Position numbers and translations under genes: made by a program. A stretch of DNA of 59,723 nucleotides from an uncultured Reyranella sp. (GTDB lineage Bacteria > Pseudomonadota > Alphaproteobacteria > Reyranellales > Reyranellaceae), in assembly GCA_937919085.1 (NCBI GenBank), contig CALFRN010000348.1, positions 1-59,723 of the forward strand, read 5' to 3'. Position 1 is the first letter of the stretch. Each line of letters opens with the position of its first letter. Positions 1 to 59,723 of the stretch are shown piece by piece. The notes under the pieces were generated by a model. That model was not told where the DNA came from, ran no database searches, and saw only the letters and a program-made list of their open reading frames with translations.

Positions 1-143
1 GGCCGACCTTCGCGGCAACCCGGGGCGGCGCACAGGATCCGCCCGGCATGGTCAATATCCTGTCGAACATCGAGAAGGTGCCCTCGATGCTGCCCAGCAT
101 TCCGGTTCCCAGCTTCCACATTCCAAATCCGTTCGGCCGCTGA
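1..143 (+). CDS. 3' end of a truncated gene, function unknown
   Basis: The window opens inside a plus-strand reading frame that stops at TGA 141-143. The last 46 or so codons are rich in Pro and Ser and end in FHIPNPFGR. No family is recognisable from this tail. A good ribosome site and the cupin start follow 23 bases later, so the two genes may be co-transcribed. The frame is inferred from the absence of stops and the clean spacing to the next gene; the start lies outside the window. Confidence 0.45.
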   Translation, partial: PTFAATRGGAQDPPGMVNILSNIEKVPSMLPSIPVPSFHIPNPFGR

Positions 144-166
144 GCGACCGCAAGGGAGGACGCGCC

Positions 167-643
167 ATGACCGCAATGACGACCGCCGGCGCAACCGCCG
201 CCCCCTTCACCTTCGAGGGCCGCGAGATCGCGTGGAAGCAGTTCCGCGCGCTGGAGGGCGTCTACTATCACATCCTGGGCGTCGACATGGCGGCCGGGAC
301 GGTCGACTGGCTGATGAAATTCGAGCCCGGCCGCGCCTGCGTGATGCATCGCCACACCGGGCCCTGCAAGACCTTCGTGCTGGAGGGCGAGCATCACGTG
401 TTCGAACCTCTGGGCGGCGGACAGTTCCACCACGTCGCGCGCAAGGCCGGCACCTGGGCCACCAGCGACGGCGACAACGTGCACTATGAAAGCGGCGGCG
501 AGGCGGGCGGCGTGATCTACCTCTGCATGACCGGCCGCGAGGGCATCGTCTACGACATCCTCGACGATGCGCTGCAGAGCGAGCGTGCGATCTCGGTCGG
601 CGACTTCAAGCGCGGCCACGACAAGGCGGTCGCGGGGCGATAG
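167..643 (+). CDS. cupin-domain protein (ChrR/DAD-like)
   Basis: A 158-residue single-domain cupin. The centre carries a metal-binding cupin signature, MHRHTGPCKTFVLEGE (about residues 61-76), with two His and a Glu placed as in mononuclear metal cupins, and a second motif region around DNVHYESGG. This family includes 2,4'-dihydroxyacetophenone-dioxygenase-like and ChrR-like proteins, but the substrate cannot be named. Start chosen at ATG 167 because GGAGG lies about 10 bases upstream; ATG 176 is an in-frame alternative. It follows the truncated gene by 23 bases. Cytoplasmic: no signal peptide. The fold is seen clearly; a dioxygenase or isomerase activity is inference. Confidence 0.75.
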   Translation: MTAMTTAGATAAPFTFEGREIAWKQFRALEGVYYHILGVDMAAGTVDWLMKFEPGRACVMHRHTGPCKTFVLEGEHHVFEPLGGGQFHHVARKAGTWATSDGDNVHYESGGEAGGVIYLCMTGREGIVYDILDDALQSERAISVGDFKRGHDKAVAGR

Positions 644-670
644 GACCCGCGGGCAGAGGCGCTGGCCGCC

Positions 671-790
671 TCAGCCGCGGAAGTTGTCCCAGCCTCCGGC
701 CGGTGGCGCCACGTAGTTGCCGCGTTCGGCGTCGGACTTGCAACTTGCAAGAGCCAGGACGGCGAGCATCAAAACCAGAAGTTTCGTCAT
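671..790 (-). CDS. very small predicted lipoprotein (39 aa)
   Basis: A 39-residue minus-strand peptide beginning MTKLLVLMLAVLALASC. It has a charged N-terminus, a hydrophobic stretch and an L-A-S-C lipobox with Cys17 as the likely lipidated residue. The mature part is only about 23 residues (KSDAERGNYVAPPAGGWDNF and so on). Small lipoproteins of this kind are common and often missed by gene callers. It is divergent from the membrane protein at 834, sharing a 43-base gap. The ribosome site is weak. Function unknown; it may serve as an envelope peptide, which is only inference. Confidence 0.55.
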   Translation of the reverse strand: MTKLLVLMLAVLALASCKSDAERGNYVAPPAGGWDNFRG

Positions 791-833
791 TTTTTCGGCC
801 TCGTGATATTGGCCGGAGTATATACTGCGGCGT

Positions 834-1358
834 ATGGCCGAACTCATCAAAACCAGCCTGATTTTCGTCCTGTCCAACTTTTCGCTGTCGTTCCTGGTGC
901 TGGGTGGCGTTGTCGCGCTGGCGGCAATCGCGCGGGCGCCGGGACCGCTACGGCGCGAGGTCGTGGTCGAGAAGCTGCTGGCCTGGCATGTCTTCTTCGC
1001 CATTGGGGTCGCCTATCTCTACAACTTCGTCTGCCACGTCTTCTTCGGCCAGTTCACGGCAGCCTTCATCGGTTGGGCGCAAAGCCCGTTCCAGCTCGAG
1101 GTCGGCACGGCAAGCCTGGGCTTCGCCATCGTCGGTTTCCTCGCCGCCTTCGGGAGTTTCGATCTCAGGCTCGCGGCGGTCATAGGCAGCGCCGCCTTCC
1201 TGCTGGGCGCCGCAGCCGGCCATGTCTACCAGATGGCGATGGCGCACAATTTCGCGCCCGGCAATGCCGGAACGATCTTTTACACCGACATCGCGATTCC
1301 GCTGATCGGGCTCGGACTGCTGTGGTTGCAGAAACGCTGGGGCCGACCGCAGGCCTAG
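834..1358 (+). CDS. integral membrane protein, DUF6790-like
   Basis: A 174-residue protein with about five hydrophobic helices: near residues 8-32, 48-70, 88-107, 111-130 and 147-165. Short polar loops lie between them and the C-terminus is basic (QKRWGRPQA). The conserved look of FVCHVFFGQFTAAFIGW and GHVYQ resembles the DUF6790 family of small membrane proteins, whose function is not known. It converges on nadC with only nine bases between stops. No operon partner is visible. The family name is from memory and should be treated as tentative; membrane location is clear. Confidence 0.7.
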   Translation: MAELIKTSLIFVLSNFSLSFLVLGGVVALAAIARAPGPLRREVVVEKLLAWHVFFAIGVAYLYNFVCHVFFGQFTAAFIGWAQSPFQLEVGTASLGFAIVGFLAAFGSFDLRLAAVIGSAAFLLGAAAGHVYQMAMAHNFAPGNAGTIFYTDIAIPLIGLGLLWLQKRWGRPQA

Positions 1359-1367
1359 GCCGGCCGC

Positions 1368-2282
1368 TCACGCCGCCGCGGGATGGGCTTCGCGGCCGCG
1401 GTCCCGCCGGAGGCGGCGCCAGTCGAGGCCGATGTCGAGCACGGCGGCGCTGTGGGTGAGCCAGCCGGCCGAGATGAGATCGACGCCGCTGGCGGCAATG
1501 GCCGGCGCGGTCGCGGGCGTGATGCGGCCCGACGCCTCGGCAACCGCGCGGCCGGCGATGCGGCGCACCGCCTCGGCCAGCACCTCGGGGCCCATGTTGT
1601 CGAGCAGCACGGCATCGATGCCCTCGGCCAGCGCCTGGTCGAGCTGGTCGAGCGAATCGACCTCGACCTCGATCTTCACCAGATGGCCGGTGCCGGCGCG
1701 GGCGGCGCGGATGGCCGGCGCCACGCCGCCCGCCGCGGCAACGTGGTTGTCCTTGATCAGCACGGCATCGTCGAGCCCAAAGCGGTGATTGACGCCGCCC
1801 CCGGCACGCACGGCGTATTTCTGCAAGGCTCGCAGGCCGGGCATGGTCTTGCGCGTGCAGCAGATGCGCGACTTGTAGCCCTGCACCGCCGCCACCAGCG
1901 TCGCCGTCGCGGTGGCGACGCCGCTCAGGTGACCGAGGAAATTGAGCGCCACCCGCTCGGCCGTCAGGATGCCGCGCGCCGGGCCCGACAGGGTGGCGAT
2001 GCGGTCGCCCGGTCCGACATGGGTGCCGTCGGGCCGGTCGATCGCGATCTCGATGGCGGGATCGACGAGGCGAAACGCCAGCGCCGCGGCATCGAGGCCG
2101 GCCACGATGCCGGGCTGGCGGGCGACCAGCGCCGTCTCGGCCCAGGCTTCGGCCGGCACGATGGCGTCGGTGGTGAGATCGCCGGCGCGGCCGAGGTCTT
2201 CCAGCAGGGCGGCACGCACCGGCGGCTCGATCATGATCAGCGGCAGCGGGGCCAGCGGGGCCAGGGATCCGGAAAGGGACAT
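1368..2282 (-). CDS. nadC: quinolinate phosphoribosyltransferase NadC
   Basis: 304 residues. NadC converts quinolinate and PRPP to nicotinate mononucleotide, CO2 and PPi in de novo NAD synthesis. The sequence shows the family hallmarks: an N-terminal [16 protein letters not shown] segment, [13 protein letters not shown], the PRPP/quinolinate-binding [37 protein letters not shown] stretch, and VLLDNMGPE with SGRIT near the C-terminus. Length is normal. It starts 11 bases after the nadA stop, so nadA-nadC is a two-gene operon. No nadB lies between or beside them, so the iminoaspartate step must be encoded elsewhere, by nadB or an aspartate dehydrogenase. Confidence 0.97.
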   Translation of the reverse strand: [304 protein letters not shown]

Positions 2283-2293
2283 CGCCGCCTCCC

Positions 2294-3268
2294 CTAGCCG
2301 ACCGCCAGCATGCGCTCGACCGCACGTCGCGCGGGCGCGGCGACGGCGGGATCGATCGTCACCTCGTGACTCATCGTCTCGAGCGCGCGGCGGATCCGGG
2401 GCAGCGTGATGCGCTTCATGTGCGGGCAGAGATTGCACGGCCGCACGAACTCGATCTCGGGATGGAGTGCGGCGATATTGTCGCTCATCGAGCATTCGGT
2501 CATCAGCACGACGCGTGCCGGCCGCTCGCGCGCGACATAGTCGGCCATCGCCGCCGTGGAGCCGGCGAAATCGGCCTCGGCCACGACCTCGGGCGGGCAT
2601 TCGGGATGGGCCAGCACGACAACGCCGGGATGGCCGGCGCGCACCTGGCGTACGTCGGCGGCGGAGAAGCGCTCGTGGACCTCGCAGTGACCGGCCCAGG
2701 TGAGGACCTCGACGTCGGTTTCGCGGGCGATGTTCCGCGCCAGGTATTCGTCGGGCAGCATGATGACCCTGGGCACGCCCAGGCTCTCGACGATCTTCTT
2801 GGCATTGCCCGAGGTGCAGCAGATGTCGCTCTCGGCCTTCACCGCCGCCGAGGTGTTGACGTAGGTGACGATCGGCACGCCGGGCCAGCGCTGGCGCAGC
2901 AGCCGCACGTCCTCGACCGTGATCGATTCGGCCAGCGAGCAGCCGGCCCTGAGATCGGGGATCAGCACGGTGCGCGAGGGGTTCAGGAGCTTGGCGGTCT
3001 CGGCCATGAAGTGCACGCCGGCCAGCACGATCACCTCGGCATCGGTCTTCATCGCCTCGCGGGCGAGCGCCAGGCTGTCGCCGACGATGTCGGCGACGCC
3101 GTGGAAGATCTCCGGCGTCTGGTAGTTGTGCGCCAGGATCACGGCGTTCCTGTCGCGTTTCAGCGCCAGGATGGCATCGACGTCGGGCGCGAACTCGGAC
3201 CATTCGGCCGGCAGGATCACCGACCTGACCTTTTCATAGAGCGCGGCGGCTTGGCTGGAAACGGTCAT
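2294..3268 (-). CDS. nadA: quinolinate synthase NadA
   Basis: 324 residues. NadA condenses iminoaspartate with dihydroxyacetone phosphate to quinolinate using a [4Fe-4S] cluster. Three Cys match the usual cluster ligands: Cys110 in AGCSLAES, Cys195 in GHCEVH and Cys281 in NLCPHMK. AHNYQ (residues 46-50) and [21 protein letters not shown] are further family motifs. Start at ATG 3268. It heads the nadA-nadC operon. Two similar 19-base palindromic sites lie 12-57 bases upstream of the start codon and are the probable point of control, most likely by the Nudix-related regulator encoded at 3933-4877. Confidence 0.97.
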
Positions 3269-3279
3269 GGGGCACCTTG

Positions 3280-3298
3280 TATGCTCACTATGAGCATT
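3280..3298. promoter_or_regulatory. palindromic operator 1 upstream of nadA
   Basis: A perfect 7-base inverted repeat, ATGCTCA-CTA-TGAGCAT (3281-3297), lies 12 bases before the nadA start codon. Its position fits a repressor site. It shares 13 of 19 bases with the second site 27 bases away, centre to centre. The NadQ-type regulators of alphaproteobacteria are known to control nad operons through palindromes; the assignment to the local regulator is inference. Confidence 0.65.
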
Positions 3299-3306
3299 TG
3301 TATCTT

Positions 3307-3325
3307 TATGCTATGAATGAGTATA
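3307..3325. promoter_or_regulatory. palindromic operator 2 upstream of nadA (degenerate)
   Basis: TATGCTATGAATGAGTATA is an imperfect palindrome, TATGCT facing GAGTATA. It matches operator 1 at 13 of 19 positions, including TATGCT and ATGAG. Centres are 27 bases apart, between two and three helical turns, so a bound dimer pair could interact. The sequence is far more A+T-rich than the genes around it, as expected for a promoter-operator region shared by nadA and the divergent gene at 3389. Confidence 0.5.
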
Positions 3326-3388
3326 ATGGTCGTCAAGCCCCTTTTCGTGGTTTCGACAGGCGACGGACGGTCGACTAAAAAGGCGGGC

Positions 3389-3907
3389 ATGCGCAGCATC
3401 TTCAGTATCGCCATCGGCCTGGCGGCCCTCACCGGGGCCGCGGGTGCGTCGGCCCAGACGGCGTCCTTCACCGATCCCCAGGCCTATTGCCGGGCGGTCG
3501 GCACGATCGACGCACCCGACCGGCGCTTCACCGGCCACGGCGTTCCCGACTGGATCCAGGCAACGTTCCTCTCGCCGCAGGAGATCGCCGCCATCAAGGC
3601 CGGCCGGCGGCCGGACTACGGCATCGCCTGGCGCTGCGTGCAGGGCGAAGTGCTGGCCTGCCAGAACGCCCAGTCGCCGTCGTGCATGAAGCCCGACACC
3701 GACCGCACGCCGACCGCCGCGATGCGCGACTTCTGCCGCGACGACAAGGCTGCCTTGCCGGTGATCCCGCGGGCGGTCACCGGCACGGCACGCATGCTGG
3801 CCTACGACTGGGTGTGCCGCGGCGCGGCGCCCGCGATCGCCAGGGAAACGCCGCTCGACGCACAGGGTTTCGTCGCCGCCGACTGGAAGCGCGTCGGCCC
3901 GAAGTAG
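3389..3907 (+). CDS. secreted protein of unknown function
   Basis: 172 residues from ATG 3389. The first 23 residues, MRSIFSIAIGLAALTGAAGA then SAQ, form a standard Sec signal peptide, which is why this start is preferred over the upstream in-frame ATG at 3317 that would bury it. The mature part has seven Cys (for example YCRA, WRCVQGEVLACQ, PSCMK, DFCRDD, WVCRG), suggesting disulphides in the periplasm. No catalytic motif is recognised. It is divergent from nadA, so the operators at 3280-3325 could also affect it. Its 3' end lies in a 13-base tandem duplication that repeats the stop codon. Confidence 0.7.
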   Translation: MRSIFSIAIGLAALTGAAGASAQTASFTDPQAYCRAVGTIDAPDRRFTGHGVPDWIQATFLSPQEIAAIKAGRRPDYGIAWRCVQGEVLACQNAQSPSCMKPDTDRTPTAAMRDFCRDDKAALPVIPRAVTGTARMLAYDWVCRGAAPAIARETPLDAQGFVAADWKRVGPK

Positions 3908-3921
3908 AGGCCCGAAGTAGA
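3896..3921 (+). repeat. 13-bp tandem duplication across a stop codon
   Basis: GGCCCGAAGTAGA occurs twice without a gap (3896-3908 and 3909-3921). The first copy supplies the last codons and TAG stop of the secreted-protein gene. This looks like a replication-slippage duplication. It is followed by the 12-base palindrome GAGCGGCCGCTC at 3923-3934, which contains the stop of the convergent regulator gene. Confidence 0.8.
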
Positions 3922-3932
3922 GGAGCGGCCGC

Positions 3933-4877
3933 TCAGGTGGAGCGCGAGAGCGGCAGCTTGCTGCCGGCGACCGCGCGCTCGAGCAGGATCTCGCGGCGGA
4001 AACGGAAGAGCTTGGCCGGACGGCCACCGGTTTCGGCCGAAACGCCGCCGGTCTCCTCGACCAGCCCCTGCTGCTCGATCACGCGGCGGAAATTCTGCTT
4101 GTGCAACGGCCGGCCGGCCAGGGCTTCGACCGCGCGCTGGAGCTGGCCCAGCGTGAAGTCGGGCGGCATCAGCTCGAACACCACGGGCCGGTATTTGATC
4201 TTGGCGCGTAGCCGCGCGATCCCGGTGGCCAGGATGCGGCGGTGGTCATAGTGCATCGCCGCGCCCGGCAGGACGTCGGCCTGACCCTTGCGGCGGCCGG
4301 CCTCGGCGACGAGCCCCGCCTCGTAGAGCAGCTCGTAGCGCTGCAGCACCAGGTCCTCGTTCCAGGTGGCCTCGGCGAAATTGATCTCGACCCGCTGGCG
4401 ACGCTCGCGTCGCGCCGCGGTGTCGGCCGCGGCATCGACCCAGCGCCGCAGCCGCGGCAGAACCTGGCGGACCACAATTGCCGGCAGACCGCCACGCCGG
4501 TCCTCCCACGGAAGATAGCGGTACCAGCTCTGCCAGCCGGGCTCGTGCTGGCCGGCCTCGGCACGCTCGCGCGTGAGACCGAGGTAGGAGATCGAGACGA
4601 TGCGCAGGCCGGACGCGGCCCCGGCGCGCGAACGATCGGCGAAGGTATAGAGCTGCTCGACATAGCCCAGCGGATGATGGGTATGGCGCTCGACCCAGGC
4701 GCGCAGGCCCACCTGCAGCGTCGGATGATCGCCCTCGAAGGGCCCCGACGGCAGCAGCAAACCGTCATCAAGGGTAAGCACCTGCGGCTCGTCGTCGATC
4801 AGCGCGACGAGCACGGCGTTCAGTTCGATTGAAACGGCACGGGAGCGATTGGCGACAGACGGCATATCGGGTGCCAT
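3933..4877 (-). CDS. Nudix-related transcriptional regulator (NrtR/NadQ type)
   Basis: 314 residues from ATG 4877 (ATG 4865 is an alternative). Residues about 15-140 resemble a Nudix fold (ELNAVLVALIDDEPQVLTL, then LPSGPFEGDHPTLQVGLRAWV and GYVEQLYTFADRSR), but the catalytic GX5EX7REUXEE box is degraded, as in regulator versions. Residues about 225-297 are a winged helix typical of NrtR: FTLGQLQRAVEALAGRPLHK, NFRRVIEQQGLVEETG, then GRPAKLFRF. NrtR-like and NadQ-like proteins sense NAD metabolites and repress NAD genes. One small gene separates it from nadA-nadC, whose promoter carries two matching palindromes. Naming it NadQ is likely but not proven; no matching palindrome is visible before its own start. 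Confidence 0.8.
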   Translation of the reverse strand: MAPDMPSVANRSRAVSIELNAVLVALIDDEPQVLTLDDGLLLPSGPFEGDHPTLQVGLRAWVERHTHHPLGYVEQLYTFADRSRAGAASGLRIVSISYLGLTRERAEAGQHEPGWQSWYRYLPWEDRRGGLPAIVVRQVLPRLRRWVDAAADTAARRERRQRVEINFAEATWNEDLVLQRYELLYEAGLVAEAGRRKGQADVLPGAAMHYDHRRILATGIARLRAKIKYRPVVFELMPPDFTLGQLQRAVEALAGRPLHKQNFRRVIEQQGLVEETGGVSAETGGRPAKLFRFRREILLERAVAGSKLPLSRST

Positions 4878-4936
4878 TATGCCCGTTCTTCGCGGCGCGC
4901 GCTCGCTGCACGATGCTGTTTCAACCGGAGGCGAAC

Positions 4937-5404
4937 ATGGCGGCCAAGATAAAAAAGAACATCCACGACGAGAATTCGCCCGAATACCGCCGCGGCATGG
5001 CGGAAATCCGCAAGCAGCTCGGCCCGATGGCCGATTCCTACATCCGCAACATCAAGGCGCTGGCGCCGGAATTCGCCTGGGTGAATGTCACTTTTCCGTT
5101 TGCCGAACTCTACACCCGCGACGTGATCGACCTCAGGACCCGCGAACTCTGCACGGTCGCCGCACTCACGGTCCAGGGCTTCTCGTTGCCCGAGCTGAAA
5201 CTGCATGTGAAAGCCGCCCTGCGCTGCGGCGCCTCGCGCGGCGAGGTGGTAGAGATCATCACCCAGATGATCGCCTATTGCGGCTTTCCGGCCGCGACCA
5301 ATGCGCTGATGACCATGAAGCAGGCCTTCGACGAGGTCGACACCGCGGCGAAGAAAGCCAAGCGCAAGCCGCGCAAGGCCGCCAAGAAGGCGAGGCGCAA
5401 GTGA
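4937..5404 (+). CDS. carboxymuconolactone decarboxylase-fold (AhpD-like) protein
   Basis: 155 residues from ATG 4937, chosen because GGAGG precedes it by six bases; upstream in-frame starts lack this. The core (about residues 35-125) is the all-helical CMD/AhpD fold: FAELYTRDVIDLRTRELCTVAALTVQG, then LHVKAALRCGASRGEVVEIITQM and GFPAATNALMTMKQAF. It lacks the paired CXXC of peroxidase-type AhpD. The last 17 residues are almost all Lys, Arg and Ala (KKAKRKPRKAAKKARRK), suggesting nucleic-acid or membrane contact. It overlaps the acetolactate synthase start by four bases (GTGA), implying coupled translation. Actual substrate unknown. Confidence 0.8.
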   Translation: MAAKIKKNIHDENSPEYRRGMAEIRKQLGPMADSYIRNIKALAPEFAWVNVTFPFAELYTRDVIDLRTRELCTVAALTVQGFSLPELKLHVKAALRCGASRGEVVEIITQMIAYCGFPAATNALMTMKQAFDEVDTAAKKAKRKPRKAAKKARRK

Positions 5405-7059
5405 GCGCCGCCGAGAACGGCGCCCGCCTGCTGGTGCGGAACCTCGAAGCCCAGGGCGTCGAGCATGTGTTCGGCATTCCCGGCGCCAAGATCGATCCGG
5501 TGTTCAACGCCCTGGCCGATTCGAAGATCAAGACCGTGGTGTGCCGCCACGAACAGAACGCCGCCTTCATCGCTGGCGGCCTGGGTCGCCTCACCGGCCG
5601 GGCCGGGGTGGTGCTGGTGACTTCGGGGCCCGGCGTCTCCAACCTCGCGACCGGGCTTGCCACCGCCAACACCGAGGGCGACCCGATCGTGGCACTGGGC
5701 GGCGCCGTGCCGGTGGCCGACCGGCTGAAACTCACCCACCAGAGCATGAACACGGTGGCGATGCTGCGGCCGATCACCAAATACACCGCCGAGATCGATT
5801 CGCCGGCGGCGATTTCCGAGGCCATTGCGGCAGCCTTCCGTGCCGCCGAATCCGGCCGGCCGGGGGCTGCCTTCCTCAGCCTGCCCAAGGACGTCATGAA
5901 GGCCGAAGTGTCCGGCAGCGTGTTGACGCCCGCCGCCATCGCCGCGCAGGGCCCGGCCGATACCGACGCCATCGCCGCCGCCGCTGCCCTGATCGATGCC
6001 GCTGAACGGCCGGTGGTCCTGCTCGGCATGCTGGCGAGCCAGCCCGCCGTGGCCGCCGCCGTACGGTCTCTGCTGTCGAAGGCAGCGCTCGCCGTTGCCG
6101 GCACCTACCAGGCGGCAGGCGTGGTGCCGCGCGAACGGCTCGACTGCTTCGCCGGCCGCGTCGGGCTGTTCCACAACCAGCCGGCCGACCGCCTGCTCGA
6201 TGCCGCCGACCTCGTCGTGACGGTGGGCTTCGATCCCGTCGAATACGATCCGGCGCTGTGGAACCGCGGTCGCAAGCGCAAGCTGATCCACGTCGACTGC
6301 GTGCCCGCCGAGATCGACAACGACTACCGGCCCGACCTCGAACTGCTGGGCAGCTCCGCCGCCACCCTGCGCGCGCTCGGCGCCCTGGTGAAGCCACGCC
6401 CAAGTCCGGCCCAGGCCGGCCTGCTGGCCGAAATCCAGCGCGGCCGCACGGCGCTCACTGCCGAGGCCGCGACGCGCACCGGCACGCCGGTCCATCCGCT
6501 CAAGCTGGTCGAGGAACTGCAGAAGCTGGTCGACGACGACGTCACGCTCTGCTCCGACATGGGCTCGTTCCACATCTGGATGGCGCGTCACCTGATCAGC
6601 CACCGGCCGCGCCAGATCATGATCAGCAACGGCCAGCAAACGCTGGGCGTTGCGCTGCCGTGGGCGATCGCGGCCTGCCTCGCCAATCCCGGCGGCAAGG
6701 TGATCTCGGTGTCGGGCGACGGCGGCTTCCTGTTCTCCGCCGTCGAGCTCGAAACCGCGGTGCGGCTCAAGTGCAACTTCGTGCATCTCGTCTGGATCGA
6801 CGGCAGCTACGACATGGTCGGCATCCAGGAGGTGGCGGCCTATGGCCGCGAGTCCGGGGTGCGCTTCGGCCCGGTCGATGTCGTGAAGTTCGCCGAATCG
6901 ATGGGCGCCCAAGGCCTGCGCATCGAGACCCCCGACCAGGTCGGGCCGGTGCTGCGCCGGGCGATGGCGATGGACGGGCCGGTCATCGTCGGCGTGCCGG
7001 TCGATTATCGCGACAATCCCGGGCTGATGGCCGCGTTGCATCCCGACGTCATCATCTAG
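5401..7059 (+). CDS. acetolactate synthase, catabolic (AlsS/BudB) type
   Basis: 552 residues from GTG 5401; this start sits in a GTGA overlap with the preceding stop. Three ThDP-enzyme domains are visible: an N-terminal Pyr domain with the catalytic Glu51 (CRHEQNAAFIAGG), a central domain, and a C-terminal PP domain with the ThDP/Mg motif GDGG (about 439-442) and VHLVWIDGSYDMVGIQE. The segment SGVRFGPVDVVKFAESMGAQGLRI matches BudB/AlsS rather than FAD-dependent IlvB. These enzymes make alpha-acetolactate from two pyruvates, often for acetoin. No acetolactate decarboxylase is adjacent; instead the partner is a CMD-fold protein. Other ThDP decarboxylase roles remain possible. Confidence 0.85.
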   Translation: MSAAENGARLLVRNLEAQGVEHVFGIPGAKIDPVFNALADSKIKTVVCRHEQNAAFIAGGLGRLTGRAGVVLVTSGPGVSNLATGLATANTEGDPIVALGGAVPVADRLKLTHQSMNTVAMLRPITKYTAEIDSPAAISEAIAAAFRAAESGRPGAAFLSLPKDVMKAEVSGSVLTPAAIAAQGPADTDAIAAAAALIDAAERPVVLLGMLASQPAVAAAVRSLLSKAALAVAGTYQAAGVVPRERLDCFAGRVGLFHNQPADRLLDAADLVVTVGFDPVEYDPALWNRGRKRKLIHVDCVPAEIDNDYRPDLELLGSSAATLRALGALVKPRPSPAQAGLLAEIQRGRTALTAEAATRTGTPVHPLKLVEELQKLVDDDVTLCSDMGSFHIWMARHLISHRPRQIMISNGQQTLGVALPWAIAACLANPGGKVISVSGDGGFLFSAVELETAVRLKCNFVHLVWIDGSYDMVGIQEVAAYGRESGVRFGPVDVVKFAESMGAQGLRIETPDQVGPVLRRAMAMDGPVIVGVPVDYRDNPGLMAALHPDVII

Positions 7060-7070
7060 CGGCCGGAGCG

Positions 7071-8249
7071 TCAGTCGAGCCCGTTGCCGCCATAGAGCCA
7101 CTGCAGCGTGTCGAGCCACTGATCCTGGCTCTTGGCGCGCATAAGGTCATTGCGCAGCGCCGCGTGCGGGCCGTCGGGGTGATAGACGTGATCGCCCATG
7201 GCGCGCGACATCAGCTGTACCCGCGCGGTGCGCAGCACGCGACGGGCCTTGTAGGTGGCGAGCCCGGTCTCCAGCGAGTCGTGCTGCGAAAGCGAGTCGG
7301 CGAGGCACACCGCGTCCTCCATCGCCATGCAGGCGCCCTGGGCCATGTACTGCATCATCGGATGCGCGGCATCGCCCAGCAGCACCACGCGGCCGTCGAC
7401 CCAGGCATCGATGGGGTCGCGATCGCACAGCACCCACATGTGCCAGTCCTTGCCGTGGCGGATGATGTTCTGCGCCCGCTCGCAGACGTGGGTAAAGCCC
7501 TTGCGGACTTCCGCGACCGGCACCGGCTGGCCAGCGACCGGCTCGGGGGCGTGATTGTGATAGGTGACGACGAGGTTGAACACTTTCCAGCCCGACAGCG
7601 GGTAATGGACGATGTGGCACTTCGGCCCGGCCCACAGGGTGGCGGCGTTCCAGCGCAGATCCTCGGGCATCTGCTCCAGCGGGATCACCGAGCGATAGGT
7701 CGTGTGGCCGGAAATGCGCGGCGCGATGTCGCCCACGACCTGGCGGCGGACATGCGACCACAGGCCATCGGCGCCGACCAGGGCGCGGCCGCGCACCGCC
7801 TCGCCGCTGCCGAGCTTCGCGGCGACGCCCTTGTCGTCCTGATCGTAGCCGTCGACCTGGGCGTGCGTGCGCAGCGCGATCAGCGGATGGTCCTGGCAGG
7901 CCTTCAACAGAACGCCGTGCAGGTCGCCGCGATGAACGACGGCATAGGGATTGCCGAAGCGGGCGCGGAACTTGTCGCCGAGGTCGATATGGGTGATCTC
8001 ACCGTCGGCGATGGCATCCATCAGGCGAAGACTGTCGATATAGACCGCCATCCCGCGCGCCGCTTCGCCCACGCCCAGCCGGTCGAAGCAATGGAAGGCG
8101 TTGGGGCCGAGCTGGATGCCGGCGCCGATCTCACCCAGTCTGGCTGACTTTTCCAGCACCAGCGAGGCGATACCCTTCTGGGCCAGCGCCAACGCCGCCG
8201 CCAGCCCGCCGATGCCGCCTCCGGCGACCAGGATTCTATCTTGGTCCAC
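7071..8249 (-). CDS. FAD-dependent aromatic monooxygenase (3-hydroxybenzoate 6-hydroxylase-like)
   Basis: 392 residues. A class A flavoprotein hydroxylase: dinucleotide-binding GGGIGGLAAALALA at residues 10-23, the DG motif VGADGLWSHVRR near the middle, and the FAD ribityl motif GRVVLLGDAAHPMMQYMAQGA about two-thirds along. GIQLGPNAFHCFDRLGVG and the C-terminal LQWLYGGN resemble 3-hydroxybenzoate 6-monooxygenases, which form gentisate, though salicylate-type hydroxylases are close relatives. It is the last of three minus-strand genes and overlaps the CoA-transferase 3' end by 14 bases. No gentisate dioxygenase is nearby, so the substrate is inferred only from similarity. Confidence 0.8.
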   Translation of the reverse strand: MDQDRILVAGGGIGGLAAALALAQKGIASLVLEKSARLGEIGAGIQLGPNAFHCFDRLGVGEAARGMAVYIDSLRLMDAIADGEITHIDLGDKFRARFGNPYAVVHRGDLHGVLLKACQDHPLIALRTHAQVDGYDQDDKGVAAKLGSGEAVRGRALVGADGLWSHVRRQVVGDIAPRISGHTTYRSVIPLEQMPEDLRWNAATLWAGPKCHIVHYPLSGWKVFNLVVTYHNHAPEPVAGQPVPVAEVRKGFTHVCERAQNIIRHGKDWHMWVLCDRDPIDAWVDGRVVLLGDAAHPMMQYMAQGACMAMEDAVCLADSLSQHDSLETGLATYKARRVLRTARVQLMSRAMGDHVYHPDGPHAALRNDLMRAKSQDQWLDTLQWLYGGNGLD

Positions 8250-9450
8250 CTATCACCTTGTCGTCATGGAGCTTGGCAATCTCATGATCTGGCAGGCCGA
8301 TGATAGCCGAAAGAATCTCGTTCGTATGTTGTCCCAGCAACGGTGCCGGCCGTGGCGGCTGGCGCGGCGCGGCGCCGAACTGCAACGGCGAGGCCGCCAC
8401 TGGATAGCGGCCGATGCCGGGCTGGTCGAGGATGGTGAACAGGGGATTGTCGAGCACCGCCTCGCGGTCGGCCGCCAGTTCGCGGAACGTCTTGTAAGGC
8501 GCCCACAATGCCCCCGCCTTCATCAGGGCTGCCCCGATCTCCTCGGCGGTGCCCGACGCCACCCAGGGCGCGATCACGGCGCATAGCCGATGGCGGGCCT
8601 CCCAGCGGCCGGCGTCGCTCTTCAGGTCGACGCCGGTATCCTTCTCGATCTCGGCAAAGGCTTCCCTGAAGCCGCCAGCCGTCGCCAGCGCGTCGACATG
8701 GCGATCGGAGAAAATGCAGATCATCAGGAAGCGACCGTCCCTGGTGCGGAAGTCGCGGCCGAAGGTGCCGAAGATCTCGTTGCCGTATCGCGGCCGATCG
8801 ACGTCGTTGACCACGGCCTCGCCGATGTAGCCGAGGGCCGACGTCGCGGCGAGCGCCATGTCCTGCAGGGGCAAAACGATCTTCTGGCCCTCGCCCGTCA
8901 GGCGACGGTGGCGTTCGGCGGCGAGGATCGCCATGGCACCGGCATAGGCGGTGGCAAGATCCCATGGCGGCGCCACGGCGTTGACCGGGCCCTCGTGACC
9001 GGTCGGCCCCGTCACCATGGGAAACCCGGTGATGGCGTTGATGGTGTAGTCGACATGGGCACTGCCGTCGCGGGCGCCGATGATGTTGAGCGCGATAAGG
9101 TCGGCGCGCTTCCTGGCAAGCGCCTCATAAGCGAGCCAGCCGCGCGCCGGCATGTTGGTGGTGAAGATGCCGGCGCCTTCGCCCGGCGCCGTGATCAGCG
9201 CCGTCAGCAGCTCACGGCCCTTGGGATGACGCAGATCGACGGCGATCGAGCGCTTGCCCTTGTTCAGTCCCGCCCAATAGATCGACCGTCCATCCCCGGT
9301 GATCGGCCAACGGTCGCTGTCGAGGCCGCCGTTCAGATCGTCGAAGCGGATCACGTCGGCGCCCATCTGAGCCAGGGTCATGCCGCCAAGCGGCGCGGCG
9401 ATGAAGGCCGAGCCTTCGATGATGCGAAGGCCGGCGAGAATGCCCGTCAT
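8236..9450 (-). CDS. family III CoA-transferase (CaiB/BaiF)
   Basis: 404 residues. Family III transferases move CoA between carboxylic acids through an enzyme-Asp anhydride. Typical features are the N-terminal LRIIEGSAFIAAPLGGMTLAQMGADVIRFD, the GLNKGKRSIAVDLRHPKG block, and HVDYTINAITG, where Asp134 is the likely catalytic residue. The C-terminal WAPYKTFRELAADREAVLDNPLF block is also standard. It sits between an Old Yellow Enzyme gene (33 bases upstream) and a monooxygenase gene (14-base overlap), so the three probably act on one aromatic or unsaturated acid. The acid itself cannot be identified. The start ATG 9450 gives the usual family length. Confidence 0.88.
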   Translation of the reverse strand: MTGILAGLRIIEGSAFIAAPLGGMTLAQMGADVIRFDDLNGGLDSDRWPITGDGRSIYWAGLNKGKRSIAVDLRHPKGRELLTALITAPGEGAGIFTTNMPARGWLAYEALARKRADLIALNIIGARDGSAHVDYTINAITGFPMVTGPTGHEGPVNAVAPPWDLATAYAGAMAILAAERHRRLTGEGQKIVLPLQDMALAATSALGYIGEAVVNDVDRPRYGNEIFGTFGRDFRTRDGRFLMICIFSDRHVDALATAGGFREAFAEIEKDTGVDLKSDAGRWEARHRLCAVIAPWVASGTAEEIGAALMKAGALWAPYKTFRELAADREAVLDNPLFTILDQPGIGRYPVAASPLQFGAAPRQPPRPAPLLGQHTNEILSAIIGLPDHEIAKLHDDKVIGGPR

Positions 9451-9483
9451 ATGCGTTTCCTGCTTCTTTGTTTGTTTGCTGAC

Positions 9484-10623
9484 TTACTTCGGAAGATTGT
9501 TCTTTCGCTTCTCGAGCCACCAGCCGTACTCCGGCGTCCACATGTCGAAGTCGCTGTCGCAGCCCAGTTCCTGCGCGGCATGCAGCGCCCAGAACGGGTC
9601 GTAGAGGGCCTGGCGACCGATGGCGATCAGGTCGGCATCGCCGGCCTGCAGGATCGCCTCGGCCTGCGGCCCGTCGAGGATCAGGCCGACCGCCATGGTG
9701 GGAATGCCGGCGCCGCGCTTGACTGCGGCGGCGAAGGGCACCTGGAAGCCAAGCGAGCGCTTGACCGGCAGCGCTGTCGACAGGCCGGTGAGGCCGCCCG
9801 ATGAGGTGTCGACCACATCGATGCCGATCGCCTTCAGTTCCCTGGCATAGGCGATCGTATCCTCGACGTCCCAGCCGCCGGCGCCATCGACCGCCGAGAC
9901 GCGGATGAACATCGGCTTGTGCTCGGGCCAGTTGCTGCGCACCGCCTGCGCGGCGGCGAGCGGAAAGCGCATGCGGCCGGCGCGGTCGCCGCCGTACTGA
10001 TCATTGCGCGTGTTGCTGATCGGCGAGAGGAACTGGGCCAGCAGATAGCCGTGGGCACCATGGATCTCGATAACGTCGTAGCCCGCGGCATCGGCGCGCC
10101 GCGCTGCTTCGCCGAACTTCCTCACCAGCCCCTCGAGCTCGGGGGCGGCCAGTTGCCGGGGCGTCGGATATCCCTCGCCCGCCGGCACGGCGGACGGGCC
10201 GACCACTTCCCACTTCTTCCAGCCCGCCTCCCTGGGGCCGAGTTCACCGGGCTTGTCGAAGGAACGCGGCGTCGAGCCCTTGCGGCCGGCGTGGGTGATC
10301 TGGGTGGCCGCCAGTGCACCTTCCTGCTTGAGGAATCGCACCAGCCGCCTGTGGCTCTCGATCTGGGCGTCGTCCCACAGGCCGAGATCGCCCTGGGTGA
10401 CCCGGCCCTGCGGCTCGACGGCACAATTCTCGGTGAACACGATGCCGAACTTGCCGAGCGCGAACTTGCCGAGATGCACCAGGTGATAGTCGTTCACCTC
10501 GCCGTCGGTGGCGCGGTACTGCACCATGGGCGAGACGACGCAGCGATTGGGGGCGACGACGCCGCGCATCGTAAAGGGCGTGAACAGCAACGGCTTGGAC
10601 AAACTCAACTCCCCCTCTGACAT
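9484..10623 (-). CDS. Old Yellow Enzyme family oxidoreductase (YqjM-like)
   Basis: 379 residues, FMN-dependent TIM-barrel ene-reductase. Seen: KPLLFTPFTMRGVVAPNRCVVSPMVQYRATDG at the N-terminus, ATQITHAGRKGS, the long GYDVIEIHGAHGYLLAQFLSP motif, TRNDQYGGDRAGRMRF, and the FMN phosphate loop DADLIAIGRQALYDPFW. The YqjM position usually holding Cys (SPMCQY) is Val here. Such enzymes reduce activated C=C bonds, and relatives act on 2,4-dienoyl-CoA or 2-aminobenzoyl-CoA. It heads the OYE / CoA-transferase / monooxygenase operon and is divergent from the amidohydrolase at 10682 across 58 bases. Confidence 0.9.
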   Translation of the reverse strand: MSEGELSLSKPLLFTPFTMRGVVAPNRCVVSPMVQYRATDGEVNDYHLVHLGKFALGKFGIVFTENCAVEPQGRVTQGDLGLWDDAQIESHRRLVRFLKQEGALAATQITHAGRKGSTPRSFDKPGELGPREAGWKKWEVVGPSAVPAGEGYPTPRQLAAPELEGLVRKFGEAARRADAAGYDVIEIHGAHGYLLAQFLSPISNTRNDQYGGDRAGRMRFPLAAAQAVRSNWPEHKPMFIRVSAVDGAGGWDVEDTIAYARELKAIGIDVVDTSSGGLTGLSTALPVKRSLGFQVPFAAAVKRGAGIPTMAVGLILDGPQAEAILQAGDADLIAIGRQALYDPFWALHAAQELGCDSDFDMWTPEYGWWLEKRKNNLPK

Positions 10624-10681
10624 TTCCTGGCGGAACGGCAGAACATAGACCGGACCACCTCTCCGGGCCTATCCTTCCGGC

Positions 10682-12388
10682 ATGTTTGACCTCGTCATCC
10701 GAAACGGAACCGTGATCGATGGCTCCGGCGCCCCTCGCCGTACCGCCGATGTCGCAGTGCAAGATGGAAGAATCGCGGCAGTCGGTCCCGGACTGGGCAC
10801 GGCCAGGCGGGAGGTCGACGCCGCCGGCCTGGTCGTGGCACCGGGCTTCGTCGACATCCACACGCACTACGACGGTCAAGCGACCTGGGATCCGTTCGTG
10901 ACGCCCAGCTCGTGGCACGGCGTCACCACCACGATTTTCGGCAATTGCGGTGTCGGCTTCGCACCGGTGCGGCCCGGTGCCTCGGGCTATCTCATCAACC
11001 TGATGGAAGGCGTCGAGGATATTCCCGGCACCGTCCTCAGCGAAGGCGTGAAGTTCAATTGGGAATCCTTCCCCGACTATCTCGACGCGCTGGCCTCGAT
11101 GAACCGCGCCGTCGACGTGGCGGCCCAGCTGCCGCACGGCGCGCTGCGCTTCTATGTCATGGGCGACCGCGGCGCCGAGCACGCCGAAGTGCCGAGCGAG
11201 CGCGAGATCGAGGAGATGGCGCGGCTCACCGAAGAGGCGCTGCACGCCGGCGCCATGGGCTTCACGACCTCGCGCACCACCAAGCACAAGGCCCGCGACG
11301 GCCGCTTTACGCCCTCGTTGTCGGCCCGCGAGGCCGAACTGCTGGGCATCGTCCAGGGCATGAAACGCGCCGGCCGCGGTGTGATCGAGGTGAACTCCGA
11401 CTTCGGCCCCGGCGAATTCGAGGCTCTGGAAGCAGCGGCGACTCTGGCCGGCCGGCCGCTCTCCTGCCTGTTGGTCCAGGTCGATGCCCAGCCGGAGCTG
11501 TGGCGCGACACGCTGGCCAACATCCATCGTATGCGCGCCACGGGCCGCGACGCCAATGCGCAGGTGGGCTCCCGCCCGATCGGCGTGATCATGGGACTGG
11601 AAACCACCGTTCATCCGTTCGTCGCCCATCCGGTATGGCGCGAGCTGCGCGATCTCACGCCGGCTGAGCGTTATCGGCGCCTGGTCGCCGATGCCGGTTT
11701 GCGCCGGCGCCTGCTCGCACCGCGCACCGAGGGCGGCGCGCCTGCATTCATGGGCGAAGCGTTCCACAAGATGTTTCCCATCGCCGACCGGCCGGACTAC
11801 GAGCCCGATCTCGCCAACTCGGTCGCCGCCATTGCCGAACGTAGTGGCCGCACGCCGCAGGAAGTCGCGCTCGAGGCGATCCTCGCGCTGGGCGGCAAGG
11901 GGCTGCTGATGCTGCCGTTCGAGAACTACGCCGCCGGCAGCCTCGACGTGGTGCACGAGATGATCACCGATCCCGCCACGGTGTTGGGCGTGGCCGACGG
12001 CGGCGCCCATGTCGGCGTGATCTGCGATGCCTCCTCGCCGACCTCGTTGCTGACCCTGTGGGGCCGCGACCGCACGCGCGGGCCCCGGCTCGGTCTCGAG
12101 TTCCTGATCGCCAAGCAGACGCGCGGCACGGCGCTGTCCTACGGTCTCGCCGATCGCGGCCTGCTGGCGCCCGGCCACAAGGCCGACATCAATATCATCG
12201 ACTTCGGTGCGCTCTGCCTGAAGCGTCCCGAGGTGGTCTATGACCTGCCGGCCGGCGGCCGCCGCCTGATCCAGCGCGCATCGGGCTACCGCCACACCTT
12301 CGTATCGGGGGTCGAGACGGTACGTGATGACGAACTGACCGGCGAACGTCCGGGCCGGCTCGTGCGCGGGGCTCAGACCGTCATGTGA
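10682..12388 (+). CDS. D-aminoacylase-like amidohydrolase
   Basis: 568 residues. A metal-dependent amidohydrolase of the N-acyl-D-amino-acid deacylase group: N-terminal MFDLVIRNGTVIDGSGAP, metal site HTHYDGQATWDP (residues about 60-71), GNCGVGFAP with the Cys that bridges metal in D-aminoacylase, a VADGGAHVG Asp/His motif near residue 440, and the closing KADINIIDFGAL. Several dihydropyrimidinase and dihydroorotase relatives share this frame, but the HTHYDGQ-GNCG pair favours D-aminoacylase. It is cytoplasmic. Its last 16 bases overlap the 3' end of convergent urtE. Actual substrate unknown. Confidence 0.85.
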   Translation: MFDLVIRNGTVIDGSGAPRRTADVAVQDGRIAAVGPGLGTARREVDAAGLVVAPGFVDIHTHYDGQATWDPFVTPSSWHGVTTTIFGNCGVGFAPVRPGASGYLINLMEGVEDIPGTVLSEGVKFNWESFPDYLDALASMNRAVDVAAQLPHGALRFYVMGDRGAEHAEVPSEREIEEMARLTEEALHAGAMGFTTSRTTKHKARDGRFTPSLSAREAELLGIVQGMKRAGRGVIEVNSDFGPGEFEALEAAATLAGRPLSCLLVQVDAQPELWRDTLANIHRMRATGRDANAQVGSRPIGVIMGLETTVHPFVAHPVWRELRDLTPAERYRRLVADAGLRRRLLAPRTEGGAPAFMGEAFHKMFPIADRPDYEPDLANSVAAIAERSGRTPQEVALEAILALGGKGLLMLPFENYAAGSLDVVHEMITDPATVLGVADGGAHVGVICDASSPTSLLTLWGRDRTRGPRLGLEFLIAKQTRGTALSYGLADRGLLAPGHKADINIIDFGALCLKRPEVVYDLPAGGRRLIQRASGYRHTFVSGVETVRDDELTGERPGRLVRGAQTVM

Positions 12389-13074
12389 CGGCGCACGGCA
12401 TCCGCATCGAATGTCTCGCGGGTGCCGGACATCACGACCTCGCCGCGGTCCATGACCGCAAAGTCGTCGGCAAGCTCGTGGGCGAAATCGAGATACTGCT
12501 CGACCAGCAGGATCGCCATGTCGCCGCGCTCGCGCAGGTAGGTGATGGCGCGGCCGATATCCTTGATGACCGAGGGCTGGATGCCTTCGGTCGGCTCGTC
12601 GAGGAGCAGGAGCTTGGGCCGCATCGTCAGCGCGCGACCGATCGCGAGCTGCTGCTGCTGGCCGCCGGAAAGATCGCCGCCGCGGCGCTTCAGCATCGAT
12701 TGCAGGACGGGGAAAAGCTCGAACACCTCGTCCGGCACCTTCTTGTGCTCGCGGCTCACCGGCGCGAAGCCGGTCTCGAGATTCTCCTTCACCGTCAGCA
12801 ACGGGAAGATCTCGCGTCCCTGCGGGACAAGCGCCACACCGCGGCGCGCCCGCTCGTAGGGCGCCAGCTTCGAGACTTCCTGGCCATCGACCTGGATGGT
12901 GCCCGAGGCAATGGACTGCATGCCGGAGATTGCGCGCAGCAGGCTGGTCTTGCCGACGCCGTTGCGGCCGAGCAGGCAGGTGACGCGACCGATCGTGGCC
13001 GTCAGCGATACGCCGCGCAACGCCTGGGCGGCACCGTAGTAGAGATTGACGTTCTGGGCTGAAAGCATTGTCAT
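12373..13074 (-). CDS. urtE: urea ABC transporter ATPase UrtE
   Basis: 233 residues. ABC ATPase of the branched-chain-amino-acid/urea class (LivF-like). Walker A GRNGVGKT near residue 36, signature LSGGQQQQLAIGRAL near 137 and Walker B LLLLDEPTEG are all intact. The GIQPSVIKDIGRAI segment is typical of UrtE. ATG 13074 overlaps the urtD stop in an ATGA, so it is coupled to urtD. It is the last gene of urtABCDE. Its 3' end runs 16 bases into the convergent amidohydrolase gene, so no separate terminator fits between them. Confidence 0.95.
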   Translation of the reverse strand: MTMLSAQNVNLYYGAAQALRGVSLTATIGRVTCLLGRNGVGKTSLLRAISGMQSIASGTIQVDGQEVSKLAPYERARRGVALVPQGREIFPLLTVKENLETGFAPVSREHKKVPDEVFELFPVLQSMLKRRGGDLSGGQQQQLAIGRALTMRPKLLLLDEPTEGIQPSVIKDIGRAITYLRERGDMAILLVEQYLDFAHELADDFAVMDRGEVVMSGTRETFDADAVRRHMTV

Positions 13075-13841
13075 CGCCCGAGATACACTTCGACAACGCG
13101 CGGGTCGGCGCTGACCTGGTCGAGCGATCCCTCGGCCAGGGTCGAGCCCTCGTGCAGCACGGTCACCTTGACGCCGAGCGCGCGCACGAAACTCATGTCG
13201 TGCTCGACCACGACGACCGAATGCGACTTGTTGACCTCGCGCAGCACCTGCGCGGTCGTCTCGGTCTCCACGTCGGTCATGCCCGCGACCGGCTCGTCGA
13301 CCAGCATCAGCTTGGGATTCTGTGCCAGCAGCATGCCGATCTCGAGCCACTGCTTCTGGCCGTGGCTCAGTCGAGCGCCCAGCATGTGCTGCTGCGGGCC
13401 CATGCGAATGATCGACAGGATCTCCTCCAGCCGGTCGTTCTCGGCCTTGCTGGGCACCGCCGTCAGCAGCCGATACCAGCTCCGCATGCCGGCCAGCGCC
13501 AGCAGGAGATTGTCGCGCACCGTATGGTTCTCGAACACGGTGGGCTTCTGGAATTTGCGACCAATACCCAAGGTGGCGATGTTGGCTTCATCGAGCTTGG
13601 TGAGATCGGCGGCTCCATCGAACACCACCTCGCCCGAATCGGGCCGGGTCTTGCCGGTGATGACATCCATCATGGTGGTCTTGCCGGCACCGTTGGGCCC
13701 GATGATCGCCCGCATCTCGCCCGGCTCGATCAGCAGGGAGAGGTTGTTCAGCGCCCTGAAGCCGTCGAACGAGACGCTGACGCCGCTGAGATAGAGCAGT
13801 GCCGACGTGCTGCGCACGTGAGTGATGCCGGGGGCCGTCAC
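13071..13841 (-). CDS. urtD: urea ABC transporter ATPase UrtD
   Basis: 256 residues from GTG 13841, which overlaps the urtC stop as GTGA. LivG-like ATPase: Walker A GPNGAGKT, the signature LSHGQKQWLEIGMLLA (the LSHGQ form is characteristic of UrtD) and Walker B LMLVDEPVAGM. The long insert between Walker A and signature (RSWYRLLTAVPSKAENDRLEEIL) also matches UrtD. It energises urea import with UrtE through the UrtB/UrtC channel. No earlier ATG gives a sensible N-terminus, so the GTG start is well supported. Confidence 0.94.
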   Translation of the reverse strand: MTAPGITHVRSTSALLYLSGVSVSFDGFRALNNLSLLIEPGEMRAIIGPNGAGKTTMMDVITGKTRPDSGEVVFDGAADLTKLDEANIATLGIGRKFQKPTVFENHTVRDNLLLALAGMRSWYRLLTAVPSKAENDRLEEILSIIRMGPQQHMLGARLSHGQKQWLEIGMLLAQNPKLMLVDEPVAGMTDVETETTAQVLREVNKSHSVVVVEHDMSFVRALGVKVTVLHEGSTLAEGSLDQVSADPRVVEVYLGR

Positions 13842-14956
13842 GCCGCAGCCCTCGCCCGTCGCTCGCGCGACCGGTTCACGAACTGGTTCCACAGACCGAC
13901 GACGCCCTTGGGCAGCAGCAGTGTCACGACGATGAACAGGGCACCGAGCGCGAACAGCCAGACCTCCGGCAGCGCACCGGTGAGCCAGGTCTTGCCGAAA
14001 TTCACGATGAAGGCACCGATCACCGGACCGATCAGCGTGCCACGGCCGCCGACCGCGACCCATAGCACGGCCTCGATCGAATTGCCGGGCGAGAACTCGC
14101 TGGGATTGATGATGCCGACCTGCGGCACGTAGAGCGCGCCGGCGACGCCGGCCATCGCCGCCGACAGCACGAAGACGAACAGCTTGTAGCGCTCGACCCG
14201 ATAGCCCAGGAAACGCATGCGGCTTTCGGCGTCGCGCACGGCGGTCAGGGCCTTGCCGAAGCGCGAGCCGACGATGGCGGCGGAGATCACCAGGAATATC
14301 GCCAGCGCGAGCGCCGAGACAAAGCACAGCACCGCACGCGTCGTGTCGGACTGGACCGAGTAGCCGAGGATATCCTTGAAGTCGGTCATGCCGTTGTTGC
14401 CGCCCAGCCCCATGTCGTTGCGGAAGAAAGCCAGCAGCAGGGCGAAGGTCATTGCCTGGGTGATGATCGAGAGATAGACGCCGGTGACGCGGCTGCGGAA
14501 GGCGAACCAGCCGAGCGCCAGTGCCAGCACGCTGGGCACCAGCACGATCATCGGCGCAGCGAACCAGAAGCTGTCGAAGCCGTGCCAGAACCAGGGCAGC
14601 TCCTTGTAGTTCAGGAACACCATGAAGTCGGGCAGGACGGGATTGCCGTACACCCCGCGCGTACCGATCTGGCGCATCAGGTACATGCCCATGCAATAGC
14701 CGCCGAGCGCAAAGAAGGCGGCGTGGCCGAGCGTGAGGATGCCGCAGAAGCCCCATACGAGATCGACCGCCAGCGCCAGCGAGGCGTAACAGAGATACTT
14801 GCCGACGAGCTGGACCGCCCAGGACGGCATGCGAAATGCGCTGTCCGCCGGCAGGAGCAGGTTCGACAACGGCACGAGGATGCCGACCGCCAAAACCAGC
14901 AGGACGAACAGGCGCAGGTTGCGGGTCATGCCCTGCCAGAGGAAACGTGTGACCAT
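13838..14956 (-). CDS. urtC: urea ABC transporter permease UrtC
   Basis: 372 residues. LivM-like inner-membrane permease with about nine or ten hydrophobic helices, the first near residues 15-36. Family motifs include SLALAVDLVWGFCGILTLGHAAFFALGGYCMG, GVYLSIITQAMTFA, NNGMTDF and the EAA-like loop ALTAVRDAESRMRFLGYRVERYKLFVFVLSA. It starts 13 bases after the urtB stop and ends in a GTGA overlap with urtD. The basic C-terminal tail (NRSRERRARAAA) is cytoplasmic by prediction. Confidence 0.94.
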   Translation of the reverse strand: MVTRFLWQGMTRNLRLFVLLVLAVGILVPLSNLLLPADSAFRMPSWAVQLVGKYLCYASLALAVDLVWGFCGILTLGHAAFFALGGYCMGMYLMRQIGTRGVYGNPVLPDFMVFLNYKELPWFWHGFDSFWFAAPMIVLVPSVLALALGWFAFRSRVTGVYLSIITQAMTFALLLAFFRNDMGLGGNNGMTDFKDILGYSVQSDTTRAVLCFVSALALAIFLVISAAIVGSRFGKALTAVRDAESRMRFLGYRVERYKLFVFVLSAAMAGVAGALYVPQVGIINPSEFSPGNSIEAVLWVAVGGRGTLIGPVIGAFIVNFGKTWLTGALPEVWLFALGALFIVVTLLLPKGVVGLWNQFVNRSRERRARAAA

Positions 14957-14969
14957 TATTCGACCGCTT

Positions 14970-16580
14970 TCATTCGACCGAGCGGCCCTTCAGAGCGAAC
15001 AGCCCGCGCGGCCGGCGCTGGATGAACATGATGATGAACACCAGCACCAGGATCTTGCCCAGTACGGCACCGGCATAGGGCTCGAGGAACTTGTTGACGA
15101 CACCCAGCGTCAGCGCGCCGATCAGTGTGCCGAACAGGTTTCCGACGCCACCGAACACCACGACCATGAAGGAATCGATGATGTAGCCCTGACCCAGATT
15201 GGGGCTGACATTGTCGATCTGACTCAACGCCACACCGGCCAGGCCGGCGATGCCTGAACCGAGGCCGAAGGTCAGCGCGTCGACCCGCGGCGTGCGGATG
15301 CCCACCGCCGCCGCCATCGGGCGGTTCTGAGTCACCGCGCGCATGTAGAGGCCGAGCGGCGTCTTGCGCAACAGCAGGATCAGCGAGGCGAAGACGATCA
15401 GCGCGAACACCACGATCCAGAGACGTCCATAGGTGATGTTGAGTTGTCCGAGCTGGAAGGCGCCCGACATCCACGACGGGGCCCCGACCTCGCGGTTGGA
15501 CGAGCCAAAGATCGAGCGCACCGCCTGCTGCAGCACCAGCGACAGTCCCCAGGTCGCGAGCAGCGTGTCGAGCGGACGGCCGTAGAGAAAGCGGATGATG
15601 GTGCGTTCGATCAGAATGCCGATGGCGCCCGAAACGACGAAGGCAAGCGGCAGTGCGATCACCAGCGAGACATCGAACAGATGCGGCGCCGACGTGCGGA
15701 TGACGTCCTGGACGACGAAGGTCGTGTAGGCGCCCAGCATGACCATCTCGCCGTGCGCCATGTTGATCACGCCCATGGTGCCGAAGGTGATGGCGAGCCC
15801 GATGGCGGCCAGCAGCAGCACGGAACCCAGCGAAATGCCGTACCAGATGTTCTGCGCCATCTGCCACGCGGCCAGCGACTGCTCGATCGAGGCGGCAGCG
15901 GTCGCGGCAGCCGTCTTGACCTCGCCGTCGGAGGCGGCGGCGACGGTCATCAGGATACCGAGCGAATCGCGGTCGGCGCGGTCACGAACCAGGGCGATCG
16001 CGGCGAGCTTCTGCGATGCCGGAGCGTCGGAGCCGAGCACGATGGCAGCACGCGCCTCGCTCATCGAGCGCTTGATACGGGGATCCTTCTCGGCGGCAAG
16101 GGCTTCGTCCAGGGCCGCGAGCGCCGTTGCGTCGCGACGCGTGAAAAGTGAGTCGGCTGCCTCGGCGCGGATCCGCGGATTGGGGCTCATCAGGGTGAGC
16201 GAGCCGACGGCGGCTTCGATGACGCCGCGCAGCCGGTTGTTGACCCGCACACGTTCGAGGTCGGCGTCGACGGCACTGCCGGCCGATTTGCCGGAGATCG
16301 CTTCGCTCAGCGCCAGCCTGTTGCCGTCGACCTTGCCGATGACCGCGAGCTTGTCGGAATTGCGGGTGTAAAGCTGACCAGCAGCAAGGGCTTCGAGGAT
16401 CGGCACGGCGCGTTCCTCGCCCGAGGCCGCCAGTGCGGTTATTGCTGCCGCGCGCTCGCTCAAACCGCCGGAGGTAAGATTCCCGACGAGGGCAGTGAGG
16501 TCGGCGGCGAGGGCCGTTCCGGCGAGCGCCAGCGATGCCAGCACGGAGAGCAGGACCGAGAGCGGTCGATGAAGAAGCAT
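14970..16580 (-). CDS. urtB: urea ABC transporter permease UrtB
   Basis: 536 residues from ATG 16580. The N-terminus is a signal peptide (MLLHRPLSVLLSVLASLALA, cleavage after ALA). Residues about 25-225 form the helical repeat domain found before the membrane part in UrtB but absent from LivH, rich in Ala/Leu/Arg (AAITALAASGEERAVPILEAL and similar). The permease part from about 245 has GISLGSVLLLAAIGLAITFGTMGVINMAHGEM and AAAVGIRTPRVDALTFGLGSGIAGLAG. A GC-rich hairpin lies in the 77-base gap before it. It forms the urea pore with UrtC. Confidence 0.95.
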   Translation of the reverse strand: MLLHRPLSVLLSVLASLALAGTALAADLTALVGNLTSGGLSERAAAITALAASGEERAVPILEALAAGQLYTRNSDKLAVIGKVDGNRLALSEAISGKSAGSAVDADLERVRVNNRLRGVIEAAVGSLTLMSPNPRIRAEAADSLFTRRDATALAALDEALAAEKDPRIKRSMSEARAAIVLGSDAPASQKLAAIALVRDRADRDSLGILMTVAAASDGEVKTAAATAAASIEQSLAAWQMAQNIWYGISLGSVLLLAAIGLAITFGTMGVINMAHGEMVMLGAYTTFVVQDVIRTSAPHLFDVSLVIALPLAFVVSGAIGILIERTIIRFLYGRPLDTLLATWGLSLVLQQAVRSIFGSSNREVGAPSWMSGAFQLGQLNITYGRLWIVVFALIVFASLILLLRKTPLGLYMRAVTQNRPMAAAVGIRTPRVDALTFGLGSGIAGLAGVALSQIDNVSPNLGQGYIIDSFMVVVFGGVGNLFGTLIGALTLGVVNKFLEPYAGAVLGKILVLVFIIMFIQRRPRGLFALKGRSVE

Positions 16581-16610
16581 GCGCTGTGACTTGACCCCGG
16601 GAGATGGAAA

Positions 16611-16634
16611 CGGGGCGACTCGAAAGTCGCCCCG
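16611..16634 (-). terminator. hairpin between urtA and urtB (attenuator or 3'-end stabiliser)
   Basis: A perfect 10-base stem: CGGGGCGACT (16611-16620), loop CGAA, AGTCGCCCCG (16625-16634). It lies 23 bases after the urtA stop and 30 before the urtB start. On the transcript it is followed by only UUUCC, too short a U-run for full termination. Hairpins in this position commonly make binding-protein mRNA more abundant than permease mRNA. Confidence 0.75.
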
Positions 16635-16657
16635 TCCTGCGAGTCCGGCGTGTCGGC

Positions 16658-17962
16658 CTACTTGGCCGCCTTGCCGATGCACTTGTTGGCGACGGTGTCG
16701 AAGTTTCCGCAATTCACGGGCTTCGTCCAATCAGCCTTCAGGTTCTTGGAGTCGTCGAGGATCGGCGACCACGCGGCGCCCGGGACCAGGCCGGGCGTCT
16801 TCCACACCACGTCGAACTGGCCGTTGGCCTCGATCTCGCCGATCAGCACCGGCTTGGTGATGTGATGGTTCGGCAGCATCTCAGACACGCCACCCGTCAG
16901 GTTGGGGACCTTGATGCCGATGATCGCGTCGATCACCTTGTCGGGGTCCGTCGTGCCGGCCTTCTTGACCGCCGCGACCCACATGTTGAAACCGATCACG
17001 GAAGCTTCCATCGGATCGTTGGTCACGCGCTTGGCGTTCTTGGTGAAAGCCTGCCACGTCTTGATGAACTCCGCATTAGCCGGATCCTTGACCGACTGGA
17101 AGTAGTTCCAGGCCGCCAGATGGCCGACCAGCGGCTTGGTGTCGACGCCGGCGAGTTCTTCTTCGCCGACCGAGAAGGCCACGACCGGGATGTCCTTGGC
17201 CTTGATGCCCTGGTTGCCGAGTTCCTTGTAGAAGGGAACGTTGGCGTCGCCATTGATGGTCGAAACGACGGCGGTCTTCTTGCCAGCCGAGCCGAACTTC
17301 TTGATGTCGGCCACGATCGACTGCCAGTCGGCATGACCGAACGGCGTGTAGTTGATCATGATGTCTTCCTTCGCGACGCCCTTCTGGAGCAGGTACGCCT
17401 CGAGGATCTTGTTGGTCGTGCGCGGATAGACGTAGTCGGTACCGGCCAGGACCCAGCGCTTCACGTCGCCGCCGTCCTTGCTCATCAGGTAGTCGACTGC
17501 CGGGATCGCCTGCTGGTTCGGCGCGGCGCCGGTGTAGAACACGTTCCGCTGGCTCTCCTGGCCCTCGTACTGGACCGGGTAGAACAGAATGCCGTTCAGT
17601 TCCTCGAACACCGGCAGCACCGACTTGCGGCTCACCGAGGTCCAGCAGCCGAATACCACGGCGACTTTTTCCTTCTGCAGCAACTCGCGCGCCTTCTCGG
17701 CGAACAGCGGCCAGTTCGACGCCGGATCGACCACCACGGCCTCGAGCTTCTTGCCCAGAAGGCCGCCCTTCTTGTTCTGCTCTTCGATCAACATCAGCAC
17801 GACGTCCTTCAAGGTCGTCTCGCTGATCGCCATCGTGCCCGACAATGAATGGAGGACGCCGACTTTGATCGTATCCCCTGCCTGGGCGAACGCGCTGCCC
17901 ACCGCTCCGGCCAGAAGGCCGGCGGCGACCAGTCCCGTTCGCATTATTGATCCAAATTTCAT
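16658..17962 (-). CDS. urtA: urea ABC transporter substrate-binding protein UrtA
   Basis: 434 residues from ATG 17962, preferred over ATG 17974 because GGAG sits six bases upstream of it. A Sec signal peptide ends at about AFAQ. The mature protein is a family I periplasmic binding protein: DTIKVGVLHSLSGTMAISE, VVFGCWTSVSRKSVLPVFEELNGILFYPVQYEGQE and NVFYTGAAPNQQAIPAVDYL are highly typical of UrtA rather than amino-acid binders. It begins the urtABCDE operon, directly downstream of the urease genes. A sigma-54-type promoter lies about 50 bases upstream of the start, implying induction under nitrogen limitation. Confidence 0.97.
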   Translation of the reverse strand: MKFGSIMRTGLVAAGLLAGAVGSAFAQAGDTIKVGVLHSLSGTMAISETTLKDVVLMLIEEQNKKGGLLGKKLEAVVVDPASNWPLFAEKARELLQKEKVAVVFGCWTSVSRKSVLPVFEELNGILFYPVQYEGQESQRNVFYTGAAPNQQAIPAVDYLMSKDGGDVKRWVLAGTDYVYPRTTNKILEAYLLQKGVAKEDIMINYTPFGHADWQSIVADIKKFGSAGKKTAVVSTINGDANVPFYKELGNQGIKAKDIPVVAFSVGEEELAGVDTKPLVGHLAAWNYFQSVKDPANAEFIKTWQAFTKNAKRVTNDPMEASVIGFNMWVAAVKKAGTTDPDKVIDAIIGIKVPNLTGGVSEMLPNHHITKPVLIGEIEANGQFDVVWKTPGLVPGAAWSPILDDSKNLKADWTKPVNCGNFDTVANKCIGKAAK

Positions 17963-18013
17963 CCCGCTCTCCATGTTGTAGTAACGGACACCCCCGCCCG
18001 CAAACGATGGAAA

Positions 18014-18028
18014 GCGAATTCCGTGCCA
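18014..18028 (-). promoter_or_regulatory. sigma-54 (-24/-12) promoter of urtA
   Basis: Read on the minus strand, TGGCACGGAATTCGC. It matches the consensus TGGCACGNNNNTTGC at every fixed base except one (TCGC for TTGC) and keeps the obligatory GG-N10-GC spacing. The -12 element is about 52 bases from the urtA ATG, leaving a leader of about 40 bases. It lies in the 93-base gap after ureJ, so urtABCDE can be transcribed independently of urease. No clear NtrC palindrome was found upstream. Confidence 0.6.
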
Positions 18029-18055
18029 AACTCCCTGGCCGGCTCCGAAAAACTT

Positions 18056-18625
18056 CTACTGCGTGATCAGGGCGAGGGCGCCACCGACCACCACGACCCC
18101 GCCAAGAGCCCGCAAACCGAGGTTTCCGACCCGTCGCAGCATCGCCCGCCCCAGTCCAAACCCGATGGCCTGCAGCAAGGCCGTCGCGACGAGAAATCCC
18201 AATACATAGAGTCCCGCCGCCTTGGCCGGCGCTTCAAGCGCGTGGGCGTAGCCGTGGAACACGGCAAAAAGCCCCACCACGGTCATGGCCCCGACCATCG
18301 GCATGCGCACGGAAGCAAGAATGAGTCCGCCGACGACGAAAACCGAAGCGATGATCGCTGCCTCCGCAAAAGGCAAATTTATGCCTGCAAACGCGGCAAT
18401 TGCGCCAATGGCCATCATGATTGTGAATGCCAACGGCACAAGAACGCCTGACGCGGGTTTCCGCACTGCCAGCAAGGCGGCCCACACGCCGACACCGACC
18501 ATCGCCAGCAGGTGATCGATCCCGGTGAATGGATGGAGAAATCCGGACGCCTCGTGGCCGGGATGAGCCGACGCGGGGCCTGCCAGAGAAAACAACACGG
18601 CAGCCAGGAAAATCGTGCGAAGCAT
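18056..18625 (-). CDS. ureJ: HupE/UreJ nickel-permease-type membrane protein
   Basis: 189 residues. A signal peptide (MLRTIFLAAVLFSLAGPASA) precedes the HupE/UreJ signature HPGHEASGFLHPFTGIDHLLAMVGVGVWAALL, whose His and Asp residues are the presumed nickel site. About six further hydrophobic helices follow, including FAVFHGYAHALEAP. HupE/UreJ proteins are secondary nickel (or cobalt) transporters that supply hydrogenase or urease. It starts 30 bases after the ureG stop and is the last gene of the urease block before urtA. The transport role is family knowledge; the location beside ureG supports nickel delivery to urease. Confidence 0.92.
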   Translation of the reverse strand: MLRTIFLAAVLFSLAGPASAHPGHEASGFLHPFTGIDHLLAMVGVGVWAALLAVRKPASGVLVPLAFTIMMAIGAIAAFAGINLPFAEAAIIASVFVVGGLILASVRMPMVGAMTVVGLFAVFHGYAHALEAPAKAAGLYVLGFLVATALLQAIGFGLGRAMLRRVGNLGLRALGGVVVVGGALALITQ

Positions 18626-18655
18626 AAACCTCTCCTCTTTCTGTTTCCGTTGGCG

Positions 18656-19273
18656 TCAGCGCGCCGGCAGGCCGCCCTGACGCACGATGAAGGCGGCAAC
18701 GTCTGCGACGCCCTTATGCTCTTTCAGGTTCGAGAAAATGAAAGGCCTCGAGCCGCGCATCTTGCGCGCGTCGCGGTCCATCACGTCGAGGTTGGCGCCG
18801 ACCAGCGGCGCAAGGTCGATCTTGTTGATCACCAGCAGGTCCGACCGGGTGATCCCGGGACCGCCCTTGCGCGGAATCTTCTCTCCCGCAGCCACGTCGA
18901 TGACGTAGATCGTGATATCGGCCAGCTCGGGCGAGAACGTAGCGGCGAGATTATCGCCGCCGGACTCGACGAAAACGATCTCAAGCTTCGGCCATTTGCG
19001 CACGATATCCGCGACGGCGGCAAGGTTGATTGAGGCGTCCTCGCGGATCGCGGTATGCGGACAGCCGCCGGTCTCGACGCCGACGATCCGATCGGGCGTC
19101 AATGCACCGGCACGCGTCAGGAACTCGGCGTCTTCCTTGGTGTAGATGTCGTTGGTGACCACGGCGATGTCGTAGCCGTCGCGCATGTTCTTGCACAGAC
19201 GCTCGATCAGGGCGGTCTTGCCCGACCCAACCGGACCGCCGACGCCCACCCGCAGGGGACCACGCGCACTCAT
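18656..19273 (-). CDS. ureG: urease accessory GTPase UreG
   Basis: 205 residues. UreG couples GTP hydrolysis to nickel insertion into urease. P-loop GGPVGSGKT (12-20), metal-binding CPH motif at 71-73 ([11 protein letters not shown]), the switch region [18 protein letters not shown] and the guanine-base motif NKIDLA are all present, at normal length. ATG 19273 overlaps the stop of the DUF3995 gene in an ATGA, so its translation depends on that gene in the present arrangement. Confidence 0.97.
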
Positions 19274-19698
19274 CTTTCCATCTCTCCAGCCAGCAGCGCG
19301 AGATAGCCCACGCCGAACAACAGGCAGTAAGGCGAATAATACCGCTTGTCGCGCGTGGCAAACGGCTCGTCGCGGAAATGGCCGCGCCAGCGCGGGCTGT
19401 ATCCCGCCCAGCCGCGCGCGACGAAGACCCCGGCAATCGCGAAGGTGCCCGTCAGCACGACCGGCTCCGATCCACGGCCGAGCACGTACCAGGGCCACAG
19501 CGCCACCAGTGCCAATACCGCGGCAACGGCAAAGCACTGCCACGGCGGCGGCATACGCCGCCGGCCGTCTCCGACAACGCCGCGCACCAGCGCTTCTTCG
19601 TTCGCCTCGGGCCAATGACTGCCCATGCCCCACAACGCATGAACGACGGCAATAGCGCCGACACCAGCGAAAAGCAGGAGGGCCAGGGCCGCGGTCAT
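19270..19698 (-). CDS. DUF3995 membrane protein inside the urease operon
   Basis: 142 residues with four predicted membrane helices (about 3-22, 54-73, 80-97 and 122-138). [25 protein letters not shown] and [42 protein letters not shown] match the DUF3995 family, whose function is unknown. Both ends are locked into the operon: its ATG overlaps the ureF stop (ATGA) and its stop overlaps the ureG ATG (ATGA). Expression is therefore tied to both accessory genes. It is not a standard urease accessory protein. A role in urea, ammonia or nickel movement is suggested only by position. Confidence 0.85.
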
Positions 19699-20405
19699 GA
19701 GCGAAACAGCCGCGTGTACTGCGTCTCGTGGCGCAGCGAACACCAGTCGAGCAGCGGCGTTGCAGTGCCGATCTCGTCGAGCGAAGCCGCCGCTGCGGCC
19801 GCTGCGGCGGTCCGCCGGACCACGGACTCCAGCGCCGCCAGCGCAAGCTGGCCATCGGTCTGGCCAAGCGGCACGGCGCGCACCGCCGCTGAAATCAGGT
19901 TGGCGGCGAAGGCATGCAGATAGCCGCCAAGGGCTGCCCCAAGCGCAATGCCGTGCGCGGCCGCCGCCAGCGCCACCGCCACCGGCAGCGCAAGCTCGCC
20001 GCCGCATCGCTCGTGCCCGGCATCGAGGGCGGGGTGCGGCCAGGCCGTCCGGGTAATGGACAGAAACGAGCCGCCCTGCTGGCGCGACTCCAGCGCCATT
20101 TCGGACGTGCCCCGCCACGCCGCCGCACGTTCGGCGACGGCATCGAACGACGGCCAATCGCCGCCATCGACGGCGCGCCACGCCGCGGCGAACAACGCTC
20201 CGTCGACCAGGCCGGTGCCGCGCCCGAGCACGCTTTCCAGCCAGGCGATCAGCGAAGCGCGATCGGTGATGAAGCCTTCCTCAACCGCCGTTTCGACGCC
20301 GTGACTGTAGCTGAAGGCGCCGACCGGATAGGCCGGCGACAGCCAGGCGAGCAGCCGGTAGAGCGGATCGCCCCCGGCCTCAGCCATGGCGCTGATCGTG
20401 AACAT
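19695..20405 (-). CDS. ureF: urease accessory protein UreF
   Basis: 236 residues from ATG 20405; ATG 20387 (MAEAGG) is equally possible and neither has a strong ribosome site. All-helical Ure[35 protein letters not shown] is the signature, followed by a Gly/Ala-rich helical body and the conserved C-terminal [14 protein letters not shown]. UreF bridges UreD and UreG on apo-urease and gates GTP hydrolysis. It overlaps the 3' end of ureE by up to 26 bases. A run of Ala ([10 protein letters not shown] near residue 205) is a coding curiosity. Confidence 0.95.
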
Positions 20406-20868
20406 GGCCGTGGGGATGGCCGAGGTCGTGATTGTGCTGGCCGTAGGCGCCGCCTTCGGGATCGAACGGCGCGCGCACGGTACGGACCTCCGCGCCGAGA
20501 CCCTTCAGCATATCGACGATCACATGATCGTCGCGGATCAGGATACGGTCGGCATCGATCTGGGCCGGCAGATGGCGGTTTCCGAGATGCCAGGCGATCC
20601 GCGCGAAAGCCGCCGCATCACGTCCGCGGATTTCGACCAGCGCCTCCTCGGCGGCCTTGACCTCGACGAAGCCGCCGCCCTCAAGCCTGAGACCGTCGCC
20701 GCCGCGCAGAACGACGGGCTCGGTGAGATCGAGCAGGAAGTCGAGGCCGCCATCGCCCAGCATACGAAGGCGGCGACGGTAGCGGTCGTCGAACAGCAAG
20801 GTGACGGTGTCGGTGCGATCCGGCACGGGCCACTGGCCGGCGCGCACGACGTCGGTGGCGCGCTTCAT
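20380..20868 (-). CDS. ureE: urease accessory nickel metallochaperone UreE
   Basis: 162 residues. UreE dimerises and hands nickel to UreG. The N-terminal peptide-binding domain (DTVTLLFDDRYRRRLRMLGDGGLDFLLDL) and the metal domain (AWHLGNRHLPAQID, the conserved interface His) are present. The C-terminus is His-rich, [18 protein letters not shown], with seven His able to store nickel. It follows the fused ureBC gene by 149 bases, an unusually wide gap for this operon, filled by a repeated intergenic element. It overlaps ureF. Confidence 0.95.
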   Translation of the reverse strand: MKRATDVVRAGQWPVPDRTDTVTLLFDDRYRRRLRMLGDGGLDFLLDLTEPVVLRGGDGLRLEGGGFVEVKAAEEALVEIRGRDAAAFARIAWHLGNRHLPAQIDADRILIRDDHVIVDMLKGLGAEVRTVRAPFDPEGGAYGQHNHDLGHPHGHVHDQRHG

Positions 20869-20878
20869 TTCAATTCTC

Positions 20879-21005
20879 CGTCATCCCGAGCGCAGCGAAG
20901 CGAAGTCGAGGGATCCTTTTTCAATTCGAAGACTCTGCACATGGAAAAGAGGTCTCTCCACTCCGCGCCGCGCGCTCCGGTTGGAGTAGTCTCCGCCCTG
21001 AGACG
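20879..21005. repeat. interspersed intergenic element between ureBC and ureE
   Basis: It begins CGTCATCCCGAGCGCAGCGA, the opening of a short palindromic element I recall as frequent between alphaproteobacterial genes, and continues through GTCGAGGGATCC to AAGAGGTCTCTCCACTCCGC and GCGCTCCGGTTGGAGTAG. Short inverted segments (ACTCC facing GGAGT) suggest a folded RNA. The right end is degenerate. It accounts for most of the 149-base gap. Copy number elsewhere in the genome is unknown. Confidence 0.5.
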
Positions 21006-21017
21006 ACGGGACGTTGT

Positions 21018-23063
<2,046 letters not shown>

Positions 23064-23075
23064 GGTGTGCGCTCC

Positions 23076-23378
23076 TCAGCGGATCGGATCGTGGACGGTC
23101 ACGAGCTTCGTGCCGTCGGGAAAGGTCGCCTCGACCTGGATGTCGTGGATCATTTCGGCGACGCCCTCCATCACCTGCTCACGACGGATCACGCTCGCCC
23201 CTTCGTGCATGAGGTCGGCGACCGAACGGCCGTCACGTGCACCCTCGACGACGAAATCGCTGATCAGCGCCACTGCCTCGGGATGGTTGAGCTTCACCCC
23301 GCGCTCGAGGCGACGGCGCGCCACGGCCGCGGCCATTGCAATCAGAAGCTTGTCCTTCTCGCGCGGCGTCAGATTCAT
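23076..23378 (-). CDS. ureA: urease gamma subunit UreA
   Basis: 100 residues, the standard gamma size. [50 protein letters not shown] is diagnostic, and the C-terminus ([19 protein letters not shown]) is complete, so this subunit is not truncated by the downstream fusion. It ends 12 bases before the fused ureBC gene and starts 64 bases after ureD. In that gap a weak sigma-70-like pair (TTGATG, 15 bases, TATAGT on the minus strand, 23420-23446) is possible but unconvincing. Confidence 0.97.
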
Positions 23379-23442
23379 CGACCGTATCCCCCTGTCGGCC
23401 TTCGTGCCTGTCGTTTCCGACTATAGCGCAGCGATAGCTGCA

Positions 23443-24258
23443 TCAAACATGCCAAACGCGTGGCAGTCGCCGCTCGCGGAATGCGGTGAGAAAGCGGATG
23501 GTCGCGGCCCGCACCGCGGTCGCCTCGCCCAGCAGCCGGGCCACCATCACACCGTTCACCACGGTCACTCCGGCCCGCACATCGCCCGTATCGGCAAGAA
23601 GCGCGCGGGCCTTGTCGAAGAACGGCTGGGGCGCGTCCCAGACGCCGATGACGGTGGCAAGCGCGTTGGCCGCGCCGAAGCCTGCCCCGCCAGGGGTTTC
23701 GCCTTCGACGCGCAGCGTATCGGTCCAGACGAGCCGGCCGTTGCGGCGGACCGTCCAGGAATCGAGAAGCAGGCCGGATACGAACCGCTCACCCGAGGCG
23801 GCACGGCCCAGTACCACCATCTCGCAGGCGAGCAGCGCTGCTCCGGGGGCGACATCGGCAACGGTCTTCCGCTTCAGAAGCGAGCCCTGAAAAACGATGG
23901 TTTCCTGCGGCAGCCAATCGAGTGTGGCGCCCGCACCTGCCGTGATCGCAACGTCGATGCGGCACGGATCGCTGCCGGGCGCGGCGCGATAGATCTTCTC
24001 CGCCGCCTGCGTGGCGGCCGCGGCGTGGCCGCCCGGGCCGACCGCGACCGCCATTCTGAGACAATCGCCACCGGCGACACCACCTGATGTGGTCAGCAGA
24101 ATCGCTTGGGGCGGCTCGCCCGGTTCGGGGTCGGGAAACAGGACACGGCAGGGATCGCGCTGATAGAGGTCGGCCAGCCGTGTTTCGCCATCGCGCACGG
24201 TGAAGGCGACGCGGCTTTCGCCGGAGGCGCGCTGCAGACGGGGGAAACTGGTGTTCAT
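23443..24258 (-). CDS. ureD: urease accessory protein UreD (UreH)
   Basis: 271 residues. UreD binds apo-urease and, with UreF and UreG, forms the nickel-loading complex. Characteristic: LYQRDPCRVLFPDPEPGEPPQAILLTTSGGVAGGDCLRM, AAAATQAAEKIYRA and TLDWLPQETIVFQGSLLKRKT. It is the first gene of ureD-A-BC-E-F-DUF3995-G-J. Only 30 bases separate it from divergent greB, so any promoter must lie partly inside greB; a weak sigma-54-like element is seen there. Confidence 0.95.
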   Translation of the reverse strand: MNTSFPRLQRASGESRVAFTVRDGETRLADLYQRDPCRVLFPDPEPGEPPQAILLTTSGGVAGGDCLRMAVAVGPGGHAAAATQAAEKIYRAAPGSDPCRIDVAITAGAGATLDWLPQETIVFQGSLLKRKTVADVAPGAALLACEMVVLGRAASGERFVSGLLLDSWTVRRNGRLVWTDTLRVEGETPGGAGFGAANALATVIGVWDAPQPFFDKARALLADTGDVRAGVTVVNGVMVARLLGEATAVRAATIRFLTAFRERRLPRVWHV

Positions 24259-24288
24259 CGGCCCCGTCTTGATAGATTAAGGACTGAA

Positions 24289-24840
24289 ATGAGCAAGGCC
24301 TTCACCAAGGAAAGCGACGGCGACGACGAGGACGATCTGCCCGAGGACATGGGTGGATTGCCGGCGACCGCCAAGAACTACATGACCCCCGAGGGCTTCG
24401 AACGCCTGCGCGAGGAGCTCAACCGGCTCTTGCGCAAGGAACGCCCCGAGGTCGTGAAGGTCGTGACGTGGGCAGCCGGCAACGGCGACCGGTCTGAAAA
24501 CGGCGACTACATCTACGGCAAGAAGCGGCTGCGCGAGATCGACCGGCGCGTCCGCTATCTCAGCAAGCGGCTGGCCAACGCCGAGGTGGTCGACCCGGCC
24601 AGGCGTGCCAAGACGGACCAGGTCTTCTTCGGTGCCACGGTCACCACGGCCAATGCCAGGGACGAGGAACGCACGGTCAGGATCGTCGGCGTCGACGAGG
24701 TCGATCTCGCCAAGGGCCATGTGAGCTGGATATCGCCGATCGCCAAGGCCCTGATGCGCGCCCACGAGGGCGATGTCGTCAGGCTGCGCACGCCGGTCGG
24801 CGTCGAGGAACTCGAGATCGTGAAGGTCACTTACGTTTGA
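24289..24840 (+). CDS. greB: transcription elongation factor GreB
   Basis: 183 residues from ATG 24289 with AAGGA eight bases upstream. Gre factors rescue backtracked RNA polymerase by stimulating transcript cleavage. The N-terminal coiled coil (MTPEGFERLREELNRLLRKERPEVVKVVTWAAGNGDRSENGDYIYGKKRLREIDRRVRYLSKRL) carries the acidic tip (GDRSENGDY). The C-terminal FKBP-like domain follows (VFFGATVTT to LEIVKVTYV). An acidic N-terminal extension (KESDGDDEDDLPED) is extra relative to E. coli GreB. It is divergent from ureD and overlaps convergent pcaB by 14 bases at the 3' end. Confidence 0.93.
   Translation: MSKAFTKESDGDDEDDLPEDMGGLPATAKNYMTPEGFERLREELNRLLRKERPEVVKVVTWAAGNGDRSENGDYIYGKKRLREIDRRVRYLSKRLANAEVVDPARRAKTDQVFFGATVTTANARDEERTVRIVGVDEVDLAKGHVSWISPIAKALMRAHEGDVVRLRTPVGVEELEIVKVTYV
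24293..24307 (-). promoter_or_regulatory. possible weak sigma-54 element upstream of ureD
   Basis: On the minus strand TGGTGAAGGCCTTGC has the GG-N10-GC spacing and a perfect TTGC, but only TGG of TGGCACG. It lies inside the first codons of greB, 35 bases from the ureD start codon. It could be chance in coding sequence. The -12 half and the distance are right, and the partner urt operon has a better copy. Confidence 0.3.
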
Positions 24841-26140
24841 TATCCGCCAGCAGCCGATCGACGAACTGCGGCGAATAGCCGAGCAGAGCCGCTTCGTCCG
24901 ACAGCTCCGCCTCGAGTTGGCCCAGGGCATCGATGAACGAGCCGCCGCCGGCAGCCGATTGCGCCAACGCCTTCTCGACCATGGCGCCGGCCTTCGCCTT
25001 GCCCATGGTCGCGGCCAGCAGGAAGGTGGCGCGTTCGGCCAGCACCGCGGCCTCGGTCGCATCCATGTTGGCCCGCATCGCATCGGCGTCGATCGCGAGG
25101 CCAGGCGCTACCTCGGCCATTGCCTGGACCGCCGAGCCCAGCGTCTCGATCAGGGCGGCAAGCGTCGGCCATTCGGCCTGCCAGCCGCCCAGCGCCCGTT
25201 CGTGCTCCTGCGGCATCGCCGACACGATGGTGGCGGCCAGCATCGGCGCGCGCTGCGCCGCCGCCAGGATCAGCGCCGCACCCACCGGGTTGCGCTTGTG
25301 CGGCATGGTCGAGGAACCGCCGCGGCCGGGGCCTGAAGGCTCGGCGGCCTCTCCCACTTCGACCTGCATCATCAGCGAGATGTCGCGCGCCGCCTTGGCC
25401 AGCGCACCCACCACCAGGGCCGCGTCCTGGGCCAAGGCTGCAACGCGCACGCGCTGGGTGAACCACGGCGCCGGCGGCAGGCCGAGACCCAAGTGTCCGG
25501 CCAGCAGAACCATCACCTGCTCGGCCTTGGGACCCAAAGCCGAGAGACTGCCCGAGGCGCCGCCGAACTGGATGACCTGGGTCTCCGCGAAGCTGGCGGC
25601 GAGACGGCGCGCGGCGCGGTCGATGTCGGAAGCCCAGCCGGCGATCTTCTGGCCGAGCGCCAGCGGCGTGGCGGGCTGCAGGAGCGTCCGGCCGAGCATC
25701 GGCGTCGCACGATGTTTCCCCGCCAATATCGCAAAGGCTTCGACGATGCCGTCGAGATCCCTCAGCAGCGGCGGCAGTGCCTCGCCGATCTGCAGCACCA
25801 TGGCGGTGTCGATCACGTCCTGGCTGGTGGCGCCCCAATGGACATGGGCTGCGGCCTCAGCATCGCGTTTGGCAACTTCGGCGGTGAGCGCCTTGACCAG
25901 CGGCACCGTGAGCGTGGCCGAGCGGCGCGCCGCCTCGGCCAGCGACGATGGGTCGTAGAGCGCGGGGTCGCATGCCCCGGCGATGACCGGCGCCACCCGC
26001 GCCGGGATCAGCCCGGCCTCGGCGGCAGCGAGCGCAAGGCCGGCCTCGAAGCGCAGCATGTGGCGCAAGGTAGCGAGATCGGAGAAGGCTTCGGCGGCAA
26101 GCGCCGACGAGCCGAGGGCTGTCACCAACACACCGGCCAT
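24827..26140 (-). CDS. pcaB: 3-carboxy-cis,cis-muconate cycloisomerase PcaB
   Basis: 437 residues from ATG 26140. PcaB turns 3-carboxy-cis,cis-muconate into gamma-carboxymuconolactone. Fumarase/aspartase superfamily signatures are present: HWGATSQDVIDTAMVLQ and GSSTMPHKRNPVGAALI, the latter being the catalytic loop. FGGASGSLSALGPKAEQVM and ALGGWQAEWPTLAAL are typical of PcaB. It lies four bases after pcaG. The 3' end overlaps greB by 14 bases on the opposite strand. The following pathway steps (pcaC, pcaD) are not in the window. Confidence 0.95.
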   Translation of the reverse strand: MAGVLVTALGSSALAAEAFSDLATLRHMLRFEAGLALAAAEAGLIPARVAPVIAGACDPALYDPSSLAEAARRSATLTVPLVKALTAEVAKRDAEAAAHVHWGATSQDVIDTAMVLQIGEALPPLLRDLDGIVEAFAILAGKHRATPMLGRTLLQPATPLALGQKIAGWASDIDRAARRLAASFAETQVIQFGGASGSLSALGPKAEQVMVLLAGHLGLGLPPAPWFTQRVRVAALAQDAALVVGALAKAARDISLMMQVEVGEAAEPSGPGRGGSSTMPHKRNPVGAALILAAAQRAPMLAATIVSAMPQEHERALGGWQAEWPTLAALIETLGSAVQAMAEVAPGLAIDADAMRANMDATEAAVLAERATFLLAATMGKAKAGAMVEKALAQSAAGGGSFIDALGQLEAELSDEAALLGYSPQFVDRLLADIKRK

Positions 26141-26144
26141 GGGA

Positions 26145-26723
26145 TCAGCAGTCGAAGAAGACGGTCTCGCGGTCGCCACCGAGATGGATCGGCAGACGCC
26201 ACACACCGGCCGCATCGCATGTGGCCAACAGCGTCGACCGTCGCGCTGGATCGACCAGCTTCAGCACCGGATCGGTGGCCAGCGCCGGATCGCCGTCGAA
26301 GTAGAGCCGGGTCGCCAGCCGGTTGAGAACGCCGCGCGCAAAGACGGAGATGTTGATGTGCGGCGCCTGCAGGCCGCTCCCCTGCATCCCACCATGCGGC
26401 CACGGCACCCGGCCCGGCCGGATGGTGGCGAACCGCGCGGTGCCGCCGGCGTCGGTCGAGGCCCGGCCGAAGCCTTCGAAGCCCGCGTCCAGCGGCAGGT
26501 TGCGCCGATCGTCGGGGTGATTGTAGCGGCCGTGGCTGTTGGCCTGCCAGATCTCGATCAGACCGTCGGGCACGACCGCGCCGCCCGCATCGTGAAGCGT
26601 GAGCGCCAGCTCGACGCGTTCGCCGAGCATGCCCGCGGGCGCGAGGTCGGCGCGACAGGCATTGACCAGCGTGCCCCAATAGAACGGTCCGATCGTCTGC
26701 GAGGGCGTCAGGCCTTTGCTCAT
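26145..26723 (-). CDS. pcaG: protocatechuate 3,4-dioxygenase alpha subunit PcaG
   Basis: 192 residues. PcaG pairs with PcaH for intradiol cleavage of protocatechuate. TPSQTIGPFYWGTL at the N-terminus, LIEIWQANSHGRYNHPDD, FATIRPGRVPWPHG and APHINISVFARGVLNRLATRLYF are standard. The alpha chain does not carry the iron, and correspondingly the Tyr and His ligands of the beta chain are only partly kept. ATG 26723 overlaps the pcaH stop as ATGA, coupling the two subunits. Confidence 0.96.
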   Translation of the reverse strand: MSKGLTPSQTIGPFYWGTLVNACRADLAPAGMLGERVELALTLHDAGGAVVPDGLIEIWQANSHGRYNHPDDRRNLPLDAGFEGFGRASTDAGGTARFATIRPGRVPWPHGGMQGSGLQAPHINISVFARGVLNRLATRLYFDGDPALATDPVLKLVDPARRSTLLATCDAAGVWRLPIHLGGDRETVFFDC

Positions 26724-27424
26724 GCCGGCTGCTCCATCGGCGTGGCATCGCGACCGCGCAGCACGATGTCGAATTCGTAGGCCAGCGCCCATTCCGGCTG
26801 CGTGCCGTCCATGTCGAAGGCCGCCTGCAGGCGATGACGCGCTCCCTCGGGCACCGAATTGTAGATCGGATCGAACACCAGCAACGGGTCGTCGGGAAAG
26901 TACATCTGGGTGATCAGGCGTGTGGCAAAGGCGGGGCCGAACAGCGAGAAGTGGATGTGCGCCGGCCGCCAGGCGTTCCTGTGGTTGCCCCACGGATAGG
27001 CGCCGGGCTTGATGGTGACGAAGCGATAGGCGCCGTTGTCGTCGGCACGGGCGCGGCCACCGCCATAGAAGTTGGGATCGAGCGGCGCATCGTGCTGGTC
27101 GCCGGGATGGTGGTAGCGGCCGGCGGCGTTGCACTGCCAGATCTCGACCAGGGCGTTGGGTACGGCCCTGCCGTCCTCGTCGAGGACGCGGCCGTGGACG
27201 ACGATGCGCTCGCCGAGCGGCGCGCCCATGCGCTGGCGCGTCAGATCGTTCTCCTGGGCGCCCAGCCGTTCGTCGCGCCGCAACGGGCCGGTGATCTCCG
27301 ACAGGGTCTGCGGCAATGCCACAGCCGGCCGGGTCGGCGAGCGGCTGGCCGTCGACTTGTATCCGTCGAAGCGGTTCGGCGGATGCTGGCCGGGCGGAGT
27401 CCGGCGGTAAGGATCATGGACCAT
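26720..27424 (-). CDS. pcaH: protocatechuate 3,4-dioxygenase beta subunit PcaH
   Basis: 234 residues. PcaH holds the catalytic non-heme Fe(III). The four ligands are visible: Tyr104 (NAAGRYHHPGDQ), Tyr143 (KPGAYPWGNH), and His156 and His158 (RPAHIHFSLFG). It opens protocatechuate between its hydroxyls. It starts only 13 bases after the stop of the phosphonate monoester hydrolase gene, so that gene, pcaH, pcaG and pcaB look like one transcript. No pcaQ-type regulator is present. Confidence 0.97.
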   Translation of the reverse strand: MVHDPYRRTPPGQHPPNRFDGYKSTASRSPTRPAVALPQTLSEITGPLRRDERLGAQENDLTRQRMGAPLGERIVVHGRVLDEDGRAVPNALVEIWQCNAAGRYHHPGDQHDAPLDPNFYGGGRARADDNGAYRFVTIKPGAYPWGNHRNAWRPAHIHFSLFGPAFATRLITQMYFPDDPLLVFDPIYNSVPEGARHRLQAAFDMDGTQPEWALAYEFDIVLRGRDATPMEQPA

Positions 27425-27437
27425 CGGTCATTCTACC

Positions 27438-28970
27438 CTAGGCGGCGCGCACCTCCAGCCCCTGCGGCGTGGCGCGATAGCCGGTCAGGGCCCGTTCGGC
27501 ATGGCCGAGGCGCCAGTCGAGCATCCGGGCGGCATACTCGCCCATGCGCGCGGCATAGGCCGGATCGCCGGCCCGGTTCACGAACTGACCGGGATCGTTC
27601 CCGAGGTCGAAGAACAGCGGCGGCAGGGCGGCGAAGTGCACGTACTTGAAGGCCTCGTCCTGCACGACGGCAAGCCCGCACTTGTCCATCGCCACGCCCA
27701 GCGCCGATTCGGGCTGGCTGTAATGGAGATCGCGGAAGTCGAACTCGTAATGGACTTCTGTGCGCCAATCGGCTGGCGTCTCGCCGGCGCAGAACGGCAG
27801 CAGCGATCGGCCGTCGCACTGGCGCGGCACCGGCAGGCCCAGCCATTCGAGGATGGTCGGCATGGTGTCGATGGTCTCGGTAAAGCGCTCGACGATGGTG
27901 CCGCGCGTTGCCTTCGCATCGGGCCTTGGATCGCGGACGATCATCGGGATCCTGTAGGACTCGTCGAAGTAGCCGATCTTGCCCAGCAGATGATGATCGC
28001 CCAACTGCTCGCCGTGATCGCAGGTGAAGACGATCAGCGTGTCGTCCCACTGGCCGGTGGCCTTCAGGTAGTCGAACACGCGGCCGAGATGGTCGTCGAT
28101 CTCGCTCATCAGGCCGCAATAGGTTGCGCGCAACTGCGCCACCTCCTCCTCGTTCATGGCGGAACCCAGGCCCTGGCCATCCTGGAAGAAGCTCGCCTGC
28201 TTGACGTTGTTCACATAGTAGGCGAGCAGCGCGTTCTGCTGCGCCTCCTCGGCCGGCGACGCGGCCCGCGCCGGCCGGGGCATGTCCTGCGGCCGATACA
28301 TGGCGTTGTAGGGCGCCGGGGCGATGAACGGCGGATGCGGCCGGTAGTAGCCGAGATGCAGGAACCACGGCCGGCCGGCGTGGCCGCGCAGATAGGCGAG
28401 CCCGTTCTCCGTGAACCACGCGGTATCGGACAGCTCTTTCGGGATGCACGCCGGCCGCGCCGTCGCGCCTGAGCCGGCGCCGCCCTGCGGCAACCAGATC
28501 TCCTCGCGGACCGGGGGCAGCTTGAATCCCTGGCTCGCCACCCAGCCGAAATAGGCGTCGCGGTTCTCGAAGGCACCGACCGGACGGAAGCCATCCATGA
28601 TGTCGCCCAGCACGAAGAAGCGCGGATCCTGCGGCGACGTCGTGCGCGGATCGGGCGTCGTCGTGGTGTAGCCGACCAGTGCCGGATCGTAGCCGCCACG
28701 CCTGAGTTCGTGGGCAAGGTTGGTGAAGCGCGCGTCCAAGGGAATGGTGTTCTGCACCGCGCGATGGTTCATCATGTACTGGCCGGTCAACAGGCTCGCC
28801 CGCGCCGGACCGCACGGCACCGCCTGGGTGAAGTGGTTGCGGAAGGTCACGCCCTCGGCGCACAGCCGGTCGAGATTGGGCAGCCTGAGATAGTCGGCGC
28901 CGAGCTTGGGCAGCATCAGCCCGCGCCACTGGTCGACCACGATCAACAACACGTTCTTGGCGGCAGGCAT
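27438..28970 (-). CDS. phosphonate monoester hydrolase / phosphodiesterase (sulfatase superfamily)
   Basis: 510 residues from ATG 28970, chosen because MPAAKNVLLIVVDQWRG is the family N-terminus. The nucleophile is Cys53 in CGPARASLLTG, a C-x-P-x-R motif whose Cys becomes formylglycine; metal ligands appear as VVDQWRG and CDHGEQLGDHHLLGKIGY. The segments MNHRAVQNTIPLD, GYTTTTPDPRTTS, LGDIMDGFRPVGAFE and HYEFDFRDLHYSQP closely match the rhizobial phosphonate monoester hydrolases (PehA-like) as I remember them. Those hydrolyse phosphonate monoesters and phosphodiesters, with side activity on sulfate esters. It heads the pca operon. Maturation needs a formylglycine-generating enzyme not seen here. 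Confidence 0.88.
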   Translation of the reverse strand: MPAAKNVLLIVVDQWRGLMLPKLGADYLRLPNLDRLCAEGVTFRNHFTQAVPCGPARASLLTGQYMMNHRAVQNTIPLDARFTNLAHELRRGGYDPALVGYTTTTPDPRTTSPQDPRFFVLGDIMDGFRPVGAFENRDAYFGWVASQGFKLPPVREEIWLPQGGAGSGATARPACIPKELSDTAWFTENGLAYLRGHAGRPWFLHLGYYRPHPPFIAPAPYNAMYRPQDMPRPARAASPAEEAQQNALLAYYVNNVKQASFFQDGQGLGSAMNEEEVAQLRATYCGLMSEIDDHLGRVFDYLKATGQWDDTLIVFTCDHGEQLGDHHLLGKIGYFDESYRIPMIVRDPRPDAKATRGTIVERFTETIDTMPTILEWLGLPVPRQCDGRSLLPFCAGETPADWRTEVHYEFDFRDLHYSQPESALGVAMDKCGLAVVQDEAFKYVHFAALPPLFFDLGNDPGQFVNRAGDPAYAARMGEYAARMLDWRLGHAERALTGYRATPQGLEVRAA

Positions 28971-29040
28971 GCAATTCCCCGTGGTTGGACGTGCGCGATT
29001 ATCGGCTAGAGTGCGCTCAAATGAGTGGAGGAGACAACAC

Positions 29041-30072
29041 GTGGCACGTTTCAAGATCGTGACGACGGGACCGGGCGGCACCGACCATTCCCTCGAGATG
29101 GAGACCCTGGGCGCCCTCGGCGCCGAGATCGTCGAGGTCTCGGGCGGCGACGACGAGCTGATGAAGGCCGTGGTCGACGCCGATGCGATCTACGGCAAGG
29201 GCCGCCCGCGCATCACCGCCAAGGTGATCGAAGCGGGCAAGAAGCTGAAGGTGGTGTCGCTGCCCAGCGTCGGCGTCGACTCGGTCGATGTCGAGGCCGC
29301 CACCAGGCTCGGCATTCCGGTCACCAACGTGCCCGACACCTTCATCGAGGAGGTGGCCGACCATGCCATGACCCTGATCCTGTCGAGCTGGCGGCGTCTG
29401 GTCGTGCAGGACCAGATGGTGCGCAAGGGCGAGTGGGCCAAGGCACGGCCGATGCTCTACCAGTTCCCGCGCCTGATGGGCATGACGCTGGGCTTCATCT
29501 CGTTCGGCCATGTCGCCCGCGCCGTCGCCAAGCGGGCCGCCCCGTTCGGTTTCCAGATGCTGGCCTACGATCCCTACATCGAGGAGTTGGTGATGTCCGA
29601 CTACGGCGTCCAGCCGGTCGGGCTCGACGAACTGCTGCAGCGCTCCGACATCATCTCGATGCACGCGCCCGGCACCAAGGATGCCCATCACCTGATGAAG
29701 GAACCGCACTTCAGGAAGATGAAGAAGACGGCGCTGTTCGTGAACACCGGCCGCGGCTCCACCGTCGACGAGCCGGCGCTGATCAAGGCGCTGCAGGATG
29801 GATGGATCGCCGGCGCCGGGCTCGACGTGCTCGAAACCGAGCCGGTCGGCCACAACAACCCGTTGCTCGGCATGGACAACGTCATCCTGACCGCCCACGT
29901 CGCCTCCGCCTCCAGCCGCTTCGACCTCGCGCGCAAGCGCCGGGTCGGCGCCGAGATGGCGCTGGTGCTAGGCGGCAAGTGGCCGCGCGCCTGCGTCAAT
30001 CCGGCGGTGCTGGAGAAATCCAAGCTCGACCGCTGGCAGCCCTATTCGATGGAACGCGGCCCGGGCAACTGA
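29041..30072 (+). CDS. D-2-hydroxyacid dehydrogenase-family protein with altered nucleotide motif
   Basis: 343 residues from GTG 29041, supported by GGAGGA eight bases before it. The catalytic triad positions are occupied: Arg238 (NTGRGSTVDE), Glu265 (LETEPVG) and His286 (TAHVAS). The glycine-rich loop, normally GxGxxG, reads GFISFGHVAR (151-160), losing two of three glycines, so NAD binding may be altered. The N-terminal substrate domain is normal (LPSVGVDSVDVEAATRLGIPVTNVPDTFIEEVADHA). It is divergent from the phosphonate monoester hydrolase gene across 70 bases. Substrate unknown; phosphoglycerate-dehydrogenase relatives are closest by look. Confidence 0.85.
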   Translation: MARFKIVTTGPGGTDHSLEMETLGALGAEIVEVSGGDDELMKAVVDADAIYGKGRPRITAKVIEAGKKLKVVSLPSVGVDSVDVEAATRLGIPVTNVPDTFIEEVADHAMTLILSSWRRLVVQDQMVRKGEWAKARPMLYQFPRLMGMTLGFISFGHVARAVAKRAAPFGFQMLAYDPYIEELVMSDYGVQPVGLDELLQRSDIISMHAPGTKDAHHLMKEPHFRKMKKTALFVNTGRGSTVDEPALIKALQDGWIAGAGLDVLETEPVGHNNPLLGMDNVILTAHVASASSRFDLARKRRVGAEMALVLGGKWPRACVNPAVLEKSKLDRWQPYSMERGPGN

Positions 30073-30255
30073 CACGTCGGAAGGCTTCCTATCCTGCGCG
30101 GCCTTCCCGGCCTCAAGTCGTTGATTCCGGCTGCCTGTTTCAGATGCGAATGGGAAGCGAAGCGGGACATTTCGGCGTTCCCTCTTCCCTTCCCGTCAGG
30201 CAAATCTGTCAGCCATCGGGACAAGAAAACAGGACAGGGATCGTCTTAATTCCCG

Positions 30256-31233
30256 TCAACCCCGCCGCGTCCACCGGTCGGCATTGACGGCGCCGGGCGG
30301 GACCTCGCCCTTCACCAGCGCCTCGACCTGGCGAACCGTGTCCATCGCCTGGCTTTCGCTGGCCGGCGGCGTCAGCCCGCCGATGTGCGGCGTGGCGATG
30401 ACGTTGGGCAGGCAGGCGAGTTCGGGCGACGGCATCTGGTCCGGTGCCCGGCCGACATCCATGGCGGCGCCGGCGATGCGACCTTCGGCCAGGGCCTTCG
30501 CCAGTGCCGCCTCGTCGACGAGATTGCCGCGCGACATGTTGACGAAGAAGGCATCGGGCTTCATGCGCCCGAAGGCCGCCTCGCCCAGCAGGTTCTCGGT
30601 CTCCTCGTTGGCGATGGCGAGGCAGATCACGTAGTCGGCGCGCGCCAGAAGATCGTCGAGCGGCAGCTTGGTGAAGCGACGATCGTCGATCTGGGCATAG
30701 GGATCCGACACCAGCACGGTCATGCCGAGCCCGGCCAGCAGCGGCGCCAGGGCGCGCGAGATGCGGCCGTAGCCGACGATGCCGACCGTGCTGCCGCCGA
30801 GCTGGCGACCGACCCGGATCTCCGGTCGCCGGCCGGCGTGATAGTCGGCCACGGCGCGCGAGACGCCGCGCGAAAGATCGACCAGCAGGCCGAGCGTGAG
30901 TTCCACGACCGACTGCACGAAGCCCGCCTCGGCATGGGTTACCAGCACACCCGCCCGCGAGGCCGCTTCGACATCGATGTTGCGGATGTCGATGGCGCTA
31001 CGCATCACGACTCTCAGCCCCGGCAACCCGGCGAAGATTTCGCCCGGCACCGCGGTGGAGCGGTCGGCGATGATGAAGTCGACGTCGCGCGCCGCCGCGA
31101 TCACCCCGGCGGGATCGAGGGGGGCGCCGCCCTCGTGCAGCGTCACCTCGACCAGCTCCTGCAGGCGCGCGAGTGCGCGCGCGCCATAGTACTGCCGCCT
31201 GGCCAGCGGCACGTGGGTGAGAAGCAGCTTCAA
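30256..31233 (-). CDS. D-2-hydroxyacid dehydrogenase-family protein lacking the catalytic Glu
   Basis: 325 residues. The Rossmann loop is normal, STVGIVGYGRISRALAPL (149-165), and Arg235 (NMSRGNLVDE) and His283 (TPHIGGLT) are in place. The usual catalytic Glu in DVFxxEP is missing: the region reads MDVGRAPDQMP (258-268). It is therefore either a weak dehydrogenase or uses another acid. It converges with the dehydrogenase-like gene at 29041, with 183 bases between stops in which I see no convincing feature. Upstream is the TSUP permease gene, 95 bases away. Confidence 0.85.
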   Translation of the reverse strand: MKLLLTHVPLARRQYYGARALARLQELVEVTLHEGGAPLDPAGVIAAARDVDFIIADRSTAVPGEIFAGLPGLRVVMRSAIDIRNIDVEAASRAGVLVTHAEAGFVQSVVELTLGLLVDLSRGVSRAVADYHAGRRPEIRVGRQLGGSTVGIVGYGRISRALAPLLAGLGMTVLVSDPYAQIDDRRFTKLPLDDLLARADYVICLAIANEETENLLGEAAFGRMKPDAFFVNMSRGNLVDEAALAKALAEGRIAGAAMDVGRAPDQMPSPELACLPNVIATPHIGGLTPPASESQAMDTVRQVEALVKGEVPPGAVNADRWTRRG

Positions 31234-31328
31234 TTGGTCTCCTCCGACTCGGAAGAGACCATAATCAGGTATTTTCCGCCCGAGGTCATATGGCTGGCAA
31301 AATCAATCAGGGAGGCGTGCGCGATCAA

Positions 31329-32153
31329 CTAACCCACCAGATTATAGATCATGTACGCGGTGATGATCGCCAGAAACCCCGCATACACCTTCTTGAAGAG
31401 CTTCTTGTCCATGCCCAGCGACATCCGCGTCCCCCAGGCGGAGGCCAGCACGATTCCCGGCACCATGGCCAGGAAGACCATCCCGTCGACGAATCCGAAG
31501 TTCCACCACGGCAGATCGGGCTGGTTCCAGCCCGACAGCATGCAGCCGACCGAGCCCACGACATTGATGATCAGGGCGGACGCCGTGCCTATGGCCATGG
31601 CCTGCTGCAGCGGCATCGAGCTCGCCTTCATCGCGAACGTGTTCGCACTGCCGCCGCCGACGCCGGTCATGACCACATAGGAGCCGATGCCGCCACTGAT
31701 GAAGAAGCGAACCAATCCACGCGGCAGCTCGCGGCTGATGACGAGGGTGTCGGGGACCACGCCAAAGTACACGGCAAACACCAGGAGAACGGCGATGTAG
31801 AGCACCTTCATCACGAGCGAAGGCATATACGGGAAGAGTGCCGTGCCAATGAGCGTGCCGACGCACAACCCGACGGCCCAGCCGCGGAAGTAGTTTCCAT
31901 CGAACGTGCCCGAGGCCATCCGCCGCCGCAGTGAAATGATCCCCGACGGAATGCCAAGTGCGAGGGAGGTCGCCACCGCGACGTGCATCACCAGCTCGCC
32001 GTGCACCACCAGGTACGGGAACAGGAGCAGAAACAGCGGCACCCGCACGAATCCGCCGCCAATCCCGAAGAATCCGGACACGAAGCCGCTCGCAAATCCC
32101 GCCGCGGCGAAGATGGCGAGGTATTCGTAGATGCTGAAAGAGTCAGGGGGCAT
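31329..32153 (-). CDS. TauE/SafE (TSUP) family membrane permease
   Basis: About 274 residues from ATG 32153 (GTG 32156 is possible). Eight hydrophobic helices in two halves, each with a Gly-rich signature: FVSGFFGIGGGFVRVPLFLLLF (about 24-45) and GVGGGSANTFAMKASSMPLQQAMAIGTASAL (about 162-192). TSUP proteins move small anions such as sulfite, sulfoacetate, taurine breakdown products or organic acids across the inner membrane. No sulfonate enzyme is adjacent, so the cargo is unknown. A long gene-free stretch lies upstream. Confidence 0.9.
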   Translation of the reverse strand: MPPDSFSIYEYLAIFAAAGFASGFVSGFFGIGGGFVRVPLFLLLFPYLVVHGELVMHVAVATSLALGIPSGIISLRRRMASGTFDGNYFRGWAVGLCVGTLIGTALFPYMPSLVMKVLYIAVLLVFAVYFGVVPDTLVISRELPRGLVRFFISGGIGSYVVMTGVGGGSANTFAMKASSMPLQQAMAIGTASALIINVVGSVGCMLSGWNQPDLPWWNFGFVDGMVFLAMVPGIVLASAWGTRMSLGMDKKLFKKVYAGFLAIITAYMIYNLVG

Positions 32154-32732
32154 CACGGGATACTCGTGGCCATGACCCGGATCGCCATCGCGCCACTGCC
32201 GCCCAGCCGGACGGCATGCGCCGTGGGATCAATCGCCGAATGGCACGACTCGCTCGTCCTCATGTGGGGCCCCTCGAGCAGGTTCAATGTGGCCTCAAAT
32301 GTCCACCGCATGATCCGGCCGTGACTTGCGTTACCTTACCGCAATCCCAGCCGACATTCCCGGGATGAACCCTTGGAAGGGTGCGGACATTGGAGTCCTT
32401 CCGAGATGGATCCAATTATCGGGGCGAACTCATTTTCTTCCCCTCCCTCTGCGGGGCAAGTGCTCTCGTCTTATGAGGGCGATGGGGTCAGACCCCTCCG
32501 TCACCGTAAGACGGTGCCACCTCCCCCGCTGACGGGGGACGAAAGCGATTCTGATTCATCTGGAAAAACTCTAGCATTCTGCCGGTTTGCGGTGAAGCCG
32601 CCCCGTGCAATCCGACGCTGGAGCGGCCTGTCGCCGTGCCCCATCGATCAGCCGCGTGAACATTTCGAACAGTTCCCTCGGTACCGTGCCGACGTCCGCA
32701 TGAAATTGGCGAGAGGGCGATGCGATATTGTT
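32154..32732. other. gene-free stretch of about 580 bp
   Basis: No convincing gene is found on either strand. The first 280 bases upstream of the TSUP gene show no clear sigma-70 or sigma-54 promoter. From about 32436 to 32545 the DNA contains runs of C and G with short hairpins related to those at 34775 and 38707. The part adjoining hpxZ (32546-32732) has no recognisable feature. It probably marks the 3' end of the transporter-atzG-atzE-hpxZ operon. Confidence 0.6.
32484..32539. repeat. GC-rich hairpin element (degenerate copy)
   Basis: Two hairpins: GGGGTC-A-GACCCC (32484-32496) and TCCCCCG-CTGA-CGGGGGA (32522-32539), with CACCTCCCCCG shared with the element at 38707-38874. It lies 190-250 bases past the hpxZ stop on the transcript, so it could end the operon. 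No U-tract follows. Confidence 0.5.
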
Positions 32733-33134
32733 CTACGGCGTCTTCATCGGCGTCACCTCGCCGAGCAGAGAGACGTGCGCGGCCACGATGCGCCAACCGT
32801 CCGGGGTGCGCATCCAGGTGTGGCTCTGCCGGCCGACCTTGTTGCCGCCGTGGCGCTTGAACTCGCAGTTGGCGGTGCCGAAGTCGCGGCCGTAGGTGAC
32901 GATCCAGAGCTTCAGCAGGTCGCGGTTGACGACGAAGCCGGGATCGCGGCCGGCGCGGAAGGCGGCGATCTGGTCGTGACCGTAGAGCTGCTCGCCGATG
33001 CCGTAGCGCAGCGTGTGCGGGCTTTTCCAGAACAGCGCATCGAGCGTGATGACGTCGTTGGTGTTGAGCGCGGCCTCGTAGCGGTTGAAGGCCGCGGTCA
33101 CTTCTCCAACGACCTCGGGAATGTTGATCTCCAT
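32733..33134 (-). CDS. hpxZ: HpxZ-like NTF2-fold protein (DUF3225)
   Basis: 133 residues. NTF2/SnoaL-like fold typical of HpxZ: FNRYEAALNTNDVITLDALFWKSPHTLRYGIGEQLYGHDQIAAFRAGR and the closing GWRIVAAHVSLLG. HpxZ was named from the oxalurate (purine-ureide) pathway of Klebsiella and also occurs beside AtzE-type amidases in cyanurate/biuret clusters. Its exact reaction is not established to my knowledge. It starts nine bases after atzE and is the last gene of the operon. As a small barrel it could assist the amidase or bind a ureide product. Confidence 0.88.
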   Translation of the reverse strand: MEINIPEVVGEVTAAFNRYEAALNTNDVITLDALFWKSPHTLRYGIGEQLYGHDQIAAFRAGRDPGFVVNRDLLKLWIVTYGRDFGTANCEFKRHGGNKVGRQSHTWMRTPDGWRIVAAHVSLLGEVTPMKTP

Positions 33135-33143
33135 TGTTCCTCC

Positions 33144-34541
33144 TCAGGCCGGTGGCGCGGCGGCCACGCCCTGCTTCTCCAGGAAGGCGGCGACGCGAAG
33201 GGCCGCCTGTTCGTTGTAGGGTTTTGCGATGATCTGCACGCCGATCGGCATTGCGCCCGGCCGCTGCAGCGGCGCCACCACGACGGGCAGTCCGATGAAC
33301 GAGATCGGCTGGGTGAACAGGCCGAGGTTGGCCCGCACCGGCAATTCGACGCCGCCCAGTTTCATCATGGTCTGGCCGAGTTTGGGCGCGGTGCAGGGAG
33401 TCGCCGGCGCCAGCACGATGTCGGCCTCGTCGAAGATCTTCACGACGTTGGCCCGGTAGTGACGGCGGAAGCGCTGCGCCTTGACGTACCACGAGCCCGG
33501 CAACAGGGCGCCGGCCATGAAACGTTCGCGGGTGTCGGGGTCGAAATCCTGCGGCCGGGTCCTGAGCCGCGGCATATGGAGCTCGGCGCCTTCGATGGCG
33601 GTGATGACATAGGCCGCCGCCCGTGCCGCCGCCGCCTGCGGCAGTACCACCGTCTTCGTGGCCCCCAGCGCCTTGGCCACTGTCGCCACGGCCTCGAAAG
33701 CCTCGGGGTCGCCGCCGCGGGCGAAATAGTCGCCGGCAATGGCGATGCGCAGCCCGTCGATACCCTCGCTCAGGCGCAGCAGGGTCGGATCGGCGGGACG
33801 ATCGGTGCACACCGGATCGTCGGGATCCCAGCCCTGCATGGCATCGAAGGACAGCGCCAGGTCCGCGGTCGAGCGCGCGATCGGCCCCAGATGGTCGAAG
33901 GCGTCGACGAAGGGGAACGAGCCGGCGCGGCTCAACCGGCCATAGGTGGGCTTGAGGCCGAACAGGCCGCACAGCGAGGACGGTACGCGGATGGAACCGT
34001 TTGTGTCTGAGCCCAGGGCCAGCGGCACTTCGCCCGCCGCGACCGCGGCGCCCGAGCCGCCCGACGAGCCACCGGACATGCGCGTCGTGTCGCGAGGGTT
34101 GCGCGACGGCCCGTAGTGGGCATTCTCGCCGGTGAAGTCGTAGGCGTATTCGCCCATGTTGAGGCCGCCGACCAGGATGGCGCCGGCCGCCTCGAGCTTG
34201 CGCACCAGCGCGCCGTCGCGTGCCGCGGCGGGGCCGTCGAGATTGATCTTCGAGCCGGCGCGCGTCGGCAGGCCGGCGATGTCGAACAGGTTCTTGACCG
34301 CAAAGGGCACGCCCAGCAGCGGCCCGCGATGAAGCCCGGCATCGATCTCCGCCGCGCGCTTCTTCGCACGGTCGGCCACGATATCGGTGAAGGCATTGAT
34401 CGCAGGCTCGGCAGCAGCGATGCGCCTCAGCGTGGCGTCGACGACGGCGGCGGCTGTGGTCTTGCCGGTCATCACCGCGGCGGCGATTTCGGTCGCGGTC
34501 GCGGTCTTCGACAGGGGATCTGCCGTTTGCGGATCGCTCAT
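33144..34541 (-). CDS. atzE: AtzE-type amidase (1-carboxybiuret hydrolase family)
   Basis: 465 residues. Amidase-signature enzyme with the Ser-cisSer-Lys triad: Lys83 (VPFAVKNLFD), the GGSSGG cis-Ser region (157-162) and nucleophile Ser183 (GSDTNGSIRVPSS). The N-terminal ATEIAAAVMTGKTTAAAVVDATLRRI and the partner gene atzG mark it as AtzE rather than GatA. In Pseudomonas ADP AtzE with AtzG deaminates 1-carboxybiuret to 1,3-dicarboxyurea in cyanurate breakdown. Here no cyanurate hydrolase is nearby, so the real substrate may differ. ATG 34541 overlaps atzG as ATGA. Confidence 0.88.
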   Translation of the reverse strand: MSDPQTADPLSKTATATEIAAAVMTGKTTAAAVVDATLRRIAAAEPAINAFTDIVADRAKKRAAEIDAGLHRGPLLGVPFAVKNLFDIAGLPTRAGSKINLDGPAAARDGALVRKLEAAGAILVGGLNMGEYAYDFTGENAHYGPSRNPRDTTRMSGGSSGGSGAAVAAGEVPLALGSDTNGSIRVPSSLCGLFGLKPTYGRLSRAGSFPFVDAFDHLGPIARSTADLALSFDAMQGWDPDDPVCTDRPADPTLLRLSEGIDGLRIAIAGDYFARGGDPEAFEAVATVAKALGATKTVVLPQAAAARAAAYVITAIEGAELHMPRLRTRPQDFDPDTRERFMAGALLPGSWYVKAQRFRRHYRANVVKIFDEADIVLAPATPCTAPKLGQTMMKLGGVELPVRANLGLFTQPISFIGLPVVVAPLQRPGAMPIGVQIIAKPYNEQAALRVAAFLEKQGVAAAPPA

Positions 34542-34726
34542 GGCCGGAACACCGTTGCAGGCGTGAGCTCTTCGTCCAGTTCGACCTCGAGCAGCGGCCG
34601 CGCGATCATCATCGATCGTTCGACGTTCAGGATCACGTTGGCACGGTATTCCGCCGCGATCGGCAGGCCGATCGCCTTTGCCGCTTCGTCGACCATGCGC
34701 GCTATATCGGGTTTTTCGTCGGCCAT
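34538..34726 (-). CDS. atzG: AtzG-like small subunit (DUF4089)
   Basis: 62 residues from ATG 34726, preferred over ATG 34744 because AAGGA precedes it. It matches the DUF4089/AtzG pattern: MVDEAAKAIGLPIAAEYRANVILNVERSMMIARPLLEVELDEELTPATVFRP. AtzG forms a GatC-like tight complex with AtzE and is needed for stable amidase. The ATGA overlap with atzE fits obligate stoichiometry. A GC-rich hairpin separates it from the upstream transporter ATPase gene. Confidence 0.85.
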   Translation of the reverse strand: MADEKPDIARMVDEAAKAIGLPIAAEYRANVILNVERSMMIARPLLEVELDEELTPATVFRP

Positions 34727-34774
34727 AGGCAATCCTTCACACATGTGCTTTTCAGCTTCATTTCAAATCAGTCT

Positions 34775-34793
34775 TCTCCCCCCAAGGGGGAGA
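34775..34793 (-). repeat. hairpin between transporter ATPase gene and atzG
   Basis: TCTCCCCC, loop of three, GGGGGAGA: an 8-base stem related to the larger element at 38707-38874. It lies 46 bases after the transporter ATPase stop and 49 before the atzG start. No U-run follows, so it more likely shapes mRNA ends than stops transcription. Confidence 0.6.
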
Positions 34794-34838
34794 GGAATAT
34801 GAAAGAACGGCAAAAATGCGTGCGTGCAGTCAAGAGCA

Positions 34839-35873
34839 TCATGTCGCGAAGTGGCAAGCAACCTGCCGTGCCGACCCGGCTGGATGCAAGATCGGCATTT
34901 CCTCGGCACAACGCGGCGTGCCCTTGGGGCAGCGGCCATAGAAGCGGCAGACCGTCGGGTCGGGGTCGATCGGGCTGCGCGGCTCGCCGCCGAGCCGCAG
35001 GCGGCCGGCGCGCTGCGCGGGATCAGCCTGCGGGATCGCCGAGATCAACGCCTTGGTATAGGGGTGCCTGGGGTCGGCGAAGACCTCGGCCGCCGGGCCC
35101 TGCTCGACGATCTTGCCGAGGTACATCACCAGCACGCGGTCGCACAGCAGGCGCACGACATTGAGATCATGGCTGACGAACAGGTAGCTCATGCCGAGCT
35201 CGCGCTTGAGCTGTTGCAGGAGCTGCAGGATCACCACCTGCACCGAAACGTCGAGCGCCGCGGTCGGCTCGTCGAGGATCAGCAGTTCGGGTTCGACGGC
35301 AATGGCGCGGGCGATGCCGACGCGGGCCTTCTGGCCGCCCGAGAGCTGATGCGGAAAGCGCGAGAGAAGTTCACGCGGCAGGCCGGTCATGTCGGCCAGC
35401 GCCTCGACGCGCGCAGCAAGCGCGGCGCCCGGCATCTTCTTGAGCCGGCGAATCGGATCGGCGATGGCGTCAGCCGCCGTGTAGCGCGGGTTGAGCGAAT
35501 CGCCGGCGTCCTGGAACACCATCTGGATGCGCGCGCGATGCGGATTGGCGGCAAAGGCCCGGGCCTTGAAGTCGGCGAGTTCGGTTCCGGCGAGGCGAAT
35601 GCTGCCCGAGGTCGGATCGAGCAGGCGGTTGATCAGCCGCACCAGCGTGGACTTGCCGCAACCCGATTCGCCCACCAGCCCGACCGTCTCGCCGCGCGCG
35701 ATAGTGAAGCTCACCTCGTCGACGGCGTAGAGCTGCGGCAGCGGCGCCACCGGTTTGCGGAACGAGGTGGCGCGGGCCAGCAGACCCTGCTTGCCGCCGA
35801 CGGTGAAGCGCTTGGCCAGCTCGGCGATATCGAGCAACGGCCCGGGCGTGGAGACCGACAGCGGCTCGCTCAT
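34839..35873 (-). CDS. oligopeptide-type ABC transporter ATPase (DppF/OppF-like)
   Basis: 344 residues. Walker A GESGCGKST, signature LSGGQKARVGIARAI and Walker B LLILDEPTAALD are intact. The C-terminal oligopeptide-transporter zone HPYTKALISAIPQADP and the Cys-containing VCRFYGRCPKGTPRC (a candidate Fe-S site in this family) are present. The N-terminal extension before the ABC core (PLSVSTPGPLLDIAELAKRF) is usual for OppF/DppF. Its ATG overlaps the stop of the partner ATPase gene as ATGA. Transport substrate is predicted from neighbours to be a ureide-like compound rather than peptide. Confidence 0.9.
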   Translation of the reverse strand: MSEPLSVSTPGPLLDIAELAKRFTVGGKQGLLARATSFRKPVAPLPQLYAVDEVSFTIARGETVGLVGESGCGKSTLVRLINRLLDPTSGSIRLAGTELADFKARAFAANPHRARIQMVFQDAGDSLNPRYTAADAIADPIRRLKKMPGAALAARVEALADMTGLPRELLSRFPHQLSGGQKARVGIARAIAVEPELLILDEPTAALDVSVQVVILQLLQQLKRELGMSYLFVSHDLNVVRLLCDRVLVMYLGKIVEQGPAAEVFADPRHPYTKALISAIPQADPAQRAGRLRLGGEPRSPIDPDPTVCRFYGRCPKGTPRCAEEMPILHPAGSARQVACHFAT

Positions 35874-36838
35874 AGCGGATTCCAGCAGGCAACGACGTGG
35901 TGATCGCCCACGATCCGCTGCGGCAGCGGCTGGTCGCAGGCCTCGGTGCGGCGCTCGCAGCGGCCGCTGTAGCGGCAGGGCGGCAGGTCGGGGCGGCGCA
36001 GGTCGGGCAGGCCGCCCGGGATCGACGCCAGCGCCTCCAGCGACACGGTCTCGCCCGGGGTCGCGGCCAGCAGCTTGGCGGAATAGGGATGGCGGGCGTG
36101 GTCGAACAGCGCACGGCCGGGCGCCGCCTCGACGATGTGGCCGGCATGCATGACGACGATGCGGTCGCAGTATTCGGCGGCCAGCGCCAGGTCGTGGGTG
36201 ATGAAGATGGTGGCCATGCCGGACTCACCGGCCAACTCGCCGATCAGGTCCATGATGACGGCCTGGGTGGTAACGTCGAGGCCGGTGGTCGGCTCGTCGG
36301 CGATCAGCAGCGCTGGCCGGCAGGCGAGCGCGATGGCGATCATGATGCGCTGGCACATGCCGCCCGACAGTTCGAAGGGATAGGCCTCGGCGCGACGCTC
36401 GGGATCGGGAATGCGGACCTTCTTCAGCATCGCGATCGCCGCCTGCGGCGCGTCGTTGCGGGTGGCGCCGCCGTGGCGCACCAGCACGTCGGCGATCTGG
36501 CGGCCGACACGCCGGATCGGATTGAGCGCGGTGCGCGGGTTCTGGAATATCATCGAGAGTTCGCGGCCGCGCTGTTCGGCGAGGTCGCGCTCGCTGAGCG
36601 CGAGCAGGTCGGAGCCGCCGAACATCGCCCGGCCGGAGGTCACCTTGCCGGCGGCATCGAGGATGCCCATGACCGCGAAGGCCGTCACCGACTTGCCCGA
36701 GCCGCTCTCGCCTACCAGCGCCACGGTCTCACCCTTGTCGACGCTGAAGCCGACATGCTCCAGCACCTTGACGACGCCGGAGCGGGTGCGGAATTCGACC
36801 GAGAGATCCTCGACGGCCAGAGCCGGGATAGCGGTCAT
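35870..36838 (-). CDS. oligopeptide-type ABC transporter ATPase (DppD/OppD-like)
   Basis: 322 residues from ATG 36838, which overlaps the permease stop as ATGA. Walker A GESGSGKSV, signature LSGGMCQRIMIAIALA (the LSGGM form is typical of DppD/OppD) and Walker B LLIADEPTTGLD. The C-terminus has HPYSAKLLAATPG and CRYSGRCERRTEAC. It pairs with the following ATPase as a heterodimer under the two permeases. Confidence 0.9.
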   Translation of the reverse strand: MTAIPALAVEDLSVEFRTRSGVVKVLEHVGFSVDKGETVALVGESGSGKSVTAFAVMGILDAAGKVTSGRAMFGGSDLLALSERDLAEQRGRELSMIFQNPRTALNPIRRVGRQIADVLVRHGGATRNDAPQAAIAMLKKVRIPDPERRAEAYPFELSGGMCQRIMIAIALACRPALLIADEPTTGLDVTTQAVIMDLIGELAGESGMATIFITHDLALAAEYCDRIVVMHAGHIVEAAPGRALFDHARHPYSAKLLAATPGETVSLEALASIPGGLPDLRRPDLPPCRYSGRCERRTEACDQPLPQRIVGDHHVVACWNPL

Positions 36839-37683
36839 GTCCGCATCCGCGGATCGATGATGTCGCGCAGCCCGTCGCCCAGCAGGTTGAAGCAGAACAC
36901 CGCCAGCATCAGCGCGGCGCCGGGGAAGAGCGCGATCCACCATTCGCCGGACTGGATGAAGTTGGCGCCCTCGGCGACCATGATGCCCCATTCGGCGTCG
37001 GGCGGGCGCACGCCGAGACCGATGAACGACAGGCCGGCGGCGTTCAGGATGGCATAGCCCATGGTGAGCGACATCTGCACCATCATGATCGGCATGATGT
37101 TGGGCAGGATGTGGCCCAGCAGCACACGGGTCTCGCCGTTGCCCGAAAGCCGCGCGGCTTCGACGAAGCCGGCCTCGCGCCGGACATTGGCTTCGGCGCG
37201 CGCGACGCGGGCATAGAGCGGAAAGTTGATGATGGCGGTGGCGATCACGATGTTGATCACCTCGTTGCCGAGCGCCGCCACGATGCCCATGGCCAGCACG
37301 AACAGCGGAAAGGCCATGATGGTGTCGGCGAGCCGGCCGACGATCTGGTCGGTCCAGCCGCCGAAATATCCCGCCGCCACGCCGGACAGCGCTCCCAGCA
37401 TGAAGGCCAGGATCACCGAGGCGAAGGCGATGGTGAGATCGAGCCTGGTCGCCACCAGGACACGGCTGAAGATGTCGCGGCCGAGCTGGTCGGTGCCGAA
37501 CCAGTGCGCCGCCGACGGCGGCTTCAGCGCCATCGCGGCATTGCTCTGCAGGGGATCGTAGGGCGCCAGCAATGGACCGAAGAGTGCCGCGACCATAAAG
37601 AGCGCGAACAGGCCGAAGGCAAGGCCGGTCACCGGATTTTCCGACAGCACGTAGCGGGCGTGGCGCAGCAGCGGCAGCATCAT
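36835..37683 (-). CDS. oligopeptide-type ABC transporter permease (DppC/OppC-like)
   Basis: 282 residues from ATG 37683 (ATG 37680 next). Six predicted helices, the first near 20-41. PLLAPYDPLQSN and HWFGTDQLGRDIFSRVLVATRLDLTIAF are the DppC hallmark N-terminal region; the EAA loop is EAARLSGNGETRVLLGHILPN. The start overlaps the preceding permease stop by one base (TGATG). It ends in an ATGA with the ATPase gene. Confidence 0.92.
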   Translation of the reverse strand: MMLPLLRHARYVLSENPVTGLAFGLFALFMVAALFGPLLAPYDPLQSNAAMALKPPSAAHWFGTDQLGRDIFSRVLVATRLDLTIAFASVILAFMLGALSGVAAGYFGGWTDQIVGRLADTIMAFPLFVLAMGIVAALGNEVINIVIATAIINFPLYARVARAEANVRREAGFVEAARLSGNGETRVLLGHILPNIMPIMMVQMSLTMGYAILNAAGLSFIGLGVRPPDAEWGIMVAEGANFIQSGEWWIALFPGAALMLAVFCFNLLGDGLRDIIDPRMRT

Positions 37684-38696
37684 CAGGACTCCAGCCGCAC
37701 GCGCGGATCGACGAGGCCGTAGACGAAATCGATCGTGAGGTTGAGGGTCACGTACAGCACCGCCATGGTGAGCACGAAGCCCTGGACCGGCGCGTAATCC
37801 GAGGTGATCAGCGCGTTCACGGCATAAAGACCGATGCCCGGCCAGGCGAACACCGTCTCGACCAGCACGTTGGCGCCCAGCAGGAAAGAGAACACCATGC
37901 CCAGCGTGGTGATGACCGGCAGCACGGCGTTGCGAAAGGCATAGGTGAAGACGACGGTGCGCGGCGAAAGTCCGCTGGCCCGCGCAGTCCGGATGAAGTC
38001 GCTGCCCAGCACCGCCAGCATCGAACCGCGTGTCATGCGGGCGAGCGGCGCCAGCGAGAAGATCGCCATCGAGATCGCCGGCAGGGCGAGCTGGCGCAGC
38101 GCGCTCCAGAACGTCTCGAGGTTGCCGCTCAGCAGCGAGTCGATCAGGTAGAAGCCAGTGATGTCGGGCGGCGGCGACAGGAAGATGTCGAGCCGGCCGG
38201 TCGGCGCCGGCGCCCATTGCAGCAGATAGTAGAAGACGTAGGCGAGCAGCAGACCGGTGAAGAATACCGGCAGCGACACGCCGGCCGTGGTCACGATGCG
38301 GCAGAGATGGTCGACCCACGTGCCCTGCTTCACCGCCGCCAGCACGCCGAGCGGAATGGCGATACCGACCGCCACGATCAGGGCAAACAGCGTGAGCTCG
38401 GCCGAGGCCGGCAGACGCGTGGCGATTTCGGTCACTACCGGCTGGCCGGTGCTGAGCGAGTTGCCGAGATTGCCCTGCAGCAGGTCGCCGACATAGGCCA
38501 CGAACTGCTCGGGCAGCGACTTGTCGAGGCCGAGCTTGGTCCTGATTTCGGCGATCGCCTGCGGGCTGGCGGCAAGCCCCGCGAAATAGGCCGCAGGGTC
38601 GCCGGGCAGCAGGCGGGTCAGCATGAAGGTGACGACGACGACCCCGACGATGCTCGGGATCGCCGTCGCCAGCCGCGACAGGAGAAGGTTCAGCAT
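37683..38696 (-). CDS. oligopeptide-type ABC transporter permease (DppB/OppB-like)
   Basis: 337 residues from ATG 38696 with a strong GGGAGGAG ribosome site. MLNLLLSRLATAIPSIVGVVVVTFMLTRLLPGDPA is the standard DppB start; the EAA loop reads RTARASGLSPRTVVFTYAFRNAVLP and six helices are predicted. The ribosome site partly falls inside the stem of the left hairpin at 38707-38729, so folding of the leader could reduce its translation relative to the binding protein. Confidence 0.92.
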   Translation of the reverse strand: MLNLLLSRLATAIPSIVGVVVVTFMLTRLLPGDPAAYFAGLAASPQAIAEIRTKLGLDKSLPEQFVAYVGDLLQGNLGNSLSTGQPVVTEIATRLPASAELTLFALIVAVGIAIPLGVLAAVKQGTWVDHLCRIVTTAGVSLPVFFTGLLLAYVFYYLLQWAPAPTGRLDIFLSPPPDITGFYLIDSLLSGNLETFWSALRQLALPAISMAIFSLAPLARMTRGSMLAVLGSDFIRTARASGLSPRTVVFTYAFRNAVLPVITTLGMVFSFLLGANVLVETVFAWPGIGLYAVNALITSDYAPVQGFVLTMAVLYVTLNLTIDFVYGLVDPRVRLES

Positions 38697-38706
38697 CTCT
38701 TGTTCT

Positions 38707-38874
38707 CCTCCCCCGTCATACGGGGGAGGTGCCCCCGAACGGGGGCGGAGGGGGAGAGCCCCAACGGTGACGCCGGAAGTTCCATGATCATGATCTCTTT
38801 CCTGCCGACGCCTCGACTGAGGCTCTCCCCCTCCGGCCCTGCGGGCCACCTCCCCCGTATGACGGGGGAGGTGG
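38707..38874. repeat. composite inverted-repeat element between binding-protein and permease genes
   Basis: Two arms in inverted orientation share CTCCCCCGTCATACGGGGGA plus GGTG, and GGAGGGGGAGAGCC. Each arm is itself a hairpin: 10-base stem at 38707-38729 and 13-base stem at 38846-38874. About 60 bases lie between the arms. The right hairpin sits 9 bases past the binding-protein stop; the left one overlaps the permease ribosome site. This layout resembles BIME/REP elements known to stabilise binding-protein mRNA. Confidence 0.75.
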
Positions 38875-38883
38875 AGCAGACAC

Positions 38884-40488
38884 TCAGCTCTTCACGAGCT
38901 GGCGATAGTCGAGCTGGCGGTGGAACCAGTAGCGATAGCCGGTGATGTTCTTCTGCATCGCCACGTCGAGCAGCGGCTGGAAGATCGGCACCCGCGGCAC
39001 CTCCTCGAAGGCGATGTCGATGAAGCCCTTGACCAGCTTGTCGTACTCGGCGCCGGACGTGAAACGCGCCTTGTCGATCAGCGCATCCATGGCCGGGTTC
39101 TTGTAGCCCATGGTGTTGAAGACGGCGTTCTGGCCGTGATAGCACCAGAAGAAGAAGTACTCCGGATAGTTCAGCCAGCCGCCGAAGGCGTTGGCGATCA
39201 TCGGCAGGTTCTTCTTCAGCAGTTCGCCGCGCCAGTTGGCGCCCGGGATCTTATTGATCGTGGCCTTGATGCCGATCTGCTTCAGGCTTTCCTGGACCAG
39301 GATGGTGAGCGGCTCGTTGGTGCTGGCCATGCCGAGGTCGAACGACAGGGTGGTCTCGAAGCCGTCGGCATAGCCCGCCGCCGCCATCAACGCCTTGGCC
39401 TTGGCGATGTCGGTCTTGTAGCCGTCCTTCTGCGGCCAGTAGCTGCCCTTGGACAGGTTGTCGGCACCGCCGAACAGCGGCAGCGCCCGGCCGAACATCA
39501 CCGAATCCATGATCTGCTGGTACGGCAGCGCCCAGGCGACCGCCTGGCGGACCTTGACGTCGTTGAACGGCTTTTCGTTCACGTTCATGCCGAGATAGAC
39601 CATCGCGTTTTCGATCGCGGTGCCGATCACGGTGAGCTTGGGCGACGTGGCGAGTTCGGCGAAGTCCTTCGGCGGCAGGTCGAACGAGATGTCGGCATCG
39701 CCACGCTCGAGCAGCGCACGGCGGTTGCCGGCCGACGGAATGATGCGCCGGATGACGCGCTTGATCTTGGGCAACGGACCGTTCTGCCAGTCGTCGTTGC
39801 GCATGAAGACGACTTCCTGGCCGGGCTGCCAGCGTTCGATCTTGTAGGCGCCGCCGGCGGCGAGATTGTTCTTCAGCCACTCCATGGCCCACGGATCGGC
39901 CGCGGTCGCGTGCTTCTTGCACAGTTCGGAGTTCATGATGACCGGCACCGGCACGCCGATGTCCGGCATGGTGAGCTTGTCGGCGCGCACGAAGTCGACG
40001 CGGAAGGTGTTGTCGTCGACGGCGACGAACTGCTCGGGCTTCTCCAGCGAGCCTGCCTTCATCTGGAAGGTCGGGAAGCCGCCCACCGACACGGCGCGGT
40101 CGAACGACCACTTCACGTCCTTGGCGGTGATCGGCGTGCCGTCGTGGAACTTGGCGCCCTTGCGCAGCTTGAAGGTCGCCGACGTCGGCGTGACATTCCA
40201 CTCGGTCGCCAGTTCGGGTTCGAGCTTGGTGTAGTCGTAATGGTCGTTGCCGTTGGCGTCCTTCTTGACGCCGTAGGTGATCAGCCGGTCGTAGGTGTTC
40301 CACGACACCTCGTAGGATGGCCGGTTGGTGCCGACGCCCTGGATGTCCATCGAATTGGGCGGGCTCTCGGTGATCAGCAGAAGCGTCTCGTTGCGCGCCT
40401 GCGCCTTGGCTTCCGACCAGATCGCCGGTGCCGCCGTCATGGCGGCGCCTGCCGCGGCAGTCGACTTGAAGAATGTACGACGCTTCAT
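38884..40488 (-). CDS. family 5 (oligopeptide-type) solute-binding protein
   Basis: 534 residues. The N-terminus MKRRTFFKSTAAAGAAMTAA with APAIWSEAKAQ looks like a twin-arginine (Tat) signal. The mature protein has the SBP_bac_5 layout: LEPELATEWNVTPTSATFKLRKGAKFHDGTPITAKDVKWSFDR, then GMNVNEKPFNDVKVRQAVAWALPYQQIM. Family 5 proteins bind peptides, nickel, opines and other polar solutes. It leads the operon binding protein, DppB, DppC, DppD, DppF, atzG, atzE, hpxZ. A perfect sigma-54 promoter lies about 55 bases upstream, pointing to nitrogen scavenging. The ligand is inferred, not shown. Confidence 0.9.
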   Translation of the reverse strand: MKRRTFFKSTAAAGAAMTAAPAIWSEAKAQARNETLLLITESPPNSMDIQGVGTNRPSYEVSWNTYDRLITYGVKKDANGNDHYDYTKLEPELATEWNVTPTSATFKLRKGAKFHDGTPITAKDVKWSFDRAVSVGGFPTFQMKAGSLEKPEQFVAVDDNTFRVDFVRADKLTMPDIGVPVPVIMNSELCKKHATAADPWAMEWLKNNLAAGGAYKIERWQPGQEVVFMRNDDWQNGPLPKIKRVIRRIIPSAGNRRALLERGDADISFDLPPKDFAELATSPKLTVIGTAIENAMVYLGMNVNEKPFNDVKVRQAVAWALPYQQIMDSVMFGRALPLFGGADNLSKGSYWPQKDGYKTDIAKAKALMAAAGYADGFETTLSFDLGMASTNEPLTILVQESLKQIGIKATINKIPGANWRGELLKKNLPMIANAFGGWLNYPEYFFFWCYHGQNAVFNTMGYKNPAMDALIDKARFTSGAEYDKLVKGFIDIAFEEVPRVPIFQPLLDVAMQKNITGYRYWFHRQLDYRQLVKS

Positions 40489-40542
40489 TGTTATCCCCTG
40501 TTTCCCAATTCAGAGCCCCCAAGCACGGCTCGAATCATGAAG

Positions 40543-40557
40543 GCAAGTTGCGTGCCA
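40543..40557 (-). promoter_or_regulatory. sigma-54 (-24/-12) promoter of the transporter-atz operon
   Basis: On the minus strand TGGCACGCAACTTGC, a perfect match to TGGCACGNNNNTTGC with T before it and C after. The -12 GC lies 55 bases from the binding-protein ATG at 40488, giving a leader of about 43 bases. It sits in the 126-base divergent region shared with atzF. The small inverted repeat CCGCGC-GCAAGT-GCGCGG at 40562-40579, just upstream, could be an activator contact but is short. Confidence 0.75.
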
Positions 40558-40614
40558 ATCCCCGCGCGCAAGTGCGCGGCTGCATTCGCCGCGGCCGTTG
40601 TCTACAAGCGTCCC

Positions 40615-42387
40615 ATGACAGCGCTCCTCGATCTCGGCCTCCTTGCCCTGCGCCGTGCCTACCGCAGCGGCACACTCGATGTCCGACAGACGGTCGATGA
40701 AGTGCTGAGGCGCCTCGCGGAAGCCGGCGATGACAAGGTGTGGATCTCGCGCGCCTCCGACGCGACACTGCGGACCGCGGCCGCCGCGCTCGATGCACGA
40801 CGCGGCGAGATCGACCGGCTGCCGCTCTACGGCGTTCCCTTCGCGGTGAAGGACAATATCGACGTCGCCGGCATGACCACGACGGCCGCCTGTCCCGGCT
40901 TCGCCTACGACGCCCGGGAATCGGCGGAGGTCGTGAAGCGGCTCACCGACGCCGGCGCCATCGCGGTCGGCAAGACCAACCTCGACCAGTTCGCCACCGG
41001 ACTCGTCGGCGTGCGCTCGCCGTATGGTGTGCCGCGCAATCCGTTCGATCCGTCGTTCGTGCCTGGCGGCTCGAGTTCGGGCTCGGCGGTTGCCGTCTCC
41101 TTGGGCCTGGTGAGCTTCGCGCTCGGCACCGACACCGCGGGCTCGGGCCGCGTGCCGGCCGGCTTCAACAACATCGTCGGGCTGAAGCCGACGCCCGGCC
41201 TGTTCAGCACCGAGGGCGTCGTGCCGGCCTGCCGCTCGCTCGACTGCGTGTCGGTGTTCGCGCTGTCCTGCGCCGATGCCGACGCCGTGCTGGGCGTCGT
41301 CGGTGCGCCGCCCGCGACACCGGCGATCGGCGCGACGTTCCGCTTCGGCGTGCCCAAGCCGCTGGAATTCTTCGGCGATGATGCCTATGCAGCGCTCTAT
41401 GCGCAGGCGGTCGAGAAACTGAAGGCGCTGGGGGGCACGGCGGTCGAGTTCGACTACGCGCCCTTCCGCGACGCCGCGCAGCTTCTCTACAGCGGGCCCT
41501 GGGTGGCCGAGCGCACCGCGGCGGTCGGCGCCTTCATCGCGAGCGCCGCCGACAACGCCGGTGTCTGGCCGACGACGCGGCAGATCGTCGAGGGTGGACG
41601 CAAGTACAGCGCCGTCGACGCCTTCGAGGGCCAGTACAGGCTGGCCGAACTCAAGACCCGGGCGGCGGCGGAGATGCACGGCCTCGATTTTCTCGCCCTG
41701 CCGACCGCCGGCACGATCTACAAGTTGGCCGATCTCGAGCGCGAACCGGTGCTCTACAATTCGCATCTCGGCCACTACACCAACTTCGTCAATTTCTTCG
41801 GCCTGGCCGGACTGGCGCTGCCGGCCGGCTTCCGGCCCGACGGCCTGCCGTTCGGCATCACCCTGATCGGCCGGGCGCTCGGCGAACGGGCGCTGCTGTC
41901 GTTCGGCGCGCGCTGGCAACGCGCCGTGCCGTTGCCGCTCGGCAAGACCAACAGTGTGCTGCCGCCGGCCGAGGACGATCCGGTCGTGGCCGAGGATCGC
42001 GTGCCGATCGCCGTCGTTGGCGCGCACATGAGTGGCCTGCCGCTGAACGGCCAGCTCACCGACCTCGGCGGCCGGCTGGAAAGCGCCGGCCAGACCGCGC
42101 CGGTCTACCGCTTCTACGCCCTGCCCGGCGGCCCGCCGCAGCGGCCCGGTATGATCCGCGTGGCCGAAGGCGGCGGCGCGATAGATCTCGAAGTGTGGAG
42201 CCTGCCGGCCGAGAAGGTCGGCGCCTTCCTGCGCATGATTCCGGCGCCGCTCGGCCTCGGCACCGTGACGCTGGCCGATGGCTCGGCGGTGCCGGGCTTT
42301 CTCTGCGAGAGCCACGCCCTTGCCGGCGCCCGCGACATCACCTCGTTCGGTGGCTGGCGGGCCTATGTAAAGAGCCTCTCGGTCTGA
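40615..42387 (+). CDS. atzF: allophanate hydrolase AtzF
   Basis: 590 residues from ATG 40615; an in-frame ATG at 40537 would add 26 residues without family similarity. AtzF hydrolyses allophanate to ammonia and CO2. The N-terminal amidase domain has Lys79 (VPFAVKDNIDVAGM), the GGSSSGSAV cis-Ser region (151-159) and nucleophile Ser177 (GTDTAGSGRVPAG). A C-terminal allophanate-hydrolase domain follows from about 455 (VAVVGAHMSGLPLNGQLTDLGGRL, YRFYALPG, GFLCE). This two-domain layout separates it from AtzE. It is divergent from the transporter-atzE operon and supplies the expected final step. Confidence 0.93.
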   Translation: MTALLDLGLLALRRAYRSGTLDVRQTVDEVLRRLAEAGDDKVWISRASDATLRTAAAALDARRGEIDRLPLYGVPFAVKDNIDVAGMTTTAACPGFAYDARESAEVVKRLTDAGAIAVGKTNLDQFATGLVGVRSPYGVPRNPFDPSFVPGGSSSGSAVAVSLGLVSFALGTDTAGSGRVPAGFNNIVGLKPTPGLFSTEGVVPACRSLDCVSVFALSCADADAVLGVVGAPPATPAIGATFRFGVPKPLEFFGDDAYAALYAQAVEKLKALGGTAVEFDYAPFRDAAQLLYSGPWVAERTAAVGAFIASAADNAGVWPTTRQIVEGGRKYSAVDAFEGQYRLAELKTRAAAEMHGLDFLALPTAGTIYKLADLEREPVLYNSHLGHYTNFVNFFGLAGLALPAGFRPDGLPFGITLIGRALGERALLSFGARWQRAVPLPLGKTNSVLPPAEDDPVVAEDRVPIAVVGAHMSGLPLNGQLTDLGGRLESAGQTAPVYRFYALPGGPPQRPGMIRVAEGGGAIDLEVWSLPAEKVGAFLRMIPAPLGLGTVTLADGSAVPGFLCESHALAGARDITSFGGWRAYVKSLSV

Positions 42388-42420
42388 TAGGGTCCGCTCC
42401 TTTCGGGGAGGAACAAATCC

Positions 42421-43170
42421 ATGGCGAAGATCGCAATCATCACCGGCGCGGGCAGCGGCATCGGCCGCGCCTCGGCGCTGGCGCTACTCAAGAACGGCTA
42501 CAAGGTCGTGCTGGCCGCCCGGCGCAAGGAGACGCTGGACGAAACGGCGAAGATGGCCGGCAACAACGCCCCCAACGCGTTGTCCGTGCCGACCGACGTC
42601 ACCAGCCGCGAGTCGATCCAGGCGCTGTTCGCGCGCACCAAGGAAGCCTTCGGCCGGCTCGACCTGGTGTTCAACAATGCCGGCGGCGGCGCACCGCCGG
42701 TGCCGCTGGAGGAACTGCCGTTCGAGACCTGGCAGACGGTGGTGGCGGCCAACCTCACCGGCCCGTTCCTGTGCACCCAGGAAGCAATCAAGATCATGAA
42801 GGCGCAGAAGCCGATGGGCGGGCGCATCATCAACAACGGTTCGATCTCGGCGCACGCGCCCCGGCCGTTCTCGGTCGCCTACACCTCGACCAAGCACGCC
42901 ATCACCGGCCTCACCAAGTCGACCTCGCTCGATTGCCGCCAGTACGATATCGCCTGCGGCCAGATCGACATCGGCAACGCCGCCACGCCGATGACGGAAC
43001 GCATGACCAAGGGCGTGCTGCAGCCCAACGGCGCCAGCGTGGTCGAGCCGCGCATGGACGTCGAAGCCGTGGCCCAGGCCATCGTCTACATGGACAGCCT
43101 GCCGCTCGACGCCAACGTCCAGTTCATGACGGTGATGGCGACCAAGATGCCGTTCGTCGGACGAGGGTGA
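42421..43170 (+). CDS. short-chain dehydrogenase/reductase
   Basis: 249 residues from ATG 42421 with GGAGGAAC upstream. Classical SDR: cofactor loop TGAGSGIG (8-15), NNAGG near residue 90, catalytic Ser in [10 protein letters not shown], and YTSTK (YxxxK) near 158-162. The Arg-Arg after the second strand (AARRKE) favours NADP(H). It follows atzF by 33 bases on the same strand and may be co-transcribed, but no link to allophanate is obvious. Substrate unknown. Confidence 0.92.
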
Positions 43171-43179
43171 GAGCGACGG

Positions 43180-44058
43180 CTAGACTTTCAACCCGGCACG
43201 CCTGAGCTCGGCAAGCAGGTTGGTAAGCATCCCATGGGCCTGCACCGTCGCGTCGGCCCGCTTGCGGTGCTCGCTGGCCGGCACGATCATACCCAGTCGA
43301 CCGATGCGATGGCAGATCCCGGCCTTCTCGAGCTCGATGGCATGTCGACGCACCGTCTCGTAAGGTAGTCGCAGCGAGTTGGAGATCGCCAGGATGCTGA
43401 CCGGCCGGCGCTGATTGTCGGGCAGCACGGCCTGACGGGCCGCAGCCGCGGTGTTGATGACGTGCTTGACGTTGGCCGTCCAGATCGCGCTGAAGACCAA
43501 GCCTCTCAACAGATCCCCGTTCCAGAGATCGCCGAGCATCCGAATTCCTGCGAGAAGCTGGCGGGTGGATGCAGTCGCGATCACCATCTGCTCCCGCGAG
43601 AGCTTGCCCTGCCTCGCGGTGGATGTGGATATGGAAGGCGCTTCGTATTCCGCCAACCGGGCTCGGGTGAGATCGACCAGCATGCGCTCGGCGTTGAGAT
43701 AGATCTTGCGCATCCAATCGACGGTTGATTGGCTTTTCAGGGCGGCCGGCACAACGGCGATCCCCTCGTGCGTGGCCGTGCACTGGCCCTCTCGCACGAG
43801 TCCTATAGCGTGGCGGCGTATCGTCTCGTAGGGCAGATTGAGGCGCCGCGCGAGCTCGCGGACGCCGACCCGCCCGTCGAGGTCGCGCATGTGATTGTGC
43901 CAGACCGCCATGAAGACGAGGCCCGAGATCAGCCTGTTGCCCTGGAGCTGCGTGAGCAGATCGACACTGCGCAGAAAGAACTCCGACGAAATACGCACCA
44001 TCGGATAGGCGCCGTGCGGCACCTCTGCTGGCTCATTTTGGGGGGCGGGTTGGCTCAT
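43180..44058 (-). CDS. putative regulator built of two similar winged-helix units
   Basis: 292 residues from ATG 44058. Two copies of one unit are visible. Unit 1 (about 21-110): GNRLISGLVFMAVWHNHMRDL, then LARRLNLPYETIRRHAIGLVREGQC. Unit 2 (about 160-262): NGDLLRGLVFSAIWTANVKHV, then ISNSLRLPYETVRRHAIELEKAGIC. The LPYETxRRHAxxLxxxGxC core looks like the recognition helix and turn of a winged helix. No ligand domain is obvious; a charged linker lies between. I do not recognise a named family. It converges on the reductase gene at 42421. TTCGGC-AGAAGA-GCCGAA at 44074-44091, just upstream of its start, could be an autoregulatory site. Confidence 0.75.
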   Translation of the reverse strand: MSQPAPQNEPAEVPHGAYPMVRISSEFFLRSVDLLTQLQGNRLISGLVFMAVWHNHMRDLDGRVGVRELARRLNLPYETIRRHAIGLVREGQCTATHEGIAVVPAALKSQSTVDWMRKIYLNAERMLVDLTRARLAEYEAPSISTSTARQGKLSREQMVIATASTRQLLAGIRMLGDLWNGDLLRGLVFSAIWTANVKHVINTAAAARQAVLPDNQRRPVSILAISNSLRLPYETVRRHAIELEKAGICHRIGRLGMIVPASEHRKRADATVQAHGMLTNLLAELRRAGLKV

Positions 44059-44236
44059 TTCGGGGACTCTACGACTTCGGCAGAAGAGCCGAAAGTGCCT
44101 AGTCTTCTTCCGGCAGAACGCGCGGTCGATGCCGGCAGCGTTTTCTATTGTCGGAGGTTTTGGCGGAGGTGCCCTTCTGTCGTGTGGGACAGGATGGTGA
44201 CTCCGTCGAGCGTCTGCACGGCTCTGCCATTCGGGC

Positions 44237-44276
44237 ATCCATCCGGCTCGGCGTCCCACCGTCGGGCCGGATGGAT
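44237..44276 (-). terminator. hairpin after the hydroxyacid oxidase gene
   Basis: ATCCATCCGGC (44237-44247) pairs with GCCGGATGGAT (44266-44276), an 11-base perfect stem with an 18-base loop, beginning five bases past the stop of the gene ending at 44282. No U-tract follows on the minus strand, so intrinsic termination is uncertain; 3'-end protection is equally likely. Confidence 0.5.
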
Positions 44277-44281
44277 CGCTT

Positions 44282-45376
44282 TCAGTATCCTTCGTCGGCG
44301 AGGTTGAGCAGCGGAAACGCGCTGTGCACGCCAGGCAGGTTGGTCGGCATGCTGGCGGCGATGTAGCTCCTGTCGAGCTGCTTCAGGCTGGTGACGCCGA
44401 GCAGCCCCATCGCCTCCTTCATTTCCTCCTCGAGAAGCTCGATCACACGCTCGATGCCGGCCGCACCGGCAGCGGCAAGGCCGTAGCAGTAAAGCCGGCC
44501 AAGTCCGACCCAGTCGGCGCCCATGGCGATTGCCTTCACGATGTCGCTGCCGCGGCTGAAGCTGCCGTCGACGATGACCTTGGCGCGGCCAGCCACGGCC
44601 TCGATGACCTCGGGCAGAACCTGGGCCGAGCCGCGGCCATGGTCGAGCTGCCGACCGCCGTGGTTGGAGCAGTAGACCGCCCACATGCCATGCTGGCAGG
44701 CGATCTCGGCATCCTCGGCGGTGCCGATGCCCTTCAACAGGAACTTCACCTCGGGAAACTTTGCGCGCAGCGCGGCCAGGTTGGACCACGAAAAGGCGGC
44801 CTGGTGATCCTGGCCGACCGCTGCCGTGCGCCACGACTTCACGAAGCGCTTGGCGATGTCGCGCTCGCGGCGGGAATAGACCTGGGTGTCGACGGTGATG
44901 CAGAAGGCGTCATAACCCGCATCCATCGCCTGCCTGACCCGGTCGGCGACCCAGTCGTCGTCGCCACGTACATAGAGCTGATAGATCTTGGGTGCGGCGC
45001 CACCCTTCACGATGTCCTCGAGCCTGAGCGTCGTCACCGAACTGATCAGCATCGGCACATTGGCGGCGCCGGCCCCCCGGGCCACGGTGATGCCGCCGCC
45101 CGGCTCGAAAGATTCGAGCGAGCCCACCGGCGCCAGCATGACCGGCAGCCTGATCTTGCGGCCAAAGATCTCCGACGAGGGATCGATCTTCGAGACGTCG
45201 CGCAACACGCGCGGCTTGAAGGCGATGGAATCGAGGGCGAGCCGGTTACGCCGCAACGTCGTTTCGGTCTCGGTGCCGCCGATCAGGTAATCCCAGATGT
45301 TCGGGTTGAGATGGGTCCTCGCCGCCTTGACGATCTCATGAAGTGTCACAAATTCCGTCTCGAGCCCGCTCGCCAT
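44282..45376 (-). CDS. FMN-dependent alpha-hydroxyacid oxidase/dehydrogenase (LldD-like)
   Basis: 364 residues from ATG 45376, preferred over ATG 45397 because GGGGGGA lies just upstream. TIM-barrel FMN enzyme: RVLRDVSKIDPSSEIFGRKIRLPVMLAPVG, the catalytic His/Arg motif CSNHGGRQLDHG, LLKGIGTAEDA and the phosphate loop GADWVGLGRLYCYGLAA. The family oxidises L-lactate, glycolate, mandelate or longer 2-hydroxyacids; the substrate is not determined. A hairpin follows the stop. It is divergent from the orphan binding-protein gene. Confidence 0.92.
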   Translation of the reverse strand: MASGLETEFVTLHEIVKAARTHLNPNIWDYLIGGTETETTLRRNRLALDSIAFKPRVLRDVSKIDPSSEIFGRKIRLPVMLAPVGSLESFEPGGGITVARGAGAANVPMLISSVTTLRLEDIVKGGAAPKIYQLYVRGDDDWVADRVRQAMDAGYDAFCITVDTQVYSRRERDIAKRFVKSWRTAAVGQDHQAAFSWSNLAALRAKFPEVKFLLKGIGTAEDAEIACQHGMWAVYCSNHGGRQLDHGRGSAQVLPEVIEAVAGRAKVIVDGSFSRGSDIVKAIAMGADWVGLGRLYCYGLAAAGAAGIERVIELLEEEMKEAMGLLGVTSLKQLDRSYIAASMPTNLPGVHSAFPLLNLADEGY

Positions 45377-45629
45377 AGTCCCCCCGGCCGTTCCCATCGT
45401 TCAGTGTTTCTTGCGCGTCCACCGGGGCGCGTCAACGACGCGTCACAATATTGACACCGTGATTGGCTTGTTAATGGCCCAAGATGCAACAACGCACGTT
45501 CGGCTCCCGGCATTGACGATGACGGGTTTCGGAGATTTGATCGCGATCGGGGACGACTGCCCGGCGAAACCGGCGCCCTAGAAACGCGCACCACCAAAGG
45601 CGCAGAAGCCTGGCAACCAGGTGAGGACG

Positions 45630-47531
45630 ATGATGAAAAGACGCATTCTGACCAAGACGCTGATGTTCGGACTGATGTGGTCGCCGGCGTTCGCCGCCGA
45701 CCCGCTGCCGACCCTGCAGGAAACCCCGATGCTGGCCGATGAGGTCAAATCGGGTGCGCTGCCCCCGATCGCCAAGCGCCTTCCCGAACAGCCCTGGGTC
45801 GTGAAGCGCTTCGCCGGAGCCGATGGCCCGGGCAAGCCTGGCGGGCAGATGAACATGCTGGTCGCCGGCGTTCGCGATACCCGCCTGATGACGATCTACA
45901 GCTACACCCGCCTGATCATCTACGACGACAAGTTCAAACTGCATCCCGATATTCTGGAAAGCTACGAGGTCAAGGAAGGCCGCGAATTCACCCTGAAGCT
46001 GCGGGCCGGCCACAAATGGTCGGACGGGCACCCCTTCACCACCGAGGATTTCCGCTATTTCTGGGAAGACATCGCCAACAACAAGGATCTGTCGCCGGCG
46101 GGCCCGCCGGTCGAGCTGACGGTCGATGGCAAGCCGCCCAAGGTCGACATCATCGACGAACGGACCATCCGTTACACCTGGGACAAGCCCAATCCCTACT
46201 TCATCGAGAGCCAGGCACGCGCGGCACCACTCTTCCTGTTCCGCCCGGCGCACTACCTGAAGAAGCTCCACGGCAAGTACACGCCGGAAGAGGAAATCCT
46301 GAAGGTCCACAAGGGCACCCGCTGGTCGAACGTCTACCGCCGTCACGACGTCATGTACGGCAACAGCAACATCGACCTGCCGACGCTGAACCCGTGGGTG
46401 CTCTCCACGCCGTCTCCGGCGCAGCGCTATGTCTTCGTGCGCAATCCCTACTACCACCGCATCGACGAGAAGGGCCAACAACTGCCCTATATCGACCGCG
46501 TGATCTTCACCGTGACCGCGACCAATCTGGTGCCGGCCAAGGCCGGTCTCGGCGAGGCCGATCTGCAGCCGCGATATCTCAACATGCGCGACTATACCTT
46601 CCTGCAGAAGAGCGCCAAATCGTCGGGCGTCGACGTTCGCCTGTGGGAATCCGGCTCCGGCTCCCAGATCGCGCTCTATCCCAATCTGACCACGACCGAC
46701 GAGGAGTGGCGCAAACTGATGCGCGACGTCCGCTTCCGTCGTGCCCTGTCGCTGGCGATCGATCGCGAAGAACTGAACCAGGTCGTCTATCTGGGCTTGG
46801 CCAAACCCTCGAACAATACGATCATGGAACGATCCGAGCTGTTCAAGCCGGAGTATGCGACCAAGTGGGCGAAGCACGATCCCAAGCTCGCCAACAAGCT
46901 GCTCGACGAGGTCGGCCTGGCCAAGCGCGGGCCCGACGGCATCCGGCTGCTGCCCAGCGGCCGGCCGGCAACCATCGTGGTCGAGAGCCAGAGCGAGGAG
47001 ACCGAAGACAGCGACGCTCTGCACCTCATCGCCGACTTCTGGAAGAGGGTCGGCATCAAGATGCTGACCAAGCCCCAGACGCTCGAGAATTTCCGGCTCA
47101 GGGCCTTCTCGGGAGACGCGATCATGACGGCATACGCCGGTGCCGTGACCGCCGTGCCTTCGATCAATACCAGCCCCAAGGAGTTCGCGCCGACCATGCA
47201 GGGCGGACTGCAGTGGTCGCGCTGGGGCATGTTCATCGAGTCCAAGGGCACCAAGGGCGAGAAATGCGACATGGAGTCAGCCTGCAAGCTGCTCGACTAC
47301 GTGAAGGAATGGGAGTCGTCGAGCGATCCTGAGTCGCGCCGCAAGGCATGGGACAAGATCCTCGAGACCAATGCCGACGAGGTCTTCTCGATCGGCACGG
47401 TGAACGGCATCCGCCAGCCGATCGTGGTCGGTCCCAATATCCGCAACGTCCCGAAGGAAGGCTATTACGCCTGGGATCCGGGTGGATACATCGGGCTCTA
47501 TCAGCCCGACACGTTCTGGATCGCCCAGTAG
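45630..47531 (+). CDS. orphan family 5 solute-binding protein
   Basis: 633 residues from ATG 45630 (ATG 45633 next; GGTGAGG upstream). A Sec signal peptide ends at about SPAFA. Long family 5 binding protein: LRAGHKWSDGHPFTTEDFRYFWEDIANNKDLSPAGPPVEL, VRFRRALSLAIDREELNQVVYLGLAKPSNN and a C-terminal YYAWDPGGYIGLYQPDTFW. It is larger than typical DppA and resembles the long versions paired with YejABEF-like transporters. No permease or ATPase gene is adjacent. The 253-base upstream region has a TTGACA at 45451 but no good -10. Confidence 0.85.
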   Translation: MMKRRILTKTLMFGLMWSPAFAADPLPTLQETPMLADEVKSGALPPIAKRLPEQPWVVKRFAGADGPGKPGGQMNMLVAGVRDTRLMTIYSYTRLIIYDDKFKLHPDILESYEVKEGREFTLKLRAGHKWSDGHPFTTEDFRYFWEDIANNKDLSPAGPPVELTVDGKPPKVDIIDERTIRYTWDKPNPYFIESQARAAPLFLFRPAHYLKKLHGKYTPEEEILKVHKGTRWSNVYRRHDVMYGNSNIDLPTLNPWVLSTPSPAQRYVFVRNPYYHRIDEKGQQLPYIDRVIFTVTATNLVPAKAGLGEADLQPRYLNMRDYTFLQKSAKSSGVDVRLWESGSGSQIALYPNLTTTDEEWRKLMRDVRFRRALSLAIDREELNQVVYLGLAKPSNNTIMERSELFKPEYATKWAKHDPKLANKLLDEVGLAKRGPDGIRLLPSGRPATIVVESQSEETEDSDALHLIADFWKRVGIKMLTKPQTLENFRLRAFSGDAIMTAYAGAVTAVPSINTSPKEFAPTMQGGLQWSRWGMFIESKGTKGEKCDMESACKLLDYVKEWESSSDPESRRKAWDKILETNADEVFSIGTVNGIRQPIVVGPNIRNVPKEGYYAWDPGGYIGLYQPDTFWIAQ

Positions 47532-47533
47532 CG

Positions 47534-47557
47534 TCTCAGAGTTAGCCTCTCAGAGTT
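47534..47557. repeat. short direct repeat at convergent gene ends
   Basis: TCTCAGAGTT occurs at 47534-47543 and 47548-47557, period 14. The second copy includes the stop codon of the DapA-family gene. It resembles the stop-codon duplication at 3896-3921 and is probably a slippage product. Confidence 0.7.
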
Positions 47558-48431
47558 CGGCGAGGACCGCTTTCAGAGCCGGCTCGATGGCCTTCCGTTG
47601 CGCCTCCGATGCCGGCGGCATGGGCGCGCGCGGCAGGCCGACGTCCACGCCCTGCAGTTTCTGGGCGTGGCGGGTGCAGGCTGGCAGATTGTCGCCGACC
47701 GCCGCGTTCCAAAGCGGCAGGAGCTTCTCGTGCAGCACGCGGCCACGGGCATGGTCGCCGCGCTGGACGGCATCCCACAGCACCCGAACCGCACGCGGCG
47801 CCGCCGTCAGGATGGCGGCGATCGCGCCATGGGCGCCCAGCGCAAAGGACGAGTAGAGCAACGCGTCGACGGCGCTGAAGATGCGGCTGCGCGGGTCGGC
47901 GGTGATCATGAGGTCGGCGAACAGCTTGAGGTCGCCCGCGCTCTGCTTGACTCCGGCAACGCCCGGCACTTCGCGCATGATGCGCACCAGCAGCTCGGGC
48001 GAAAGATAGGTCCAGGGCACGACATTGTAGATGATGATCGGCAGGCCGGTTTCGCCGGCAACGGCGCGGAAATGCTCCACCATCGCGTCGTCGTCGGGCC
48101 GGAAGAGATAGTGCACAGGTGTTACCTGGAGAGCGGCGATCTTGAGGTCCCGCACGGCCTTGCCGCGCTGGATCGCAGCCCGGGTGCTGTCGACGATGAT
48201 GCCGGCGACAACCGGAACACGGCCGGCCGCTGCATCGCAGGTTGCCGCCATCAGATCGTGGTACTCGCCGCTTTCCAGCGCATGGCCCTCGCCGGTACTG
48301 CCGCCGGCGGCGAGGCCGTGTGCGCCCTCGCCGATCAGCCAGTCGACCTGGCCGCGTACCAGCTTCAGCTCGATGTCGCCGTCGGCCCGGAACGGCGTCG
48401 TCATTGGCGGAATGATGCCTTGCAGATCCAT
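47550..48431 (-). CDS. dihydrodipicolinate synthase (DapA) family lyase
   Basis: 293 residues from ATG 48431 (MDLQGIIPPMTTPF); ATG 48449 would add six residues and overlap the upstream stop. TIM-barrel Schiff-base aldolase: GGSTGEGHAL (substrate carboxylate loop), Tyr in IIIYNVVPW, and Schiff-base Lys in GVAGVKQSAGD. The family covers lysine synthesis, N-acetylneuraminate lyase and several sugar-acid lyases. It directly follows the acyl-CoA carboxylase gene on the same strand, which does not suit a lysine role, so a catabolic lyase is more likely. Substrate unknown. Confidence 0.88.
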   Translation of the reverse strand: MDLQGIIPPMTTPFRADGDIELKLVRGQVDWLIGEGAHGLAAGGSTGEGHALESGEYHDLMAATCDAAAGRVPVVAGIIVDSTRAAIQRGKAVRDLKIAALQVTPVHYLFRPDDDAMVEHFRAVAGETGLPIIIYNVVPWTYLSPELLVRIMREVPGVAGVKQSAGDLKLFADLMITADPRSRIFSAVDALLYSSFALGAHGAIAAILTAAPRAVRVLWDAVQRGDHARGRVLHEKLLPLWNAAVGDNLPACTRHAQKLQGVDVGLPRAPMPPASEAQRKAIEPALKAVLAEL

Positions 48432-48442
48432 CTCGCGCTTCC

Positions 48443-51400
48443 TCACCATGTATCGATGTTGGGTCGTTTCTTGCGGCCGTCGGCCGATCGCGGCCTGGCG
48501 TCGAGCAGTGCCGTCGAAATCCAGCGCCGTGAATCGGCGGGGTCGATGACTTCGTCGACTTCGAAATATGTTGCGGTGCTGAGCGCCTTGCCGCGCGCAT
48601 AGGCGGCCGCCACCATCTTGTCGAACAGGGCGCGCCGTTCCGCCGGGTCGACGATCGCCTCCAGTTCCTTGCGATAACCGAGCTTCACTGCGCCTTCGAG
48701 GCCCATGCCGCCGAACTCGCCGGTCGGCCAGCTGAGGGCAAAGGTCGGCGCGTGGAACGAGCCGCCGGCCATCGCCTGGGCTCCGAGTCCGTAGGCCTTG
48801 CGCAGCACGATGGTGCCGAAGGGCACGGTGAGGTTGGCGCCGGTCACGAACAGCCGCGAACAATGGCGGACCAGGGCGGTCTTCTCGACCTCCGGCCCCA
48901 CCATCATGCCCGGCGTATCGCACAGGAACAGGATCGGAATGTCGAAAGCATCGCAGAGCTGCAGGAAGCGCGCTGCCTTGTCCGAACCGTCGGAGTCGAT
49001 GGCGCCGGCGAGGTGCGTCGGATTGTTGGCGACGATGCCGAGCGGCTTGCCTTCGATCCGCCCAAGCGACGTCACCATGCCGGGTCCGAAGGCACGACGC
49101 AGTTCGAGCACCGAACCCTCGTCGCAAAGCGTGGCGATCACGTCGCGCACGTCATAGACGCGCAGCCGGTTCTCCGGGATGACGCGGCGCAGCAGCCGCT
49201 GATCGGCCGCCCGCCACTCCGGCAGCGTGCCCTGGAAATACGACAGGTACTTCTTGGCAACGGCAACCGCCTCGGCCTCGTCCTCGACCGCAATATCGAC
49301 GACGCCGTTGGGGACCTGGACGCTCATCGGTCCCACTTCCTCGGGCGAGAAGACGCCGAGATTGCCGCCTTCGATCATCGCCGGGCCACCCATGCCGATG
49401 GATGAATTCTTGGTGGCAATCACCACATCGCAGCAGCCGAGGATCGCGGCATTGCCGGCGAAGCAGCGGCCCGAGTTGATTCCCACCAGGGGCGCCACGC
49501 CGCTCAGCCGTCCGAAGATGTGGAAGGCCATGGTGTTGAGGCCGGCCACCGACTGCACATCGATATCGCCCGGCCGGCCGCCGCCGCCTTCGGTGAAGAA
49601 CACCAGCGGAATGCGCTGTTCCTCGACGATCTCGAACAGCCTGTCCTTTTTGTGATGGTTGTTCTTGCCCTGGGTGCCGGCCAGGACGGTGTAGTCGTAA
49701 TGCGCCACCGCGACGCGGCTTCGCTCGGGCCCAAACAGCGAACCGTTGACCCGGCCAATGCCGGTGATGAGCCCGTCGGCCGGCGTCTTCTCGATCAGAT
49801 CTTCGATGGTACGGCGCGTGCGCTGGCTGGCGATGGCAAAGGCGCCGTATTCGACGAAGCTGCCGGGATCGACCAGGTCGTCGAGATTCTGGCGCGCCGT
49901 GCGCTGGTTGGTCTTGCGTCGCCGCGCCACCGCGTCGGGCCGCTTCTCGTCGAGCGTGAGCGCCCGGCGTTCGAGATATTCGGCGAGATCCGGCCGGATA
50001 TGATCGAGGTCGACCTTTTCCTCCGCCACCACGCCCTTCACCTCGACATCGGCCTCCTCGACGAACAGCAGTGCGTGACCTTCGTAGATCGTCTCGCCGG
50101 CCACCACCGCGATCCGGCGCACATAGCCACGCGCCGGACTACGAATCTCGTGCTGCATCTTCATCGCATCCATCACGAGAAGCGCCTGGCCGGCCGCGAC
50201 GGCATCGCCCTCCGCCACCGCAATGCTGACGATGGTGCCCTGCATCGGCGCCGACACCGGCACCGTGCCTTCCGGCGCGTCATTCTCAGTGGCCGGCGCG
50301 GCGGCTTCGGCCCTGGTCTTGCCGAAGGCCAGGACCGCCAGGGGGTCGACGGCATCGACCCGGGCGCCGGCCTGACGAATACCTGAGGCCGGCGCTGGCG
50401 TCGGCGCCGCGGGTTCGAAGTAGAGGCCGGACTTCAGCCTGGCGGCGGCGTCCAGGAGCTCCGGTGCATGATCGTCAACGAAGCGCGTGTAGACCTTGTC
50501 GTCGCGGAAGTCGCGGTGGGCCAGCAGGGCGCGCAGGAAGGTGATGTTGGACGGCGCGCCCTCCAGCCGGAATGCCGCCAGCGCGCGCTCGGCGCAGGCC
50601 AGAGCTTCCGCGAAGGAGGCGGCGTGGACGATCACCTTGGCGAGCAGCGAATCGAAACTGGGGTTGGTGCGATAACCGGCATAGCCATAGGTATCGACAC
50701 GTACCCCACGGCCGGCCGGCGGCTCGAAGGCCGTCAGCGTGCCGCCGCCCGGCTTCGCCGAGCCGTCGGCGGTCATGGTCTCCATGTTGACGCGAAGCTG
50801 GATGGCGTAGCCGCGCGAACTGGCACCGACGACGCCGACCTCGGCCAGGCTGGCGCCGGCGGCGAGGCGGAGCTGCGCCTTCACCAGATCGACGCCATAG
50901 ACCTCTTCGGTGACGGTATGCTCGACCTGCAGCCTGGGATTGGCCTCGATGAAGCAGAAGAACGGCTGCTTGCTGGCCGCATCGACCAGGAATTCGAAGG
51001 TGCCGAGGCTGCGATACTTCACGGCCTTCGCCATGCCGACCGCGGCCGCGATGATCTGCTGGCGCAGGTCGGCCGAGAGGCCGGGACTGGGCGCCATCTC
51101 GACGATCTTCTGGTTGCGCCGCTGGACCGTGCAGTCGCGTTCGCCAAAAGCCACGATACCGCCCGCGCCGTCGCCCACGATCTGCACCTCGATGTGGCGC
51201 GCCCGGTCGATCAGCCTTTCGGCATAAAGCGTCCGGTTGCCGAAGGCCGCCTCGGCCTCCGCGCCGCATCGTTCGAAGGCCTCGGCGATCTCGCCGTCCT
51301 TGCGCACCGCCCGCATGCCGCGCCCGCCGCCACCGGCGATCGCCTTGATCATGATCCCCGTGCCGGCGTGCTGGGCGAAGAAGGCCGACACCGCCGCGAG

Positions 51401-51814
51401 ATCGGCCGCTCCGTCGGTACCGGGCAACAGCGGCGCCCCGGTCGCCGCGGCATGGGCACGGGCCTGCGCCTTGTCGCCGAACAGGTCGAGCTGTTCGGGA
51501 GTCGGCCCGACGAAGATCAATGCTGCTTCGGCACAGGCGCGGGCAAAGGCTGCATTCTCGGACAGGAAGCCATAGCCGGGGTGAACAGAATCGCAGCCCG
51601 CCGCCTTGGCCGCGGCGATCACGCCGCGGATGTCGAGGTAGGCGGCAGCACCCTTCCCCTTCAGCGCCCTCGCCTCGTCGACCCGCCTGATGTGCAGCGA
51701 GGTGGCGTCATCCTCGGAGTGGATGCCGACAGTGGCGATGCCGAGTTCGGCGGCAGCCTGGGCGATGCGAATGGCGATTTCGCCGCGATTGGCGATCAGG
51801 AGTTTCTTGAGCAT
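48443..51814 (-). CDS. single-chain biotin-dependent acyl-CoA carboxylase
   Basis: 1,123 residues. Order: biotin carboxylase (1-450; ATP loop GGGGRGMRAV 161-170, FIEANPRLQVEHTVTE 288-303), a linker, biotin carrier domain (about 515-586) with biotinylated Lys552 in MDAMKMQH, then a complete carboxyltransferase (about 600-1123) with both crotonase-like halves (GGGGRPGDIDVQSVAGLNTM; LFLCDTPGMMVGPEVEKTA). Single-chain long-chain acyl-CoA carboxylases of this kind were described from Mycobacterium avium and Rhodopseudomonas palustris. All domains look intact. The acyl-CoA is unknown. A DapA-family gene follows within 11 bases. Confidence 0.93.
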   Translation of the reverse strand: MLKKLLIANRGEIAIRIAQAAAELGIATVGIHSEDDATSLHIRRVDEARALKGKGAAAYLDIRGVIAAAKAAGCDSVHPGYGFLSENAAFARACAEAALIFVGPTPEQLDLFGDKAQARAHAAATGAPLLPGTDGAADLAAVSAFFAQHAGTGIMIKAIAGGGGRGMRAVRKDGEIAEAFERCGAEAEAAFGNRTLYAERLIDRARHIEVQIVGDGAGGIVAFGERDCTVQRRNQKIVEMAPSPGLSADLRQQIIAAAVGMAKAVKYRSLGTFEFLVDAASKQPFFCFIEANPRLQVEHTVTEEVYGVDLVKAQLRLAAGASLAEVGVVGASSRGYAIQLRVNMETMTADGSAKPGGGTLTAFEPPAGRGVRVDTYGYAGYRTNPSFDSLLAKVIVHAASFAEALACAERALAAFRLEGAPSNITFLRALLAHRDFRDDKVYTRFVDDHAPELLDAAARLKSGLYFEPAAPTPAPASGIRQAGARVDAVDPLAVLAFGKTRAEAAAPATENDAPEGTVPVSAPMQGTIVSIAVAEGDAVAAGQALLVMDAMKMQHEIRSPARGYVRRIAVVAGETIYEGHALLFVEEADVEVKGVVAEEKVDLDHIRPDLAEYLERRALTLDEKRPDAVARRRKTNQRTARQNLDDLVDPGSFVEYGAFAIASQRTRRTIEDLIEKTPADGLITGIGRVNGSLFGPERSRVAVAHYDYTVLAGTQGKNNHHKKDRLFEIVEEQRIPLVFFTEGGGGRPGDIDVQSVAGLNTMAFHIFGRLSGVAPLVGINSGRCFAGNAAILGCCDVVIATKNSSIGMGGPAMIEGGNLGVFSPEEVGPMSVQVPNGVVDIAVEDEAEAVAVAKKYLSYFQGTLPEWRAADQRLLRRVIPENRLRVYDVRDVIATLCDEGSVLELRRAFGPGMVTSLGRIEGKPLGIVANNPTHLAGAIDSDGSDKAARFLQLCDAFDIPILFLCDTPGMMVGPEVEKTALVRHCSRLFVTGANLTVPFGTIVLRKAYGLGAQAMAGGSFHAPTFALSWPTGEFGGMGLEGAVKLGYRKELEAIVDPAERRALFDKMVAAAYARGKALSTATYFEVDEVIDPADSRRWISTALLDARPRSADGRKKRPNIDTW

Positions 51815-51843
51815 GGCGGCGAGTATCGGGCTAAATTCGGGTC

Positions 51844-52302
51844 ATGTCGAAACGCCTGCTGATTGTGGCCCACGCGCCGTCGGAGAACACGCTCTCCCTG
51901 CGCTCTGCCGTCGAACGCGGCGCGCGCAGCGAAACCGGCCTCGATGTGAGGGTCGTGGCGCCGCTGCAGGCCGGGCCCGACGACGTGCTGGCCGCCCAGG
52001 CAATCATCCTGGGGACGACCGAGAATCTCGGCTACATGAGCGGGGCGCTGAAGGATTTCTTCGACCGCAGCTACAATCCCTGCCTCGAGAAGACCCAGGG
52101 CCTGCCCTACGCGCTCTATATCCGCGCCGGCAGCGACGGCACCGGTACGCGCCGTGGCGTCGAGACGATCACGACCGGCCTGCGCTGGCGCGCCGTTCAG
52201 GAGCCGCTGATCTGCAGGGGCACCTGGCAGCCGGCGTTCGCCGAGCAATGCGAGGAATTGGGCGCGGCGATGGCGGCGGGCCTCGCCGCCGGCATCTTCT
52301 GA
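51844..52302 (+). CDS. flavodoxin-like / NADPH-dependent FMN reductase-like protein
   Basis: 152 residues. KRLLIVAHAPSENTLSLRSAVERGA matches the first strand and FMN phosphate loop; IILGTTENLGYMSGALKDFFDRSYNPC is the second FMN-binding loop of the flavodoxin fold, and YIRAGSDGTGTRRGVETI the third. A single small domain, cytoplasmic, role unknown. Divergent from the carboxylase gene across 29 bases. Its stop is immediately adjacent to the convergent SDR stop, with no bases between. Confidence 0.85.
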   Translation: MSKRLLIVAHAPSENTLSLRSAVERGARSETGLDVRVVAPLQAGPDDVLAAQAIILGTTENLGYMSGALKDFFDRSYNPCLEKTQGLPYALYIRAGSDGTGTRRGVETITTGLRWRAVQEPLICRGTWQPAFAEQCEELGAAMAAGLAAGIF

Positions 52303-53106
52303 CTAGTGGGCGGTCCAGCCGCCGTCGACGACGAGCCCTGCGCCGGTCATGAAGCCCGCGTCATCGGAGGCCAGGAAGACGATGCCATTGGCGATGTCGC
52401 CCGCCGTGCCCAGCCGTCCGATCGGGTGCAGAGCGAGCGTGGCCTGGCGTGCCTTCTCGGTATCGTTGGTACCGACCTGCTTGGCGCGCATGACGAAAGT
52501 CTGCTGGCCCATGTCCGTGTCGATCACGCCGGGATGGATCGAGTTCACACGGATGCGATAGCCCTTGCGCCCGAACTCCAGGGCGGTCGACTTGGTGAAC
52601 AAGGTGACGCCGCCCTTGGTCAGCGAATAGAGCGGATCGAGTTGCGAGCCTACAAGGCCCGCCACCGAGGCGAGGTTGACGATTGCCGAGCCCTGCGGGC
52701 TGTTCTGGCCGCTCGCCTTGAGATGCGGCAGCGCGGCCCGCGTGCCCAGCACGACACCGGTCAGGTTCACCGCCACCAGGCGGTGCCAGTCGTCGAGCGA
52801 GGCATCCTCGACGCCCTTGCCGACAAAGATGCCGGCGTTGTTCACCAGGATGTCGAGGCCGCCGAATTTCTTCACCGTAGCGTCGATCGCAGCGGCCCAG
52901 CTTGCCTCCGTCGTGACGTCGAGGGGCACGAGCAGTGCCTGCCCGCCTGAAGCCTCGATCTCGCGCACGGTCTGGCGGCCGCGTTCCTCGAGCACGTCGC
53001 CGATCGCCACCCGGGCGCCGGCAGCCGCCATCAGCTTGGCGCTTTCACCGCCGATGCCACGGGCGGCACCGGACAGGAACGCGACCTTGCCGTCGAGCCG
53101 GTTCAC
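52303..53106 (-). CDS. short-chain dehydrogenase/reductase
   Basis: 267 residues from GTG 53106, in a GTGA overlap with the acyl-CoA dehydrogenase stop. SGAARGIGG cofactor loop, the acidic GDVLEERG after strand two (NAD preference), NNAGIF, catalytic Ser in NLASVAG and YSLTK. The C-terminal FMTGAGLVVDGGWTAH is standard. Coupled to two acyl-CoA dehydrogenase genes, so it probably handles a 3-hydroxyacyl or steroid-like intermediate. Confidence 0.93.
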   Translation of the reverse strand: MNRLDGKVAFLSGAARGIGGESAKLMAAAGARVAIGDVLEERGRQTVREIEASGGQALLVPLDVTTEASWAAAIDATVKKFGGLDILVNNAGIFVGKGVEDASLDDWHRLVAVNLTGVVLGTRAALPHLKASGQNSPQGSAIVNLASVAGLVGSQLDPLYSLTKGGVTLFTKSTALEFGRKGYRIRVNSIHPGVIDTDMGQQTFVMRAKQVGTNDTEKARQATLALHPIGRLGTAGDIANGIVFLASDDAGFMTGAGLVVDGGWTAH

Positions 53107-54341
53107 GACGCCTTCCCGAGCTTGTTGAAGGCGATGTCCTTGTCGACGCGGATATCGGCCGGAAGGCCCAGGACGCGCTCGGCCACGATGTTGCGCAGGA
53201 TCTCGTCGGTCCCGCCGGCGATGCGGAAGCCGGCACCGGCGATCCACTGGGCCTGGAAACCGGCGGCGTGCGGCACGTCTTCCTTCATGATGCCGGCGTG
53301 GCCCATCAGCTCCATGGCGAAGGCGCCCATGTCCTGCATCTTGGGTGCCGCCACGATCTTGATGATCGAGGATTCCGGCCCCGGCGTCTGGCCCTTGGAC
53401 AGCGCCGTCAGCGTGCGGTAGCGCGTCAGCTTCAGGCCCTGCTGCTGGACGTACCAGTCGGCGATCTTGCCGCGGACCTGCTGGTTGCGGATGGCGGGAC
53501 CGTCGTCGAGATCGGTGTCGCGCGCCAGTTCCATCAACTCGTCGATGTCGAGGCCGCCCGAGGGCAGGCCGACGGCGAGGCGTTCGTTCATCAAGGTGGT
53601 GAGCGCGGCCTTCCAGCCCTCGCCCACCTTGCCCAGCCGCTGGCTGTCGGGGATACGCACGTCGGTGAAGAACACCTCGTTGAAATTGGCGCCACCCGAC
53701 ATCTGCTTGATCGGCCGCACTTCCACACCCGGCGTCTTCATGTCGAGGAAGAACATCGTGAGCCCGGCGTGCTTGGGCACGTTGGGATCGGTGCGTGTGA
53801 TGACGATGCCGAAGTCGCAATAATGCGCGCCCGAGGTCCACACTTTCTGGCCGTTGATTACCCATCCGGCGTCCGGGCCGTCGCCGTCACGCTCGGCGCG
53901 GGTGCGGATGCCGGCCACGTCCGACCCGGCGGCCGGTTCGGAGAACAGCTGGCACCACACTTCCTGGCCGTGCAGCGCGGGCTTCACGTAGCGGGTGAGC
54001 TGCTCGGGCTTGGCATAGGCCATCATGGTGGGAATGCACATGCCGAGGCCGATGTCGAAGAAGCCGAGCGGCACGAGGTAGTTCGCTTCTTCCTGCTGGT
54101 AGATCACCTGCAGGATCGGCGAGCCGCCACGACCGCCGAATTCCTTGGGCCAGGTGATGCGCGCGTAGCCGGCCTTGGCCTTCTTGTCCTGCCACTCCTT
54201 GGCCTTCTTCAGGAGTTCGGGATCGTCATTGCGGGCGCGAAAACTCTGCTTGTCGTCGCTCTTGCGCGTGGCGTTGGCCTCGAGCCAGGTGCGGACTTCC
54301 TTGCGGAAGGCGGCTTCTTCGGCGGTGTCGTTGAAATCCAT
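53103..54341 (-). CDS. acyl-CoA dehydrogenase (larger partner)
   Basis: 412 residues. N-terminal [23 protein letters not shown], FAD-binding [45 protein letters not shown] and C-terminal [25 protein letters not shown] are the standard elements. It follows the smaller acyl-CoA dehydrogenase by 12 bases and overlaps the SDR. Adjacent unequal pairs often form alpha2-beta2 heterotetramers acting on bulky acyl-CoAs; that is inference here. Confidence 0.93.
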   Translation of the reverse strand: [412 protein letters not shown]

Positions 54342-54353
54342 GGTGCTGCCCTC

Positions 54354-55478
54354 CTACGCCGCATTCTTCTGTTCAAGACGGCTCACCAGCTTGTCCTTCC
54401 ACGCCATCGGCCCGCCGATCGACAGCGCCATCAGGCGGGACCGGCGATAGTGGAACTGCGTGTCGGCCTCCCAGGTGAAACCGATGCCGCCATGGGTCTG
54501 GATGTTTTCCTTGGCGGCGAAATCATAGGCCTCGGTGGCGGCGATCCGCGCCGCCGCCGCGGCGACCGCGAGATCGGCGCCGCCCTCGCTCAGCATCATG
54601 GCGCCGTAGTAAGCGTTTGAGCGCGCGAGCTCGAGCTTGACGTAGCAATCCGCCAGCTTGTGCTTGATCGCCTGGTAGGAGCCGATGGCGCGGCCGAAGG
54701 CCTGCCGCTGCAGCGCGTAGTCGCGCGCCATCCACATCGCCGCCTCGGCGCCGCCGACCTGCGCGAAGGCGAAATAGACCGCCGCTGCATCGTAGAGCCG
54801 TTCAAGCATTCGCCAGCCCTCGCCTTCGCCGCCCAGGAGTTCGGCCGTGGCGTCCTTGAAGGTGAGCTCCGCGTGCTTGCGAGTGGGATCGATGGTGTCG
54901 ACGCGCTTTTTGGCGACGGCCGCCTGTTTCAGGTCGACCAGTACCAGCGACACGGCGCGGTCACCGGTGCCGCCGGTGTTGGCCAACACAATTGCGAAGG
55001 TCGCGGCCTCGCCGTCGGTCACCGGCACCTTCCTGCCGTTGAGGCGACCGCCGCCGAACATCGTCCGGATATTGCGCGGCTTGGGCGGCTGCGGACCCTC
55101 GGCGATGGCGAGCGTGCCGATCGCCTTGCCCGATGCCAGCTCGGGGAGCCATTTCTTCTTCTGTGCGTCGGAGCCCGCGAGCTTCAGCGCCTCGGTCGCC
55201 AGCACGACAGACGTGTCGAACGGCACTGGTGCTGCGGCACGGCCGATCTCCTCGGCCACGACGCATACTTCGAGCGGCGACAGACCGGAGCCACCGTATT
55301 CCTCGGGGATGCCGATGCCGGGCACGCCGAGATCGACGAGGCCTTTCCAGACGTCGTCGGCATGGGTTTCAGGACCGTCGAGCACGCGCCGCACCACTTT
55401 GGCCGGGCACTTGTCGGCGAGGAATTTGCGAACCTGCTCCTTGAGCAGTTTCTGGTCGTCGGAAAAATCGAAGTTCAT
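54354..55478 (-). CDS. acyl-CoA dehydrogenase (smaller partner)
   Basis: 374 residues from ATG 55478 (a TTG six codons upstream is possible). MNFDFSDDQKLLKEQVRKFLADKCPA, GIGIPEEYGGSGLSPLEVCVVAEEIGRA and NIQTHGGIGFTWEADTQFHYRRSRLM are typical. The middle FAD segment is shortened and lacks the usual TEPxxGSD motif (it reads IAEGPQPPKPRN), as in the non-canonical subunit of heteromeric dehydrogenases. It begins the three-gene operon with the larger dehydrogenase and the SDR. Confidence 0.9.
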   Translation of the reverse strand: MNFDFSDDQKLLKEQVRKFLADKCPAKVVRRVLDGPETHADDVWKGLVDLGVPGIGIPEEYGGSGLSPLEVCVVAEEIGRAAAPVPFDTSVVLATEALKLAGSDAQKKKWLPELASGKAIGTLAIAEGPQPPKPRNIRTMFGGGRLNGRKVPVTDGEAATFAIVLANTGGTGDRAVSLVLVDLKQAAVAKKRVDTIDPTRKHAELTFKDATAELLGGEGEGWRMLERLYDAAAVYFAFAQVGGAEAAMWMARDYALQRQAFGRAIGSYQAIKHKLADCYVKLELARSNAYYGAMMLSEGGADLAVAAAAARIAATEAYDFAAKENIQTHGGIGFTWEADTQFHYRRSRLMALSIGGPMAWKDKLVSRLEQKNAA

Positions 55479-55564
55479 GATGGCCAACCCTAGCAAGCAA
55501 GCCCGGTTCGGGGAACGGTTCTAGGTTCCGACAGGCGGGCCGGGCAATGTGCTAGGTTGCCGTC

Positions 55565-55909
55565 ATGGACACACCTCAAATCATCGACTGGCACGCCCAC
55601 GTCTACTTCGACGCCGCCTCGCGCGATCCCGCCTGGGCGCTGCGCGAGCGCATCGAGAAAAGCTTCGCCATCGAGATGGGACGCTTCCACGAAAAGCCCG
55701 TCGGCCCACATCCGCGCTTCAGCTATCAGGTCGCCTTCAGGAACGAGCAGTTTGAACCACTGATGTCGTGGCTCACGCTCCATCGCGGCGATCTGACGGT
55801 GTTCATCCATCCCAACACCGGGCAGGATCTCGAAGACCACCGCGACCGCGCGATCTGGATGGGCCAGCAGGTGCCGCTGGTCCTCGACATCTTCAAGAAG
55901 AAGGACTGA
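55565..55909 (+). CDS. DOPA 4,5-dioxygenase family protein
   Basis: 114 residues. It matches the small DOPA-dioxygenase family: DWHAHVYFD near the start (metal His pair), MGRFHEKPVGPHPRFSYQVAF in the middle, and VFIHPNTGQDLEDHRDRAIWMG. Members cleave catechols extradiol, known from fungal and plant pigment synthesis; bacterial substrates are mostly unknown. It is four bases ahead of the CinA-like gene and probably co-transcribed. It adds another aromatic enzyme to the window. Confidence 0.88.
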   Translation: MDTPQIIDWHAHVYFDAASRDPAWALRERIEKSFAIEMGRFHEKPVGPHPRFSYQVAFRNEQFEPLMSWLTLHRGDLTVFIHPNTGQDLEDHRDRAIWMGQQVPLVLDIFKKKD

Positions 55910-55913
55910 GCCC

Positions 55914-56396
55914 ATGGACTCGCTGCTCCCCCTCGCCAAGCGCGTCGGCGAAAAACTGAAAGCCCGCAAGGAAACCGTCGGCGTGTCGGAATCCTCGGCC
56001 GGCGGCCTGGTATCGGCCGTACTGCTGGCGGTGCCCGGCGCCTCGGCCTACTTCATGGGTGGCGCCGTGGTCTACACGCGCCCGGCGGGCGATGCCTTCC
56101 TGGCGGTGCCGCGCGAAAAGCGCGCCGGCGTGCGTTCGTCGAGTGAGCCGTGGGCGCTGCTGGCGGCCGAACATGTGCGCGGGCGGCTGAAGACGACCTG
56201 GGGACTGGCCGAGACCGGCGCATCAGGGCCAACCGGCAATTCCTACGGCGATCCGGCGGGCCATACCTGCGTGGCCGTGGTCGGCCCCAACGGCAGCATC
56301 GCGCGCACATTGCGCACCGGCTCGGACGACCGCGTCGCCAACATGCGCGCCTTCGCCGCCGAGGCGCTCAAGCTGCTCGACGAACAGCTTTCCTGA
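55914..56396 (+). CDS. CinA C-terminal family (nicotinamide-nucleotide amidase, PncC-like)
   Basis: 160 residues, single CinA_C domain: VGVSESSAGGLVSAVLLAVPGAS, YFMGGAVVYTR, ETGASGPTGNSYGDPAGHTCVAV. These enzymes deamidate nicotinamide mononucleotide to nicotinate mononucleotide in NAD recycling. The motif SESSAGG (usually SESCTGG) lacks Cys but keeps the Ser residues. No competence-type N-terminal domain. A DUF423 gene converges with two bases between stops. Confidence 0.88.
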   Translation: MDSLLPLAKRVGEKLKARKETVGVSESSAGGLVSAVLLAVPGASAYFMGGAVVYTRPAGDAFLAVPREKRAGVRSSSEPWALLAAEHVRGRLKTTWGLAETGASGPTGNSYGDPAGHTCVAVVGPNGSIARTLRTGSDDRVANMRAFAAEALKLLDEQLS

Positions 56397-56398
56397 GG

Positions 56399-56809
56399 TC
56401 AGTCGGCGGCAGGTTTCATTACCGCGGCCAGAGCGAGACACGCCCAGCCCAGGATCAAGGCCGTGCCGCCGATCGGCGCCACGGCACCGAACCAGCGCGG
56501 GCCGCCGAAGGCGAGCGCATAGAGCGCGCCGGGGAAGAGGACACTGCCGGCGAGAAACAGGCATTGCGCGACCAGGGCAAGCCGATCGTTCAGCCGCGCG
56601 CCGCGCGAGAGTACGACCACCGCCAGGATCGCCAGCGCATGGATCATTTCGTAGTGGCTGCCGGTTTGCAGCCACTCGCGCGCCTTGAGGCCGGCCGGCG
56701 TGGATACGTCGAAGCCGTGCGCAGCGAAGGCGCCGACGGCGATAGAGAGAGCGCCGCTCAGTGCCGCGACGACGATCCAGCCTCCGGCACCTGCGCTTTT
56801 CGAAGTCAT
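56399..56809 (-). CDS. DUF423 small membrane protein
   Basis: 136 residues from ATG 56809. Four predicted helices (about 11-30, 55-72, 80-98 and 104-126). LSGALSIAVGAFAAHG and LQTGSHYEMIHALAILAV are the DUF423 (YwdK/YgdD) signature, and FPGALYALAFGG, FGAVAPIGGTALILGW closes it. Function unknown in general. Ends two bases from the convergent CinA-like gene; the SDR gene upstream is 11 bases away on the same strand. Confidence 0.9.
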   Translation of the reverse strand: MTSKSAGAGGWIVVAALSGALSIAVGAFAAHGFDVSTPAGLKAREWLQTGSHYEMIHALAILAVVVLSRGARLNDRLALVAQCLFLAGSVLFPGALYALAFGGPRWFGAVAPIGGTALILGWACLALAAVMKPAAD

Positions 56810-56820
56810 GCGGCTTCCCG

Positions 56821-57627
56821 CTACTGCGGTGGCCGCGTCGGCTTTCCGCCGGCGGTGATGCCGCCGTCGATCACCAGCTCCTGGCCGGTCATATAGTTCG
56901 CCGCCTCGGTGCACAGGAACAGCACGCCGTTGGCGATGTCCTGCGCCTCGCCGACGCGCGGCAACGGAACGGACTGTGCGGCCCGCTCGCGCGGGTCGAT
57001 CGGCGCGTTGCGGCGGTTGCCCTCGGCGCCGGTCGGGATCTTGCCCCAGATCGGCGTGGCGATGATGCCGGGATGGACCGAATTGCAGCGGATGTTGTCG
57101 GCGGCATGTTCCAGCGCCACCGACTTGGCCAGCAGCCGCACCCCGCCCTTGGTCGCCGAATAGGCGGCAAGGCCCGGCGCGCCGCGCAGGCCGGCGATCG
57201 ACGACATCAGCACCAGCGAGCCGCCGCCGGCCCGCTTCAGCGCGGGGATCGCATGCCTGATCGAAAGGAACACGCCGTCGAGGTTGATCGCCTGCTGGCG
57301 CTGCCAGTCGGCCAGTGTCATCTCGGCGATCGGCGCCATGATTCCGATGCCGGCATTGGCCACCATGATGTCGAGCCGTCCGAACCGCTTCTCGGCTTCG
57401 GCGATCACACCCGGCCAGCCCGCCTCGTCGCGCACGTCATGGTGAAGGTAGTGCGCCTTTCCTCCGGCCTTGGCGATGCGCCCGACGACATCCTTGCCCA
57501 ACCCATCGTCGATATCGGTGATGAGTACCGACGCCCCTTCGCGCGCCAGCGTCTCCGAACAGGCCTCGCCGATGCCGGAGGCGCCGCCGGTGACGACGGC
57601 GACCTTGCCGGCAACCTGTCCCGCCAT
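56821..57627 (-). CDS. short-chain dehydrogenase/reductase
   Basis: 268 residues from ATG 57627, overlapping the crotonase stop by one base (TGATG). TGGASGIGE cofactor loop, DIDD after strand two (NAD preference), ANAGIG, MSSIAGLRG with catalytic Ser, and YSATK. A loop insertion (GKIPTGAEGNRRNAPIDPRERAAQ) near residue 200 lies at the substrate lid. Coupled to the crotonase-family gene, so it may be a 3-hydroxyacyl-CoA dehydrogenase of the type II class. Confidence 0.92.
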   Translation of the reverse strand: MAGQVAGKVAVVTGGASGIGEACSETLAREGASVLITDIDDGLGKDVVGRIAKAGGKAHYLHHDVRDEAGWPGVIAEAEKRFGRLDIMVANAGIGIMAPIAEMTLADWQRQQAINLDGVFLSIRHAIPALKRAGGGSLVLMSSIAGLRGAPGLAAYSATKGGVRLLAKSVALEHAADNIRCNSVHPGIIATPIWGKIPTGAEGNRRNAPIDPRERAAQSVPLPRVGEAQDIANGVLFLCTEAANYMTGQELVIDGGITAGGKPTRPPQ

Positions 57628-58400
57628 CAGCGGCCCTTCCAGTTGCCCGGCCGTTTCTCGGCGTACGACTTGATGCCTTCCTTGAAGTCCTCGGTCTTGC
57701 GCGTCCAGTCCTGCTCGGTGAGTTCGCGCTCGGTGGCGATCTCGGCACCGTCGGCAAAGCCGCGGCGCATGGTCTCGCGAGTCGACTGCACCGCCAGCGG
57801 CGCGCCCTCGGCGATTTCCGCGGCCAGCGCGACGGCGGCCTTGCGCACATCGGCCAGCGGCACCAGCACATCGGCCATGCCCCAGGCGAAGGCTTCTTCG
57901 CCGCCGATCCGACGGCCGGTATAGAACATCAGGTTGGCCCGCTGCTGGCCGATCAGGCGAGGCAGGGTGAAGGTGAGCGAGAAGCCGGGATGAAAGCCCA
58001 GCCGCGTGAAGTTGGCGGCGAAACGCGCTTCGGGGCTGGCGACGCGGAAGTCCGGCATGATCGCAAGGCCGAGGCCGCCGCCGATCGCCGCGCCCTGCAC
58101 TGCCGCCACGCTCGGCTTCTTCGAGCGGAACAGGCGGGTCGCCTCCTTGTAGAGGTGCTTGCCGCTCTCGGCCGCACCGGTCTGCGGCCGGTTGGCAAAA
58201 TCGGCACCGGCGCAGAACGACTTGCCCTGCGCGCACAGCACATAGGAGCGGATGTTCATGTCGCGGTCGAAGGCCTCGAACGCATCGGCGATCTGGTTGA
58301 TCAGCGAATTGTCGAAGAAATTGTGCGGCGGACGCTGGATCTCGACGATGCCGACATGGCCTTCGGTACTGACGCCGATGTCTTTAAAGGTGGCGCTCAT
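57627..58400 (-). CDS. crotonase-superfamily protein without the hydratase Glu pair
   Basis: 257 residues from ATG 58400. The crotonase fold is clear: VGIVEIQRPPHNFFDNSLINQIADAF, oxyanion-hole segments SFCAGADFANRP and VQGAAIGGGLGLAIMPDFRVAS. The two catalytic Glu of enoyl-CoA hydratases are absent: GGGCE becomes GGGLG, and the QPE position reads ANF. So ordinary hydratase activity is doubtful; isomerase, hydrolase or other crotonase reactions are open. It is divergent from the 3-hydroxyacyl-CoA dehydrogenase gene across 83 bases and coupled to the SDR. Confidence 0.85.
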   Translation of the reverse strand: MSATFKDIGVSTEGHVGIVEIQRPPHNFFDNSLINQIADAFEAFDRDMNIRSYVLCAQGKSFCAGADFANRPQTGAAESGKHLYKEATRLFRSKKPSVAAVQGAAIGGGLGLAIMPDFRVASPEARFAANFTRLGFHPGFSLTFTLPRLIGQQRANLMFYTGRRIGGEEAFAWGMADVLVPLADVRKAAVALAAEIAEGAPLAVQSTRETMRRGFADGAEIATERELTEQDWTRKTEDFKEGIKSYAEKRPGNWKGR

Positions 58401-58483
58401 GCGTATCCCCCGGGTTGAAGCTGATGGATTGGTCGCGGATATTGCCCCGCCCTCGGGGGCCCGTCGATATGGGAGGATAAAGA

Positions 58484-59413
58484 ATGTCGCAAGGCGAACA
58501 ACGCGCACTTGTACTGGGTGGTGGCACCATGGGCGTGGGCATCATCGCCATGTTCCTGGGCGGCGGCTGGAAGGTCGACGTGGTGTCGCGCTCGGCATCG
58601 ACGCGCGACGGCCTGCCGGCCGCGACGGCACGCGCGCTCGCCGCCATGGGCAAAGCGGCTGACACGTCGGGGCTGGCCACCTACGCGACCCTGGCCGAGG
58701 CGCCGTGGCCCGGGATCGATCTGGTCGTCGAAACCGTGACGGAGGATCTGGCACTGAAGCGGCAGCTCTTCGCCGACATGGAAAAGCTCGCCCGGCCCGA
58801 CTGCGCCCTCACGTCGAATTCCTCGAGCTTCCCGATCAGCGAGATCGGCAAGGACCTCAAGACGCAAAGCCGCATGATGGGGCTGCATTTCTTCATGCCG
58901 GCCCACCTGATCCCGCTGGTCGAGGTCGTGCGCTCCATCCACACCAACATCGTCCTGGCCGAGAAGGTCGGCGCGATCATGAGTTCGCTCGGCAAGCGGC
59001 CAGTGCAGGTGAAGAAGGACGTGATCGGCTTCCTCGGCAACCGCATCCAGGGCGCGCTGATGCGCGAGGCGCTGTGGCTGATCGAGCAGGGCGTCGCGAG
59101 CCCCGAGGACATCGACGCCACGGTGCGGCTGTCGTTCGGCTTCCGTTACGCCGCCGCCGGCCCGATCATGCAGAAGGAGCATTCGGGCTGGGACACCACC
59201 TGTGCTGTCGCCAAGATCATCTGGCCCGACCTCAGCAATGCCGACGGCCCGCCACCGATGCTCCAGCGCAACGTCGACGAAGGCCGTATCGGCTTCAAGA
59301 CCAAGGGCGGATTCTTTCCGTGGAACGACGAGTCCATAGCAAAAGAGCGCGCCCGATATGAGCGCGCCCTTCGCAAGTGTCTCGAAATCTTCCGTGAGGA
59401 AGGGATCGTCTAG
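58484..59413 (+). CDS. 3-hydroxyacyl-CoA dehydrogenase family protein
   Basis: 309 residues from ATG 58484 with GGAGGATAAAG upstream. Rossmann loop VLGGGTMGVGI (10-20), DLVVETVTEDLALKRQLFADME, SNSSSFPISEIG, catalytic His in GLHFFMPAHLIPLVEVV, and FLGNRIQGALMREALWLIEQGVAS. Single-function, lacking a fused hydratase. The C-terminal domain (GFRYAAAGPIMQKEHSGWD, KTKGGFFPW) also resembles the L-gulonate/carnitine-type branch. Its TAG stop overlaps the convergent stop at 59410 in the palindrome CTAG. Confidence 0.92.
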   Translation: MSQGEQRALVLGGGTMGVGIIAMFLGGGWKVDVVSRSASTRDGLPAATARALAAMGKAADTSGLATYATLAEAPWPGIDLVVETVTEDLALKRQLFADMEKLARPDCALTSNSSSFPISEIGKDLKTQSRMMGLHFFMPAHLIPLVEVVRSIHTNIVLAEKVGAIMSSLGKRPVQVKKDVIGFLGNRIQGALMREALWLIEQGVASPEDIDATVRLSFGFRYAAAGPIMQKEHSGWDTTCAVAKIIWPDLSNADGPPPMLQRNVDEGRIGFKTKGGFFPWNDESIAKERARYERALRKCLEIFREEGIV

Positions 59414-59723
59414 GCAGCCTTGCCGCGGCCACCGAAGCGGCGGGCGCCGCCGTTGGAGCGCGGACGGTCGCCTTGCGGGCGATCGCCGTGCGGACGATCA
59501 GTATGCGGGCGGTCACCACGCGGCGGGCCGCTCGGACGATCACCGAACGAACGGGGACGGTCGCCCTGTGGGCGGTCACCGTGCGGACGGTCACCATGCG
59601 GGCGATCGGCGCGGGGACGGTCACCGAAGGAGCGCGGACGATCGCCGTGCGGGCGATCACCGTTCGGACGATCACCATGCGGGCGATCACCGCGCGGACG
59701 GTCGCCCGTCGTCTGCGGACGGT
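59410..59723 (-). CDS. C-terminal part of a protein with GDRPx repeats (partial)
   Basis: About 103 codons are visible; the start lies outside the window. The tail is made of five-residue repeats of the type GDRPH/GDRPQ/GDRPR, about fifteen copies, interrupted by RSF, SGPP and HT, and ends GGARRFGGRGKAA. Arg/Gly/Pro-rich tails of this type occur on alphaproteobacterial DEAD-box RNA helicases and rRNA pseudouridine synthases and bind RNA. Which it is cannot be decided here. The frame is set by the consistent Gly-Asp-Arg-Pro reading and by TAG at 59410-59412; the Val/Arg-rich frame over the same DNA is rejected. Confidence 0.65.
   Translation of the reverse strand, partial: RPQTTGDRPRGDRPHGDRPNGDRPHGDRPRSFGDRPRADRPHGDRPHGDRPQGDRPRSFGDRPSGPPRGDRPHTDRPHGDRPQGDRPRSNGGARRFGGRGKAA
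59470..59721 (-). repeat. 15-bp tandem coding repeat (GDRPx units)
   Basis: Imperfect 15-base units such as CACGGCGATCGTCCG on the minus strand repeat through the visible gene end, with the fifth codon varying among His, Gln, Arg, Asn. Synonymous differences between units (GAT/GAC, CGT/CGC) show the array is old enough to have diverged and is kept for its protein sequence. Confidence 0.8.

What the first reader, a model, noticed from the sequence alone, without database searches (positions are those of the whole stretch)
3280..3325. Two related palindromes before nadA near a Nudix-type regulator gene
A perfect ATGCTCA-N3-TGAGCAT and a degenerate second copy share 13 of 19 bases, centres 27 apart. 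A regulator with degraded Nudix box and NrtR-like winged helix is encoded at 3933-4877. Together they suggest a local NAD-responsive circuit, possibly also touching the divergent secreted protein.
Basis: partly seen in the sequence, partly recalled or inferred. Interest (0 to 1): 0.55.

Follow-up and report, generated by a model that had tools for sequence, protein, structure and literature searches.

The report
NadQ operator pair before nadA
The two palindromes are very probably landing sites for a known bacterial regulator, NadQ, encoded next door, that controls genes for making the coenzyme NAD; this is an ordinary member of a described circuit, with the small extra that the less perfect copy seems to double as part of the promoter.

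Summary
Site 1 (3281-3297) matches the core ATRCTCANNNTGAGYAT of the published NadQ consensus without mismatch; site 2 (3308-3324) has two mismatches. The gene at 3933-4877 encodes NadQ (COG4111): E 1.8e-107 to the solved NadQ chain 7q91, with an NrtR-type winged helix. In 56 sampled genomes (own plus 55 of its genus or family), nadA, nadC and nadQ occur in the same 40 and are missing from the same 16. All 40 nadA genes have at least two such sites upstream, with up to 3 mismatches. In named genomes, 51 of 52 nadQ-linked nadA loci have at least one with up to 2. The second copy is degenerate for a likely reason: its last six bases look like the nadA -10 element (TAGCAT), with a TTGAC -35 17 bp upstream. 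The secreted-protein idea is not supported. The effector may be ATP rather than NAD, by the title of a 2022 paper I could not read. Verdict: new member of a known kind, low interest.

The parts
3281..3297 (.). NadQ operator, nadA-proximal copy (site 1), about +5 to +21 of the inferred nadA transcript
   Evidence: 0 mismatches to ATRCTCANNNTGAGYAT; published consensus in PMC5343134; only such place in the own genome
3308..3324 (.). NadQ operator, distal copy (site 2); its nadA-side end is the inferred -10 hexamer of nadA
   Evidence: 2 mismatches; a distal copy with up to 3 mismatches in 40 of 40 genomes
3331..3336 (-). inferred -35 hexamer of nadA, TTGACG
   Evidence: at least 5 of 6 bases of TTGACA at 16-18 bp from the hexamer in 36 of 40 genomes
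3308..3313 (-). inferred -10 hexamer of nadA, TAGCAT, inside site 2
   Evidence: TAGCAT or TAGTAT in 35 of 40, CAGCAT 4, AAGCAT 1
2294..3268 (-). nadA, quinolinate synthase
   Evidence: Pfam NadA E 1.1e-111; NF006878 and TIGR00550 over cut-off
1368..2282 (-). nadC, quinolinate phosphoribosyltransferase, directly after nadA
   Evidence: TIGR00078 over cut-off
3933..4877 (-). nadQ, the regulator (COG4111 family)
   Evidence: 7q91 NadQ E 1.8e-107, 175 identities over residues 17-312; NrtR_WHD at 233-293
3389..3907 (+). divergent small protein, apparently secreted (read by eye); probably not part of the circuit
   Evidence: no Pfam or NCBIfam match up to E 0.1; homologue found at 9 of 78 nadQ loci

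Best explanation
A tandem operator of the NadQ regulator controls the nadA-nadC operon. NadQ, made from the gene upstream, binds both palindromes. Site 2 covers the spacer and -10 of the nadA promoter and site 1 covers the start of the transcript, so bound NadQ would block RNA polymerase. When the effector (ATP, according to the title of the 2022 paper) signals a need for NAD, NadQ lets go and quinolinate synthesis rises. Shown by computation: family identity, consensus match, co-occurrence, conservation of the two sites and of the -35/-10 geometry in the family. Inferred: binding, repression, effector and the direction of its action, operon transcription, transcription start.
For: Published consensus and regulon content (PMC5343134 passages). 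Regulator matches solved NadQ at E 1.8e-107 and has NrtR_WHD. nadA, nadC and nadQ share presence and absence in 56 of 56 genomes: 40 with all three, 16 with none (Fisher P 2.4e-14, which ignores relatedness). Two sites with up to 3 mismatches before nadA in 40 of 40. Among 52 named loci with nadA, 85 sites with up to 2 mismatches in 21,320 bp around the nadA start against 1 in 313,764 bp elsewhere in the same loci. -35 of at least 5 of 6 bases in 36 of 40 against 0.4% of control positions.
Against: No binding or expression data for this organism. One of 52 named loci (L143) has no site with at most 2 mismatches. In deeper relatives with 54-68 bp spacing the -35 is often not found: over all 46 two-site loci 32 reach 5 of 6. 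26 of 78 nadQ loci do not hold nadA in the fetched stretch (up to 3 kb each side, less at contig ends) and 24 of these show no site, so the test was not made there. Places with at most one mismatch also occur in 9 of 16 genomes without nadQ. PMC5343134 states that the N-terminal domain of NadQ is not similar to that of NrtR, while the 2022 title calls it Nudix-like; I did not test the fold.
Confidence: 0.95

Rival explanations
1. The palindromes are sites for another regulator (for example NrtR or AraR type) and the neighbouring gene is only a neighbour.
For: The winged helix also hits AraR_C (E 2.5e-07); AraR (5bs6) and MutT/nudix chains (3gz5, which I recall is an NrtR; 2fml) are weaker hits.
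Against: Those best matches cover the DNA-binding end only; the match over residues 17-312 is to NadQ. The sites fit the NadQ consensus and accompany nadA together with nadQ in 40 of 40 genomes.
Confidence: 0.02
2. The operators also control the divergent secreted protein in a shared bidirectional promoter.
For: They lie about 65-108 bp before its start codon; a TTGTAT-N17-TATAAT can be read on its strand in the window (read by eye); a homologue is found at 9 of 78 nadQ loci, between nadQ and nadA.
Against: The TATAAT reads CATAA- in the other 10 aligned sequences; the promoter scan did not list it; operators sit at the same place in relatives without the gene.
Confidence: 0.1
3. The perfect palindrome is a transcription terminator or a chance inverted repeat.
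For: The scan lists 3281-3297 as terminator-like on the + strand; 10 perfect 7-3-7 repeats occur in the window.
Against: The place lies in the upstream region of nadA with no recognised + strand gene ending there; the sequence, not just the symmetry, is conserved before nadA in relatives.
Confidence: 0.01

Closest known systems
NadQ regulon (COG4111; Leyn et al. 2016, PMC5343134)
   Same: Regulator family, consensus site, nadABC genes as targets, nadQ clustered with nadA
   Different: Here the target appears to be nadA-nadC without nadB; the passages I saw do not mention tandem operators or an operator inside the -10
NrtR (Nudix-related regulator of NAD metabolism)
   Same: Homologous winged helix (PF21906), NAD genes as targets
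   Different: NrtR has a recognisable N-terminal Nudix domain (PMC6800001 passage), absent here from the Pfam scan; the match over residues 17-312 is to NadQ; NtrR model far under its cut-off
NadR of Enterobacteriales
   Same: Controls nadA
   Different: A three-domain protein with an N-terminal HTH and two enzyme domains (PMC12421817 passage)

Membership tests
NadQ (COG4111) | Homology over nearly the full length to a characterised NadQ | tested here: met
   7q91, residues 17-312 of 314, E 1.8e-107, 175 identities
NadQ (COG4111) | C-terminal NrtR-type winged helix | tested here: met
   PF21906 79.6 bits, cut-off 27
NadQ (COG4111) | Operator ttATRCTCannntGAGYATaa before de novo NAD genes | tested here: met
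NadQ (COG4111) | Gene often clustered with nadA/B/C | tested here: met
   window; relatives:
NadQ (COG4111) | Effector binding (ATP) and repression | not testable with these tools
   Only the title of the 2022 paper seen; the paper is not held
NrtR | NtrR equivalog model over cut-off | tested here: not met
   57.2 bits against cut-off 400, residues 208-294 only
NrtR | Recognisable N-terminal Nudix domain | tested here: not met
   No Nudix Pfam hit up to E 0.1; Nudix box letters replaced

The most novel reading that the evidence does not exclude
The degenerate operator copy is a dual element. Its nadA-side half-site has been bent from TGAGYAT to NTAGYAT so that it serves as the -10 of nadA, and NadQ control therefore rests on a tandem operator in which one copy is the promoter itself. 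The distance to the second operator has changed between about 21-22 and 26-27 bp (roughly two and two and a half helical turns) more than once within the family, so contact between the two bound dimers on one DNA face may not be required.
Probability: 0.6. Interest if true: 0.3.

Novelty: new member of a known kind. Interest (0 to 1): 0.15.

Why it matters
It places this lineage (Reyranella by its named relatives) in the NadQ regulon, with joint presence or loss of nadA, nadC and nadQ in the 56 genomes sampled, and gives a concrete promoter model (operator inside the -10 plus one at the transcript start) that can be tested with a gel shift and a reporter. Beyond that it is routine.

Tried and rejected
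A wider regulon was sought and not found, but not exhaustively. The own genome has one zero-mismatch place (window) and one one-mismatch place (C46:4735). The latter lies inside a 279-aa ORF, and the same letters recur in genomes without NadQ (G006, G007, G022, G023, G034, whose list of places was cut). Places with two or more mismatches in the own genome were not followed one by one. Aspartate dehydrogenase (PF01958) was considered as a NadQ-controlled stand-in for the missing nadB: no site with at most 2 mismatches in the 31 loci looked at (two from the own genome and 29, a part of the matches). The family is present in 56 of 56 genomes, with or without nadA, so its presence is not specific. 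Autoregulation of nadQ: no site with up to 3 mismatches upstream of it in the window. Chance palindrome, terminator and the secreted-protein target are treated under the rivals. A search for papers with both Reyranella and nadA gave three listings, none of which I opened.

No structure prediction or fold search was run, because a solved NadQ already matches over almost the full length.

One search was a faulty first run: loci on the minus strand had not been turned, so it found no sites in 15 of 40 genomes. One search replaces it and one search is not used.

Full report
What is there. Site 1, ATGCTCACTATGAGCAT at 3281-3297, is a perfect 7-3-7 palindrome. Site 2, ATGCTATGAATGAGTAT at 3308-3324, shares 13 of 19 bases in register with it, centres 27 apart. 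By symmetry alone site 1 would be unremarkable, since the window has 10 perfect 7-3-7 repeats. Both sites lie in the 120 bp between nadA (2294-3268, minus) and a small divergent gene (3389-3907, plus). The stretch 3269-3340 is 43% GC in a 67% GC window.

Identity of the regulator. The product of 3933-4877 matches the solved chain 7q91 (named NADQ transcription factor) over residues 17-312, E 1.8e-107, with 175 identities. Three other chains, one AraR and two named MutT/nudix, match best in the C-terminal part only. Pfam gives NrtR_WHD at 233-293, AraR_C over the same part, and no Nudix domain. The NtrR model of NCBIfam is reached at 57 bits against a cut-off of 400. In an alignment of 77 NadQ rows (the window and 76 loci) the Nudix-box region of the window keeps G45, R59 and E63 but has H at 51, A at 60, R at 64 and T at 66 (the Nudix motif is recalled), so hydrolysis is unlikely (inference).

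Known circuit. The passages I saw of PMC5343134 describe NadQ as a predicted regulator of NAD genes in alphaproteobacteria and several beta- and gammaproteobacteria, with consensus ttATRCTCannntGAGYATaa, a C-terminal domain homologous to that of NrtR, an N-terminal domain unlike that of NrtR, frequent clustering with nadABC, and an effector unknown at that time. Two later papers (passages only) cite Minazzato et al. 2022, whose title calls NadQ Nudix-like and ATP-responsive. That paper is not held, so the effector rests on a title.

Statistics. Site 1 has no mismatch and site 2 two mismatches to ATRCTCANNNTGAGYAT. In the window, two matches with up to 3 mismatches is not above chance by number (2.62 expected); the strength lies in the zero-mismatch match, its place and its conservation. 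In the own genome (4.9 Mb, 525 contigs) it is the only zero-mismatch place. In the family sample a place with at most one mismatch somewhere in the genome is found in 48 of 56 genomes: 39 of 40 with nadQ and 9 of 16 without. So it is the position before nadA, not mere presence in the genome, that carries the evidence.

Relatives. I asked for up to 120 genomes of the order, at least 90% complete; 56 were examined, all of the own family by the tool's labels, including the own. nadA is present in 40, nadQ in 40 and nadC in 40 (E at most 1e-40), the same 40; the other 16 lack all three. One of the 16, G036, is a single contig at 99% completeness, so assembly gaps are an unlikely cause there. Upstream of all 40 nadA genes there are at least two sites with up to 3 mismatches; 38 of 40 have one with at most one mismatch, and 7 have three sites. 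Controls in the same script, up to 3 mismatches: 87 sites upstream, 4 inside nadA, mean 1.22 (largest 4) in 50 Markov shuffles. In a second collection, with organism names, 78 nadQ loci were fetched; by their titles many of the nearest relatives are Reyranella, the nearest at 93% identity. 52 of the 78 hold nadA in the fetched stretch; 51 of these have a site with at most 2 mismatches within 350 bp of its start and 26 have two or more. Elsewhere in these 52 loci there is 1 site in 313,764 bp. Of the 26 loci without nadA, 24 have no such site and 2 have (L120 two, L134 one). The two sets share genomes, so they are not independent.

Why the second copy is degenerate. In the 40 genomes the last hexamer of the distal copy is TAGCAT (23), TAGTAT (12), CAGCAT (4) or AAGCAT (1). 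A hexamer with at least 5 of 6 bases of TTGACA lies 16-18 bp upstream in 36 of 40 genomes, at 17 bp in 35 of these and 18 in one, against 0.4% of control positions. The promoter scan lists TTGACG-N17-TAGCAT at 3336-3308 as its only hit in 3200-3450. So the distal operator contains most of the spacer and the -10 of nadA, and its departure from TGAGYAT is what a -10 needs (inference). With more permissive calls in the named set (distal copy with up to 4 mismatches), 46 of 52 loci have two sites, 5 one and 1 none; 32 of 46 have the -35 with at least 5 of 6 bases, against 2 of 46 for the proximal site; 3 of 46 distal copies keep GAGCAT. In loci with 54-68 bp spacing the -35 is often not seen, so there the model is weaker.

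Spacing. Distances between the two nadA-nearest sites in the 40 genomes are 27 (11), 26 (10), 22 (7), 21 (7), and 23, 24, 25, 54 and 56 (one each). On a NadA tree the four spacing classes need at least 7 changes, 3 being the least possible. Shifts of about half a turn have thus probably happened more than once, though 14 of 37 inner branches are drawn open for weak support.

The divergent gene. Its homologue is at 9 of 78 nadQ loci, all with NadQ at least 80% identical. The operators are equally placed where it is absent. The TATAAT that could serve it is found in the window only; the other ten aligned sequences read CATAA-. I see no support for including it in the circuit.

Conclusion. I did not see that detail in the passages I read among the papers listed by my searches (most listed papers were not opened), and the main structural paper was not readable, so I do not claim that it is unpublished.

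Noticed in passing
window 1368-3268: nadC follows nadA directly and no nadB over the family cut-off is found in the own genome (the best hit, L012, looks like SdhA by my own reading of the DNA). nadB over cut-off is found in 20 of 56 genomes, all with nadA (that search scored only 22 of the candidates per genome, so absences elsewhere are provisional), including the closest relative G044, where it lies between nadA and nadC.
   Followed up: partly
family sample, 16 of 56 genomes (for example G036, G002, G052): nadA, nadC and nadQ are all absent together, including in near-complete genomes; these may depend on salvage of NAD precursors, which was not tested.
   Followed up: partly
L024, L028, L034, L040, L043, L045, L047 (upstream of nadA): A third NadQ-like site lies 31-32 bp further upstream in seven genomes that group together on the NadA tree.
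   Followed up: partly
window 3389-3907: Small protein with a signal-peptide-like start (read by eye) and no Pfam or NCBIfam match, lying between nadQ and nadA in the window and at 9 of 78 nadQ loci.
   Followed up: partly
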